Shown piece by piece: positions 1 through 64,000 of a stretch of DNA of 64,000 bases. Every line of letters begins with the position of its first letter. The stretch's first letter is position 1. Source of the DNA: Zygnema cylindricum (Eukaryota > Streptophyta > Zygnematophyceae > Zygnematales > Zygnemataceae); contig JBBHKE010001414.1 in the NCBI GenBank assembly GCA_037447655.1, positions 1 through 64,000 of the forward strand, in the 5' to 3' direction. The notes beneath the pieces were generated by a model, which searched no databases, was not told the DNA's origin, and saw only the letters and a list, made by a program, of their open reading frames with translations. Position numbers and translations under genes: made by a program.

Positions 1-299
1 TTTAGCAATGAAACTAAGCTTGTTTGTTTTTGGTATGACCTTCATTTTCTACAAGTATCCAATGCTTTTGTCTGTTTTATGCAATAGCAAAGCCGGAGGA
101 TGCACTATAGCAAGCAGTCTTGGCACTGAGGGGCACATGCAGAAAGGACAATTTCATTATAGCAAAGATGGTTGTGTATGTAAAACATTCTGTCAATGTT
201 TGAGTTATACACTCTGCTATATGTCTATATGAGACTGTTTATGCTTCTCAGCTGATTTACAGTAATTCTGCTATTTGAAGTTTAAACTTCAGTCTCCAT

Positions 300-1550
300 T
301 TCACGATTATTTTCTCCTCAACAGTTTGTAGTGGCTACCCGAAGAGGGTGTGAGCATTGTTGGATCTCCATGCCAATTAAGTTCCTCCAGGTTGTCTCCA
401 GTGCCTTCAGTACAGTGGATCGTAATGCCATTTATTCGGAGCTCATAGCTACCCCCTTCCTTGTTCAGACACTCCCCATTATTATGCTCCCCATTAGAGC
501 CTCTAATCCTTGGACTATCCACCTCTCCTTTTGCGTTGATCAGGGTTTTGATTCCTCTATCATCAGCAATCGACACTCGTAAAGGTGACCCTCTTGGTGG
601 ACATTTGTTTGCCCTTGTTCAAACAACACCCTCGAGGTTAGTACTTCCGCTTTCTTTTCCTACCTCTTTCCTTCGGGGGCGAACTATACCCACAATATCG
701 TCCCTTTGGGACAAGTTATATTGGCCAGCTTTTCGAGGATTGTTTGATCGAACTTAACCTTTGGTCAACGGTCCTAAGTGTGTTGGGTTCCTGCTTGGTT
801 CAAATACTTACGTAACCCAGTTTCTTCATTTTGCTCGTCACACGAATTTGATCCACATTGACGACCTCCCCAACCTCCTTGATCCTGAGGTGGCTTTTGC
901 TCTTTTGACAAGTTGTTTCACCCACATCCCCTCCCACCTTACCCGCACTTCCCCTCCCACAGCAGCACTTGTCTCATCTCTTTCCACTTTTGATAAGGAG
1001 GTCCTTCACACTTTGTTAGGTTGTGAAGCTTTTGTCTCGAATCTAGGCCCACAGCTCCCACTCTGGCTTCCCTCTTGCCTCTTTAAAATGGTAAGGTTTA
1101 CTATCTACAGCACATATGGCGTCCGCTGCCTATTGAGTTGGTGATGCTTTAATGCCTCCATTCTTGCCTCAACTATTTTGGTTGGGGTTACTCATGTTCT
1201 TCCTACCGTTGTCTTTGTCTTCGCCTTCCAACACTCCATTTTGGTCGTCTTGTTCCATTCCTCCTCTTGCTTCAACGGATATGCCAGCTCCCCCTTCCCT
1301 AATTACGAAAGCAATTGCGCCGGTGAAAGATGTATTTATGAGAATATGTCCATGACCATCCAATCTGAGCTTCTCGGTAAGCTTCTTTTTGACACGGTGA
1401 GCTTGTACCTAGAGTTTGGCCACTGGCTACACCTGTTCTCTCCACCCTACTTTTCACGCCTCCTCAATTCACCACCACCCTCAGGTTTCAGCTTTGCCTC
1501 CTTTATCCACCTTTACTTCTTTTCTCATTATCTTTCTTAGTCCGATGCGA
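300..1550 (+). mobile_element. Decayed non-LTR retrotransposon, reverse transcriptase fragment
   Basis: This is a broken reverse-transcriptase domain spread over several frames. At about 385-450 the frame reads AFSTVDRNAIYSELIA, which fits palm motif A of non-LTR reverse transcriptases. At about 570-610 it reads RKGDPLGGHLFAL, the conserved (R)QGDPLGG(x)LFAL block. At about 665-710 another frame gives FPSGANYTHNIVP, which lines up with the family's FPSLADDTHIVGP; the catalytic ADD has become ANY, so the enzyme is dead. From 815 to about 1060 come the downstream LTRTSPPTAALVSS block and its surroundings. Stops and frameshifts separate the blocks. The same C-terminal block appears on the minus strand near 63640-63760. 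Family membership is from recall; the limits are approximate. Confidence 0.75.
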
Positions 1551-1834
1551 GAGAGTTGATTTAGGGCACACGAGACTGTTTGTGATAGCATTCTGACAAT
1601 GCTTTTGAGAGGGTATATCCTATTCAACGGGAGGTTTCACATCGGTTTGATATTGTATTGCTTAACGGTGCTCGTCGTATCTTAGATGCCATGATTATAA
1701 TTTTGAACTTGTTGTGGTCCCATTTGAATATTGGTGGTATCGATGATCACAATTAGCACTTGTCGTACACATGGCAGCTTTGTTATGAAAGGAATTTTCT
1801 TTTTTCTTCAAAAAACCACTCAATAAAGGAAAGT

Positions 1835-2075
1835 TTCATTACTCGTCTCTACGTCTTTAATTGCTGTTACCAGGGGTAAAAATGTTTTTACGCCATTTTT
1901 GGTTTGATGACCTAAACCTAACGAATAAAAAATACTCTTCAGCATGCATAACGATACCTTACCTACACATTGCCATAGAGGTTGGCAGTTGGTTGCTTGG
2001 AATGAGCTGGTTGGGAATGAGTGGCTCGAAGAAAATAAAATGGAGTGAGTGGTTTGGAGATAAACAGAGTGGCTC
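1835..2075. repeat. Dispersed repeat A, copy 1
   Basis: This stretch matches 6408-6665 over most of its length. Shared blocks include ATTACTCGTC, a stretch ending in GACCTAAAC, GCATGCATAACG, CCTTACCT-CACATTGCCATA and GAGCTGGTTGGGAATGAGTG. Both copies end in GAGTGAGTGG-type repeats. No coding potential or clear terminal repeats are visible, so it is an unclassified interspersed repeat. Confidence 0.7.
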
Positions 2076-2094
2076 GTAGATAAAAGGTCACAAA

Positions 2095-2165
2095 CATGGA
2101 GTTAATTCCAGAAACAAAGTGTGAGTACAACAAGATTACCAACACCCATAGTGACCTAACTGGTT
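2095..2165. repeat. Dispersed repeat B, copy 1
   Basis: The block around ACAAGATTACCAACACCCAT followed by GACCTAACTG recurs at 9762-9850 with the same neighbouring bases (CAGAAACAAA before, CAAC-GTCA-AAG after). It is a short interspersed repeat of unknown class. The flank from 2166 to 2530 shows nothing I can identify. Confidence 0.6.
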
Positions 2166-2531
2166 GGCAACTGTCACAAGACCAACATGCGACCTACAAA
2201 CCAACCGACCAGATGCCTGTCTTTCGAACATCTATTCAAATTCAGACCAAGAAACCCTAAACCTGTGCTTACGCTTCACTACCTGTAACCCGGAACTGAA
2301 CTATTTACGAAAACCCCCCTGCTAAAGAATGTAAGGAATCACTTTGAACCAAAACCTAACGCGCAACAAAGTGATTACAATTGTCGACTATCTTCACAAC
2401 ATAGCTGTAACAAACTAGCCGCCGCGCAATCTGGCCGACCGCCATTTCGCCAAAGTCCATGGCCATTCCATGTGATTTGGTGGCAAAGTCTCAAAAGTCG
2501 AGGTGTTCAATATGGGGAGGAAAATCGCTAA

Positions 2532-2722
2532 AGGAGGGAGGGAGGGAGGGAGGGAGGGAGGGAGGGAGGGAGGGAGGGAGGGAGGGAGGGAGGGAAGGAG
2601 GGAGGAAGGGAGGGAGGGAGGGAGAGAGAGAGGGGGAGGGAGGGAGAGGGGGAGGGAGGGAGAGGGAGGGAGAGAGGGAGGGAGAGGGAGGGAGAGAGGG
2701 GGAGGGAGGGAGGGAGGGAGGG
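2532..2722. repeat. (GGGA)n polypurine microsatellite
   Basis: About 190 bases of almost pure purine on the plus strand. GGGA units pass into mixed GAGAGGG units towards the right. All three plus-strand frames stay open through it and give Gly/Arg/Glu repeats, so the long open frame here is an artefact of composition. The bases from 2723 to 2913 show no feature. Confidence 0.95.
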
Positions 2723-2923
2723 CTATGTGGTGATCCCAGATATAAATATACTCTAAAAGGAGTCAAAAAAAATTTATTTCATAGATTATATGCTTTTAAC
2801 ATTTTTTTTTTGTCTCAAATGGTTTCAAAGCGATTTATTATTAACAATGACTGGGGTGTGCCATCATCCAAAACCGAATTTTTATAAGCCAATAAAGCTC
2901 GATCATCACGGTTTAAAGCACTA

Positions 2924-3491
2924 CACCGCCAATCGTTATTAGCGTTGTGTACGCTAATTCCGTCCCGCTTTTTTTTTTTTATTCTCCATTAGTGTAGTTC
3001 ATTCTATTTTTTTATTTACTCTATTTAGGGTTAATTTTTTAGTACCGTACAAAATGGAAGTACGCCATCAGTCAATAAGTGTGGTGTACGGTTAGTGTCA
3101 GACCGTACAAAATTGTACCTTTTTATGTAAAAACTAAAAAGGTATAATTAATGAGTTTTAGTAGCCGCGGACGCATGAGAATGTGCGCTCTAAAATGGGG
3201 GTCTAATCGGGCTGTCAAATATCACGTTCGCACATATTCGTCCAGCAACCACGTTTCGACTGTGTGAACGTACGATTTGTGTACGATTTTTCAGATTTTG
3301 TACGAATACCTATATTAGTGTAAGCATATTTGCGACCGACATTTATTTTTTTCAAAGACCCAACTTATAATTTTATTAAACAATTAGAATGTATGTTCTT
3401 TTTCAAAATCTTCAAATTCTTAATTAGGGTAAACCTCGGTAATTTTTCATGTACGCTAAAGAAACTTCTACGCTGTTAACGATTGGCGGTG
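2924..3491. mobile_element. TA-flanked MITE, copy 1 (568 bp)
   Basis: The terminal inverted repeats are CACCGCCAATCGTTA at 2924 and its exact complement ending at 3491. TA lies on each side (2922-2923 and 3492-3493), the target preference of Tc1/mariner-type elements. The interior is AT-rich with many GTAC motifs. It contains a hairpin, GTACGGT and ACCGTAC at 3086-3108, shared with copies at 9893, 14734 and 22429. No coding capacity is visible. The element was inserted exactly at the first TA of the larger hAT-like element. Confidence 0.85.
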
Positions 3492-3777
3492 TAGTGTTGG
3501 GTATCGGGCAGTTTCATATCGCGATAATTTCGATATATCGATATATCGAATATCGATCGAGTAAAGTTTTCGATATATCGTACCGCGACCAACATAAATC
3601 ATCGCGATATATATCGCGATATATTGTATTTTATAAAATTAAAATTTTGTTTAATATGTTGTTTTAGTGATAACGACAAATTTTCTGAAACGCGACGTAC
3701 GACGTGATTTTCGTTCCGTGACTTAAAAGGTAACGCCGCAAAATGTAACCGACGAAAAAGTACTAATATTGTAGTAC

Positions 3778-5204
3778 CATAGTTGTTCACGGCGATTAGT
3801 GCGAACGTTACCGTACGCGACGAATTATACGTAACAAACGCATTGAACCTTTTGATCAAATCGCAAAAAATCGTTAATGAATTTCCTTCCGTACTATTCC
3901 GTACATTAAAAAAAACAAAAACTATTACATATAACGCAGTTTGTAGGTTTTTCCCGTTAAATGAGCGGTAAAACAATAAACTTTTTATATTTTTATCACA
4001 CTTTTCGTTAATATCCGATCTTCTTCACCAACCGATAGTCCATACTCTCACCTTAGGTTAAGCTACATGCGCTTGACGTCCCCGGGTTCGAATGCCATGG
4101 AGGTAAAATTTTATGAAATTTCGTCTGTCCGAGCCTGTCCGAGCCTGAGCCTATCTGACAAACAGACATGGCCGCCTTCTGTCTGCCTTCTTTCTCTATC
4201 TCGCAGACAGCGCATTACTCCAAAAAAAAAATACAGACCAAAATCAAATGACATTTTTCACATTCAACAAAAGCATGATTGCTTTTGTCTAAGTCTGGAG
4301 GCGAGGATAGTAAAAAGCTTGGGAGGGAGGAGGGTAGGATACGGGGAAGCTGCTTCCTCGCGGTTTCGTTTTCAATGTTCCATGGCGTCTTCTTTCAAAA
4401 AAAATTGAAGAAGACGCCCGTACAAATTTCAAACTGAACGCGCAAAATTATTGTGACGTTCAACGTCTCTTTTCGAAAATGTCCGTACATTTTCGATTAT
4501 ATAACGTACAGCTTCCGTGGTATTCTTGTTCAGTTCGGTTAGAGTTTTTGTCCGCCGGGGTGGCAGTTATTTTTGCTAAAAAACAAAGGGGTCAGAGTTA
4601 TCCTAGAGGCTTTTTTGAAGCTGTCCACTCTGAGGACTTATGGAGGTCTCAGAGTTTCAGGTTATGGGCCCACCCTCTAGGGTACCAACCTCTAATGGAA
4701 CTGGCTTCATATACTAGGAAAGTATGATGATGGGAGCTCTATGCGTAAAAAGGTTTTGGGGGATAGTGAGTGGACTGTTGGGGCGTCCATCAAGTCTTGG
4801 AATCCCTCCAGGGTTTGGAGGAAGAAGATTCTCGAGGAAAGAGGATCCACCTTCAATGGAGGAAACAAAGGAAGGAGAAGTGGTGGACAAAGGAAAGGAG
4901 AAGGAGGCGACCACACCAATAGCAACTGCTTCGGCATTCATGTCACCTATTCCGAGGAACGAGGAGAATGATATTGAAACCTGGGTTCACTGAACAGAAA
5001 GTACCAATAAGTACGACGCATATTTCCCGTTTTATTCCGTACATATCCGTAAAAAAATGTACAGTTACAGTAAATTGTTTACAGGTTTCCGTAAATTTTC
5101 AGTTTCAGTTTACAGTACACGTTTTTTTACGATTTTTTCAAAAGTCACGAATTATACGTTTCAATCGGAAAAAAGGAGAAAATCGCGCGATTTGAACAAC
5201 TATG
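3778..5204. mobile_element. hAT-like element with CATAGTTGTTCA ends (1427 bp)
   Basis: It begins CATAGTTGTTCA at 3778 and ends TGAACAACTATG at 5204. The flanks TGTAGTAC (3770-3777) and TGTAATAC (5205-5212) match at 7 of 8 bases, consistent with an old 8-bp target duplication. Its first 130 bases and last 60 bases match the shorter element at 10651-11132, so that copy looks like an internally deleted relative. Open frames inside (for example 4067-4408) resemble no transposase I know. It is nested inside the larger element at 2914-6068. Confidence 0.8.
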
Positions 5205-5334
5205 TGTAATACTAATTCATATAGTTACTTATTTAGTACGTACTACGGTACAGAACTTCACATATGAAAACTTGAAACCTACACTAATTTAGTCAAAGTA
5301 TGATATGAAATAAAAAAATTGCAGACTGTTCATT

Positions 5335-5610
5335 CAGGCATGAATTTTTATTATTATTTTTATTTATTAATTTTTGAAGTGTACAGAATGAGAATTCTTA
5401 TTGTTTTTTTTATTCAATATTTTATGAAGTGTATAAAATGTGATATTTTATTCTTATTTTTATTAATCATTTTATGAAATGTACAAAATGTGAGTTTTAA
5501 TTATTATTTTTATTTATTATTTTTTATAGTTTATAAAATGTGAACTTTTATACTTATTATTATTATTATTTTTTTTTGAGTGTACAAATTGTAAAATCTT
5601 ATTCTTATTT
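5335..5610. repeat. Degenerate AT-rich tandem repeat, about 65-bp unit
   Basis: Four to five copies of a unit containing TGTACAAAATGTGA, then TTTTATTATTATTTTTATT, then TTTTTGAAG run through this stretch. The copies differ by substitutions and small gaps. It lies inside the outer hAT-like element, between the nested element and a block of AGCTAGTACT palindromes at about 5620-5760. Confidence 0.7.
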
Positions 5611-6407
5611 TTATTAATTGGAGTAGCAGTAGCTAGTACTACCTGCTGCAGTAGCACTGCCAGCTAGTACTACTGGCAGCATCAGTAGCTAGTACTAGCA
5701 TCTGCACTAGTTCTGCACTAGTTTTGGCTGCAGCGGCACGTAGTTCTAGCACCTGCAGCTAATCAATTCTCAATTAATTAGGTTCTCAATTAATCCATTT
5801 ACAGTTTCCGATTCGCAGTTTCCGTGAAAAAAAAAAAACTTCCTCCACCACTTTGACAGCTGTCCTTGTCTTCTTCCGAGAATTGACTAGCAAGATTTTT
5901 TTAATTTTTTAAGAAGCTTCGATATATTGGCGATACGATATATCGGCGATTTATCGCGATAATTTCAAATGCGGTATATCAAAGCGATATATCGATTATC
6001 GGGTACCCGAAATTCGATATTTATCGAATATCGGCAAATGGTCCTCGATACCCAACACTATAAAGCACACCTTTATTATTTTCTTTTTTATTTTCAGTGC
6101 ACAAAATTTCAAATTTTGTCGTATTTCTAATGTTAACAGATAAGAATCACTTTTGGCACTTTTCCCCTTTGAATCGGTTGAAGGGTCAACCATAGAGCCT
6201 AGGTAAATCATACCGTTCGGGCGAAATCGCTACTATTAAAATCGGCTTTACAAGTGGGTACAAAAACAAATACCGTACATACCTTTTTGTAGTTTACACT
6301 ATCACGTTGGATTAAGTGTTTCATAAAATAAAGCACCATGATACACTCTATAATTGTGGCGCTATGCTATTAACTTGCGTTATATACAAAAAAAAACAAG
6401 ATAGGAA

Positions 6408-6830
6408 CTTTTTATTACTCGTCACTACTTCGTTAACAGCAATTACCGCAGAGATATAAGAAGTGTAGGAGAAAAAATGTTGTTACGCCCTTTTAGGTTT
6501 TAATGACCTAAACTCAATGAATAAAAAGTAGTATTCAACATGCATAACGCTACCTTACCTGCACATTGCCATATAGGTTGGTTGTTGGATGCTTAGAGTG
6601 AGCTGGTTGGGAATGAGTGGTTGAAAGGAAATAAATTGGAGTGAGTGGTTTGGAGTGAGTGGCTCAAAATGGGTTGTTCGGAGTGCGTGGTTCAAAGTGT
6701 GTGCCTTTGAGTGAGTGTCTTTGAGTGGGTGGCCTCAAGCGGGTGACTGGGAGTGAGTGGTTAAGAGTTTGTAGTTGAGACTAAATGGTCAGGAGTGAGT
6801 GCCTAAGAGGAAGTGGCTTGAAGTGAGTTG
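6408..6830. repeat. Dispersed repeat A, copy 2, with GAGTGAGTGGTT tail
   Basis: The first 250 bases match 1835-2075. The rest (about 6640-6830) is a degenerate tandem array of 14- to 18-base units around GAGTGAGTGGTTT, which continues the end of repeat A. The neighbouring stretch 6069-6407 shows no gene or repeat that I can support. Confidence 0.65.
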
Positions 6831-6831
6831 G

Positions 6832-7669
6832 TCACGATCATTGGCTCCCACATAATCGTTGTTGGAACATGTGAGAACATATTCGCACACTTTTCCCCAA
6901 CCTTTAATAACATTAATCAAATTTGGGTGTGGTGGCCCGTATGGATGCCACTTACTCAACCGCGTGACGTTGTTTATTGAGACATTCTATAAATTTTACA
7001 TGAAATAGAGGGCACTTAACGAACAGGTATACAATAATTCTATTCAGATATTACATAAATTTGTATTATTGACAATAATTAAATCGTACCTACATTAGCG
7101 CAAATTGATTACGATTTTAAAAATATTAGTTTAGGTTTAAGGGTTGTAATTTTTGGGCATTGATACAACGTTGCAATTAATATGTGTCCACGAGGTAGTG
7201 TAGCATTTTCTCTCATGGTGCACTACCCGTCGTTGTCTTAGTTAATACCACTACTTCACTGACAACCTTTTATACCCCAAAATCATGTAATAGCGTTATG
7301 TTAGGGGACTTCAACCTAACACGCCTCCCAACACTAAATTTACATCGTATTTTATAACTTCGTATGAACATAACTATATCCTTAACGTTAACAATGATAG
7401 TCATAGTGTTTGAAGTTGCATGAGAGAATTAAGGGTGCCCCCTCTAAGGTTGTACTAGCCGACCAACAAGTGGGATGCGTGACGAACGTCTTCACCAACC
7501 AATTGTACCTTATGGCATCACCTACCACGCCACCTCGTCTACATCTACATGGTCGGTTGGCACGATGCGTCATTATCCATATCGCAATTCTATTTCCAAA
7601 GGTTTTAGATTTAATTGTTCAGAGCCTACTTGTTAGTTTCTACCGAACCACATATTAGTAGTGTTAATT
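6832..7669. other. No identifiable feature
   Basis: The open frames in this stretch are short, on both strands, and resemble nothing I know. I see no terminal repeats and no splice-consistent exons. Confidence 0.5.
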
Positions 7670-7671
7670 AA

Positions 7672-8430
7672 GGTCATCTCATACGGAAGAAGCAAAGCTC
7701 ACTTTTTATGAAAGATTATTGTGACAACCTTGCTATTCAATAGATTTACTCTTTATTCCAAATAAATATGAAAATATAATGTACAAGATGATCTCATTAT
7801 GCTTATTATAACAACCTACTAAATTTTTACATTGACCCCTTCTTGTGGACACGGTGTTTTTTCCTTTCCAAACTCTAGTGTGGAACTTAGTAAAAAATGG
7901 GAACCTAGTTTTCTTTGATTTAAAGTCATATGTTCAAATGGGAACCCAAGTGCACGGGGAAGAATAAAATCGTGGCCAACCTAATTAGAACTTAGACCAC
8001 CTGAAAATTGAGAAACCCATCGACTACAAACCCTAACAGATTCACTAAGTACAAAAATTAAACCCAAACATGAAGGAAGACTAGAGACTCAAACACTTTG
8101 TCCAAAGTGAGCACAACTATCCACCTTTTTTTGGGCAATTATTTCCTTCTTAAGTTCATTCTGAACCTTTCATTGTAACATTGATGGAAAACATGTCAAG
8201 AAGTCCAGTAAATCAAGGTCATCTCGTGCACAAAAAGTCAAAAGCCGAAATTTTGTGAAGTATACAACTTTTGCAGCTTGTCATTTAATAGATTTTCTTT
8301 TTATTCCAAAAGAAAATGAAATTTGAGTGTCCAGAGCGATATCCTTATGCTTACAATGGCCTACAAAATTACATTGTAACTCCTTCGTCTAGCCACTCAA
8401 ATCGACGCCTTCCTTTCCAAAATTGTACGG
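7672..8430. repeat. Diverged tandem duplication, about 540-bp spacing
   Basis: The segment starting AAGGTCATCTC at 7672 and running to about 7880 recurs from about 8213 to 8430. Both copies contain TCAATAGATTT or TTAATAGATTT, CTTTTTATTCCAAA, a CTTATGCTTA-type block, CCTACAAAATT or CCTACTAAATT, and end in TCCTTTCC. Divergence is high, so the duplication is old. No coding sense is seen. Confidence 0.6.
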
Positions 8431-8559
8431 ATTTTCAAGTATGGGAATCTCCGAAAGCTTCCAAACAAAAACATTTTTTATTCTTCTTTCTTCAAAATTC
8501 CTATTAAGTGTGGATAAACATTATTCAACAACATTTAACAATAATCAACACTATTTAAC

Positions 8560-9126
8560 TCAGTTCTCCTTTCCTGCTTTTACTTTGCGGTTTCCTACAC
8601 TGACTGTAGCAGATGCTGAGCTGGAAGATTCTGCGGACGCCGACGCCTCCACGGTACCGCCACATGTAGCGCAGCACGTGGCGCATGGAGGCGAAGGAGA
8701 AGCGTACACTATTTGTGGTTGCACCTGTTGCACTTCTACGGGCTGCGCTACTTCCTGCGGGGGAGGAGGGCACTTCTCCTTCTCGGGTTGGACGACTTCC
8801 GCAGGAGGCGGAGGCGCTTGGCGCACAATGATTGGCTGAACCACAACGATTGGCTGAACTTCCTGCGTCGCCGGAGGAGGACTCGGAACGGCGATTGGTT
8901 GTACGACTTGCTGCGGCGACGGGACCGTGGTAACCGGGATCGTTTGTACGGGCTGTACGGTTTGCTGCTCGGTTGCGGGAGAATAGCATTGGCTGCAAGG
9001 CTGCGACTCAGCAGCTTCTCCAGAAAGACGTCGACCGGCTTCCAATGGAATTTGCGCACCTCTGGCATAAGGCGACAACAGGATGAGACACGCGGCAGTG
9101 CGGAGAAGATAGCCGACTCTGTTCAT
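8560..9126 (-). CDS. Secreted Pro/Val/Gln-rich protein, intronless, unknown
   Basis: This is a 188-codon frame starting at ATG 9126 and stopping at 8560-8562. Residues 1-23 make a good signal peptide: charged start, LLRTAACLILLSPYA core, then ARGA. Residues 55-140 are rich in VQP, QPI and PPPP runs. There are seven cysteines, at about 44, 47, 119, 148, 151, 152 and 155; the last four form CATCCATC. A serine/alanine stretch (160-174) precedes a basic tail. The composition suggests a secreted wall-type or matrix protein, but I recognise no family. The coding stretch is far more GC-rich than the AT-rich DNA around it, which argues for a constrained gene. The complementary strand is also open over part of it, as expected for high GC, so reality rests on the signal peptide and composition. 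Confidence 0.6.
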   Translation of the reverse strand: MNRVGYLLRTAACLILLSPYARGAQIPLEAGRRLSGEAAESQPCSQCYSPATEQQTVQPVQTIPVTTVPSPQQVVQPIAVPSPPPATQEVQPIVVVQPIIVRQAPPPPAEVVQPEKEKCPPPPQEVAQPVEVQQVQPQIVYASPSPPCATCCATCGGTVEASASAESSSSASATVSVGNRKVKAGKEN

Positions 9127-9222
9127 GACTGCGACGTACGGAGCTAATAAGAGAATGAAAAGGACGATTTTAACCAGAGGAAACGAAAAAAGAAATGAAA
9201 AAGGAAACGGTTTTGCGGGTCT

Positions 9223-9363
9223 AAGGCGGGTTTAGATTCCGGATGGAATTTTTTTTGTCCGAAGGCGGGTTTAGATTCCGGATGGAATTTTTTTTGTCCG
9301 AAGGCGAATTTATATTCCGGATGGAATTTTTTTTGTCCGAAGGCGAATTTATATTCCGGATGC
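9223..9363. repeat. 39-bp tandem repeat, 3.6 copies, upstream of the secreted-protein gene
   Basis: Copies begin at 9223, 9262, 9301 and 9340 (the last is partial). Each starts AAGGCG and contains TTCCGGATGGAATT followed by a T run and GTCCG. Copies 1 and 2 read GGGTTTAGATTCC and copies 3 and 4 read AATTTATATTCC, so the array has two variant pairs. It lies about 100 bases upstream of the minus-strand start at 9126, in the likely promoter region. Confidence 0.95.
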
Positions 9364-9761
9364 GATAGTGCGGCAAGGATTTCGGCTTCGATCGGCGATG
9401 TCAGATTTTTGAGGGCTCAGGCCGCAGATCGAACGGTGCTGTCGCGTTTGCGACAGATCGTACGTAAGTACTATTCGGCGATTCTAACGCTGGTAAAAGA
9501 GAACGGATGTCAAAGTTATTTTGCGGACGTACAATTCGGAGTTGCCGAATATATATTATTATATTGTATGAAACAGCAAATGGCCCATGGGACAGGATTC
9601 TAGTTGGCCGTTCATGTAGACAGGCCGACAGTGCGGTCGATGTTATGTACGGCTGTAACACCTGTTACCGTACGTCTGAAGAATACTGTAGCTTTAAATT
9701 CGGGAGACACTTTCAGCGATAGCTATTTTTTCCGACAGCGAACACCTCCCAATTAGCACAG
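9364..9761. other. No identifiable feature
   Basis: Short open frames occur on both strands but none looks like a known protein. The stretch separates the 39-bp repeats from dispersed repeat B. Confidence 0.5.
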
Positions 9762-9850
9762 ATTTCATTTCCGAAACAAATTGCGAGTCCGACAAGATTA
9801 CCAACACCCATAAAGACCTAACTGACTGCCAACCGTCATAAGTCCTAGGA
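9762..9850. repeat. Dispersed repeat B, copy 2
   Basis: It matches 2095-2165, sharing ACAAGATTACCAACACCCAT, GACCTAACTG and flanking bases. It lies just left of a TA-flanked MITE. Confidence 0.6.
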
Positions 9851-9892
9851 TCCACGTGTTCTTTCTGCACATCGATTAGAGTTAAACTACTA

Positions 9893-10430
9893 CACCGCGC
9901 ATCGTTATTAGTGTCAAGGTCACTAATTTGGGTTCTTAAAATTTTGATTTTTTTCCAAAAATAGTGTACGTGATTTTAATTTTTCCTTGACGTTAATTGA
10001 GGTTCCGTACAAATTAGTGTACAGAACGAAAGTACATTAATATGTAAATAGTGTGGTGTACGGTCTATGTCAGACCGTACATAAATGTACCTTTTTAAGT
10101 GAAAATTTTACAAAAAATGAATTAAATCGGACGCGTTCGCATAGGAACATGCGCTAAAAAAACGGGATTGGTCTGACATGTAAATAAGTCTGACATGTAC
10201 GGATATTTAAATTTCACTACGGTGTACAATTTTTTATATTTTGTACGGATACATATAATAATGTATATAATCGTACAGAAAATTTTCCATTTTTGCTGTT
10301 CCAAATTAGCGTTAACACTGAAATTAGAATAAACCTTTTTTTATTTTTTTTCAAATTCTTAATTAGCGTCAATGACGGTATATTTACTTACACACTATTT
10401 AAACTTTGACACTAATAACGATGCGCGGTG
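9893..10430. mobile_element. TA-flanked MITE, copy 2 (538 bp)
   Basis: The inverted ends are CACCGCGCATCGTTATTAG at 9893 and its exact complement ending at 10430, with TA on both sides (9891-9892 and 10431-10432). The interior shares the GTAC-rich composition and the hairpin GTACGGT and ACCGTAC (10058-10080) with the other copies. No protein is encoded. Confidence 0.9.
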
Positions 10431-10650
10431 TACTCTGCCCCTTGTTATCGCTATTTTCTGTTTCTCCTCCGACCTTCCTTTTGCCATTCGCCCGCCTCAA
10501 CTAAAAACTTCATTCTGGATCCGGTCTCCAAGCCTAAAAAAAATAAAAAAATTGCTGCCCGTATGTTTGTCCGTGCCACTGCACTGGTTCACTCCATAGT
10601 TCAAAAGTAGGTGAAAGTAGGCCCATACGATATGCCTATTGTATGCAAAC

Positions 10651-11132
10651 CATAGTTGTTCACGGCGTTTGGTGCGAACGATTTAATCGCGACGAATTAT
10701 ACGTAACAAACGCATTGAACCTTTTGAAAAAATCGTTAAAATCGTTAATGAATTTTCTTTCGTACAATTCCGTACATGTAAGAGAAGTTGAGTTTAACAT
10801 ATAACGCAATTACTACATTGTCCGTACAGTTCCCGTCTCTTTTCGTCATAGTCCGTACAATTTTGTTACAATTCCGTACGTTTCCCGTTAAATTTCTGTT
10901 CAGTTTACCGGACAGAAAGTACTACGAAGTGCAACTTATCTTTTAGTCAAATTCCGTACTTTTTTGGTACAAAACCATACAGTTACTGTAAATGACGTAT
11001 AGTTTCTGTAAATTATCCGTTCAGTTTACCGGACAGAAAGTACATCGCGTTTTTTTCCGATTTATTCAAAGGTCACGAATTATACGTTTTAATCGGAAAA
11101 AAGGAAAAAATCGCGCGATTTGAACAACTATG
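10651..11132. mobile_element. hAT-like MITE with perfect 8-bp target duplication (482 bp)
   Basis: The element starts CATAGTTGTTCACGGCG and ends TTTGAACAACTATG, giving inverted ends of 12 bases. ATGCAAAC is repeated exactly at 10643-10650 and 11133-11140. It is a short relative of 3778-5204: the left 130 bases and right 60 bases match that copy. The interior is full of GTAC and CCGTACA motifs. There is no open frame of note. Confidence 0.9.
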
Positions 11133-11140
11133 ATGCAAAC

Positions 11141-14010
11141 CTTAAGACCCATATTGTACTCGGACATATTCGGACCAATTAAAACATTCAGACCAAAAAA
11201 AATTATTTACACCATCAGATTCGGACGATCGGAAGGTCGCTGATTAAAGTAGCGATCGAAGAAGATCACATGAAAAGCCCATAACACAACTTACGATAAA
11301 GGCGGCGACCAAAAGCCTACCATAAAAAAGCCTATTTTTGAACTATGGTTCACTCTTGCCGCCTTTTGGCTACTCTTGCTGCAAGCTTCCTCCTCTTCTT
11401 AGGGTGTGTGCTCATGTAACCGAAACTTTGAAATGTTACTTTAGATTTTATCGCAAATTTTACGGTGTACTTTTCAAAGTGTTATAATGCCAATCATTAC
11501 TTGCGCCTTCGTTACATCACATATGTAACAGTTGTATACGTCTACAAAATGTGCGACAGTCCACGAAACGAAATGTAGAGGACTACGAAACTACTAAACT
11601 TCTTCAAATTGGTGACGTGTACAAAAACGGCTACGGTTGTAGACGTCGAGGTTTTTGTGGCATTGTAGATGTTTAGGGTTTCGTGACATAGCGAAGTCAT
11701 GCTACCATGTGATGTCATCAGTACGTAGATTTTACACCATGGCTTCTCGGTTTCGTTTTCTTATCTTTTATCATTCGATATGCCATCAAACTCAGACCAA
11801 AAATATTAAATATATATATATATATATATATATTTCATTTTATACTATTATTGCTCATCTCGTGTAAATAAGAGAGAAAGATGAGCGGCCGAGTGAGAAA
11901 GAGGGGGAGAGACGAGGACGATGTAAGCTTTTGCAAAGGACCCATGAATGAAAGGAGAGGTCCAAGACCCCAACAATTTATTTCCGTACATGCTCGTCAT
12001 TTTCGTACGTACATGCGCGTGACGAGCAGGGGAAAACATAGAGTGTACTCTCCGTCGTTCAAAATTTTTGAAAACGTTTGACGCGTGCAATCTCGGTTTT
12101 TTATTCGTCAATAGGGTGTTATTTTGATAAAAACCAGGTCGTGATTTGATTCCATTGCAAGTGTGAAGAAGAGCTGGCGTGACGTGGAATTTGGTCACGA
12201 TGATAATAACGCCAAATTGTCGTACCTTCCAAGTTCCAAGATGACGCAAAATGTACTTGTGTTCTTGCCCATTTTTTGTACACCGTAATATTTTTCTGGT
12301 TATATTCCCATTTTTTGTGAAAACGACGGGGAAAAACCCTTACTTGAACACATGGGCACACACCTTTAACCTTCTTTACGCGCTTGCCACATGCCCATTA
12401 GTTCCAAACAGGGAGAGGAACAATCGCGGATCCGGCCGAATTCGTCCTCCACACCACCTTTAGTGAAGGCCCGAATGAACAAACATTTCGCTTTTTTTGT
12501 CGGGCGGTCGTCACCTTGTGAAGGGATTTAGGTTGTACTCATTCCAATTACCAGACTCATAAAGCCCAATATTGTTATTTATTGTCACTACCTCCATGTG
12601 TTAGGTTTGGGTAATTTGCGCGTCTGCTGTGGTAGCCGTTTCCCAAGCTCCCTCTCCGAAATCGAACCCTAATTCTTCGTCACCCGTTACCACCATGGTA
12701 ACCCTATGACGTACCATTGGAAGTTGATAAGGCATAAATTTGATTGGAAAATCGTCGGCGCAAAGCCGTGCGATTCGTGGAGTTATTATGATTCACCGCA
12801 ATACCTGGCAAGCCCGCATTGGCCTTTTATCTAATAAAAGCGTCCCGTCCTTGCGGTCGGGATTTTGTGCACGTATTAAAAAAAAATTAGCGGAACATGA
12901 TGACATGTTGACCGACTTTGTTTCTCGATGTGACTGATGTCACATGTTCCCGTTTCACATGCGTTAGGTGACCACGTGAAGCGTACGACCCATGCTGCGA
13001 TTTTTGAGTCCAAACGTTTTGTTTCCGTACGTTTTCTACCACTCACACCCTTGCATTCTTTCGGATGTACTTTCGCTCTCACGATTTCCGACCGGTCTGG
13101 ACTTATGAAGCAATTTACAAAACGTTTAAACAGCACGCGCTTTATGATCAGTCAATACCAAAAAACACTTCCGTTACCGTTTATCACCTTTAAATTCCTT
13201 TTTTTTTCGCATATTCGTAGCCTATTCCCACCGGAGCATTTGTAACCTTTTGCCCATTCCGATGATTTTCCCATAACTCATCGGAAATCGGGTCTTGTTC
13301 ACACCAAAAATTCGGCAAAAATCTCCGATTGAAGGTGTCGTGTGACAATTCACACTCTTCGACGTCATCAAACATGGGGCGCGAAATCAAACATGTAGTT
13401 TTTCAATCTTACGATTACGACGGTGGTTCAAATTTGGACAGTTTTTTTGCGAGGAAACAATGAAATAGTCGTTCGCATGTTATTCTTGTTTCGTCCGCTT
13501 TTGGGTTTACCGTTGGCCTGTTTCAAACAAAGACGCAACCTTAACCCGACTTCAATATCATTAGATACGTTGAGGAAGTTTTATTGTACGGTTTTTTTGG
13601 GAACTTTCGAAAACAACAAAGTCAGTGCTCGGAAAGCCGTACATTGTTCGAACGCCCTTCTATTGCGGAAGCTATTTTTTTTTCCGGTGGGAATACGGTA
13701 TCAGACTCCCCGATTCTGGTTGCTGTTGATTGGCCGGACGTGGGAAATGCTCTTTGCAATGACTTACCACCGATCTTGTAAAATAAAAATCAACATTATT
13801 TATGTTTGTACTCATCTTTGCCATTTTTTTTTATTAATATTATTATAATTATTGTTATATTATCGAGCTTCTCCATCTGATTAGCAATTCCAGTGATCAT
13901 AACTGCATACGTATTCGTACGTCTCAACCGTACACCAATGGCTTCAGTCACTATTCTCACCAAGATGCCTTTTGACAAAACCGTTGATAACTAACAATAT
14001 CGTCTATAAA
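11141..14010. other. Long intergenic stretch without supported genes
   Basis: Several frames of 60-140 codons exist (for example 11848-12249 minus, 12937-13245 plus, 13423-13848 plus). None shows a recognisable domain, signal peptide or splice-linked partner. A short TA dinucleotide run lies at about 11811-11832. I see no terminal inverted repeats. It may contain unrecognised repeat debris. Confidence 0.4.
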
Positions 14011-14241
14011 GAGGGAGGGAGGGAGGGGAGGGAGAATATGGGGGGGAGGAGAGGGAGAAGGGAAGAGAGGTCAGGGAGAGGAGGGAGGGGGGAGGCAGGG
14101 GAGAGATGGAGGAGGAGGAGGGGGGAGAGCGGCAGAGGGACGGAGGGAGGGAGGGGAGGGAGGTGAGGAAAGAGGGTAGGGGAGGGGAGGAAGGAGTGAG
14201 GGTAGGGGAGGGGAGGAAGGAGTGAGGGAGGGAGTGGGGGT
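14011..14241. repeat. Polypurine (GGGAG/GGGA)n tract
   Basis: About 230 bases of purine on the plus strand, made of GGGAGG, GAGGAG and GGGA units with a duplicated GGTAGGGGAGGGGAGGAAGG block near the right end. Open frames across it are compositional artefacts. The stretch 14242-14731 to its right has no supported feature. Confidence 0.9.
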
Positions 14242-14733
14242 GATGGATACAATGGATAGTGATTTGGAACAAGATAATGGAGGAGGATGGATGTATCGCC
14301 AGGCATGATGTAGGTAGGTATATGATATTGCCAGTGCTGATTGAGGTGTATGGGAGAGAATTGACGCTGGTCCATGTTGAAGCTAAAAGCGGATGTGACT
14401 TCTGCTACATAACTGAAACAAAAATAAATTTTACTGTAGTTGCGTATAAAACAAAAAAGCACGAATTACGCGATTTTTTCTACAAATCTTGATTACGAAC
14501 AAAATTTCATTACGAGAATTTGTACCTTTAAAATATATTGCAAACGGTCGTCAAGATAAGTATGCAGGAGAGTCCACTTTTGTAAAGGCTGCGCTTGATT
14601 GGCTCATAATCGCTAATTGTGGTTCATAAAACACACTTTTTGAGAAAACGCGATAGCTCGCAACATGACACCCCAAAAGCTCAGTGATGGCGCGAATCCG
14701 GCGGACTTGTTGCTTTCTTACGCGTGTACAGTA

Positions 14734-15311
14734 CCCGCCAATCGTTACTAGTGTTATGAACGATATATCGACAACCCCAAATTTTGACCCCAAAACCTAG
14801 AATATATTTAATAACACTACTTTTTTTATGTTAATTAAGGTGGTGAATTAGCATTAATAATTATAATTTATGATCATCTTAAACAGCGTGGTGTACGGAA
14901 GTGTTTGTCCGTACATAATAGTACTTTGTTATGTAAAAAAGTATGAAATATGGACTAAAATAATCGCTATCGCACGTAAAATTGCGCTCCGAATAAAATG
15001 CAAAATGAAATCGTACCTATTTTGGTGTAAGAATATTGATCGCGTATTAATTATACGGGAAAAACCCAAATTAGAGTTATAAATAAATTAGAGTAAAAGG
15101 ACGTGACGGTGTTCGATTTGTCAGATTTTGTACTTTTACCTATTTTAATGTGAAAATCCTGATGGGCAGATCCGTTTGTACCCAAATCAACTTTATGGAT
15201 CAATTAGAGTAATTTTCTTTTTTGAAATCTTGAAAAAATCAAACTAGCGTTAATAACGTTAATTATTTGTTAACACTAATATTTTCTAAACGCTAACAAC
15301 GATTAGCGGTG
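14734..15311. mobile_element. TA-flanked MITE, copy 3 (578 bp)
   Basis: The left end is CCCGCCAATCGTTACTAG at 14734. The right end is CGATTAGCGGTG ending at 15311. TA flanks both sides (14732-14733 and 15312-15313). The ends have diverged more than in copies 1, 2 and 4. The internal hairpin here is GTACGGA and TCCGTAC (14893-14914), a paired change relative to the GTACGGT/ACCGTAC of copies 1 and 2. Confidence 0.8.
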
Positions 15312-15616
15312 TAGCGTAGAGGAAAAAAATGACTTAACAATTATATTTTAGGTTCAATGGTGAAAATTTTGGAGCGCCGAATTAGTCTTATTAACACTAA
15401 TAGCGATTAAAAAAGTGTGCGAAAGAGCTAAGGCTGTACGTGTGTAAGTGCCGGCCAGCAACTGGAATGCCGTGACAAATGCCTTAAATCAAAATCTCGT
15501 AGGCATCAAATCGTACCTTGTGACATCAGCTGCTACGTCAACTAGATTGCATTGGACATCGGCACATTGTATCGATACGATGCGATGCAATGCGCATCAC
15601 CAACCATACCCGCAAT

Positions 15617-16145
15617 CAAAGGTGGCAAACGGTCAACCGAAACCGTGATCGACCGTTAACCGACCGCTCGCGTCGGATCCGGAACGGACTCGGTTGCCAA
15701 ATTTTGGGGGTCGGGCGGTCGCGGTCGGTTGATTCACCAGAAAAAAAAAAGTCGGTTACGGTCGGTCAAGCAAAAAACGAAAAAAAATGGGAATTTTGTA
15801 TTTGTCCATACAATCCAACATTATTGTACTTTGTACTCTTTGGTATCGTGGAAGTACGTGACATCTTCATTTCTCAAATCTTAGGGAACGCGACATATCG
15901 TAATCATTGGCTTATTCATAAGTCGTGAAAAATTAAGATTTTTTTTTGTACTTTTTCGGTTACGGGCGGGTACGGTTAGTCGCGAGAAATCGAGTTTCGG
16001 TTAACTTTTATTTTCGTAAACGCCGGTCGGTTAACGGTTAACATTTTTGGAGCGTGACATAACCCGGTCGGACTTCGGTTACTCAGATTTAGAAAAGAAA
16101 AACGGTCGGTGTCGGTTGTGTAAAATTTGACTTTTGCGACCTCTG
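15617..16145. mobile_element. hAT-like MITE with perfect 8-bp target duplication (529 bp)
   Basis: CCCGCAAT occurs at 15609-15616 and again at 16146-16153. The element begins CAAAGGTGGCAAACGGTC and ends TTTTGCGACCTCTG, whose complement is CAGAGGTCGCAAAA, so the ends are imperfect inverted repeats. The GGTGGCAAACGG start is typical of plant hAT elements in my recall. Subterminal CGGTCGGTTA-type repeats are dense on both sides. It does not encode a transposase. Confidence 0.9.
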
Positions 16146-16153
16146 CCCGCAAT

Positions 16154-17334
16154 CCTATTTCAGGATGTTTGTTATTTCATTACCCGGCGCCTACGTGTCG
16201 GTGTTTACAAAACCACGTAATTCCCCAACGTAGAATTAGACTTATGCAAATTTTGTAGGCTAGAAAGTCCATTTCTGTCGCATTTAGAGAGAAGTATTCA
16301 ATCTAAACCTGTAAGCGAGTGCGATCTTGCGAAGCTCGAACTGCGCCGCTCAGCCCCCTGGCGTCCCGGTTCGATTCTCGACTCGCTCGCGCGACCGCAC
16401 GCCAAGAGGAATAAACGTTCGTATTTCCCTCGAATTTTGCAATAACCCGCACATCGGTATTTTCTGCTTTGGCGTGAATTCTGATCCTACCCAAGCTATT
16501 TTCAAAGCATCGCAATTGAACCAGGGCCTGTCCTGGTATCTCCAACGGCAGGTTTCCAAAGCCAGCCTCCGTACTTCAATCTGTCCGACTGTCCTCTTCA
16601 AAATTTCAAAATGGCTTTTCAAATCTCACATTATCGCCTTACGTGGAACTTCCTCCAATTCCTGGGAAGCTCCGCACGCGCAACCACGTCTTCAAGCGCT
16701 CTCTACTTGCGCCACGTGTTTGCGGAATTTTTGACAAGAATATGAATGAGCAGGAGCAGATTACCTTTGTTACTTGAAAGTTGATAGCCTTTATGAACTC
16801 AAACTTACCCTTTGTGAATTCAAACTTTGAAGGGCTCTTCTTTGTGGTCTCGTCAGCCAGAAATGCACTTGTAAGCCAGCAGCTGGATCTTCTCGGAGCC
16901 TCCAAGAGATTAGAGAGGCCTACAAGCTCACATTGTTGACCTTTGCAACAGCCTCGCTGACACAGCCATTTTGATGGACTGCTTTCAGGTCAAGGTCAAG
17001 TTTGGACAGAAAACCAAGACCAAGATAAAGTCGAAGATGTTTGGATAAGAGATATGACTCGACGGTCGATTGAAAATTACCGGAAACAGGCGAATGAAGT
17101 GAATAAGAAAGGAGCTTGAGCACTCGGAGTCCTAGAATAGCATTTGCAATTTGTCACAGAGCTGAATTATGGTGGCTTTTGTCCGTACCTCAGGCGCACA
17201 TTAGCTTTAACACTATATTCAGTGACCTGCAATCAATTCGTTGATAAACTCGAGTGAATCACTAAAACCGGTTCCTTTGATCAGATTGTCAACCTAGTTC
17301 AAAATTTCATTGAACTTAAAGAGTTTTCTTCCCA
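16154..17334. other. Upstream region of the alpha-glucosidase gene
   Basis: No coding exons could be supported here. The open frames at about 16303-16734 on both strands overlap each other and resemble nothing known. This stretch should hold the promoter and 5' leader of the gene starting at 17335. Confidence 0.45.
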
Positions 17335-20300
17335 ATGGATAGAGTACAACGGAAACGTTCCGTAATTTCATTTCTGATTCAGTTTCAGTTTTGCTGCCTT
17401 TCCTGGGAGCTTACTACTGCCAAGAATTTGGAGCTTTTGCCTGGTTGGGCGGGAGGTTACCAGCTTGAAAGTAAGACAGAGTGCCCTAATCGCCTAGGTT
17501 CTGATGCAAATCTTAAACTCATTCGACCAACAGAAACATATGGTCAAGATTTATCAAATCTGAAAGTCTCTATCAGGTAATATTTCTGCTTTCGAGTCCT
17601 TGAGTTATGCACCGTCTGCTTAAAAGACGAGGTGAACGGCACATTGTCCTCTCCATTATATAAGAAAAAAGAGGCATATAAAATATCGTAACACGGGAAA
17701 AAAGAACTTTATTGAATATGAAACACGTATGAAATAAAAATAATGATAACAGGGGTTTTAAATTTATTTGAAATACTGCTAGTTTCTATTGAATAAATGA
17801 ATGGTGAATGAAAAAATAATAACAGGAATTTTAATTTGAAATATTGTTGGATTTTTTTGGATAAGTGAATGGTGAATGGATATTGATATGGTTTATGCTA
17901 ATGTGCTTAAACCCCCAACCACTGACACTGACGTTGCTGTGCTTATAGGCATGAAACTCCAGAAAGGCTTCATGTCCACATCACAAGCTCCGGACACATT
18001 TCCCGTTGGGAAGTTCCCCAGAGCTTACTTCCACGACCCGTGATAATGGACATAAACACTACATGTGGTCCAGACGGCAACGATTTCCAGCCTGCATTGG
18101 ACATACAATTTACAGAAAATCCATTTGGCTTTGCAGTGATAAGGCGAGAAACCAATGAAGTTTTGTTCAATTCAACACCAGCCAAATCGCAAGAGTTTGG
18201 ACCTTTGGTATTTAAGCAACAATACTTAGAGCTGTCAACATCTCTTCCAAAACAATCGGCATTGTATGGACTCGGTGAAATTACTCGACCAGGCTTCAGG
18301 CTGGTCCCTGGGAGTAACTATACTCTGTTTAACTCCGACATTGAAAGTAGAACCGTTGGAGTTGACCTTTACGGTTCACACCCCTTCTATCTCGATGTGA
18401 GAGAAAATGGAAATGCCCACGGTGTTTTCCTTTTGAACAGCAATGGAATGGATGTGCTTTATAGGGAAGACTTTCTGACATACAGAGTCATTGGAGGAAT
18501 TTTTGACCTCTACTTTTTTTCCGGTTCGTCTCCGTTGTCAGTAATTCAACAGTATACTGAACTCATTGGTCGCCCAGCACCAATGCCATACTGGACTCTC
18601 GGTGAGTCGTATTTGTTTGAGTGTTAAACTTGGTATTTACTGGATGCTGTCAGGCAAATGAATTATTTTTCATAAGATGTGTTGGAAACGTCCAATTTGT
18701 TTCGTTGTCAAGCTGTAGAAGAGCAGATCTCTGTTTGTAAGTCCAACCAGATATTGCTGAATATTAGATTACATTGTCTGATCGTAGTCCCATAAAATAT
18801 TTATTCATAATATACAATTTGGTTCTCCTTTCAGGTTGGCAGCAGAGCAGGTTCGGGTACAAAAGCATCGACGAATTGGAAGAGGTCGTGGCGAATTATA
18901 CATTGGCAAACATACCTCTGGAAGTGATGTGGAGTGATATTGACTACATGCATATGTGGAAGGATTTTACCGTGGACCCTCTACGATACCCTCTTAACAG
19001 AACCGCCGCATTTATCGAACAACTGCATCGCAATAACCAACGATATGTTATAATAATTGATCCAGGTACTCGATTCAATAGAGACACAAAGGCACATCCA
19101 ATGAGGGACATGTCTCACGTGTTTTGTGATTGTCTCATGCTTGTAATTTCAAAGTTTTGTATGAGGTTGTCATTTATGTCAGACGAACTTTTCAAGGCCA
19201 TGCCATATCCAAATAGTTGGCATAACAAGGATCCATGCGATTTCAATAAATGAAATGAAGCTAACTTCGCTTCCAATAGCTAAATTTACATTCCCATGTT
19301 TTGACTACTCTTGTGTTTGGAATTCGATGACAACAAAGTAATATAAGGTGTCATGGCGATATTGCAGGCATCCATGTTGAAAAAAACTATTCCGCTTATG
19401 AACGAGGGATTGAACAGGACATTTTCCTCCGAGACTCTCGAGGTGGCTATTATGTCGGCCAGGTTTGGCCTGGGCCTGTTCACTTCCCAGATTTCTTGCA
19501 CCCAAACATAGAGTCATATTGGTCAGAGGAGATAAACAACTTTTACAAGCTTCTTCCATTTGACGGCCTTTGGATTGACATGAATGAATGCTCCAACTTT
19601 TGCACTGGAATTGTTTGTGCAATTCCTGGTCACTCCTGTCCTGAATCCCGTGCGGATCCTTTTACGTGTTGCTTGGTTTGTGACAATACCTTGGTGACAC
19701 CATGGGACGACCCTCCGTATAAGATAAATGCAAGAGGAAACTATTCCCCCCTTCATACAAAAACCATAGCCATGAGTGCACAGCATTTCAACGGTATTCT
19801 TGAATACGATGCTCACAATCTTTACGGGTTATCAGAGGCTGTGGTCACTAACAATGCTTTTCGCAAGATTACCAAAAAGAGACCGTTTATTCTCTCCCGT
19901 TCGACATTTCCCGGATCTGGTTCACATACAGCACACTGGACTGGAGACAATGGTGCCTCATGGGAAGACATGGCTTATTCCATTCCTCAAATATTAAACT
20001 TTGGTCTGTTTGGTATACCCATGGTTGGGGCTGACATTTGTGGTTTTATTGGCCCTACAAACGAGGAGCTTTGTCAACGCTGGGTTCAGTTAGGAGCTTT
20101 TTATCCATTTGCCAGAGATCACTCAGATATACATAGTACTCCACAGGAGCCTTACCGATGGGAATCTGTTGCCAACTCAGCCGGAAAGTCTTTGATACTA
20201 CGATACACTTTACTCCCTGTTCTTTACACTTTGGTTTATGAATCACATATACTTGGGTCTCCCATAGCCAGACCTCTTTTTTTCAGCTTCCCGACGGATC

Positions 20301-20983
20301 CTACAGCTTTGAACATCGACAAACAATTTCTACTTGGAGACAACATTTTGGTCTCCCCAGTATTGAAACCAGGAGCTGTCAATGTTCTAGCGTACTTTCC
20401 CCCTGGAACCTGGTACAACCTCTTTAACTACACAGAAGTGGTATCTTCTGAAAGTGGAAAATGGATTACTCTCGATTCTCCTATGGATGTCATTCCTGTT
20501 CATGTCCGTAATGGATGTATTCTTCCAACGCAAGAGGCGGCTCTCACAACAACAGAAGCTCGAACGACACCTTTTTCACTCCTCGTAACATTTGCTCCAA
20601 AGCTAATGAATCAATCAGCTTCAGGGCAATTATTCCTTGATGATGGAGAGAGAATAGATATGAAATTGTTTCCGGGCATGTCAACATTAATCAAGTTCAA
20701 TGCAAGTTTAGTTAATGGAAGAGTTGGTCTTTTGAACTCCATCGTCGATTTTCCTCAGTTCGCAGAATCGCAGAAATGGGTTTTGGACCGAGTTATTCTT
20801 TTTGGAGTGGAAGGAAGAGTTTTAGAGAAACTTTCATTAAATGGAGCCTCTAAGCTTAATGACGGAACTATAAACGCCCAATTTTCTGGTCCGGTATTAA
20901 CGATTCAGGGACTTCGACATCCAGTGAGCAAAACATTTCAACTTATGTGGAGTACTGCAGATGATTCTGCCAGTTTTGATTAA
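17335..20983 (+). CDS. AGLU1: GH31 alpha-glucosidase (AGLU1-like), secreted
   Basis: Exons: 17335-17576, 17949-18601, 18835-19065 and 19368-20983. All junctions are GT-AG and in phase, giving 913 aa, the usual length for plant GH31 enzymes of about 900-915 aa. The N-terminus has a hydrophobic signal-type segment (about residues 10-29), so the product probably goes to the wall or vacuole. The catalytic nucleophile Asp is in WIDMNE at about residue 446; the acid/base Asp is in HWTGDN at about residue 569. Other family blocks are HETPERLHVHI, PLEVMWSDIDYM, RPFILSRSTF and IPMVGADICGF. The AYSIP, NFGLFGIP and RWVQLGAFYPFARDHS versions look closer to plant alpha-glucosidase than to alpha-xylosidase XYL1, but substrate cannot be settled by eye. 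The reaction is release of glucose (or xylose) from non-reducing ends. The ATG at 17335 was chosen because it precedes the signal segment. Confidence 0.95.
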
Positions 20984-22426
20984 ACGTAAAACCGGGCGAT
21001 CTATCTGAAATAGTTTGGAACGAAAATATAATACCATTTTGTCATTTTGTTAACATTTCATCTTATATGTTTAACCTGTAACTACTCGTTACTAGTTTTT
21101 TTTTTCTCTGATTCACTCAAAGGTCAGAATTTATAGAGAAGCACTTAGTGAATCTTGCGTTACATATATGATGAAAGCTGTAGCCTATTATGGAAAAAAG
21201 ACCAAGGTGCATTTAAAAGGAATAGTAAAAGGGAATGGGATAGTATTTTAGAAAGGGAAATAGATAGTAGTTTAAAAGGGAATGGGATAGTAGTTTACAA
21301 GGGAATGAGATACTAGTCTCATAATTTGTAATAAAGTGCTTCCTTCGTAGTCCTACATACAGACAGAAAAACCTGCTGCCTATTATTTCGTCGGATGTAC
21401 TTCTTATCGTACTTTTAGAGACAGATTGGACTGGAATAGTTAGTTTTTTTTCTTCCTTTGTTGTTTTTTGTCAAACTTAATACAACATATTTCTTTCCAT
21501 CTCATTGTTCTTGGTTACCAATGACTTCAAAGGAGGATGTTTGGAATGTTGTCAAGAGTGACCAGATTCTCAAATAAAAAGATTTGCAGACTACAATAGT
21601 TGGTGGAAGTCTTAACTATGCATATGAATCCTTGTTTATGATTTCAGTTTTGCAAATGTTTGTGGAATACTTGGTCTTGTAAACTATGTAATGAAACTCA
21701 TGTCTTTTCCTGTTCGCTTGTAGGCTTGTAGGTAAAGAGGTATTGCTTCCTCTTCTTCTTCTTTTTTGGCTATGCAAACTGATGTACTGCGGATTACAAT
21801 AAACAGTGGAGATACCTGAAGCTGGACATGAAAGAAATATTTATGTGCACTCAGTCGAACTTTCGGCTTGTATGTATGTGTGTGAAAGTCCAGTATTACT
21901 TGTTCATTATCCACAAGTTGAGCTTATCTAAGATGCACGTTAAATAATTAAATAAGCAATGAAAAGAAGTGAGACAGTGTTGCAAATTTCTTGCTTTTAA
22001 GTGACAAGTTGTTGAAAGCCTATACATGACAAATGATTAACCATAATCTATGATTGCAATGCGCATGAGAAATTTTGTTGAGAAACATTTTCGACTGTTC
22101 AACTTTTGTACATACCTTTATACCTTTGTACATTTGCCAGGATTAGTAGGTTCGGTCACCAAGATAACAACGTCATTATGGTAAACATAGGGTCATAGAA
22201 CATTGGAAAGGAGGATTTTCTAACAACAATCCTAAGAGGAAACATATAGTAGCATATACTGCAAAACTATCCATGATACCCGAAGTTGACCTCAGAAAAT
22301 AAAAAGTGAGCGTCTTTCAACAAGTACAGTCGGTTAACCACAAAAAAAAACACTAAATCCCAAACACCGATAATGATACGCTAACCCAAATAGCGCATAA
22401 CAAAAGCCACTTTAGATTACAACCAC
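20984..22426. other. 3' flank of the GH31 gene; no further gene
   Basis: This stretch should contain the 3' untranslated region. A degenerate tandem repeat of about 27-30 bases around GGGAATGGGATAGTAG lies at about 21215-21325. Nothing else is recognisable. Confidence 0.5.
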
Positions 22427-22428
22427 TA

Positions 22429-22940
22429 CACCGCGAATCGTAATTAGAGTAAAGAAAAAATTAGAGTAAAAAAAGTAAAAATATATAATTAGAGTTATGA
22501 ACTCTAATTTGTGTGATAGAACTTTTTCAAAAAGGAAATTTACTCTAATTTATCAATAACAATAATTTGGGCGTAAATTTGGGCGCTGGATATATCCACT
22601 GTAAATTAAGTACAAGTACAGAATCTGACAAAACGTACAGTTTCACGTCATTATTGACGTTTGCATTTCGCGGTTTGTTAAAACGCAGTTAAATGAAAAC
22701 GGCCTGTCCTAAATTATTATTTGTACTTTTTTACTCAAATAAAGTACAGTTTTGCACGGTCAAACACCGACCGTACGGCACATTTAAAACGGCACTGTAT
22801 TAGAGTTATTAACGCTCATTCAAAAAGTACCTTAAATAACGTAAAGAATAATTTAGAATAATGTACTCTACTTATAGTGATAGAGTCAAAATTTGGGGTG
22901 ACAGAATTAGCAAACATAACTCTAATTACGATTCGCGGTG
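22429..22940. mobile_element. TA-flanked MITE, copy 4 (512 bp, opposite orientation)
   Basis: The inverted ends are CACCGCGAATCGTAATTAGA and its complement, with TA on both sides (22427-22428 and 22941-22942). In the reverse orientation the interior carries the family hairpin as GTACGGTC and GACCGTGC (22754-22776 on the plus strand), with one position that would be G-U in RNA. The flanks 22943-24372 show no gene beyond the 3' end of FRO. Confidence 0.9.
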
Positions 22941-24372
22941 TAGTGTTGCGACTCCGTCAATCGGACCTATCAATGTTGTCCTTGCTACTTAACATCTTTT
23001 CTCCATGCACACTTGTCAAATTAGTAATTTGACTATTGCGATAGAAAGGTATGGAATCCTATTTACTAGTTGCCAATTTGCGAATGACATCGGAAGTGAA
23101 AAGTTGATTGGATTAATGATTAAAGATTAATGTTAATTAACATACAAACCCTAATAGAACATGCACACGAATAGCGGTTCACTATGTAGACTTCAAATTG
23201 CTTACCAATTCCAATGGACCTACAGCCTCATTTTTTAGATAGACGGGACAGATTTCACATCACCTAATAACAAACTACAAATAACATTACAATTAGAAAG
23301 GTTCTTTTCTGATGACAAAACAAGTTTTTTCTAAAAGTCCATCGCATAGATTAAAAACTATTTCCATTTTAACAATCCAGTATTTGCAACAATCGACAAA
23401 ATTTTGTTCAAGAAAATCATAAATTACGATCAGGAAATGAAGAAAAAAAAAATCTTCAAATTTCATAGTATCGCGAGTGTTTAAACATATTGTAACTAGA
23501 GACTCCCATCCCATGTAAAATATAAACTACAAATCCACTCTACATTTGACCTCTCTGTCTCGAAAGAAACCAAAGTTTGCTAAAGAATAATCGTTTAAAA
23601 TGAATTATGTACACTAAAAGCCAAAATCTGTCAGTGATATAGAAACAGAACAAAAAACAATTTTTTTGTCCAGCTGCCCGGAATTCATATTCTAGCTGAT
23701 CAACGTATGTGAAAATTCTCGCCCAAAAACTTTTTTTCCCCTCGAATACATTTGAGCGTTTCAGAACTCCATTAGGTCAAAAATGGAATATGCCAAAAAT
23801 ACAAAAAAGAAGTGTCAAAATGGAGCTCTGATTCCAGGATGCAATTTTTTTTCAACTGCCCGATGATTGTTTTCCGGCTGCCCAGCAGTTGCCAATAATT
23901 CTCCCTGCAAAAAATTTCTTCCTTCCGCACTTCCCTTTCTGACGCACCTCCAAAAAGAAATAAAAAAGAAAAAAGAAAAAAACGAAAGAAACTCGGCAAA
24001 AATGATGGTCTTTTTTTTTTTTTGGAACTGCCCCGACTTGCCTGAAACATTTGCAAAAATATTTCTTCAACATTCCCTTTCGAATTTTTGGCACAGATAA
24101 TCCGTCGACAAATTTTTTTTTTTCTATTACGCTGCCCCTACTGTTTTTTTTTTCGCGCAGGGTGTAGTATTTCCCTTTCGTCGCACCGGATGAACTTCTT
24201 TTCCTCATTACTGTACAATTGGTACTTTCGAAACCAAAAGGTCTTTCGTAAACATTAGTGCGTTGGTACAATAGTTCTTCGTAAACAATTACTCTACCGT
24301 ACAATATGTGATTCGTACAATAGTCCATGTACAAGTACTCTTCCGTACAATAGGTCTTTTCCACGTCCCAAA

Positions 24373-27300
24373 TCACAACTCGAAACTGACGGAATGGAAG
24401 TGGAAGGCCGCTGTACTTTCCGTACAGAATCCTTGTCGTTTTCTGCACTCCTTTGCCACAGTCTCCTGGAGCCCCGAAGGTCCGCTGACCAAAACTCCCA
24501 AATGTTTTTCCGAACTTGTCCTACTTACGGAGTCGAAAATTTCTGTGAAAAAAAGGAGAGAGAAAATAAGTAAAAACAGAAAGGTGGATAATTAAAAAGA
24601 AACATGAAAAAGTGAACAAAAAGACATAAACAAACAATGAGAAATGAAATTGTGAAGTTAAAAAAATACTAAAAAAACCAAATAAGCGGATGAATAACTG
24701 ATGAAATAAACGAATAATGAATCTAATAAACTAACAAAAAGGCAACCTGCCCGAGTATTTTTACTCTTGCCCGATGTCTTATTCAGACATTTCCCCGCCC
24801 AACCAAGACTGCCAGAGATTTTTTTCTGCCCCAAATTCTAAAATTTCGAATTTGCCTCTCACCTGATAAGTTTGGCCTTGATCCGTACGTCACATCACTT
24901 GCCCTAAAAAACGTCTCTTTCCTCTCCTTCTGTATACCATTTAGCCCCTGATTTTCACCACTTTCCATACTAATAACATCCTCTTTCTCCTCTCTCACCT
25001 CTCCTCCTCCATTATTCTCTTTCAAATTTCCATTTCCTCCAACATTTTTTGATAGAAATCCTAAATACTTCCAAATTCTTGCACTAAAATAGTACCACAA
25101 AACAACAACTCCTCCAAAAATACCGACTCCCGAAAAAATCGATAAACAGACGAGAGTTCCTCTCAACCAGAAAGGAAAAAATTTGTAGGTTCCGAAATCG
25201 AAGGGATATATAATATACTTTTCGCAAATCACGATAGATAAAATAGTTCCAACAGTGGAAAATAGGATAAGAGAAAATGAGGTTAAGGGACACCCGGTTC
25301 CCGCAAGGGGCATTATGGGGTTTATCCCTGACACTAATTTTTTCGAACTCTGACAGTTTTCTCCATTTAACTGTTCTTCGACCGAAACTTTCCTACTTTC
25401 TCCTCCTGCTCTCTCTCTTTCTCCTCCTCCACTATCTCCAATTGTACCCTCTCCTTCTCCATCTCCGTTTTCTCCAGGTTCTATGTAACAATTTCCGTTA
25501 GAGACAACAGAAGTTTCAAAACAGCAACTTTCGAGATCAGGTTCTGTTTCTTGTGTGACAAAAATTAGGGTTTTGAGGTTGAGAGAGGGAGAAGATTGTT
25601 CTAAAAATCTGGTTTTTTGGGAGAGAGTTTCTATGGTTTTCAGTTCCGATGAATGTCTTACAGACCATATAAAGACAATTTCTTTCGGAAGATTCATCCT
25701 ATTTTGATCGTCGGTTTTAGTATTGGCTCGATGAAGTTTCTCTGAAATTTCCTCCAAAATAGCGAAAAATGGAACCACTCCGATTCCCCCGGCCACCAAA
25801 ATTAGTGTGGAATACCTGAAAAAAAAGGGGGATAAAAAAAATCAAAATGAAAAATTGAAGAAATAGATACATAAATGAATTAAGAAAGATAGTTAAATCG
25901 AGAAAGTACAAAGAAGGTTCTTAAACCGAAAAAGAGTTGAAGGTCTTACTGAAGATAATACTCGTATTCGTGACAATACGGTCCCTCCACTCCAATTCTT
26001 GAAGGGTATTTAAAAGGACAAAGACTTTTTTCTCGGGAATTTTTTTCTCCGGCGATTGTTTCTTGCAAAAGGTTTTTTTGGGAAAGATTATTTGACCAAG
26101 TACCGAGAGGCTTAATAAGAACTTTTAAAGAAGAGGGAGAGGAAAAGGACGAAGAAGCAATACTGAAAGGATGCCATTGGAGGAGAGAAGATTTTGGATC
26201 TTGGATAAAGACAAAACTGAGAGACTTGTGATGCAAATCTGCACGGGAAGCAATAAAAAAACAAAATAGAAACAGACAAAACAGAAAAGACAAAATTAGA
26301 ACAGAATGGAAAGAAAAGTAAGAAAATGGAAGGATAATTCCTAAAGAAAATTAAAAAAGATAAAAAGACATTAAAGACAAACAGAAAGAAAAACAAAAAC
26401 AAAAAACAAAATGACAAAATATCACAAACAAAATTGGAAACTGAATCACATTTTGGTCAAGAGTAGATTTGGTGGTTTTAATTAATGCATTCAAAAAATC
26501 GTTAAAAACAAATTTCAAACAAAAAAAGACAGAAAACACCAACAATACCTTCCCAAAAACAACCCTCCCTCTCTCTCCCTCCCTCTCCCCCTCCCCCTCT
26601 CCTCTGAGCAGTTTCCCTTATTTTCCTGCTTTCCTAATTTGCCCGTTTCCTTCTCTTGTCTGTTTCCTTCTCTTGTCCCTTTCTTACTTCTTGGTTTCGG
26701 GATGACAAGTTGCACCGTCCCACACGGCAGTACAGAAGAAGACAAAACCCCAACGTTTTGCCTCGACTGAATAAGACGAAGGAATCGGTCGAGAGCGAAT
26801 AGCGTGACGGCAGCGAGGATGACAGAAAAGTCAGAATCGCCGCGATGCATCGCCAAACCCAATAGGAAAACGACATAAAGTTGATGGGTATTAAAAAAAA
26901 GCTCAAATTTTTTCACCCGAATGGGTTTAATTGCCGTTACCCAAATAGCCCATCCGGCTAAAAGGGCAATTTCTCCTGGAACAATCGCCACTCTGAGTCT
27001 CGACCACTCGAAAACCTGACCAATGGGAGAGCAGGAAAGAAGAAAAGAGAAACGAAAAGAAAAGAAAAGAAAAGCAGTGAGACAAAAAGAAAAGAAAGAA
27101 AAGAAAAGAGGAGAAAGAAAATCTCAGAAAGAATAAAAAAATGGAAAAATACGGATCGATTTTGGAAGGCTGTATACATATCTCTCTCACCTTTTCCCAA
27201 AATTGGCCCCAGTCGAATCCCCCTCCTCCCTCTCTCTCACCCTCTCCCTCACCCTCTCCCTCTCCCTCCCTCTGCGTCCCTACCCCTCTCCTCCCTCACC

Positions 27301-29877
27301 TTGTTCCAAAGTTGTTCCAAAAGAATCCACTCTCATGTACACCGTCCCGTGGGTGGTACAGAGAGCCAATTTCAAGTCACCCCTCCCTCCCTCCCTCCCT
27401 CTCCGTGTCACTCTCTCACCTTCTCCCAAATCTGCTCCTGTGAGATCATCCCTTTCCCCCTCTCCCTCTCTCTCTCTCTCTCTACCCCACTCTCTCACCT
27501 TCTCTCAAAGCTGGCCCAAAAGAATCCAGTTGACATCCCATCATCAAATCACCCCTCCCTCCCTCTCCCTCTCTCCACTTCTCTCTCACCTTCTCCCGAA
27601 GCTGCCCCAGTAGAACCATCCCTCCCTCCCTCCCCTCTCGCTCTCTCTCTCTCTCCCTCTCTCTCACCTTCTCCCGAAGCTTCCCCAATAGATCCATCCC
27701 TCCCCCCCCCTCCCTCTCTCTCCCTCAGTCTCCCCCTCTCTCACCTTCTCTCGAAGCTGCCCCAGTTGAGTCCACATGACAATGAACATCATCCCATGGG
27801 CGGTAAAGACAACCATCATAAGATGGCCAATCCAGACATGGTACCGTACCGCCTTCTCAAAGGGCAGATTGAAAAGTTTTAGGAGAGGAGAACTTCGTGC
27901 AACCGGCAAAAAAAGAAGGCCCAAAAGAACCAATCCTTGAAACCCTAAATGCTCTCCGACAGCTCCGAGTTTCTGGTACGGGCTGTCAGAAAATTTTTCC
28001 CAACAAATTGAGACGGGACATGTTAGAGTCGCGCTAGGGTTGTGGTAAGATTTTGTAAATTTTGTTGCGTGTTTTATAATAATGACGATTTTCAATGGTG
28101 CAGGTTAGTAGAATAAAGACAGCCATCATCATATTAATTTATTAGGATTTGCTGGGAGGCTTTTTCTTTCTATAAGAAGAAGGAGGAGAATGGTTTTAAG
28201 AGAGGTAATACGAAGTGAGCACTTTGAGAAACACAGTCGTGTAAGTAAATTAAAAAACCCTGACTATAAAAAATATGCATTGTGTGACACTCCCCTGATT
28301 TGAAAATATCGCACTAATAATAGCATGGATTAGCATTAATGGAAAAGATCTAGACATGGAAAGGACAACCACACATCATCACTCTCCATAATAACTGTTG
28401 ATACACCAAAAGATTCCAATTGGATGATATATTTAGTTCAATATGCTCCGCTCTAATTCAATCTGGGAGGTGAATGTTTTGTTGTCCACTTACCTCTTCC
28501 CTAGTGGTAATCATAGTCCACACTAATTTATGTCTCACTTCCACATTTAAATAAAACAACACATAATTTAGCATATTCCACATAGAAACAAAGTTAAGAG
28601 GTGTGATCTGGTGAAAAAAAAAATCTTGAACAAGCTAACAAAAGCGCTGTTGATTGTCGTAAACATAACGATGTATTTTAAAACACTTTTTTTTCCAGAT
28701 TGTGTATGCAGAATGTCATAAACCACATCACAACGAGGAAGAATGAAAAATTATGGTTTCTTCTTTCCTAACACTGTAACGAAGCGTCGGAAGTCCCAAA
28801 ACTTATTCAGAAGTACACCATTAAATTAGTGTGGTCCGTACTGGACCTCATTCCATTTTCTTAAACCACAGTGTACACTGTACAGTACGGTATCGAAATA
28901 AAGAACCATAAAATACAGTACAAAACAGTTTAGTATTATATAACAGTAAAAGTTGGGAAACGAAGCGCCTTTCACACCCAGTACCAGACCGTAGTATACT
29001 ACTATAAGACGTAAAGTACAGTGACGTAAAGTACAGTGATGTAAAGTACAGTAACGTAAAGTACAGTACAGAAACGTAAAGTACAGTTTTCTACGGGACG
29101 TCTGTTCAAGGTGCACCCCCTCCCCACTGGCTCTCTCACATCTTTTTAGGGTTTGCGTCGATTCGGCGAAGCCGTCCTGCCAACTGCGTCCACGCGATCC
29201 ACGCTAATAACGACAAAAGCAGCAGCCAACCGAGAGCCTCCGCCGCCGACACTACTCCCACGGGCGAATGCGACAAAAGGGGATAGGTGGACAGGCGGGA
29301 CATAAGGGAAGGTCGCTTGTTTTTTCTGCACAACGTACGCCGTGTAAGAGACGCAGATTAGGGTTGGAGTTTGTTGTAGGGTTCAAGGAACGGATTAGGG
29401 TTTGGCTGGAAAGTCATTAATTTTAGGGGATTTAGATGGAAGTAAAAGGGAGGTGAAGTGGATGGAGTGGCAATAAAAAAGGAAGTTTTGGAGGGGGCCC
29501 TATCTTTTCTCCCAACTGTATCTATTTTTGATTCCTCTCCCTTTCCTTTTCCTTCCTCTCTTTCTCTCCCTCCCCCCACTCCGCCTTTCTCGCTCTGGCC
29601 ACCTCTTTCTCCCTCTCCTTCTCTCTCCATATGAAAGCGACAACAAGAAAACGACAAAAGTAATGATTTAAAAAGTAAACATAACAAACCATAAACAAAA
29701 CAAAAAAAAAACGTAAACAAAACACAAAAACCTAATAAACTAAACCTATGTTTTTATAAAAAGAGAGAGGGAGGTTTGCAGACCTAGGGTTAGAGATTTT
29801 CCGGTCGATGGCCAAGTAAAGGGGCGCAATTGCAGCAACGGTCATAGCAGGAATAAAATAAAACATCAATCGCGGAC
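24373..29877 (-). CDS. FRO: Ferric-chelate reductase (FRO family), first exon not found
   Basis: Exons on the minus strand: 29877-29784, 29325-29140, 27982-27745, 27015-26688, 26238-25950, 25815-24863 and 24542-24373. Phases agree at every junction, giving 751 codons after the missing start. The first visible exon is a membrane helix (FYFIPAMTVAAIAPLYLAI). Next come SHSPVGVVSAAEALGW and the heme-binding part (RYHVWIGHLMMVVFTAHG and FFNTHQLYVVFLLGLAMH, with the expected histidines). The FAD site is LQWHPFSIASS and the NAD(P)H site is LVAGGIGVVPFFAIL. Two membrane helices sit within the C-terminal region, as in FRO6/7-type proteins. The end is VSGPSGLQETVAKECR then FHFHSVSFEL. The enzyme moves electrons from NAD(P)H through FAD and heme to Fe(III) or Cu(II) across a membrane. 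Oddities: GPYCHE where GPYGHE is usual, an acidic Gly/Glu insert in the NAD(P)H domain, a weak GTCTGC donor after the first exon, and no start codon found. Confidence 0.9.
26561..26608. repeat. CCCTCTC microsatellite in a FRO intron
   Basis: A short pyrimidine run on the plus strand (purine in the FRO transcript) lies in the intron between exons 26688-27015 and 25950-26238. Confidence 0.85.
27186..27776 (-). repeat. Tandem array of seven splice-donor modules in FRO
   Basis: On the minus strand each module reads roughly GGGGCAGCTTCGGGAGAAG followed by GTGAGAG, the end of the FRO exon at 27745 plus its donor. The exon-side edges are at plus positions 27745 (used in the model), 27668, 27590, 27499, 27420, 27300 and 27191, so spacing is 77, 78, 91, 79, 120 and 109 bases. 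Modules are separated by GAGGGAGA-type purine sequence. The copy at 27300-27372 keeps a longer piece of exon (THG, then DSFG and LEQ before the donor). Every copy keeps a GTGAG donor core, but I see no acceptor between copies, so at most one can be used per transcript. Confidence 0.85.
29008..29087. repeat. 15-bp tandem repeat in a FRO intron
   Basis: Five copies of a unit close to GACGTAAAGTACAGT run through this stretch of the intron between exons 29140-29325 and 27745-27982. One copy has a short TACAG insertion. Confidence 0.9.
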
Positions 29878-30362
29878 CTGAAAAACAAAAACAAAAAAAA
29901 CAAACAACATTTGTTTCTTCTTATTAACCAAAAACGAAAAGAGAAGCGAAAACAAAGAAGGAAAACAAAAAAAAAGTAAAAAAAAGCATAAAAAAATCAA
30001 GGAATCGCGTATCTAGAACATATACATATTTACATTAGTATTATTATCTGTTTATGTTGTAAACTATGTTATATTATTAATTAACTGTATGATACTGTTG
30101 TATTAACTATAGTATTTTTTATTAACTATTATCACTACTAATAATGCTAATTGTGTTTTTCCTAACGCTAGTTTTATAAGCGGATCAGAGACAGCTTCGT
30201 CACCTGGAGCTGAACTAGAATTAATAACACTACTATGAACCCTACACTAATAATTCCTTAGTGCCAAAGGAGTTTCGCGGTGTACCTTAGTGATTTTTTA
30301 TGGATGCAAACTTCCCTTTTGTGCTCTGAGACAATAGTAACCAATAATGGTTCACCTTGCAG
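29878..30362. other. 485-bp spacer between two genes that both lack 5' exons
   Basis: FRO runs leftwards from 29877 and the ABC gene runs rightwards from 30363. Both first visible exons begin at strong acceptors, not at a start codon, and no exon for either N-terminus can be read here. The sequence is A/T-rich. It includes GTTTCGCGGTG ending at 30282 followed by TA, which resembles the right end of the TA-flanked MITE family, but no matching left end is visible. Confidence 0.55.
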
Positions 30363-33300
30363 CTTGTTTCCCGGTTGACCAATGACGTGTCAGCTATGGC
30401 GGAGCCATTGGACTGGCAGCTGTCCACTTTAGTGAGGAATGTGGCATCCTTAGTGGGAGGAATAGGTCTCTGCTTCTGGACCAGTTGGAAACTGAGCATG
30501 TTGGCTTTCACAACAATGGCGCCCATTATGCATATCACTGTCATTTACTCCCGCTGGAGTCGAGCTCTGAATCGCAAGAGATGGGCGGTGAGCTTCTGTC
30601 ACTTGTGTTCCTGCTGTCATCTTCGATTTATGTGATCCTTTTTGTGTGCTGAATTTGTGTCTCCGGTATTTTCTTTTGCTCTTAGTTGACGAGGGAGCCT
30701 TTTTGTTTGAATTTATTATTGTGTGTTTATACGTTGTACTTTTTCTTCTTTTTTCAGGTTTGCTATGGCATTTCGGTTGTGAATAGCTTTGCATGTTTAT
30801 GCCTTGTCTTATTGTTTCGATGATCCCATGGTTTTTCTTTGTGCACCCTTGGTTTCAGGTATTGGCAGAGGCAAACTCGGCAGCATCCGAGGCATTAGGG
30901 AATATCCGGACAGTGAGAGCTTTTTCAACAGAGAATGTGGAGACACAGCGGTACGGATGCAAGACCTTGGGAGCAATGAACAAAGGAGTCCGGGATGCCT
31001 TTGCCTATTCGGGTGCCCTGGCAGTTAACAACTTGCTCGATCTCGGCGCCTCTGTACTTATTCTCTGGTGAAGGCCTCTTTACCTGAGTGAATGACAAAC
31101 TTTTTATTATTTTCAGAGTGATTGGGTCTTGAAAGAGCTCTCATGCATTGTATTATCAGATGCTTCTTTCATATCTGGGAATTTAATTTGGTGATGGCTT
31201 TCAAAACTGTGACTAGTGTTTTCTCTCTGTTGTAGTGTTATTCTTGACTTGCAACTTTCTTGTTTCGGAGCCCACTGTAACTTCTACAGTTTTGAATATC
31301 CGTCGTTATGAACGGGAGCCCTTTCAAACAGTAGTGGAAAAATATTATTTGCATAATAATGAACATGAGGAATTCATGTTAAAACGATATTGTATCGAGA
31401 TATTAGTTACTCCCAATAGATTAATAGTGTGGAATTAAGGTTGCAACAACGTCAGATGCGTGACTTTTTGGTGTAACTTGGCTGCTACTGTTTGTTTAAA
31501 CAAACAGTAATAACGGTCCACAAGTATAAGTGTGTGTCACAGTCATTTATGTTACAATAGATTACATAACTTCAGAAAATAGCGCGGATTGCTTTATTCA
31601 GATTATGTCAAATAGCTGTGATTAATTGGCGCTTGTGGCCATCTGTTCTCTGTACGTTCGTACAATATAGGAATAATTTGATGAGAATTAAGTTGTTTGT
31701 ACTATTTGAGGACTAGTTTTAGTCTTGCAGGATGGGCTGAGTATTTGAGCAGTACATTGCAAATAGCTATCTGTAGTTTATACAGCAGGTCTGAAGTTGT
31801 CCGGAATTATCCTGTAATACGTCGTACACTTACATCTTACATATGAGTGTACCTATCCTGTCATGCTGTTCATTGTTCAGGTTTGTCTTATCCAACATTA
31901 GGCAGAACATCTGCCTAGATTCAATATACATTTAGCTTACAGAACATCTTCAATAACTGCCGTCCATACTTTACATCACCATTTACCTGTAACTGAGTAT
32001 GGTAGCGTGTCACTGGTGGTTTTATGATGACATTGCGATGTTGCATTGTTGTTTTTTTTTTTTTTTGGTGTAGTTCTAAATAGTTTACCAATAGCGTGTG
32101 TAGTGGGATATTTATCCCTAGTTAATGTTAACTATATACAGCCGATGGCATGCACATAACATAACTGTGAGTCATCCACCACGGTTTATCAGGTTCTCTT
32201 AGTGTATCACTCCAAATCCTATGGGCTACCATGTATACCTTTGATTTTGATTATGGAAGTGTTGAATGTTTTAGCTCGAATATGGGTTATGGAGGACACC
32301 ATTGCATTTCCAGTACCAGTTCACATATATTTGTGTGGGTAATAAATTAGTTCATTTCTTATAAAGGGCCACTTTTATGCCAACAGTAATTTCGCAGCTA
32401 CAATAATAGTGGCTGGGGCATACATAGTTGTGGCATTCACTACAGAAATATTTTGACCATTCTGTAATATCATTTTGGTAATTGTGATGTATTTCTAAAA
32501 ATATGTTGATATGTTTGGTCGTTGTGACTAGAGGTACATAAGTTTATATCGTCATGAACAACCTATAATTTGGTTGCATATATTGTAGTTGATGGTGGTT
32601 TTTTGTCATGCAAAGTTGTTGCTTTGGATATATACAGATACAATTTTCAGCATATTTATTGTATTCATTGGTTAATAACGGGCAACCAGCATGCCTTATG
32701 AACGATGGTAAGCATTGTGTGGCAGCGATGGCTGTAGGATTGGAAGTTCTTAATTGTCTATTACAAAGTTTTTGAGTGAAAAACATTCGTCTTTGAGCGT
32801 ATATCCACTGTTAGATAAACACTTACGTTTTTCTTCAAGGTTTCCATAACTAGTTATTATTTAATGTATGTCTTTAGATGGCATAATGTTTGTGATTCTC
32901 TTTGGTTTCGTTCTGCGTTGTTGTAGAATGATTGCCCGCACAAACGGGTGGTCAAAATATTTGGGTTATTGCTATAACTGTGCTTTAAATTCTATTACAT
33001 CATTTCTAACTTGTAATAGTGTTATTCAATAGGATGGTTTATTTCAGTTTCATCTTGGTGCTGAAGCTATTAAAAAGTGCATCGTTATGGAGGAGTCTTT
33101 TCAAATGTCGAAGGACCTGTGACAATGACATTTTTTGTAATGTTACCCCTGCCAGAATTTGATTTTCCACCTCCTTTAATGCAGGGCTCATTGTGTCTCT
33201 TGCCATTACTTCCATTACCTCAATACAAATCTGTGCCTCGTCTTCTCATGAGATTGAGTTATGCGCTCTTTTATCTGATTTTATCCATGTTTCAACTCAT

Positions 33301-36300
33301 GTTATTATCACTCAAATGTTCTTTTTATCACTATGCAGGTATGGAGGAGTGCTTGTGATGCAAGGGCATCTGTCTATTGGAAAGCTTATCACATTTCAGA
33401 TGTACTGGAATCTTATTCAGTCGGGCTATCAAAGCATAATGTCGGTTCTCATGTCCCTCACAAGAGCATCTGGAGCAGCTCAGCGGGTCCTCTCTCTCAT
33501 TGATGCATTGCCTGATATCGACCCAAACTCGGGCATGAAGGTGAGGTCTATTAACAAAACCACAATAATATCAAAGTGTGGAAGTAGATCGACACACTAG
33601 TCCTTTACCATGTGACTCGGGAATGGGACTTATTGGATCTAGAAAGTTTTCACATAATTAATGATGTGTGTTAAGGCAGGTCATCCCCTGTTATGCTCAA
33701 TATGGCTGGCCGAATAGGTCTCCAGTGTTTGATATTAACGTGAAAGGTATTCCGTTGGTGGGATATTGACGCGATGTTATAGTGGAAATTGCCATGCTTT
33801 TTTCTCCATTTTTCTTTTCCTTTTCTTAGTATTGGTGAAATTTTCCATTCTTTTACATGGTGTTTTATTGTTGATCATTCCAGGCAGTGAAGGATGATGT
33901 AAGGATGGGAGAAAGCTCTATGCCTCATGTAATATTGTGTGCTCATTTCTCATTTGGTCTTTTCCTTGTCCAGGTGTCTACTTTGAAGGGAGATATTAAA
34001 CTGAATGATGTCCACTTTGTCTACCAAATGCGACCAGAGCATATTGTTCTCAAAGGGGTGAGCCTCAATATTGGAGAAGGACAAGTATGTGCCCTCGTGG
34101 GTCGAAGTGGAGGGGGAAAATCCACCATTGTCCATTTACTTATGCGATTTTATGACCCAATTGAAGGCTCCATTAAACTCGATGGAGTAGATCTTCGTGA
34201 TCTCAACTTGAAATCAGTTCACAGCCACATGGGTCTTGTTGCTCAAGATACCCAGTTGTGGGCAACCAGTATCGAGGACAATATTACCTACGGCATTGAG
34301 AGTTATACCAAGGCTGAGTTGGAAGACGCTGCCAAGTAAGATTTCAACCAGAAATAGTGTTTATTATTATTTTTTATTAGTGTATATTAATATTTATTAG
34401 AATACTATTGGTTGGTTTTCAAGTGCACCTTGGGATGGAGCTGAGTGGAAATCCTACTGGAGAGGAGTAGCTTGAGTAGTTAGTCAGTTGGCAATTTTTA
34501 TTTATCAAAACTGCTCATTATCGAGAGAGATTTAAAACGTACAACAAACAGGCTTATCTGTGATATCCTTATATTACATTACCCCTACTTTCTTGGATCC
34601 TATGTGTGCTGCTTTCTAACCTTGAGAAAACATGTTTGGAGGTTTTATGTGCGTTTGCAAAGACATTTTCTTTATGGTTAAATTTTTAGATGCTTTCTTA
34701 TAATAATTTCTTTCTTTGCAGATATGCGAATGCCCATGACTTTATAATGCAGTTCCCTGATGGCTATGCCACCCGTGTTGGAGAGCGTGGAGTTCGTCTC
34801 TCGGGCGGCCAGAGACAGGTATTTAAGCCATTTACGGTTATGTAACTGAACCCTGTTATGTTCCTTGAATTCTGTGTAACAAACAGTAGCCTTAACGTTC
34901 TCGACATTGATGCAACAATAACAGCTCAAATTCCTTAACATTTGTGTAACAGAAACCTTTTATGTTCCTATACAATCATGCAACCTTTGACATATGTTGA
35001 AGAAACCTTTATGTTCCTTGGGATTTATGAAACAGAAACCATTATGTTCCTTGGACTTTTGTGTCACAGAAACCTTTATATTCCTTGACATATCATTATC
35101 CTTCCAGCTTGGATCTCCTTAAAAGTATTTATTAGCATCTACTGTCTAGTCTCCCTTTGCAGAAAACATTTTTTCACTTAAGATATTCTAGCCGTATTGT
35201 TTGATGTTTTTTTTTCGGAGCAAACTTCTCGGAGCCTTACTTCTTAGCACAGAAAAGCACAGAAAGAGGTTTTTGTATGGCGGTCCTTGATGAAAAGCGC
35301 AGTCAGCAAATGTCTCCATCTGGGTGATTTATTTTTATGGTGAAAATGGCTCATTTTTTCTGGAAATGTCTGGTCAAGGACCATAGGATTTCCCTAATCG
35401 TCAAAATAATCTTTAAAAGTTCTTTTGTACTTCTCCAGCAGTTTAACACAGACTGAGACCTTACTAATAAGTTATGGTATATGTACACTTCCCTACATAC
35501 TACAAAATTATTGCACAAACGAGTCAGAAAACTTAGTGATAAGCTATTTTTATTTGTCAATCTCCTGAAGTGTGAAACAGGAGTACACAGACTAAGTTGA
35601 AACTTAACTCTGAAGTTACAGAACATATTTGCTAGTATTCCTTTTATGGCTGGTGAATTACAAAATGTCTCAAATTTCCTCCGACATCACTTTCACTTGT
35701 TATTAGCATAGTTAATAAAAGAGTAGTGTATGGTTTTTATGCCGACTGTGAAGTTGCCTCCCGTCAGTATTGTTGGCCACCAGCAAAAACTGAAAAACCT
35801 AGCTAAATAATAATAGAAATGATTATGCTGGTTATATTCCAGAGAAATGGCTGTAACTCGAACAGAAATAATAAAAATGAATGTAATAGTTTGAACTGCG
35901 AAGAAAAAGCCGTTACTTGAACATATTATATGTAATGATTATCTTGCAGAGAATGAAATTGCAGATAAAACAACCGTAACTTGAACATGTTATGTAGTTG
36001 TTATCTTCCAGAGAATTATCATGCAATTGCTTTAACTGAAACATATTACAGAAAAAGCTCCGTAACTAAACATATTATAAAAAAAGCGCTGTAACTAAAA
36101 CATATTATAAAATAACTGTGTACTGGTTCTTAAACATATTATTAAGAAAACTTTATGTAATGGTTTTTAAACAAATCATAAAAAACCAACCATATCATGA
36201 AAAAACTACGTAATGGTTCTTAAACATGTCATTGCAATGGTCATATTGCAGAGAATAGCTATTGCAAGAATGCTTTTGCGACGTCCCAAAGTGCTCCTAT

Positions 36301-38175
36301 TGGACGAGGCGACATCAGCGCTAGACACTGAGAGTGAGGCTCTCGTGCAGGCGGCTCTGGACCGGCTCCTGGCAGAGGGAGGGAGGACAGTGGTGCTGGT
36401 GGCCCACCGTCTCTCCACAGTAAGAAACGCCAATCTCATCGCAGTCATGGATAAGGGCATGGTTGTGGAACAAGGAACACACGACGAGTTGCTGCAAAAT
36501 TGTAAGTCTCTCTCGCCTCTCCCTCTCCCTCTCCCTCTCCCGCTCCCTCTCCCCCTCTCCCGCTCCCTCTCCCCCTCTCCCCCCCTCTCCCCCTCTCCCC
36601 CTCTCCTCCTCTCCCCCCCTCTCCCCCTCTCCCCCTCTCTCCCCCTCTCCCCCCCTCTCCCCCTCTCCCCCTCTCCCCCTCTCCCCTCTCCCCCTCTCCC
36701 CCTCTCCCCCTCTCCCTCCCTCCCTCCCTTCCTCCCTCCCTCCCTCCCTCCCTCCCTCCCTCCCTCCCTCTCTACCCTTCCCCGCCTCTTTCTCTCTCTC
36801 TCCCGCTCCCTCCCTCCCTGCCATACAATGGAAAGGTGTTTGGGATATTTTACCGATGCCTGTTTGTGGTTGATTGGAGTACTGCTGAGAGTTACCATTG
36901 CAGAGACCGCTTTGAATCATTGATCCAGCCCTGATGTTGTTCAAGGGCCTCTCATTAGTATTTATTTTGAACTCAGAGTATCTAATACAAAGTTTAGGAC
37001 GGTGATATAAAAGATTAGTAAAGATGGTTAAAGATGGTTCCTCCGAAACTATGGCCTTTGGTTGGATAAAATGGTGGTGAAATGAAAACTTGACCTAATC
37101 CTCCTTTATTGGTCAGTATTATTTTAGGGATATTACTTAATGCTTACCTGGTTTGAAGCAAATTATAACCATCTAAAGGATTGTTTAGTGTTGATGATGA
37201 ATTTGGTCTCTTGGGGCGCTTTTTATTACGGAAGCTTCAATTCCACCTTAATTTTAATCAGCAGCTAGAGGTAGGTGGAAGTTTCTAAGCTTGTATATTA
37301 ATTCTGTAATAGCTGGTTGACTAGTATTGGCTTTCTATGTTATTATGTGCTTTGCCGGAATGTATAATTATCCTGTAGGATAACTCCGTTTTTATTCTTT
37401 TACTCTCCCTCCTGCCATCTCTCCCTTTTCAATCCAGACTATCTCTTGCCTTTCTCTTTCTCTCTTTAACCCGTCTTTCTTGCAAATGCCTTTTCCCAAA
37501 CCACTTCCCTCTCCCTTTTACATCTAACACAGAGAGAATTTGCATGCATCGGAAAATTTATATTAGTGAAGATTCTTGCAGCCATCGTCTGCTGGGCTTG
37601 CAGGATTGTCTTTAAATCTTGTTTTTAAATCATATCCTTCTCTCCTCTCTTCTGTGAAGAGGCATTATTTGACATGTGTAGCGTGTTTGTTCAATTGGTA
37701 CTTTGTCTCGTAGAACATAAATATGTGTTAGTTATTTTCCTCTCTGATTGTCTCTCTTTTCATGGTCTGCCCGCAGCTTGTGGTTGAAACAGAAAGCGTC
37801 ATTATGAATTGCTATTAGGGTTAATAAAACTCTTCAACGTCATTTTTTTTTTGGCCTCTGACCATAAAAAAGACAACCCTCTGACACTAAACTTCGTGTT
37901 AAGTGGTCAATAATAGTTGACATGTTTTGTAACCAAAATCAAACCAATAGCACTGAAACAATTCCCGCACTGACTTCTTCACTTGAATAGTGTTTGATAG
38001 ATGGTGTTGGTACATTAAAACTGACAATGTTTGGTTTTAACTTTTTGTTAACGTTTTGGGTTGAGCAGCTAATGGAGTATATGAGAAGTTGGTCAGCCGG
38101 CAGCTGAATAGAGCGGCAAATGTGATTGGAGGAGATACGCAAGGAGATGATATCGATTCACTTCTTGGAAGATAG
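30363..38175 (+). CDS. TAP-like half-size ABC transporter (B family), 5' part not found
   Basis: Exons: 30363-30587, 30859-31067, 33339-33540, 33974-34335, 34722-34818, 36252-36501 and 38069-38175, all in phase, giving 483 aa to the TAG at 38173-38175. The first exon ([12 protein letters not shown]) enters in the middle of the membrane domain; [17 protein letters not shown] and [18 protein letters not shown]-type segments follow (the latter reads [18 protein letters not shown]). The nucleotide-binding domain is complete: Walker [11 protein letters not shown]-loop [11 protein letters not shown], signature RLSGGQRQ, Walker [13 protein letters not shown] and H-loop VAHRLS. Half transporters of this type are about 600-700 aa, so roughly 150-250 N-terminal residues with the first membrane helices are missing. 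Such proteins dimerise and export peptides or other solutes from organelles or vacuole; the substrate is not predictable. Introns are long (up to 2.3 kb). Confidence 0.92.
34840..35095. repeat. Degenerate tandem repeat in ABC intron 5
   Basis: Six or so copies of a 40- to 47-base unit around GTGTAACAGAAACCTTTTATG and TTCCTTG follow the donor at 34819. Copies differ in length and sequence. It starts within 25 bases of the exon. Confidence 0.75.
35831..36251 (+). repeat. Degenerate repeats with acceptor-like copies before an ABC exon
   Basis: Units of the type GTAACTTGAACATATTAT and A runs fill the end of this intron. Three of them end in acceptor-like strings followed by exon-like bases: ATATTCCAGAGAAAT (about 35834), ATCTTGCAGAGAAT (35941) and ATCTTCCAGAGAAT (36003). 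The true acceptor is CATATTGCAG at 36251 followed by AGAATAGCT. The repeats therefore include copies of the exon's own start. Confidence 0.7.
36508..36823. repeat. (CCCTCT)n polypyrimidine tract in ABC intron 6
   Basis: This is more than 300 bases of C/T, made of CCCTCTCC, CCCCCTCT and CCCTC units. It begins directly after the donor of exon 36252-36501. Both strands stay open across it, giving Pro/Leu/Ser or Arg/Glu/Gly repeats that are not genes. Confidence 0.95.
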
Positions 38176-40568
38176 GTTCTCGGAGTTCCCAAGACTGGGA
38201 TTTATTGCCCCAATTGCCTATCTTCTGCAAAGTTTTTTCCCTGTTTACGTAGTTCAGATGCTGAGTTCAAAACAGAGGACAGTTTGGGTAACTGTTTTTT
38301 TTTCCTTAAATTGTACATCTCAATTTGTTTACTTTTTCAAGGTTGGCTACTTGATGTGCATATAGCTTTGGGCAAATGGGGGATTTGTTGATTAACTTGT
38401 TACCACTTCCCTTCTCAGATGTAGTAACAAATTTGTTGGCGAAAAGCCGTTGATGAGGGAAATGTTCGTTTTCCATGCATTTATCTTGTGTATGTGTTTG
38501 AGAGAGAGCCAGTTGAGCCTGCTAAAGGTTTAACTGAGCATTTGCAAGCATTAGACACCTCAATAGTTCATGCTTCTGTTCAGACGTGTATGTAAGCTTC
38601 TGGAGTACGGATTTTTTGTGTTTATTTAGTGAATTCAGTGAACAGGGAATAAATTTGCGTTTGTGAAAAGAAAAGTAACTTTCCTCCTGTGTTCGGTCGA
38701 AAAGGTTGATGGTGTTTTTATGTAATGTGTGTCTCCTACTGTATAGTAATTCAAGGTATAGCTCGCTTTAGCAGTAATTAGTAGGTGATAGTTTTATTCC
38801 TGCTCATATAAGTTGATGTGTTGTAGCAGCAGATGTTGACCCGGTTTTGTCAGGGTGCTGCTTCTTGCATGTGAAGACCTGTCAGTGGAAATGTTTAGTC
38901 TAAATCCAGTGGAGAAGCAGACTGTCTATATGTTTGTTCTTAATCTGAATATTACCTCGCTACGATGACAATGGTTAGTCATATGCTCAGAGCGTCCGGC
39001 CGTTTTTCTTTTCTAGTGGATCAAAATGAAATAGATGACCACTTCGTACCTAATTAGAAGGTTCAATGTCAGGAAGATGGTCCTGTTCTTCTGTGCAAAG
39101 GATATTAAATAAGGAGCTTTTTATGAGATTCCTGACTATTTCTAATTATTGCTGATGATTGGTGAAACCTTGAGGCATTAATTCAATCGAGTTCTTTGAA
39201 TAATCACATTTAACACGATTCTTTCATGGTAGGGAAGAGAGTGACAGGTGGCGAATGGGTTTTGAATAAAGGACAAGGGATTTTTTGGAAATAGACACTT
39301 TTCTAACCTCGCAGGCTTTCATCTAGTTTTTCAGATGGTTTTTTGTATTGGTAATTCATATTCTTCGCGTTGAGGTTTTTTAACTCCCTCATAGAAATTC
39401 TGGGATTTCTTTCACAACTAAATAATTCTGCTTTTTCTAATACTTCATTAGTTCTCCTCTGGATGCTTAAGACCTAAAACTAAAGGTATTTAGTCTCGTT
39501 TCATAACATTTTTTTTGTCAACCTACAGATCATACTTTGTTTTTAAGGCAGTTAGAATATGTGCAAAACCTGTTTAGCAGAGGCCACTTTCCCGAAGGAT
39601 TGACTTGTGGCACTAACTGAGATAAATTGCCTATGAACTATTCTGTCCATCCTTTTTTGCGCTTGTTATTAGCATTAGGTAATAATTGGTATGATAGGCT
39701 GTTTTGGTGATAATAAGACAACCTCAGGTTCAGATGACGTGGACAATTGCGAACCGCAACAAGAATAAACTATAAGAAAAAAATAGTTAGCATTCTGTGT
39801 TCAGAGGGAAAAAAACCAGGAAAGAAATACCATCATGAACACTAATACTGCTGCACGCTGCGGTTTCAATAAATAAGACCTTTCATTGCTGTAATAGTGA
39901 TGATAACTACATTGCTGACCAAGAGTCATTAAATATTATTAAGAAAAACAATTCAAAAAGTGGGGCGATAAATTAGCCCGTCAACACAATTGACCGCTGC
40001 TAATACTGACACCACTTTAACACTATGAATTCACTAACTGCTCCGAAACTTATTTTTGTGCAGTTTAGATGGCAACCCTGGGTTATTTCCACACTCTCTA
40101 ATGTAAACTAAGTTTGACAACCATAAGTCCATGAGTGAACACAACTACTATCTGTCTCCATGGATGGCCAATTGTTGCTATAACCAAAGTGTGCAATGTG
40201 TAAACATAATCTTAGCTCATAAATTGTGCTTACAAAATTAATATATCATGTATTGCTCAGCTGGAAAGGTAACATCTTGATAGATTCAAAACACGCCATT
40301 ATTCTACAGGCATTTTCTGAACCGAGATTTCAGGAAAATTGCAGGTTAAGAAAAGAGAAACCACTTTGAGAATTAAATTAGCATCTCTTGTAGCCCTATG
40401 TACATGAGTTAATCACGCTTGAATTACACTAACAACACGACATTATAGCAATCGTATAACTGGTAAAAAGGCTGGAGCAGAAGAACTTCAATTGAAGCAA
40501 TCCTTCCGTAAAAATAGTGAAAGATAGTAATGAGAGAAGAACGGGATATGAGATGCTTTGAGCTTCAC
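38176..40568. other. Intergenic region, two convergent 3' ends
   Basis: The ABC gene ends at 38175 and the small minus-strand gene ends at 40569, so this stretch should hold both 3' untranslated regions. No further exons, RNA genes or terminal repeats were seen. Confidence 0.5.
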
Positions 40569-42172
40569 CTAATTATCTCTTGCTGCTTCCAAAAACAACA
40601 TGCGCTTGGTGATCAGGTCAACTGCCGCATTTGCTGAGGAAAAGGCTCCATGAAAGCTTTCCTTAAAAGAAAATCCCTCTAGGTCTCTCACCATCTACAG
40701 CCACAGCCACAGATTAGAAATGTCAAGATATAAAAGTCACATGACACAAGAAACATTTTGAACATTAAATCGCCATTATAGAAACATTTTGCATGCAAAC
40801 ATGTTGACTCGACTCATGGCAACATCAGAAGTCCAGTCTAACAAATTGATGTAGATTGTCATTTTCTAAAAAAATTACAATGAACAACCCTCTTTGCTTA
40901 GAAAAATTACCATAGATCATCAATAAGTGCAATGCTCACAACATACATGGAGGTTCAGAACAACATCACGCTGCCATGCTGGGATAAACATCAGCTTTGT
41001 TCATACCTGAATAAGAATATCGGCCAAGTCAGTATTCTGTTCCAGCAAGCAGTGTTGATACACCCTTGCACATCGAAAACTGATCTCATCATTGGCTGGC
41101 TCTGGACAAAACTCATCATCCAGCCATTGGTGCAGGCACGCTTTTAGCCACTCCGCCTCCTGCTTTCCAAAAGATTTCCGAAGCTAAATTGATGCATACT
41201 TGCAGCACATGACTTCTGGATTAATGTTGACAAGGTCAGAACAGAAAGAGGTCCATTGTGCATGACATGAAGGAAGACCACACTACTTTTTGTGCCATCC
41301 TTTCTGCCACAATCTACAGATGAGTCAATGTAGATCACACCTGGTCTGAGACCACCGACTATGAATTAATAGCTTAATATGCTTGCCGTCGTGTTAAGTG
41401 ATTCCACACTAATGCGTGGTAACTTCATCGATTCCAGGTCTCGCAATAAGGTGTTTCTCAAGGTGAAGGCCTGCTTTACAACTCGCGACGGTGCAACAAA
41501 TGACCAATTTTTCATGGCTACAAATCGTCTTGGAGATAAACTAAGCCTAAATTCCTATGTTTTGAGTGAAGTAACTGATAATTATTTCCAGAACCTTAAC
41601 ATGCCTATGAGTCCTCGGTTTGCGACACACTTGCAGAATTCCATCTAATAAAGAACAGCTAAGAGAAGCTGCTCGACACAAGGATAAACCAGCTTTGCAC
41701 ACTCTTAAAATGCACTGTAAACGATTATTGTTTATTACCTCGAGCAGTTTCACCAACCACGTTTAGAAAAATGATAAAAAATGCAGAACGTCCAAAACAT
41801 TAAAGAAAAAATTGCAATGGCGAGAAAGCTTCAAGAAAGGAAACATTATTCAGCAAATGCACAAACCTGTGCTGCAATATCCGGTTTTGTCCATGACTCT
41901 GGCACTCTAAGACCACCTAATTCTCCATCTGACGCCAGAGCTTTCAAAGATGCAAAAGAAAAATTCTTGCCTCCAGCATGCAATTTGTTCTGACGCTTTA
42001 AATTCTTGCAGACATTTTGCTGAATTTCACTCAACTTTGACAACAAAAGCGGATCGTTTCTCCTGCAGGAGTTCAAATTTGCATTCACTGTTAAAAATGA
42101 AAGGTTCTTTGTAACTATCGCTTTTGCAGTAATGAAGGTGTGACATGTTACTGTACAAGAAGCCATAGCCAT
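40569..42172 (-). CDS. Small probable plastid protein, three exons, unknown function
   Basis: Minus-strand exons: 42172-41867, 41183-41007 and 40694-40569. Junctions are GT-AG and all phase 0, giving 202 aa. The N-terminus (MAMASCTVTCHTFITAKAI) is rich in Ser/Thr and hydroxylated or small residues with no acids until residue 40, like a transit peptide. The middle has SLKALASDGELGGLRVPESW. Exon 2 carries EAEWLKACLHQWLDDEFCPE, and the end is RDLEGFSFKESFHGAFSSA then a short helical tail. The WLDxEFCPE motif and layout remind me of conserved chloroplast proteins of unknown function, but I cannot name the family with confidence. The gene is divergent from CCT4, with 512 bases between start codons. 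Open frames on the opposite strand inside its first intron (41379-41648) are not supported as genes. Confidence 0.8.
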
Positions 42173-42684
42173 TTATCCCACTGAGGACTAAAATCTAAGT
42201 ATGTTCATGAGGAGTATACAGTGTAACAATCTGTATAGTATACAATCTGTGACTGATGGTTGTGGACTTAAGGTCCAGATTACAGCAATGTGTGATAAAG
42301 TTCTGCATTGCGGGAAACCGTACAGAAGTACTCTACTAAGATGTACTTTTACCCCCATATACATGTGCGAATGCAGTACGGTACAGTACTGTAGCGTAGA
42401 CGTCTGGGGAAGGAAAATAAAATTTCCAGCTTGCTGCCTGTTACCGCGCGCATCGAGTCGGAAAATTTGCAAGTTTTGAACTCCAGTACGGTAACAGTTT
42501 ACGGTACAGTAGTAGCAGCTTCTACACCCATAGTATTTTTGCTTTTGCTTTCCCATTGCCTTTCTCGGTTCTTCCTCGGCTCTTATCCGTTCTTCAGTGC
42601 ATCCTTCTTCCTTCTGCATAGCAGTGTCAGTTGCTTTTCCTCTCTTCCTCTCCCTCTCTTCTTTGTATTACTACTGTTGGAATT
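42173..42684. promoter_or_regulatory. Shared divergent promoter region of the plastid gene and CCT4
   Basis: 512 bases separate the two start codons. The right part (about 42530-42670) is a TTTTGC/CTTCC/TCTC-rich pyrimidine leader just before the CCT4 ATG, as is common in plant 5' leaders. Short palindromic blocks with TACGGTACAGTA lie at 42378-42395 and again at about 42488-42510. No TATA box can be assigned with confidence. Bidirectional use is inferred from layout. Confidence 0.55.
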
Positions 42685-45600
42685 ATGCCAGCCCCTTCTG
42701 AACGCTATGTGGACAACAAGAGGAAGGATGACATACGTCACGCGAACATCCAGGCTGCCAAGGCCGTGGCGCAAGCCGTGCGGACCAGTTTAGGACCACG
42801 TGGTATGGATAAGATGCTCACAACTGGTACCGGAGAAGTGATCATCACCAACGATGGAGCCACCATTCTTAACAAGGTTGAGTGCTTGTTATACTGCACT
42901 GAGTTTAGCTACCAACAGTATCTATTTTTTCACTTTGCGGACCATTTTGCGCGTTATTGAGATAGCTTTTTAGCTGTTTCCTTTGGAAGCATTTAATGGC
43001 ACTATGTGAGCGTCTGTGATGACTTACCCTCCTGTGCAAGGGACCTCAATTGGCATTAATATTTAGGTATTTCTATTTAGTTTTTGCAAGGAAGGTTTTA
43101 TGAAGCTTCATTTAGTTCGCGAGAGAAATGCTGCTCCATGTCTGCCAAGTGCCCTTAATCTCCTTATAGATATTGTAAAATTCTATGAGCTTGCGTCATT
43201 GAAATTCTGGGCGTATTTGTGGATGTTAAAACGCAGACAAATCCAGACATTTTATGGTATAAAATGTTTTCTTCAATTTTCTTAAACCTCGGACTGCTAA
43301 ACCTTGGTTTTTAATTGATAGGAGCCCAGTTTTAGGGGAATTTCATGTGGGTTATGGGAAGCTTCAAGAGGCTTTTCTGTCCCCATACTGAGGTGAATGT
43401 TTTACCTTCTCTTGTTCAGATGGAGGTCACTCAACCAGCTGCCAAAATGCTTGTGGAGCTTTCAAAATCACAGGATATAGTTGCTGGAGATGGTACAACC
43501 ACAGGTGGGTCAAAGTATTTGTCTACAGGAAAGGAATGTTGTTTTTGTCGAAAAAAAGAATAACACTACTTGATGTGTCACATGTATCTCAGAGTTATGT
43601 TTATCTAAAGATTTGCTGACAAGAATTTTCGCTTTTGGTCGATGTGATGGAAGACAAAATCTATGTGGAGAGTAGATAAGTTTATACTTCTTTCTGGGAA
43701 GATTGCTTGCAGGTCAAAATTTTGTAGGTGATAGTAGTATTCTATCTTTGCTTACTGCTGACATGAAGCCTGGAAAGCCAGCTTCATGGAAAATGCAAAC
43801 AATTTGACTTTAGGAAAAGAAAGGTTTGCGTTTTATTTTGTTGATTTGCACTCTTTCTCCCCTTCTGCCCTCCACCAATGTTCAGAAATAGTTGAGCTAG
43901 TACTCGAAATATTGGTTCACTCAGTGCAAGCAAATAATGTACAAGCAATTAGCGGGAGCTCTTCGTGGTTAGGTAACCAGTTTGCGAACTTCTTCATTAT
44001 TCAACTTATTATAGATCTGTGTTGTTCGCAAATGGAAGCCAGGTCTTGAAAGATTTGAAGGAAAATTGTGCACAAAACTGCATGTCAAAACATAAGTGTA
44101 TTTTATGATTGTGGACTTGAGGCACGTGCTCTCCTTTTTAGTTAATTGTATTATGTAGGAACATTTTTTTTCGCTCAGGCTGAATGTTTCGGTGATTATT
44201 CACACAATGGTTGATTGTACTTTTTTCTTTTGCCCAGTCTCCAGAAGACATAAGAGCAGTCGATTGTGGAAACTTGTGTTGGATGCTTGGGTGTGTCATA
44301 TTTTGTACGAATAACTTGGCAAACTTACAGCAATTCAGGGTCTAGTTGTTGTAGATATTATGGAGGTTAGAGGAAATGGTTCCAAATTTTGTGACAATTT
44401 AACTGAAACTGTGAACCTGCCCTTGCTCCTGCAATAGTTGTCATCCTCGCTGGCGCTCTTCTTTCTCAATGTCTCACGTTACTGGGTCGAGGAGTCCACC
44501 CTACTGTCATCTCAGAGGCACTCTCAAAAGCATCTGACAAAGCTGTCGAGGTGAGATTTTTTTTTTTTACTGTTTCTGCTTTCATTTGTATTTTGGGGCA
44601 AAAATATGGACTAGTGATTTAGCTCGTAGGCGGAGACTGGTGTCGTATTTTTTTGCGATTGGGAGCACACCCCATGTTCATGGCGGTGGATTCTTTAGTG
44701 AAGGAATTGGGTCAGGCGCTTGTGTCACTCCGTTGCTGGTTATTTTCGTCGATGGGCTTACTCGCTCTCCATAGCCAGTGCCTTGGCATTTATTTTTGTT
44801 AAGAGTTTCCTCATTTTCACCTTGGAGGCTAGAGCATTGAGTTGTTGTTGGACAGGGGCAACGATAACTCAATTCCAATTCCCTCTGCAGTGTTTTTTTA
44901 TAGCAATGTAAGGGACAGTATACTTGATACACGAACTGGACAACTATGATGTTTAGACTGTAGGATAGGAATGCATTATCCAATGTTCACGTGAAGGAAA
45001 CATACAGCACATTGAAGTGAGCATCCTGTGTTTAATCTTTGTATATAAGCGTGCTATAGGAGTTCCAGATTCAGTTTAGATATTTGATTGTTTGTTTTTT
45101 CACGCACAAGTAAGATGGCATATGTCCACAATGCAGCGTGACTTGGGCAAACACTGATATGTGCTTTGCGTATCTAACACCAGTTTGGGACAATCTTGAC
45201 TTAGTATACCAGAGCCTGAGTTGATGTCAGGTTGAACAGTCAAGATGTTGGTGAATGGTTATGGTCGCAGCTGAACTTTGCACATGGCGACAATGCTCTG
45301 CTCTAGTCGTCTGTTCTTGGCAATTATTCTTTGAGTCACGTGTTTTTGCAGAAAATTGGCACACAGGAATATCATTGTCAGTCGTGTGTTTGACCATGGC
45401 TCAATGTCTTCCTGTGGATGCATTTTTTCTTCCACGCAAAGGATGTCAGGCACTGTGGATGTTTGGAGAGGCTTGAATTCTCTGTTTTGAAATAACTGTC
45501 TTTGTCTGCCACATGCTTGTGGTTTTTGCAATTTGACGTTCCCATATGTTTTTAGAAGCTCAAAATGGCCATTGCTGTTTTTTTTTTATCATAGAATAAT

Positions 45601-48600
45601 TTAGGTGCTGTTTGTTTGTACCTTATGCAGGTACTTACCTCCATGGCTAGTCCTGTGGAACTTTCAGACAGGGAGTCTTTGGTGAAGAGTGCAAGCACGT
45701 CATTGAATAGCAAGGTATGCGTTTTCTCAAGCTATGGCTGACGATCCCTGGCATTGCAATCTAGAAACAGTCCCGTCTCCTTGTATGCTGCTTCAAGACC
45801 TGTGTGAGAATTGACTTGAAAGCACTGGTAGTCATGTAGAACATGGTTACACCCTTGGTTTTGGATGCATGTATTCTTTGCTGTCGATTGTTTGACTCCA
45901 GTCCCCATGTACATGTTAAGTGGTCCAATTCCGGTCTGGCTTGGAACAACCTTATCAAGAAACTTCATACCTCAATTCAAATGTTATGCGATAGGTACAC
46001 TACCAATCACTATTTTTCGGGCACATAAATGTGTTTGACTTTATGGTCAACAGCTGGATGTTTCCTTTTGTAACAACCAATCACATGGTAACGTTAACCT
46101 TTCAATTGTGGTGTCACGATTAATTATTGGAAGTCTTTGTAGGGAGAAAAAGTACTTTGACTGCATGAGAGTAAATTAGTGTCATTGACCCTTATTGCTC
46201 AGAAATTGAAGCTTAACAATTTGTTTGTTGCAGGTTGTGAGTCAGTACTCGTCATTGCTGGCCCCTTTGGCTGTGGACTGTGTGCTGAATGTAGTGGACC
46301 CTGCAAAGCCAGACTCTGTTGATTTGCGAGACATCAAAGTCATCAAGAAGCTTGGAGGCACGGTGTGTTTTCTCTCCTTTTCATCCTTTTCATTTCTAGT
46401 AAGATTCAGTAAGTGTGATTGTTGATTTGGCACTTTTGTTTTGTTATTATATTACAAAAAAAGTTATGGATTGCCTTACTGCTCAGTCACAGAAGTATTC
46501 TCATGTTATTGTATGAGAATGTGTTTCTCAGGTGGATGATACACAAATGGTAAAAGGACTTGTTTTTGATTGCAAAGCAAGCCACACTGCCGGTGGGCCG
46601 ACAAGAGTGGATAATGCCAAAATAGGCCTGATACAATTTCAAATCTCACCGCCCAAATCAGATATGGAACAAAATATCATTGTCTCGGACTACAGCCAGG
46701 TGGGCCTTCAGATTCCAAAGGCCTAATTAGAGGCAGGGGAAGGCTTGAATATGGATTTAGTTTGCTTGTGGATTTGGATGCGTTTTTCTTTCTGAAGGTT
46801 TCTGATAGTCATGTTTTAAATTCCTGTTGTTAATTTCAGGTGACTCTCTCAGGTGAGAGAGTCACCTGAGTTTTGATTGTTATTGAGGTGTCCTTCTATT
46901 GAGTCCTTCTTGTTGTACTGTTTGGTTTCTGATCTTTTGCCACTTGCACAAAACCTTTTTCATTTTTCAAGTTTTTGGTTTTTCATTTTCATTGCTCTTA
47001 CTTTATGTCTGTCATTTTCACCACATTTTTCAGCCATACTTTTTTAATGTTCTATTGTCCCCGTCTCCACCCCATGACTTCCCCATTCTGTCCGAAACCA
47101 GTCAATTTCTGTCCGTCATGTTTTTGCCGTCTTTAATTCTCTCTTCTTTTTGTTCACTTCTTGTTTATCCCTCTTTTCTTACTTCCTGAATTCCTGTATT
47201 GAACATTTTCTAGTGTGTTTCATATATATGATCTGTGCAGATGGACCGTATATTGAAGGAGGAACGGAATTACATTCTTGGAATGATTAAAAAGATCCGT
47301 TCTACTGGTTGTAATGTCCTCCTTGTTCAGAAGAGCATTTTGCGAGATGCCGTTACAGACCTCTCTCTTCATTATCTTGCAAAAGCTAAAATTTTAGTGG
47401 TAAAGGATGTGGAAAGGGAGGACATTGAGTTCATCAGCAAAACTCTCCACTGTCTCCCGATTGCCAATATTGATCATTTCAGGGCAGAAAAGCTGGGTCA
47501 AGCAGATCTGGTGGAGGAGGTGTCAGTCGGTGAAGGCAAGGTGAGATCTATGAACAGCTCACCTTTGGCTGTGTCTAAAATGCCTCGTAAGCTCTTTATG
47601 TTTCTTTTTATTTCTTTTTGTGATTATAGGAAAATGCTGAAGGTAATCCTTAAGTTGGTCAAATACGGAGTCAACGACAATTGAAAGTGTGTAGCATCTG
47701 AGGATGTATGTTTGATCTTTGTATTGTGTAGGATGTGTAATGTATAGGATGAACAGTCTAGAAGGTGTTCCTTAAGATTAACGGTTTTCAGCTATATATC
47801 AGAGAATCCTTTTTTGGGTTCACAATCCCATTTGAGTAATCTGCAGTGCATTATTTTCAATAGTTTGGATTGCATTTCTTCCAAGTCTTTTCAATGGTTT
47901 TTTCTGCTGAAAATAAAAAATTCTGTAGCACAAAATGAATTAACCTGGATTGCTGCTGATCTGAATATCTTGCATGAAATATTGTGGATTCACATAATTT
48001 TACACTTTTGCAATTAATGTTTTTCGACAGAATCCAGGATGCTTACATTATGTGTTTTTATATTCACTCCTTTGAAATAAAAAAACTGGTACCGTGTTTC
48101 CACTCACACTTTTGGACCAGAAAACGCTGACTTGCACTTTTACAAGTTTCGATCTGTGACATGAATTTCTAAGACACTTTCCCATTGACTGTGTAACTCT
48201 GTTAGATTGCTTATGAGTGTATGTGTAGTTTTGGAGGTCCTCTAATGGGCTCTGTCGGCACCACTTTCAACTATTTACAGAGGATTTTCTTGCCGAAATT
48301 TGATTTGAGGGCCTGGTGAGGGTAAATTTAGAGGATGCCGTACATAAGTACTTAGACCTATGGGTGTTAACACAGGTTCACTTTTTGGGCACCTCTTCCT
48401 CTATATCTGTCTGATGGGAGCAAATTTGTTGTGGTTGGTTTCATTTTTTGGGCAGATTGTGAAATTGACAGGTATTAAGAACATGGGACGGACTATGACG
48501 GTTATTGTGAGAGGATCTAACCAACTGGTGAGTCCACGGCATACAAGTCCAAACAGTTCTTTGGACCTTTATCACTAGTTTGATTGACGACAGCCTGGTT

Positions 48601-51600
48601 GATCTTTTCAATGTCTAAACTATTGCAAGCACGTGTTTTCTATTGATGTCTTCAAGCCTCTGGAAACGTGGGCCTTTATCTTTTCCAGAAAGTGAATGGC
48701 GGGTTTGTTTTAGATTGCAGAGTTTTGCGTTGTATTGTCGGTTTAAGGCAATCCTGGTAAAATCTTTTGCGGGTTATACTCGTAGAGTAGTTTTTGGCTG
48801 CCATATGACAAACGTTGTGATGATAACATTATGGAAACATATTCATGTCTATTGTTCTTAGAACTACATGTGGGAGGGTTGTAATCTGGACTCTTGAAGT
48901 GCAAGCTTATGTCATGTAGTGTGACGTGTCATGTCGCATCTATGTGTCTGCTTGATGATTTGGAGTAAAAACAGCAGGCAAGGTTATGTCAGTATGAGAC
49001 TGAGGATTGCAACCGTTTCAGGTGATTAGAGCCTTGTTTTTGATTTGCAATTCTTTCACGGATGACTGAAAAGTGAAGTGCATTTTTTGTCAGTTTTAAA
49101 AAGCTAAAACGGCTCAGCAAAATTTGTGGCTCGAGGGTATGCAATCAATTCCTTCACAAATAAATGAAAATTAATCAAACATGGTTATTTCCCTGCATAT
49201 TTCATAATCGAAAAAATGTTCTAGTTGCTTGTCCTTCAAATACTACATTGGTTTTTTAAATGTGCCTCCATTGGAACATGATCATAAAACTTGAAAATTA
49301 ATTGCTGCCCTTCAGGCTCTTCCATTAAACAATGAGATAGCTACAATGTACCATTGGCGTCGTTTCACGATGTACTATCTGTGGGCGAAAAGCACAGACC
49401 AGCATGTGATTGGATAAGCTCGTGTGTTTCAGGCTTTAGTTTTTTGTTGTCAAAATGTTCTGCGAAAGCAAGAAAAAACCTCCACAGCTCTTCTTCCGCA
49501 CTCTCATTTTTGCTTTCCTGTGTGGTGTTTTCTTCCCAGGTTTTAGGTGAGGCTGAAAGAAGTCTCCACGATGCTCTTTGTGTAGTGCGTTGTCTTGTCA
49601 ACAAGCGATTTCTCATTGCTGGAGGCGGGGCACCGGAAATTGAAGTTTCTCGGCAGCTAGGGGCTTGGGCCAAAACCTTACAGGGAATGGAAAGTTATTG
49701 CATTCGAGCTTTTGCAGAAGCTTTGGAGGTAAGCAGAGAGATGCAGAATGAAAACTTCTGCAACCAGGGAGTTAGGGGAAGCTATCTGAATTGAATGTCA
49801 CTTGGCTACTGGCATTCTAATAAATGTCTTCTGTGGCACTCCTAGAACCTCGTCAATGCGAGTAGAAATTTAGTTTGCCAAGTTAAATTTTATACTTCGT
49901 GAGCATGAAATCATGGACAAGTTACTGTTGTTTTGCCCGAGTCTAGGGAGGGATTCTATGTTCTGGGAGACATTTCGCGCTGATGCCATTTATGATCCTG
50001 ATTATGCCGAGAATTTTACATGCTCTTCATCTTCTCTTATGCTAGGCTTTTGGTTGTCCTTGTCTTTCTTGCTTTCTTTTTTGTTTTTTTTTCCTTTTGC
50101 GCTCACGTTCTAATAGCTGCATTTGTGGAGTGTCTTTTGTATTCCAGGTTATCCCATACACTCTCGCAGAAAATGCTGGTCTTAACCCAATCGCTATTGT
50201 TACTGAACTTCGAAATCGGCACGCAAATGGGGAGGTAAGTTATTGTCTTCCACTTTGGATGGCTTCTGCATTTATGTATGCCAAGTTTGCAACTGGAAGG
50301 CAGAGATTCTTCCATAATCAAAACTAACTTCAAAGACCTTGGATTTTAAGAGATTGTCTTAATATAGAAAGGTACACAATAGTAGACTGCATGACATTAT
50401 TAAGTCTCTCCATACACATGGTATGATGCCAACATACTTTCCACTTTGTGGAGTTTTACATTTGAAGAACATTGGACCCTGTGAATCCAGGTCCTGTTCC
50501 TTTTTTCGAACTAACTGACAGCACGTTTGGTACATTATGTTCTGTCTGTGATTTGACATTGTGTCTAATTTGACTACTCAAGAAAGTAGGGCTGAACGTT
50601 TTTACTCGAATAACAGTATGCCTTTCTTGGATGCTACACTGCCAATCGCTATTAGAGTAACACACTATTTGAGTGAGTGTTTTTCTTACCCAAAATCAAC
50701 AAATAGTCTTAACAACACTGGTTAGTTAGATGGTCAATAAATTAGCGTGACAAAATATGTAGTGTAGTTAATTATCTTGAAGTGTTATCACTAATAATTC
50801 ATTAACTCTCATAACGATTTGCTGTGTAGTACATCAGCAAGCTCAACTTTCATTGAGTTTGGCAGGAATCACCATTCCATGTTTGGGGATCCTTGTTGAA
50901 CGTTAATCTTTAGGGTTTTATCACCATGGATACTTTTTGGTATCATTTCAAAAGGTGATAATCATGGAAGAAGCAGTTTTCGCTTTATGTGAATTCATTT
51001 TTTATTTAGGTTTGTGGTTTTCCAGTACGGTATGCAAAACTGCTGAAGATAGCATCTGTTGGTTTGATGTTTTGGCCATAAACTAAAATGTTAAGGTTAA
51101 AACTGAATTAACTTCAGTAGTACGACCTGATTTAAATGCTTGTCCATTTACTGAATAAATGTTGTTCGGCACAATTTTTTTTTCACACTACTTGTTTTTG
51201 TGGGTCTCGAGTTCCATTTCTGAGTCCCATAGTGATGGGATGTTGTCCAATTTCCAGTGGTAAATAATTTTCTGTCAGTACCACCGTATATCATTATTAG
51301 AGTTGAAAACACTATATCGTTGTCCCTAAATTCTAGCCCTTGAATACTGATTGTTTTTTTCTTAACGCTAATTCTTTAGACAGTTTAGGTTGACCCCACG
51401 TCAATAATTTCTTTTCTCTAATTCATTCTGCACCTTGTTAAGATTCTGGAGGAGTAGTCCTTGAATATTTTGTTTGATCCATAATATCATAGTTTTATGT
51501 TCCTTTTCTCTCATATCATCTCTGTCTTGGACTCCGATTCTGAGAACATTGCTTTAATTTGGTAGTAAGGAAAAGATATTTAGCGTGCCTGCAAATTTAT

Positions 51601-51811
51601 GGGAGCAATAAATACGTCTTATACTGAGATATGAGCTTCTGGTATGCATTTGCAGGTGAATACTGGAATAAACGTGCGAAAAGGAACCATCACAAATATT
51701 TTGGATGAGAATGTTGTTCAGCCTCTCCTTGTTAGCACGAGTGCTGTGTCCCTAGCAACAGAGTGTGTTAGAATGATATTGAAGATAGATGATATAGTCA
51801 TCACAAGGTGA
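42685..51811 (+). CDS. CCT4: T-complex chaperonin subunit delta (CCT4)
   Basis: Exons: 42685-42876, 43420-43504, 44438-44550, 45631-45714, 46234-46362, 46532-46699, 47241-47540, 48456-48527, 49540-49728, 50148-50234 and 51656-51811. All phases fit, giving 524 aa; plant CCT4 is about 535 aa. ATP-site motifs are present: [26 protein letters not shown] and GGGAPEIE. The block [12 protein letters not shown], the [19 protein letters not shown] segment and the C-terminal [18 protein letters not shown] identify the delta subunit rather than another CCT paralogue. The protein is one of eight subunits in the cytosolic TRiC ring that folds actin, tubulin and other clients. [12 protein letters not shown] has Gly where Asp is usual. 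The ATG at 42685 is favoured over an upstream in-frame ATG at 42631 because the latter adds only a pyrimidine-leader translation. Intron 10 contains a TA-flanked MITE. Confidence 0.97.
46836..46869. repeat. Perfect 14-bp hairpin in CCT4 intron 6
   Basis: TCAGGTGACTCTCT pairs perfectly with AGAGAGTCACCTGA across a 6-base loop CAGGTG. The left arm reads as an acceptor-like TTTCAG followed by GTGAC, and the loop contains AGGTGAG, a donor-like string. It lies 137 bases into the intron. Confidence 0.9.
50637..50826. mobile_element. TA-flanked MITE, copy 5, short (190 bp), in CCT4 intron 10
   Basis: The left end CACTGCCAATCGCTATTAGA and right end CATAACGATTTGCTGTG are diverged inverted repeats of the family seen at 2924, 9893, 14734 and 22429. 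TA is present on both sides (50635-50636 and 50827-50828). The interior is only short AT-rich sequence with TTAACACT-type ends. A weaker candidate of similar layout lies at about 51281-51385. Confidence 0.75.
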
Positions 51812-53373
51812 TGGGAGGACAAATTTTGCTTGTCTTGATTTTTTGTTGTTCGTATCAACGTCACACGTTGGAACCACTTGAATGCGTCTCCAACACGAGT
51901 TTGAAGTTTCCATACGTCTCTTTGTAATGTCTGAGGAAGGGATACTTGAATTTCGATGATGGGATGTGCATGTGGCATGCGGCTCTTCTATTCAACTCAG
52001 AATTCCTGGATTTGCTGTCTTGCCCCTATTGATCAAACTGGTGTGAAACCGAAGGGAAGAACATGGGCTGTTAGCCCTAACAGATTCAGCATTGTGGAAA
52101 GTCACAGTCTCACATCATGTCTATTGGCACCTCGAGGCGAAATTACCTTGAAGCTTGCTGGTTTAGTATGGATGAAACTCTGTTTCAGTTGTGTAGGCTT
52201 ATTTGGCTGTCGAATTGCGTCCTGTGTTAGCTCGTTGTTATCGTTCATCTATGTTAAAAATAACGCGTTTTGTCCATCGGAATTTGAGGTTCTTTTTTAA
52301 GTTGTTGTTGTTGCACATGTTGGTAACTACCAGTATTCGCAGTCTGACATCAGCAACAATTGACTCCTGTTCCAACAAAATTCCGTAAAACAGTGATCTA
52401 AAGTTTTCTCAAGTCCAAAAGGCAAAAGCTCATCCGTTACAAGAAAATGAATATACGGCAGTAGTGGGGCACAAACCTCTATTACTGTGGTACGGCCGAA
52501 CCGCCAACGGTGCGCCTCCCGAAGCCAGTCCGTCAGCGCAAGTCGCCCACTAGTGACAATCTTCAATCCACGACGTTCCCTTATGGCCGCAGCTGAATAT
52601 AGTACTGTACTATATATTACAGGGAAAGGTACAGGTAAAGTACTACGATAGTTTGTTTGGGCTGGGAGACTCGTTATATGCCAGCTACCGAGGCCAACTG
52701 GATTTGTCGCGGGCATCCAGCAGCCACAAAGATGTGGCAGTTTCTCACATAGAACAAGGTCCCAACAGAACGAGCTTAAGCGTCAGCACGCTGACCCAGC
52801 CAATCTGACGGCCGCCCAGAATCGGAGCGAACGGCTATGACGTAAGTCTTCCATGCTCGTCACTTACATCTGACCGCTCATCTGGTTTGGCAGTTTCTGC
52901 GAGGTCCTAAAATGAATATGTCAAGCTCGCAGTTCTCCAAGTTGCTCGCCATCTGTACGAAAGGTACAGAAATTACAGAAATTGCGGACCAATCTACAGG
53001 CTGTACAAGTACAGTAGGTATCATAGCTAACCGAGAACCCAGGGCTGACATTGTACGAAGCGGCCATGGCGGACATGGCCGTTTCGCATCGGTTATGTTG
53101 CTCTTAGGTTTCTTTACAGCTTCCCTTTGACGCAACGCATGAGAGCCTGGCGTTTACTGTCGTCTGATGTATTCTTTGTGAAGTATCTGTTCTTATGGGT
53201 TGCGGGAACGGCGAGGATCGTTTTGGAGCTCGGATGAGGCTAAGACTGTCATTCGAGAAAAGTTTTGAACTGATGGCGTCCATGCCATCTTTATGTGCGC
53301 GATAAGCGTGCCGAAAGGCTGAGGGATGTTGATGCAGCTGTATAGGGGAAAAACGGAAGTAGACGACGAATCT
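51812..53373. other. Intergenic region between CCT4 and the receptor kinase
   Basis: This should contain the CCT4 3' end and the promoter and leader of the kinase gene. A 130-codon minus-strand frame at 52327-52716 has no recognisable domain. Nothing else is supported. Confidence 0.5.
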
Positions 53374-56300
53374 ATGGCGTGTGCGAACTCTTGTATTTGT
53401 CAGACGGTCAGCAACTCGAAGTTTAGAAGGAGGAACGTGTCAATTCTAGTTTTGTTTCTTATATTATTGGAGTTTTCTGCTACGTCTTCTGCCTTGGATG
53501 AAGGTTTGTTTAGCCACTCAACTTTCTAGGCTTCCGCCGGCTTCAAATGCGCATGTTTGAAAGATGTTACAAGAAACGGTAGGGCTCTTATTTGCATTAT
53601 TCTTTTTGAGTATTTTCTGTCAGACAAAACAAATGTGTGAGATACTCATTTTCACGAGCTGCGTGGTGTATTCTCGAGTTACATGCGGAAATCCGAAACA
53701 TTTCTGTAGTTTTCTTTTGAGTTGTTTCACTTCATGTAGAGAGCCGTCCTGGTAGTTTCAGTTTCGGCTTCTTAATTGAAGCACTGGTAAGGTAAAAGGA
53801 GTTTGCTTTTGATGTTTTTATGTCCTTGTTTTTTATGTTGTGGGTCCCGAGTGTTCAGTTGACATGTCCCTCTCCGAATGAGCTTAAGAATTGTTTAATT
53901 TTTCCTCTTTTCTTGAATTTGGACGATGCTGCAAATCGAGGCCAGTTTCTGTTTGGGTATGCGAAATGTGCAGGAGCTTTCAAATGTTTTATACACATGC
54001 TTTAATGAGTCGAGTGTCCTACCGTCCTTTCTTAAGCACCGCACAAATGAAGATTTATCCTTGTGTGTTTTTATTTGTCTTGTCAAGCAATTAGTATTTT
54101 AGGGTTTTGAAAGATGTCCTGGCCGGCAGCCCTAGTTCTGTGGGTGACTGGGATTTCCCAGACAGCGGCTTATCTTGTAGACTGAAGCTTTTGCTGAATA
54201 TTTATCGAGCAAAGCTTATTTTGGGTATTATGTCTTGTTAGAGATGACTATTTTTTATATCTATTATGTTTCCTTGTCCATTTATTCGATACACGGAAAG
54301 TAGAGCCATGCTGCTGGTTAATCAGAAACTGCTTTGGCTGGTTGCCTTATCATGTCTTTAAAATGACATGCTTCAGATCTTACTTCCAATGTCTGGATTT
54401 GACAATTTGTCGAATCTATTTTGAATATCCTATTTTGGAGACTTGAGGCTTGATGGGTGAGAGAAGGTGTCTCAAGTAGTCGAATTCTTTGTTTAGCTGT
54501 TTATATCTGTCAAAAGGCATGGTGTTCGAGTTGGAGTTGACAGTCAGCTAATAGGATATGATTGTGATGATGAAAGCTGACGATTGCGTGACATAAGAAT
54601 TGAAGTTGTACGATTAACTGGTGCTGTTGTTGTTTGTTCCTACTGTGCCGAGCCCTGCATTTTGTAATTATCCTTTCTGAGTGGTTTAATTCGGGACTCT
54701 ATCAGGTCGCCAAGGCAGATTGAAATTTGGGAAGGAGCGCATTAGATATCCAAATCGAGTATTGACTCAGGAAGGTGTGTATAATTACCCCCTTTTAAGA
54801 GAGCTGAAGAGAAAGGGAAATAGCTCTTACATCTTGGAATCAGCATGCATCTTTGCCATTTCAAACCTCTTCTATTTTAATTTAGAAATTTAAAATATTG
54901 CTGTCATGGCTGCTGTTTGTGGATGGGATTCAATTATTTATTACATTCGCTTTGATCTTCTGAGTTCTTATGATCATATCCCTGTTTTGTTTATCAGTTA
55001 CGTTGATGTGTCGGGCTTTGACTGTAGCATTTTTTTACAGTTCACCTGTATATATTTTTTTGTATTTGTGATAATCTTAAAGAAAATTTTAAAATCTCTT
55101 ATCTGCAGCATGCTACATAGTTGCAGGTGGTATGGTCAGTTGAATATGTGGGGTGCATATCAGAGAACAACCATATCGGGCACAATAAACTTTTTAATGT
55201 ATTCATCATTGGACTGTATTCATCCTCGGAGTGTATTCATCATTTAAATTTATACACCATACTAATTCATATCTGCAGGTGATCTTCAAGAAATTGACTG
55301 CCTATGCTAACCTTCCGAACTGACCATTCTTGTTGTTGTTGTTGTCTTCTATTTTCCCAGCTACTCCTGAGAATTCTAATGTGACACAGAGCTGTACGGG
55401 TGTTTGTAATAATGATTGGGAAAGTCCTGCGATTGGCTGGAGCCCCCCAACATGCTCTTGTGTTTACCCTCTTCGATTAGAGGTGCAGCTAAGCAATCGT
55501 AGCACACGAGTTTCGGAAGTCATGGCTTTTGTTGCTCAAATGTTTGGCCTCCTTTCTTCACAAGTGGTTTTTAAAAAGATAAATTACGTCCAAAACAACG
55601 AGGTGCAGCTGGACATAAAACCCACCAATGGCACACGGGTACCAACTATTTTGAAAAACGAAATTATTAATAATATTTTAAAGCCCATCGAGTTGCCGTC
55701 AAAAGTTGGAAATATCACATTGATTACAGTGACACAGCTGAACCCACCGCCACCTCCCCCGCCAAGTAAGCCATTCTTCTCACTGACGCCCTGTTATGGC
55801 TATGTGGGATAGAAGGACAATGGAAAGGAAACAAATGGAGAAGGTGAAGGACTTAGAAGTGAAAGGCCAGGCTCCTCAGCTCCAAGACACGACAATGGAG
55901 GCCATTTGGGGGAGATGGCTTGGATATGTCTTATTGTTCGTCCGTAATTGACTTTGTTCTTTTTGGAAACACCCTGTGTAATTAGTTTAATAGGAATTCA
56001 ACAATAGTTTCCACCTTCTGTTCTTCTGGCATTGCGTGTGACTTGTATAGTGTATTTGAAAACATCATTGTTCAATTCTGTGACCACTGTTTCAAATTCT
56101 TATTTGCCCATGATTCACTTACCAATTAGCGTTTGTTTGTTTCTCACCAAACTGCCGATTTTTTGTTGAACTGCAGGCCCCCCTTTACCTCCCAGTCCCC
56201 CTCCTCCTCCTCCTCCCCCAAATCCCCCCCCATCTCCCAAGAAAGCGGGTTTAAGTTTGGTCATAATAATAGGTATTGCAGCAGGTTCTTTTGTTCTTCT

Positions 56301-59300
56301 TCTTGCCTGCCTTTGGCTTCTGTGCGTTTGCAGACAGCCGAAGCGCGATGAGGAGAAAGACACTGAAAAGAGTAAGTTCTGATGACCTTTTGGCTCTTTT
56401 TGACTCTCGTTGAAGGTGCAAATTGAAGAGGAGTTGATACCATTAGAAGTCAGTTTCCTGCTTGAATATGGTTTAAGGGTTCCACTGGACATGTAACCGC
56501 CTTTTTTCATGGATGGACATAAGCTGCTGAGGCTTCTGATGAGTTTTTATGTCATTGTAAGAGACTATCAGCTTATTAAACAAAAAACATCGTGTTCTTT
56601 GTTTTTATGTGTGGCTTTGCAAATCTGCAACACCACTGTCATTTTGTAGTCTCTATTTCATTGAACAATTATCACATAGTCTAAATGACGGGTATTTTGC
56701 TTGACTCTGCTACACCGTCCATTGTTATTAGCATTAGTGAATTATTAGTGTTAACACTTTATTAACTGATACATTAAATTACGGTTTTCAACGTGGCGAC
56801 TATTGGGCAATTGTGTTATTGACACAAATTTATGATTTCGGGTCAAAGAAACACTACCTGGAGTTAAGAGTGATGAACTCTGACAGCGATGGGTGGTTGG
56901 AGTTTGCGTGGACCACCAAAGCCTTTTCAAACAATCCTTTTTCTCTGCTTTTATTACGTTTTATGATTTCTCTTATGTACTGCCGTCAAAACTTTTATGA
57001 AGGCCGGGGAAATTACAAATATTGTGCCATGCAGGGAGAATTAACTATATCTTAGTGATCCCATCTGCTGCTCAGATTAGTTTGCATTTCATAACTTTGG
57101 CCGAGGCTAGCTTTCCAACTTTTTTCCATTTGATTTTGGTCTCTGTGATGATCGGTGTAGTTATTGCCAGTTTGTAAGTGGGTTTTTTAGGTTTTGATTT
57201 TACTGTGGTGTTCGCACTGGAGGGCTGGTCCTAAAAAAGATCCCACTCGTAATTTTAGGTCCTTTTGGTGATTACTTCAGGGTTTTGGGGTGTCGATTAT
57301 GTAGTTCCCATTGGAGGGCTCGGCCCAAAAAAGCCTCCCCTCCGAGATTCAAGCGTTCCACGACCTATGAGCACTCGAGTCTTTTCGTTTGACGAGCTCT
57401 TGGAAGCAACAAACAAGTGAGTATTCTTTTTAATTCTTGGTTTTGTGTTTTTTGAAAACGGCCCTTTGTAAGTTTGTTTTCCACACGGTACTGGCAAAGA
57501 TGGGTGCATTCATTTGACGTCTATTAATACGTATTTCTGGGATTTTTTTTCAATCATCTTCATGATTCGAAAGCTCGGAATTGCATGTTAAAGGCAGTTA
57601 CCACAATCCTGATAAGGTTTTGGTTGAGGTTCATTCTGGGAAATGGCAGTTTTGACTCTTTGATGATGCTTGGAGAAGGAGGTTTTGGACGTGTGTATCG
57701 AGGAACCCTGCGAGATGGGACAAACGTGGCCATAAAAAAACTCGCTAGCGGTAGTCATCAAGGAGATCGTGAGTTTCTGGTCGAAGTGGAGATGTTGAGT
57801 CGATTGCATCATCGACATTTGGTGAAGCTGGTGGGATATTATGCAAGTAGAGATTCGCAGCATCAGCTCCTCTGTTATGAACTTGTGCCGAATGGCAGTC
57901 TCGAATATTGGCTACATGGTAAGTCTCGGCACAAATTGGTCTTTGTCTTGTTCCAATCAGTCTCTTCAGAGTCATTTTGTCGCTTGTTATCTTTGTTTAG
58001 GGACTGGGAGAAAGATGAGTGGTGGTTTTTCTGTTGGGACTGGGAGAAAGATGAGTGGTGGTTTTTCTGTTGCTATGTTGCTAAGTTTTTTGCGGTAATA
58101 TGGATATCCATTGCAGTAATAGCTATGACTGGTACACTCTACTTTATGTACGTCCTGAATTACTAATACGGTGAATAATACTTATCTGGTGCCGGTTTTC
58201 TTTTGGCTTTGACCATAAAATAAATTTCTTCCAAAACACTACTTCTAAAACGGTAAACAAATGTCATCCATGTCGTTCAGAACAAATGAATCAATGACAA
58301 CAGGATAATCTTCACATTGATAATCTATTGACTCTTATGGCGATTCGTTGTGTAGTGCACCTTCAATTGCTGTTAAATTTTGTGAGCTTAAAGCGGACTT
58401 AGTTTCAGTAGCAAGTATTTCGGCTTGGATGCCTTGGCTCATTTTGGTCCACTTTTTAATTGTTGCAATCAACCGTATTTCATGGTTTTATACGAAAAAA
58501 CCTCGGCATTGTACTAGAGTTTTTCACTCTTAGGAGGATGAATGATGCCCCTATAGGCTTTCTTGCAGGATGGTATTAAGTAGGATTTGAATGGTGCAGG
58601 TAATCTTGGGGATCGTCAATGTCTTGATTGGGACACAAGAATGAAGGTGGCTATTGGGTCGGCTAAGGGGCTTGCATACCTTCACGAAGATAGTCAACCG
58701 TGTGTTATTCACAGAGATTTCAAGGCGAGCAACATTTTGCTGACCATGGATTTCCACGCCAAAGTCGCTGACTTTGGTTTGGCAAAACAGGCTCCGGAAG
58801 GTCAAGGGGCGTATGTCTCGACACGAGTCATGGGCACTTTTGGGTAAGGAAGCTTTTCATTTTTTATTTTTTATTTTTGTTTTGTAATCAACAAAAAAAC
58901 CCTCATGTTTAGGGCAGTTTTGGGGAAAGTTGTTGCCATTCGAAATGGAGATGCAGCAAGGAACTCGCTTGCAAACGGGGATGTAACTGGAGGTAGAGGT
59001 TGTTTTGGACATTCTGATGAACCCAATATTGGCAAATTGTCCACAATAGTCACCGGTATTCCGCATTTTCCGAAAACAGTGTTGCATATTTTGACGGTTC
59101 TGTGTGTTTGCGAGCAATGCTGAATATTGTTTACTATTTTTAGGGTTTGGTTGAGGACAAATCAAACCGCCTAAAATATTTTGCCGATTCAATTGTGCTG
59201 GTCAATATAGTTGCAGGAACAGTTTAAGCCTACTGTAGTATTCGTTCCCAATACTACTGCAGTTATACCATAGACAACCTGCTACTTTTTCGTTCACCTG

Positions 59301-61700
59301 TCTTCTCTTCCTCGCTTTCTGCTTTCTTCTCTCAGCTGCTACCTTCTGCTTTCAATTTTCACAACTTCAAATTTCATGTCTTCTCAATCTGCTGACTGTT
59401 ACTTTCTTCTGATTGCTTACGACCTTTATTTTGGTTTTATAAACCTGTTTTCTTTTTTTTCTAATGATTTCGTAGTTAAGTTGTTATTCTTTTCAATGCC
59501 TTTTTCCTATAGGCGTGACATCCCTCGACATGTAACAATTTCTTAGACCTTCATCATGCAATGGGCATCAACAGACATCCATTATTCTGTTACAATTTAT
59601 TTCTATCATATGCATTTTTTTTCTTAACTTTCCTAATATGATGCTACTCCCAAATATGGGGGAAGGAATGGAGGTTTTGCCTCATGTTGTTGCCACATAC
59701 TTTCTCAATCATCTATTCTCCTAGTGAATTCGGTGACACATGATTTTCACTGGTCCTCCTGTACAGATGTTCTTCACTTGTCCAAAAGCGAATTGGTCAA
59801 TGAGTGAAGAAAGTCTTCAATTGCAAATTTGTTGTTAAAGAAATCACCATTTGCTTTATGATTTAGGACTTGGTGTTAATCCAAGAATTGCACAAGACTT
59901 TGATTGGGCAAGGAGTGAAGAAAGTCCGGGCAGGGAAATTTGTTGTTAAAGGATTGACTCTTTATTATTTAGGACTTGTTGTGTATTAGAGATTTTCACA
60001 TGACTTTTAACTACTTTTTCTATTATTGGATTAGGATTGGGAAAAATCCTGAATGGCAAATTCGTTGTCAATTTGTTGAAGGATTGACCAACTGATTTAT
60101 ACTTGTTGTAAATCGGAGAATTGCACAAGACTATCTTCTTTGTTTATTGATTTTTTTTTGGTGACTTGTGCAGATATGTTGCACCAGAATATGCAATGAC
60201 AGGTCACCTTTTGGTAAAGAGTGATGTGTACAGCTATGGGGTAGTTCTTCTAGAGCTCTTGACAGGGAGAAAACCCGTGGACATGTCTCAACCTAATGGA
60301 GAAGAGAATCTTGTCACGTGGGTATGAGTTTTTCCATCCACCGGCATCATTATTATCCCTTCTCAGAAACAAATTTGTGTGCAACTTGCTTCTTTTTTAT
60401 GGCATTATAGAAACCTGTTTAAGAATCCGATGAGTATCTCCCTTCTGTTTTCGGTATTGAACAAACGTAACACCACAGTATTTATCACAGTTAAATTATT
60501 TTCTTCTGTCCGGTTATTTGAACCAAGTGGCAATCATTTTTTCGGGAAAATCAACAAAATCAAACACGGTTTGCTATAATGTGAACTTGTATCTATTTGT
60601 TTAAAGGTGAAGTTTTAGAAATGCAGCTCAAGTACCAGTATAGTACAAATACTGTTGAAGGGGGAGAGCAGGTGGGAGGGTATCTAGGCGGGTCTTTTTT
60701 TGTCCTGAAGCTGAGAGAAGAGTGAGGGGAGGATAAGAGTCGTCATTTTGTCTTGTTCCGGAGCTGAGGGAAGAGAGAAGAGGGAGGGGAGAGAATCCAG
60801 GCGAGACCTTTGTTAGGAGATGTGGAGCGTCATCACAAGCTCGTGGATCCCAAGCTCCGAGACAACTATCCTCCGGAAGATTTTGCCCAAGTGGCCCATA
60901 TTGCGGCCGCCTGTGTGGCTTCGGAAGCTTGTCAGAGGCCAACCATGGGGGAAGTAGTGCAGTCGTTGACTCTCGTCCAGGTGAGGATGATGGATTTTGT
61001 TTCATTGAGGTTTGGTAACAGGGTTCTGAACTGGGAAGAGAGGATGGTGGATAGTTAAGGGAGGATGGATGGATTGATGGATGTTTTGTTTTGTGTGTAT
61101 TTGTCATGTCTTTTAGGTTTGTTGACAGGGTGTTCAAACGTGGAACGGAAGATGGAAATGTTGACGGATGTTTGTTTGTTTGTTTTGATTGGTTTGGTTT
61201 GGTTTGGTTTGGTTTTTTTTTTTAGTTAATGGAGCCAATTTTCTGTTGTGATTTTGGACTCTTGTCGTCTGGCAATTGTTCAACACCTTAAAAGTCAATG
61301 TCTTTTCCCCTCTCAGACATTCCGAAATCTTAACTGTTTTTCTTTTTTCCAATTTTTTTTAATCTTTTTCCTTTTTCCTTTTTTCTTCTGTCTTTTTTCC
61401 TTTTCTCAGCGTGAGTCGGATTATCCCTACGGCGAAGGTCCTCTCCCGGAATCGCGTCCTCCTCCTATGGGTTTACCTCCTTTTCTAGAGGTTGCCAATG
61501 TGTCCTCTACATGGCCAGATGTCCTCCGACAAGACAGTATGCATATGGTAGGCCATGCTCCCACCACTCCTGCGTCAGAACAGTCCTTTATATCCACTGA
61601 ATCTGGACCACTTTTCGCTCGACAAGTGTCATCAACGGCTCAAGTACACAGTAAAGTGCCCAATTCATTTGTTTCGGAAGATCTTTACGAGGGAAGGTGA
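53374..61700 (+). CDS. ALE2: ALE2-like receptor serine/threonine kinase
   Basis: Exons: 53374-53503, 54706-54774, 55361-55765, 56177-56371, 57281-57416, 57650-57918, 58600-58843, 60174-60321, 60801-60980 and 61410-61700; all in phase, giving 688 aa (Arabidopsis ALE2 is about 744). The signal peptide is at about residues 20-40 ([15 protein letters not shown]). The ectodomain has the family's [11 protein letters not shown] block, then a Pro-rich stretch (PPPPPPP and [16 protein letters not shown]) before one membrane helix at about 229-251. The kinase domain has [16 protein letters not shown] with Lys at about 341, HRDFKASN with Asp at about 441, [32 protein letters not shown] and [11 protein letters not shown]. 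All catalytic residues are present, so it should be active. ALE2 acts at the plasma membrane in epidermis and cuticle development in flowering plants; the role in this organism is unknown. The 23-codon second exon is well formed but is the least certain. Confidence 0.93.
56713..56780. mobile_element. Left end of a TA-flanked MITE in an ALE2 intron, truncated
   Basis: TA at 56711-56712 is followed by CACCGTCCATTGTTATTAG, a diverged left end of the same MITE family. No right end is visible. A right end without a left end occurs in a later intron at about 58331-58352 (CGATTCGTTGTG followed by TA). Confidence 0.55.
57185..57350 (+). repeat. 91-bp tandem duplication of an ALE2 exon start
   Basis: The exon starts at 57281 after ATTACTTCAG. 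The 65 bases upstream of and into this exon resemble the stretch starting 91 bases earlier at 57190 (TTTTTTAG then GTTTTG). Shared strings include ACTGGAGGGCT versus ATTGGAGGGCT and CCTAAAAAAG versus CCCAAAAAAG. The upstream copy keeps an AG acceptor but has lost the coding frame downstream. Confidence 0.7.
58001..58072. repeat. 36-bp exact tandem duplication in an ALE2 intron
   Basis: Two identical copies of a 36-base unit starting GGACTGGGAGAAAGATGAGT lie 80 bases after the donor of exon 57650-57918. Perfect identity means it is recent. Confidence 0.95.
59789..60135. repeat. Degenerate tandem repeat, about 110-bp unit, in an ALE2 intron
   Basis: Three diverged copies share TGGTCAATGAGTGAAGAAAG or a variant, AAATTTGTTGTTAAAG, ATTTAGGACTTG and AGAATTGCACAAGACT. 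The last copy ends 38 bases before the acceptor of exon 60174-60321. Confidence 0.75.
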
Positions 61701-62869
61701 ACTGTTCTTCTTTCTTTCTTTTTTATTTTTTTAAAACGAGGGTGTCTCATAGGCGACGGAGTCGTTTGAAAAAAAATTGTAATGTCATTAGCGTGTAGGT
61801 TTGGAGGTAAAAGTTATTTGGTTCCGTGTTTGTTTTAGAAAAAATGTATGTCGAAGGTTTTTCTTTTCAGACAGTAAAAGGTTATTTACCAAGGCTATTT
61901 GCCGTGGCCAATCTATAGTCTATTTGTAGAGTCGAACCAGAATAAAGGCGTCGATTCTGATATGTAACAAAGAATGGAGTATTGTATGCGGCTAGCTTTG
62001 ATATATGGAGAGCTTTGTTATGGGAAGCTTTAAGGAAGGTGGTTGAGTTGTATTTACCATTCAGATAAAAGTAATGGGAATTGTATACTAAATCAGTCAG
62101 TAAAGTAATTCTATGTTAGTTTTAGGGGATTGTTGGATTTCACTATTTTTGAAAGAAATAAAAACGAGGCACACAATAGAGGAAGTTGCCAATCAGTGAT
62201 GTGGAAAGCGACTTTTTGGTTCCCTGAAAGCCAAAGTGGTGGAAATGGTATTTTTTTGGTTGAGGAAAGTGTTTCTTGGCCCAAAATTGGATGTGTATCA
62301 GTCCTGAGGACATTTTTTTTGTTTTAGTTACAGGAACCAGTCTTGTATGCGGATAAGCTTGTAAAGAACTTAAAGTCAAAAATAAAATGGACGGGGACAA
62401 CCAACCAAATCTACCAAAAAGAAATTGGACAAGGATTTATTGGATTTTTATTTAGATACTGATATTAAAATAAACGTGGTAAAGCTGGAGATTACTATTG
62501 ACAGTCTCGGTAATGAAAGTAGAATCAGATGTGTACTTTTGTATGTGGCCTGACAGTGGGTCTTTGGGTTGCATGTGAATTGCAAAACAGTGCGCCCTAT
62601 TATAGACTTCACAGACTTATTTATAGACTTTATTAAGAGAGCGCGAAGGTTAACCATCCGAATACATGGGAACAGAAAATGAAAAGTGAAACAGGAAATT
62701 GAAAAACCAAACATGGGTGGAAGTAATCAAACGTGGAAAGATAGTGAAAGAAACTAGCACATAAACAAGGACAAGCCAACAAAAGACGGTGAAACAAACA
62801 ACAAGCACAAAAATGACAACTATATAGTGTACCTAAAGTCAAAAGTACCCAAACAAAACTAAATGTAGC
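61701..62869. other. 3' flank of the receptor kinase gene
   Basis: No exon or repeat could be supported. The 3' untranslated region should lie in the first few hundred bases; the rest is spacer up to the reverse-transcriptase remnant. Confidence 0.5.
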
Positions 62870-64000
62870 TGAAGATCTGGTTAAGCAAATTCCATCCAGG
62901 CTCAACTGAGCATGCTGAAGGAGATTCATGACATGTTGATGATCCATAACAGCAAAAGCAGATTGAAGGAGAACAGAAGCTTGCACTCGCTGTAAATCTA
63001 CAGAAGCGTTGGTGATAAAAAAAAGGGTAGAAGCAAGAGGGACCTTCCTTTCTCTCCCTCCCTCCAACCACAAGTAGGAAGGAATTCGTCCAAAGTAACT
63101 CCGAAAGAACCAAAAATTGCATCTCCCACAGGAATACAGTCATCCATAGTATTTAGGTGGATATTCATGCGACGCCTTCGTCGCAGGATCACATGCGACC
63201 ACTTCAGATGTCCAGCTGTCTAAATGACGACTGAAACCGAGACAAGGTTCGCCAAAAATGCGACAAAACCATTGAGCAAAACATTATTTATCCTCATCGA
63301 AGGAATTATATGTGAGTACTGAGTTACATCTCACTATAGGCACAATAGGATCGTGTGCTTGAATCAACTCTCCCCCATGGGGCAAGGAAGCAAATGGATG
63401 CGCCTTGAAAAGCTCAGATTGAATGGTGGTAACAACCTTGTCAAAAATTAATTCTTGGACACAAAGGAATGGGACAGGTCACCTTCAAAGTAGATTGTTG
63501 GAAGGAAAAGACATTCTCCAAAACACGAGTAATTGATGGTAGCAAAAATAGGCAAAAGTGGCAAAAGTGGCACGCATAAATGTAAACAATAAGGCACTTA
63601 GCACGCCTGTAAGATCGAGACAGGATCGGACTCGCGATCAAAGGGGAACGAGATGAGACAAAAGAAGGGATGGGAGGGGAAGTGCGGGTGAGGTAGGAGG
63701 GACGGAGTGTGAAAACCACATGAGGGTCAGGGAAGGTTGGGGAGGTCATCAACATGGGAAAAATTGGTTTAAAAAGAGAAAAAAAAAAGAGTGTCACAAA
63801 GGTACTAAAGCCATGGGGGGCACCTTAACACACAAATGTCGTCGGATGGAGTGAGGGTCTAATAACAAAGAAGGAGAGTGAAAGGAGGAGGGATACAAGA
63901 AGGTGAGCAAGCAACACACTTAGACGATTGAACAGTACGATTTAGTTTTGTGAGACGATCTCTGGAAAAGTTATAGACTGGGAAAACCTCGTCCCATAGG
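62870..64000 (-). mobile_element. Decayed non-LTR retrotransposon, copy 2, cut by the window end
   Basis: On the minus strand, about 63760-63640 reads RPSYLTRTSPPIPSFVSS, the same block as LTRTSPPTAALVSS in the copy at 300-1550. Further along, at about 63260-62880, several frames give FGEPCLGFSRHLDSWTSE, DDCIPVGDAIFGSFGVTLDE, PLASTLFFITNASVDLQRVQ and SVLLQSAFAVMDHQHV, which fit together as one broken C-terminal region of the same element. Stops and frameshifts throughout show it is inactive. The catalytic part would lie beyond 64000. Confidence 0.65.

Follow-up and report, generated by a model that had tools for sequence, protein, structure and literature searches.

Within the window, the 64,000-base stretch of DNA analysed here, the end of a ferric-reductase (FRO) exon and its splice donor recur in tandem in the following intron, giving seven AAGGTGAG (AAG/GTGAG, the slash marking the splice junction) on the minus strand, the exon's own donor included (Table 1). 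We regard it as probable that this array is a minisatellite which spans the exon-intron junction and has grown by tandem duplication, with donor 1 being productive and the six downstream donors acting as decoys.

Table 1. Features of the FRO locus in the window. Scores are from local alignment to the exon, with the shuffle maximum in brackets; ungapped matches are to the exon end over the 30 bases before each donor.
Feature	Position	Strand	Exon bases aligned	Score (shuffle maximum)	Ungapped match	Remarks
Exon A, array source, copy 1	27745..27982	-				ends ...WTQLGQLREK, phase 0; acceptor CTGACAG/CCCGTACC; Pfam matches on joined exons
Donor 1, GTGAG	27740..27744	-				G of GT at 27744; exon B stays in frame from this donor alone
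Copy 2, exon-like piece and donor	27663..27696	-	30	47 (24)	73%	GT 27667-27666
Copy 3, exon-like piece and donor	27585..27614	-	25	52 (26)	80%	GT 27589-27588
Copy 4, longer exon-like piece and donor	27494..27545	-	49	54 (34)	80%	GT 27498-27497
Copy 5, exon-like piece and donor	27415..27444	-	26	35 (26)	63%	GT 27419-27418
Copy 6, longest exon-like piece and donor	27295..27368	-	71	54 (34)	63%	GT 27299-27298
Copy 7, exon-like piece and last donor	27186..27220	-	29	35 (27)	50%	GT 27190-27189; border of GA-rich and AU-rich sequence
Whole array	27186..27744	-				77% purine, 43% AU
Intron-like stretch, donor 7 to acceptor	27016..27190	-				175 nt; 67% AU and 21% purine over 27016-27185
Exon B	26684..27015	-				starts VFEWSRLRVAIVPGEIALL at 27015 after CAG; right edge approximate

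The donor array and its gene

The sequence-only reading of this DNA had described a donor module in seven copies 77-120 bases apart, each keeping an AAG-GTGAG donor, and both points hold: the spacings are 77, 78, 91, 79, 120 and 109 bases, and positions -3 to +5 are identical in seven of seven donors (the donor coordinates of that reading being those of the base preceding each GT). Across 2,000 dinucleotide shuffles of these 611 bases, AAGGTGAG occurred 0.0575 times on average and twice at most; the whole window contains 12 on both strands, 7 of which lie within the array. In addition, AGGGTGAG is found at 27252 and 27240, inside the array filler. The array consists of head-to-tail units of tens of bases, as minisatellites do; TRF reports a period of 78 with 2.8 copies at 27552-27766, and alignment resolves the seven modules.

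The frame of the gene is open across four joined exons, which match the Pfam families Ferric_reduct (2e-20), FAD_binding_8 (1e-14) and NAD_binding_6 (1.1e-9), all above their cut-offs. In protein alignments the joined exons are 38-42% identical to plant FROs and 70% identical to one unnamed C-terminal relative of 404 aa, and a search with them returned two proteins, at 56 and 46% identity, neither of which was informative on donor use. When the 352.8-Mb assembly was searched at the protein level, six FRO-like loci came up in addition to the window locus and its haplotig C932; among these six, the two in C568 and the one in C1393 are near copies of one another. The position of the array-bearing intron is kept in all six, with introns of 205, 216, 220, 348, 348 and 346 nt (64-71% AU), and the donor array is absent from the matching intron in each of them, this comparison being one of paralogues within a single assembly.

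Exon-like bodies of the copies

All six downstream copies resemble the exon more closely than expected by chance, since their local alignment scores, which include 5 donor bases, exceed the maxima (24-34) of 300 letter shuffles, and every ungapped body match of at least 18 of 30 bases overlaps a copy among copies 2-7. These bodies bear on the notion that the array is simply a GA satellite in which GTGAG arose by accident and the resemblance to the exon by chance. GA-rich filler does sit between the copies and is common in the assembly, a 451-base query from the locus giving at least 106 matches after 40 of its 642 candidates had been scored; apart from the FRO locus and its haplotig these matches are confined to the filler part of the query (L005, L006 and L008 were read), and the GA satellite L008 contains several AGAAGGTGAG without an exon. 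However, it is the non-GA bodies that surpass the shuffles, and the 30-nt body matches of at least 18 peak at 20 in shuffles versus 24 in two of the copies, which leaves a satellite origin without the exon highly improbable.

The long exon-like copy that had been placed at 27300-27372 was recovered as 69 bases on the minus strand (27368-27300), and copy 4 contains a second, shorter one (minus 27545-27499). When copy 6 was searched for elsewhere in the assembly, with simple repeats skipped, only the FRO locus and its haplotig matched, and its derivation from a transposon or from another FRO gene was rejected for this reason. Copies 2 and 3 are 90% alike, the 30-nt bodies differ pairwise by 10-53%, and body identity declines with distance from the exon, with a Spearman coefficient of -0.79 (P 0.059, n=6), a trend not significant at 0.05. 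Copies 4 and 6 have TGGATTCTTTTGG in common, which reads W-I-L-L in the phase of the donor; W-I-L occupies the same exon position in five of the six paralogues (C1052 is without it), and the present FRO exon has W-T-Q. Judged by eye, some copies may thus keep an older state of the exon.

Sister arrays in the assembly

Three spaced-donor patterns were surveyed over the 352.8-Mb assembly, each against a reversed control, and led to four exon-edge arrays, namely those of the FRO gene, of a GT8 gene (C537 and its haplotig C1816), of C1662 and of a WDR20-like gene (C1031). Donor repeats in general are not in excess, lying above the reversed control in one of the three patterns. Searched at gaps of 65-95, three AAGGTGAG produced 46 matches in 14 contigs versus 107 in the control, or 13 loci with the FRO haplotigs counted as one; nine of the 13 were read in sequence, and two of them, FRO and C1031, are exon-edge arrays. 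C608 and C1101 were classed as short-unit satellites and C66 and C595 as repeats with no exon seen beside them, C630, C2384 and C2268 are taken up below, and C42, C1150, C1787 and C2440 have short units as judged from the printed matches. CAGGTGAG at gaps of 65-95 gave 6 matches versus 2 in the control (C537, C1816 and C1662), and both loci are exon-edge arrays. Triples of AGGTGAGT at gaps of 60-90 gave 0 matches in the assembly versus 18 in the control, a gap limit that also misses the WDR20-like array. A separate scan covered 170,121 bases, stretches of haplotigs among them, and looked for pairs of donors that share their flanks; it found 79 sites and 4 pairs, all at the WDR20-like locus, versus 84 sites and 0 pairs for the reversed motif; it underestimates such pairs, because its complexity filter hides the FRO array itself.

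In the GT8 gene, an exon ending ...WYREPFTQ is followed by eight more CAG/GTGAGGAGAG, nine donors in total at spacings of 27-41, and the next exon falls in GT8 (Glyco_transf_8, E 7.4e-6). Its haplotig also has nine units, the ninth with a changed -1 base and hence a broken donor, and the two contigs differ by SNPs and indels, among them a GA indel, both inside and outside the array. C1662 repeats a purine-rich exon tail five times; GTGAG is preceded by CTACAG or CTATAG in four of these copies and by ATCG in one, and the donor core shows 3 changes in 40 positions. The C1662 exon forms an 86-residue open frame that follows CAG, for which Pfam gave nothing at E 1 and PDB chains none below E 0.17; the gene seems reminiscent of EXO70. 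In C1031 the preceding exon matches WDR20 in a comparison with PDB (6jlq, E 1.2e-4), and a Pfam search with the 69-aa piece gave no match. The exon ends CAAG/GTGAGT and the first 83-102 nt of the intron recur, GTGAGT being kept in three more copies and lost in the next, so that this AU-rich array, which is without purine runs, has four intact donors and is decaying. Capture of the splice site by a repeat seated at an exon edge, as put forward in the sequence-only reading, fits three further loci of the assembly.

Contig C932 also carries the FRO array, with no difference between 26478 and 28013, but C932 looks like the other haplotype and as such provides no independent evidence for it. As to copy-number variation between alleles, a feature of minisatellites, the FRO array is identical in its two contigs and GT8 has nine units in both. 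We attach very little weight to the array being an assembly artefact: the identity of its two contigs could reflect a shared consensus, but the difference between the copy bodies is too large for a mis-joined repeat, and the two contigs with the GT8 sister array differ both within it and around it, which makes misassembly of the FRO array unlikely. Copy counts taken from the assembly are inflated, as both haplotypes are present. The window contig (C1059) and C932 represent the two haplotypes as a patchwork in which some stretches are identical and others differ, with ~94-98.6% identity in pieces. Among the best 120 of 774 matches to GH31, the closest named relatives are 50-57% identical (Adiantum, Diphasiastrum, Selaginella, Taxus, Marchantia), which suggests that the DNA may well come from a non-seed land plant.

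Four other loci are of note. L056 (G000:C2268:91200-93200) has four irregular AAGGTGAG behind a coding-looking stretch, with one more further on, and precedes a frame that by eye resembles Rad4/XPC (EFARMVHQSHLLCLLARG); it is a candidate fifth donor array. L039 (G000:C66:268505-268678) holds three times, at intervals of 82-84 nt, a T-tract with AAG/GTGAGA(C/G)AAAAAC behind it, resembling a repeated ratchet-type splice site. L055 (G000:C2384:46700-48900) is a GA-rich repeat with seven AAGGTGAG whose start coincides with the stop codon closing a frame rich in proline, glycine and methionine, and L046 (G000:C630:50180-50391) is a 102-nt repeat in an open frame with three AAGGTGAG, probably a protein repeat.

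Donor choice and reading frame

Joined to exon B, FRO donor 1 leaves the frame open, donor 2 shifts it and runs into a stop in exon B, and donors 3-7 meet one already in the added sequence, where the second donor supplies the TGA. Given that all six downstream donors end in a premature stop, productive splicing requires donor 1 and the downstream donors are no source of full-length isoforms; we infer that donor 1 is used for productive FRO mRNA. The sequence-only reading had suggested that the array could cause alternative 5' splice sites or cap splicing accuracy; any such use of donors 2-7 would be unproductive. The GT8 array behaves alike, with donor 1 open, donor 2 stopping in the next exon and donors 3-9 in the added part, and when the four loci are taken together, every one of the 21 downstream donors runs into a stop, which lies in the added part for 19 of them and in the next exon for 2. 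Such stops are expected, since GTGAG contains TGA and the sequence is under no coding constraint; their universality is no sign of selection, yet it turns wrong choices into null ones.

A different reading would have the equal donors selected as a regulatory array, which sends a tunable share of FRO transcripts to the stop-containing form and lowers output. In its favour, the donor core has 0 changes in 56 positions versus 38 in 168 for the bodies (Fisher 7e-6; 0/48 versus 33/144, 3.6e-5, for copies 2-7 alone), and stops follow all downstream donors. However, the constancy of the core is no proof of selection, because the copies were found by their core, share descent and consist of slippage-prone purine sequence, so that neither sites nor copies are independent, and the stops are expected by chance as stated above. 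In addition, the C1662 core has changed, the donor is missing from the later WDR20-like copies, and donor 9 is broken in one of the GT8 haplotypes. We therefore consider selected regulation unlikely. Part of the donor uniformity may stem from satellite homogenisation, since a GA satellite without an exon is able to produce AGAAGGTGAG, as L008 shows, and this weighs against the preferred reading of the array as well.

Alternatively, donor 7 or another late donor might win through recognition of AU-rich sequence, in which case the transcript would be mostly null and the FRO gene decaying. Purine-rich sequence gives way to AU-rich sequence at donor 7, and AU-rich sequence favours the recognition and splicing of plant introns (PMC8831610, PMC2674458), a preference that would make donor 7 the natural border in place of donor 1. 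Against this, the coding part of the gene is without sign of decay, as its open frame and three Pfam domains indicate, and we give a late winner only a small chance.

A proposed origin

For the preferred reading, a junction-spanning minisatellite, we envisage a repeat unit made up of the exon tail, the donor and the GA-rich intron start, which would have been duplicated in tandem by replication slippage or unequal exchange between the purine runs flanking the donor. Growth of the array would have pushed the old intron start ~555 nt from the exon. From donor 7 to the acceptor the sequence resembles a complete intron by itself, and for this reason the simplest history would be that an array of ~555 nt was inserted at the old exon-intron boundary. 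Transcripts from the downstream donors would carry a premature stop and be null or decayed; the mRNA decay as well as the duplication mechanism are our deductions from the DNA. As the downstream donors appear to be null decoys, the array more probably amounts to a near-neutral or mildly costly load than to a generator of isoforms.

In FRO, GT8 and C1662 the donor was read with purine runs to either side, and they are not required, since the WDR20-like array lacks them. It is possible, although we think it rather doubtful, that all of this reflects a recurrent habit of the genome, in which flanking purine runs make the donor the core of the unit and so give rise to junction satellites, young copies lie near the exon and old ones decay, genes accumulate rows of equal donors, the first donor is used as a rule, and the in-frame stop in GTGAG marks errors for decay.

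Choice among equal 5' splice sites has been studied mostly in built constructs. The arrays described here are natural series in which four to nine donors, alike or almost alike in their core, follow an exon at set distances and any choice other than the first leads to a stop. Thus, they could reveal how position affects the choice, how strongly AU-rich sequence pulls in plants and how wrong products are removed, and they constitute natural tests of whether donor 1 or the donor at the AU border wins. They also suggest one way by which introns lengthen and donors multiply.

Relation to known systems

In a potato RdRp gene, a small tandem duplication over an intron-exon boundary, on the acceptor side, multiplied splice signals at a plant splice junction as in the FRO gene (PMC4974935); there, one extra copy yielded a new intron confirmed by RNA reads, whereas the FRO array, known from its DNA sequence, lies on the donor side and has seven copies and no new acceptor. 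The Rogers model and AGGT duplication in Drosophila (PMC2891723) likewise involve duplication of a segment with AG/GT, but in Drosophila an exonic AGGT becomes the donor and acceptor of a new intron, while in FRO an existing donor is multiplied within an existing intron; by eye, the FRO copies bring neither a new acceptor nor a new intron, and the array does not look like a case of intron gain. Tandem splice donors (PMC2279118) also compete at one exon, yet they are separated by 3, 6 or 9 nt and keep the frame, in contrast to FRO donors 77-120 nt apart of which the downstream ones are useless for protein; by these distances and stops the array also falls outside the GYNNGY type (3-12 nt, in frame). 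In RPGR ORF15 (exon 15/intron 15) a purine-rich repeat similarly runs from an exon into its intron, but as an open coding extension, whereas the extensions of the FRO array contain stops (PMC6770968).

The array resembles ordinary minisatellites in its tandem units of tens of bases and in the drift between copies, and is unlike them in that the unit holds a splice donor and an exon tail and occurs in at least four genes of one assembly. Nor do the copies represent tandem duplicated alternative exons, for they contain exon ends only (25-71 exon bases). Acceptors or micro-exons within the FRO copies were rejected by eye, as no pyrimidine tract precedes CAG and purine-rich sequence lies before the copies; with purine-rich sequence in place of a pyrimidine tract, the donors are not recursive (ratchet) splice sites either. 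A donor-side route of intron lengthening and donor multiplication was not found described in the portions of the open-access literature consulted.

Other repeats in the window

A CT-rich satellite at 36504-36819 (+) starts within ~10 bases of the donor AAATT/GTAAGTCTCTCTCG, which is not itself repeated, and the exon before it resembles by eye that of an ABC transporter. Two more GA-rich satellites are located at 2533-2722 and 14011-14234. In addition, the window contains a 39-nt unit repeated 3.6 times at 97% (9223-9362) and a perfect 36-nt duplication at 58000-58072.
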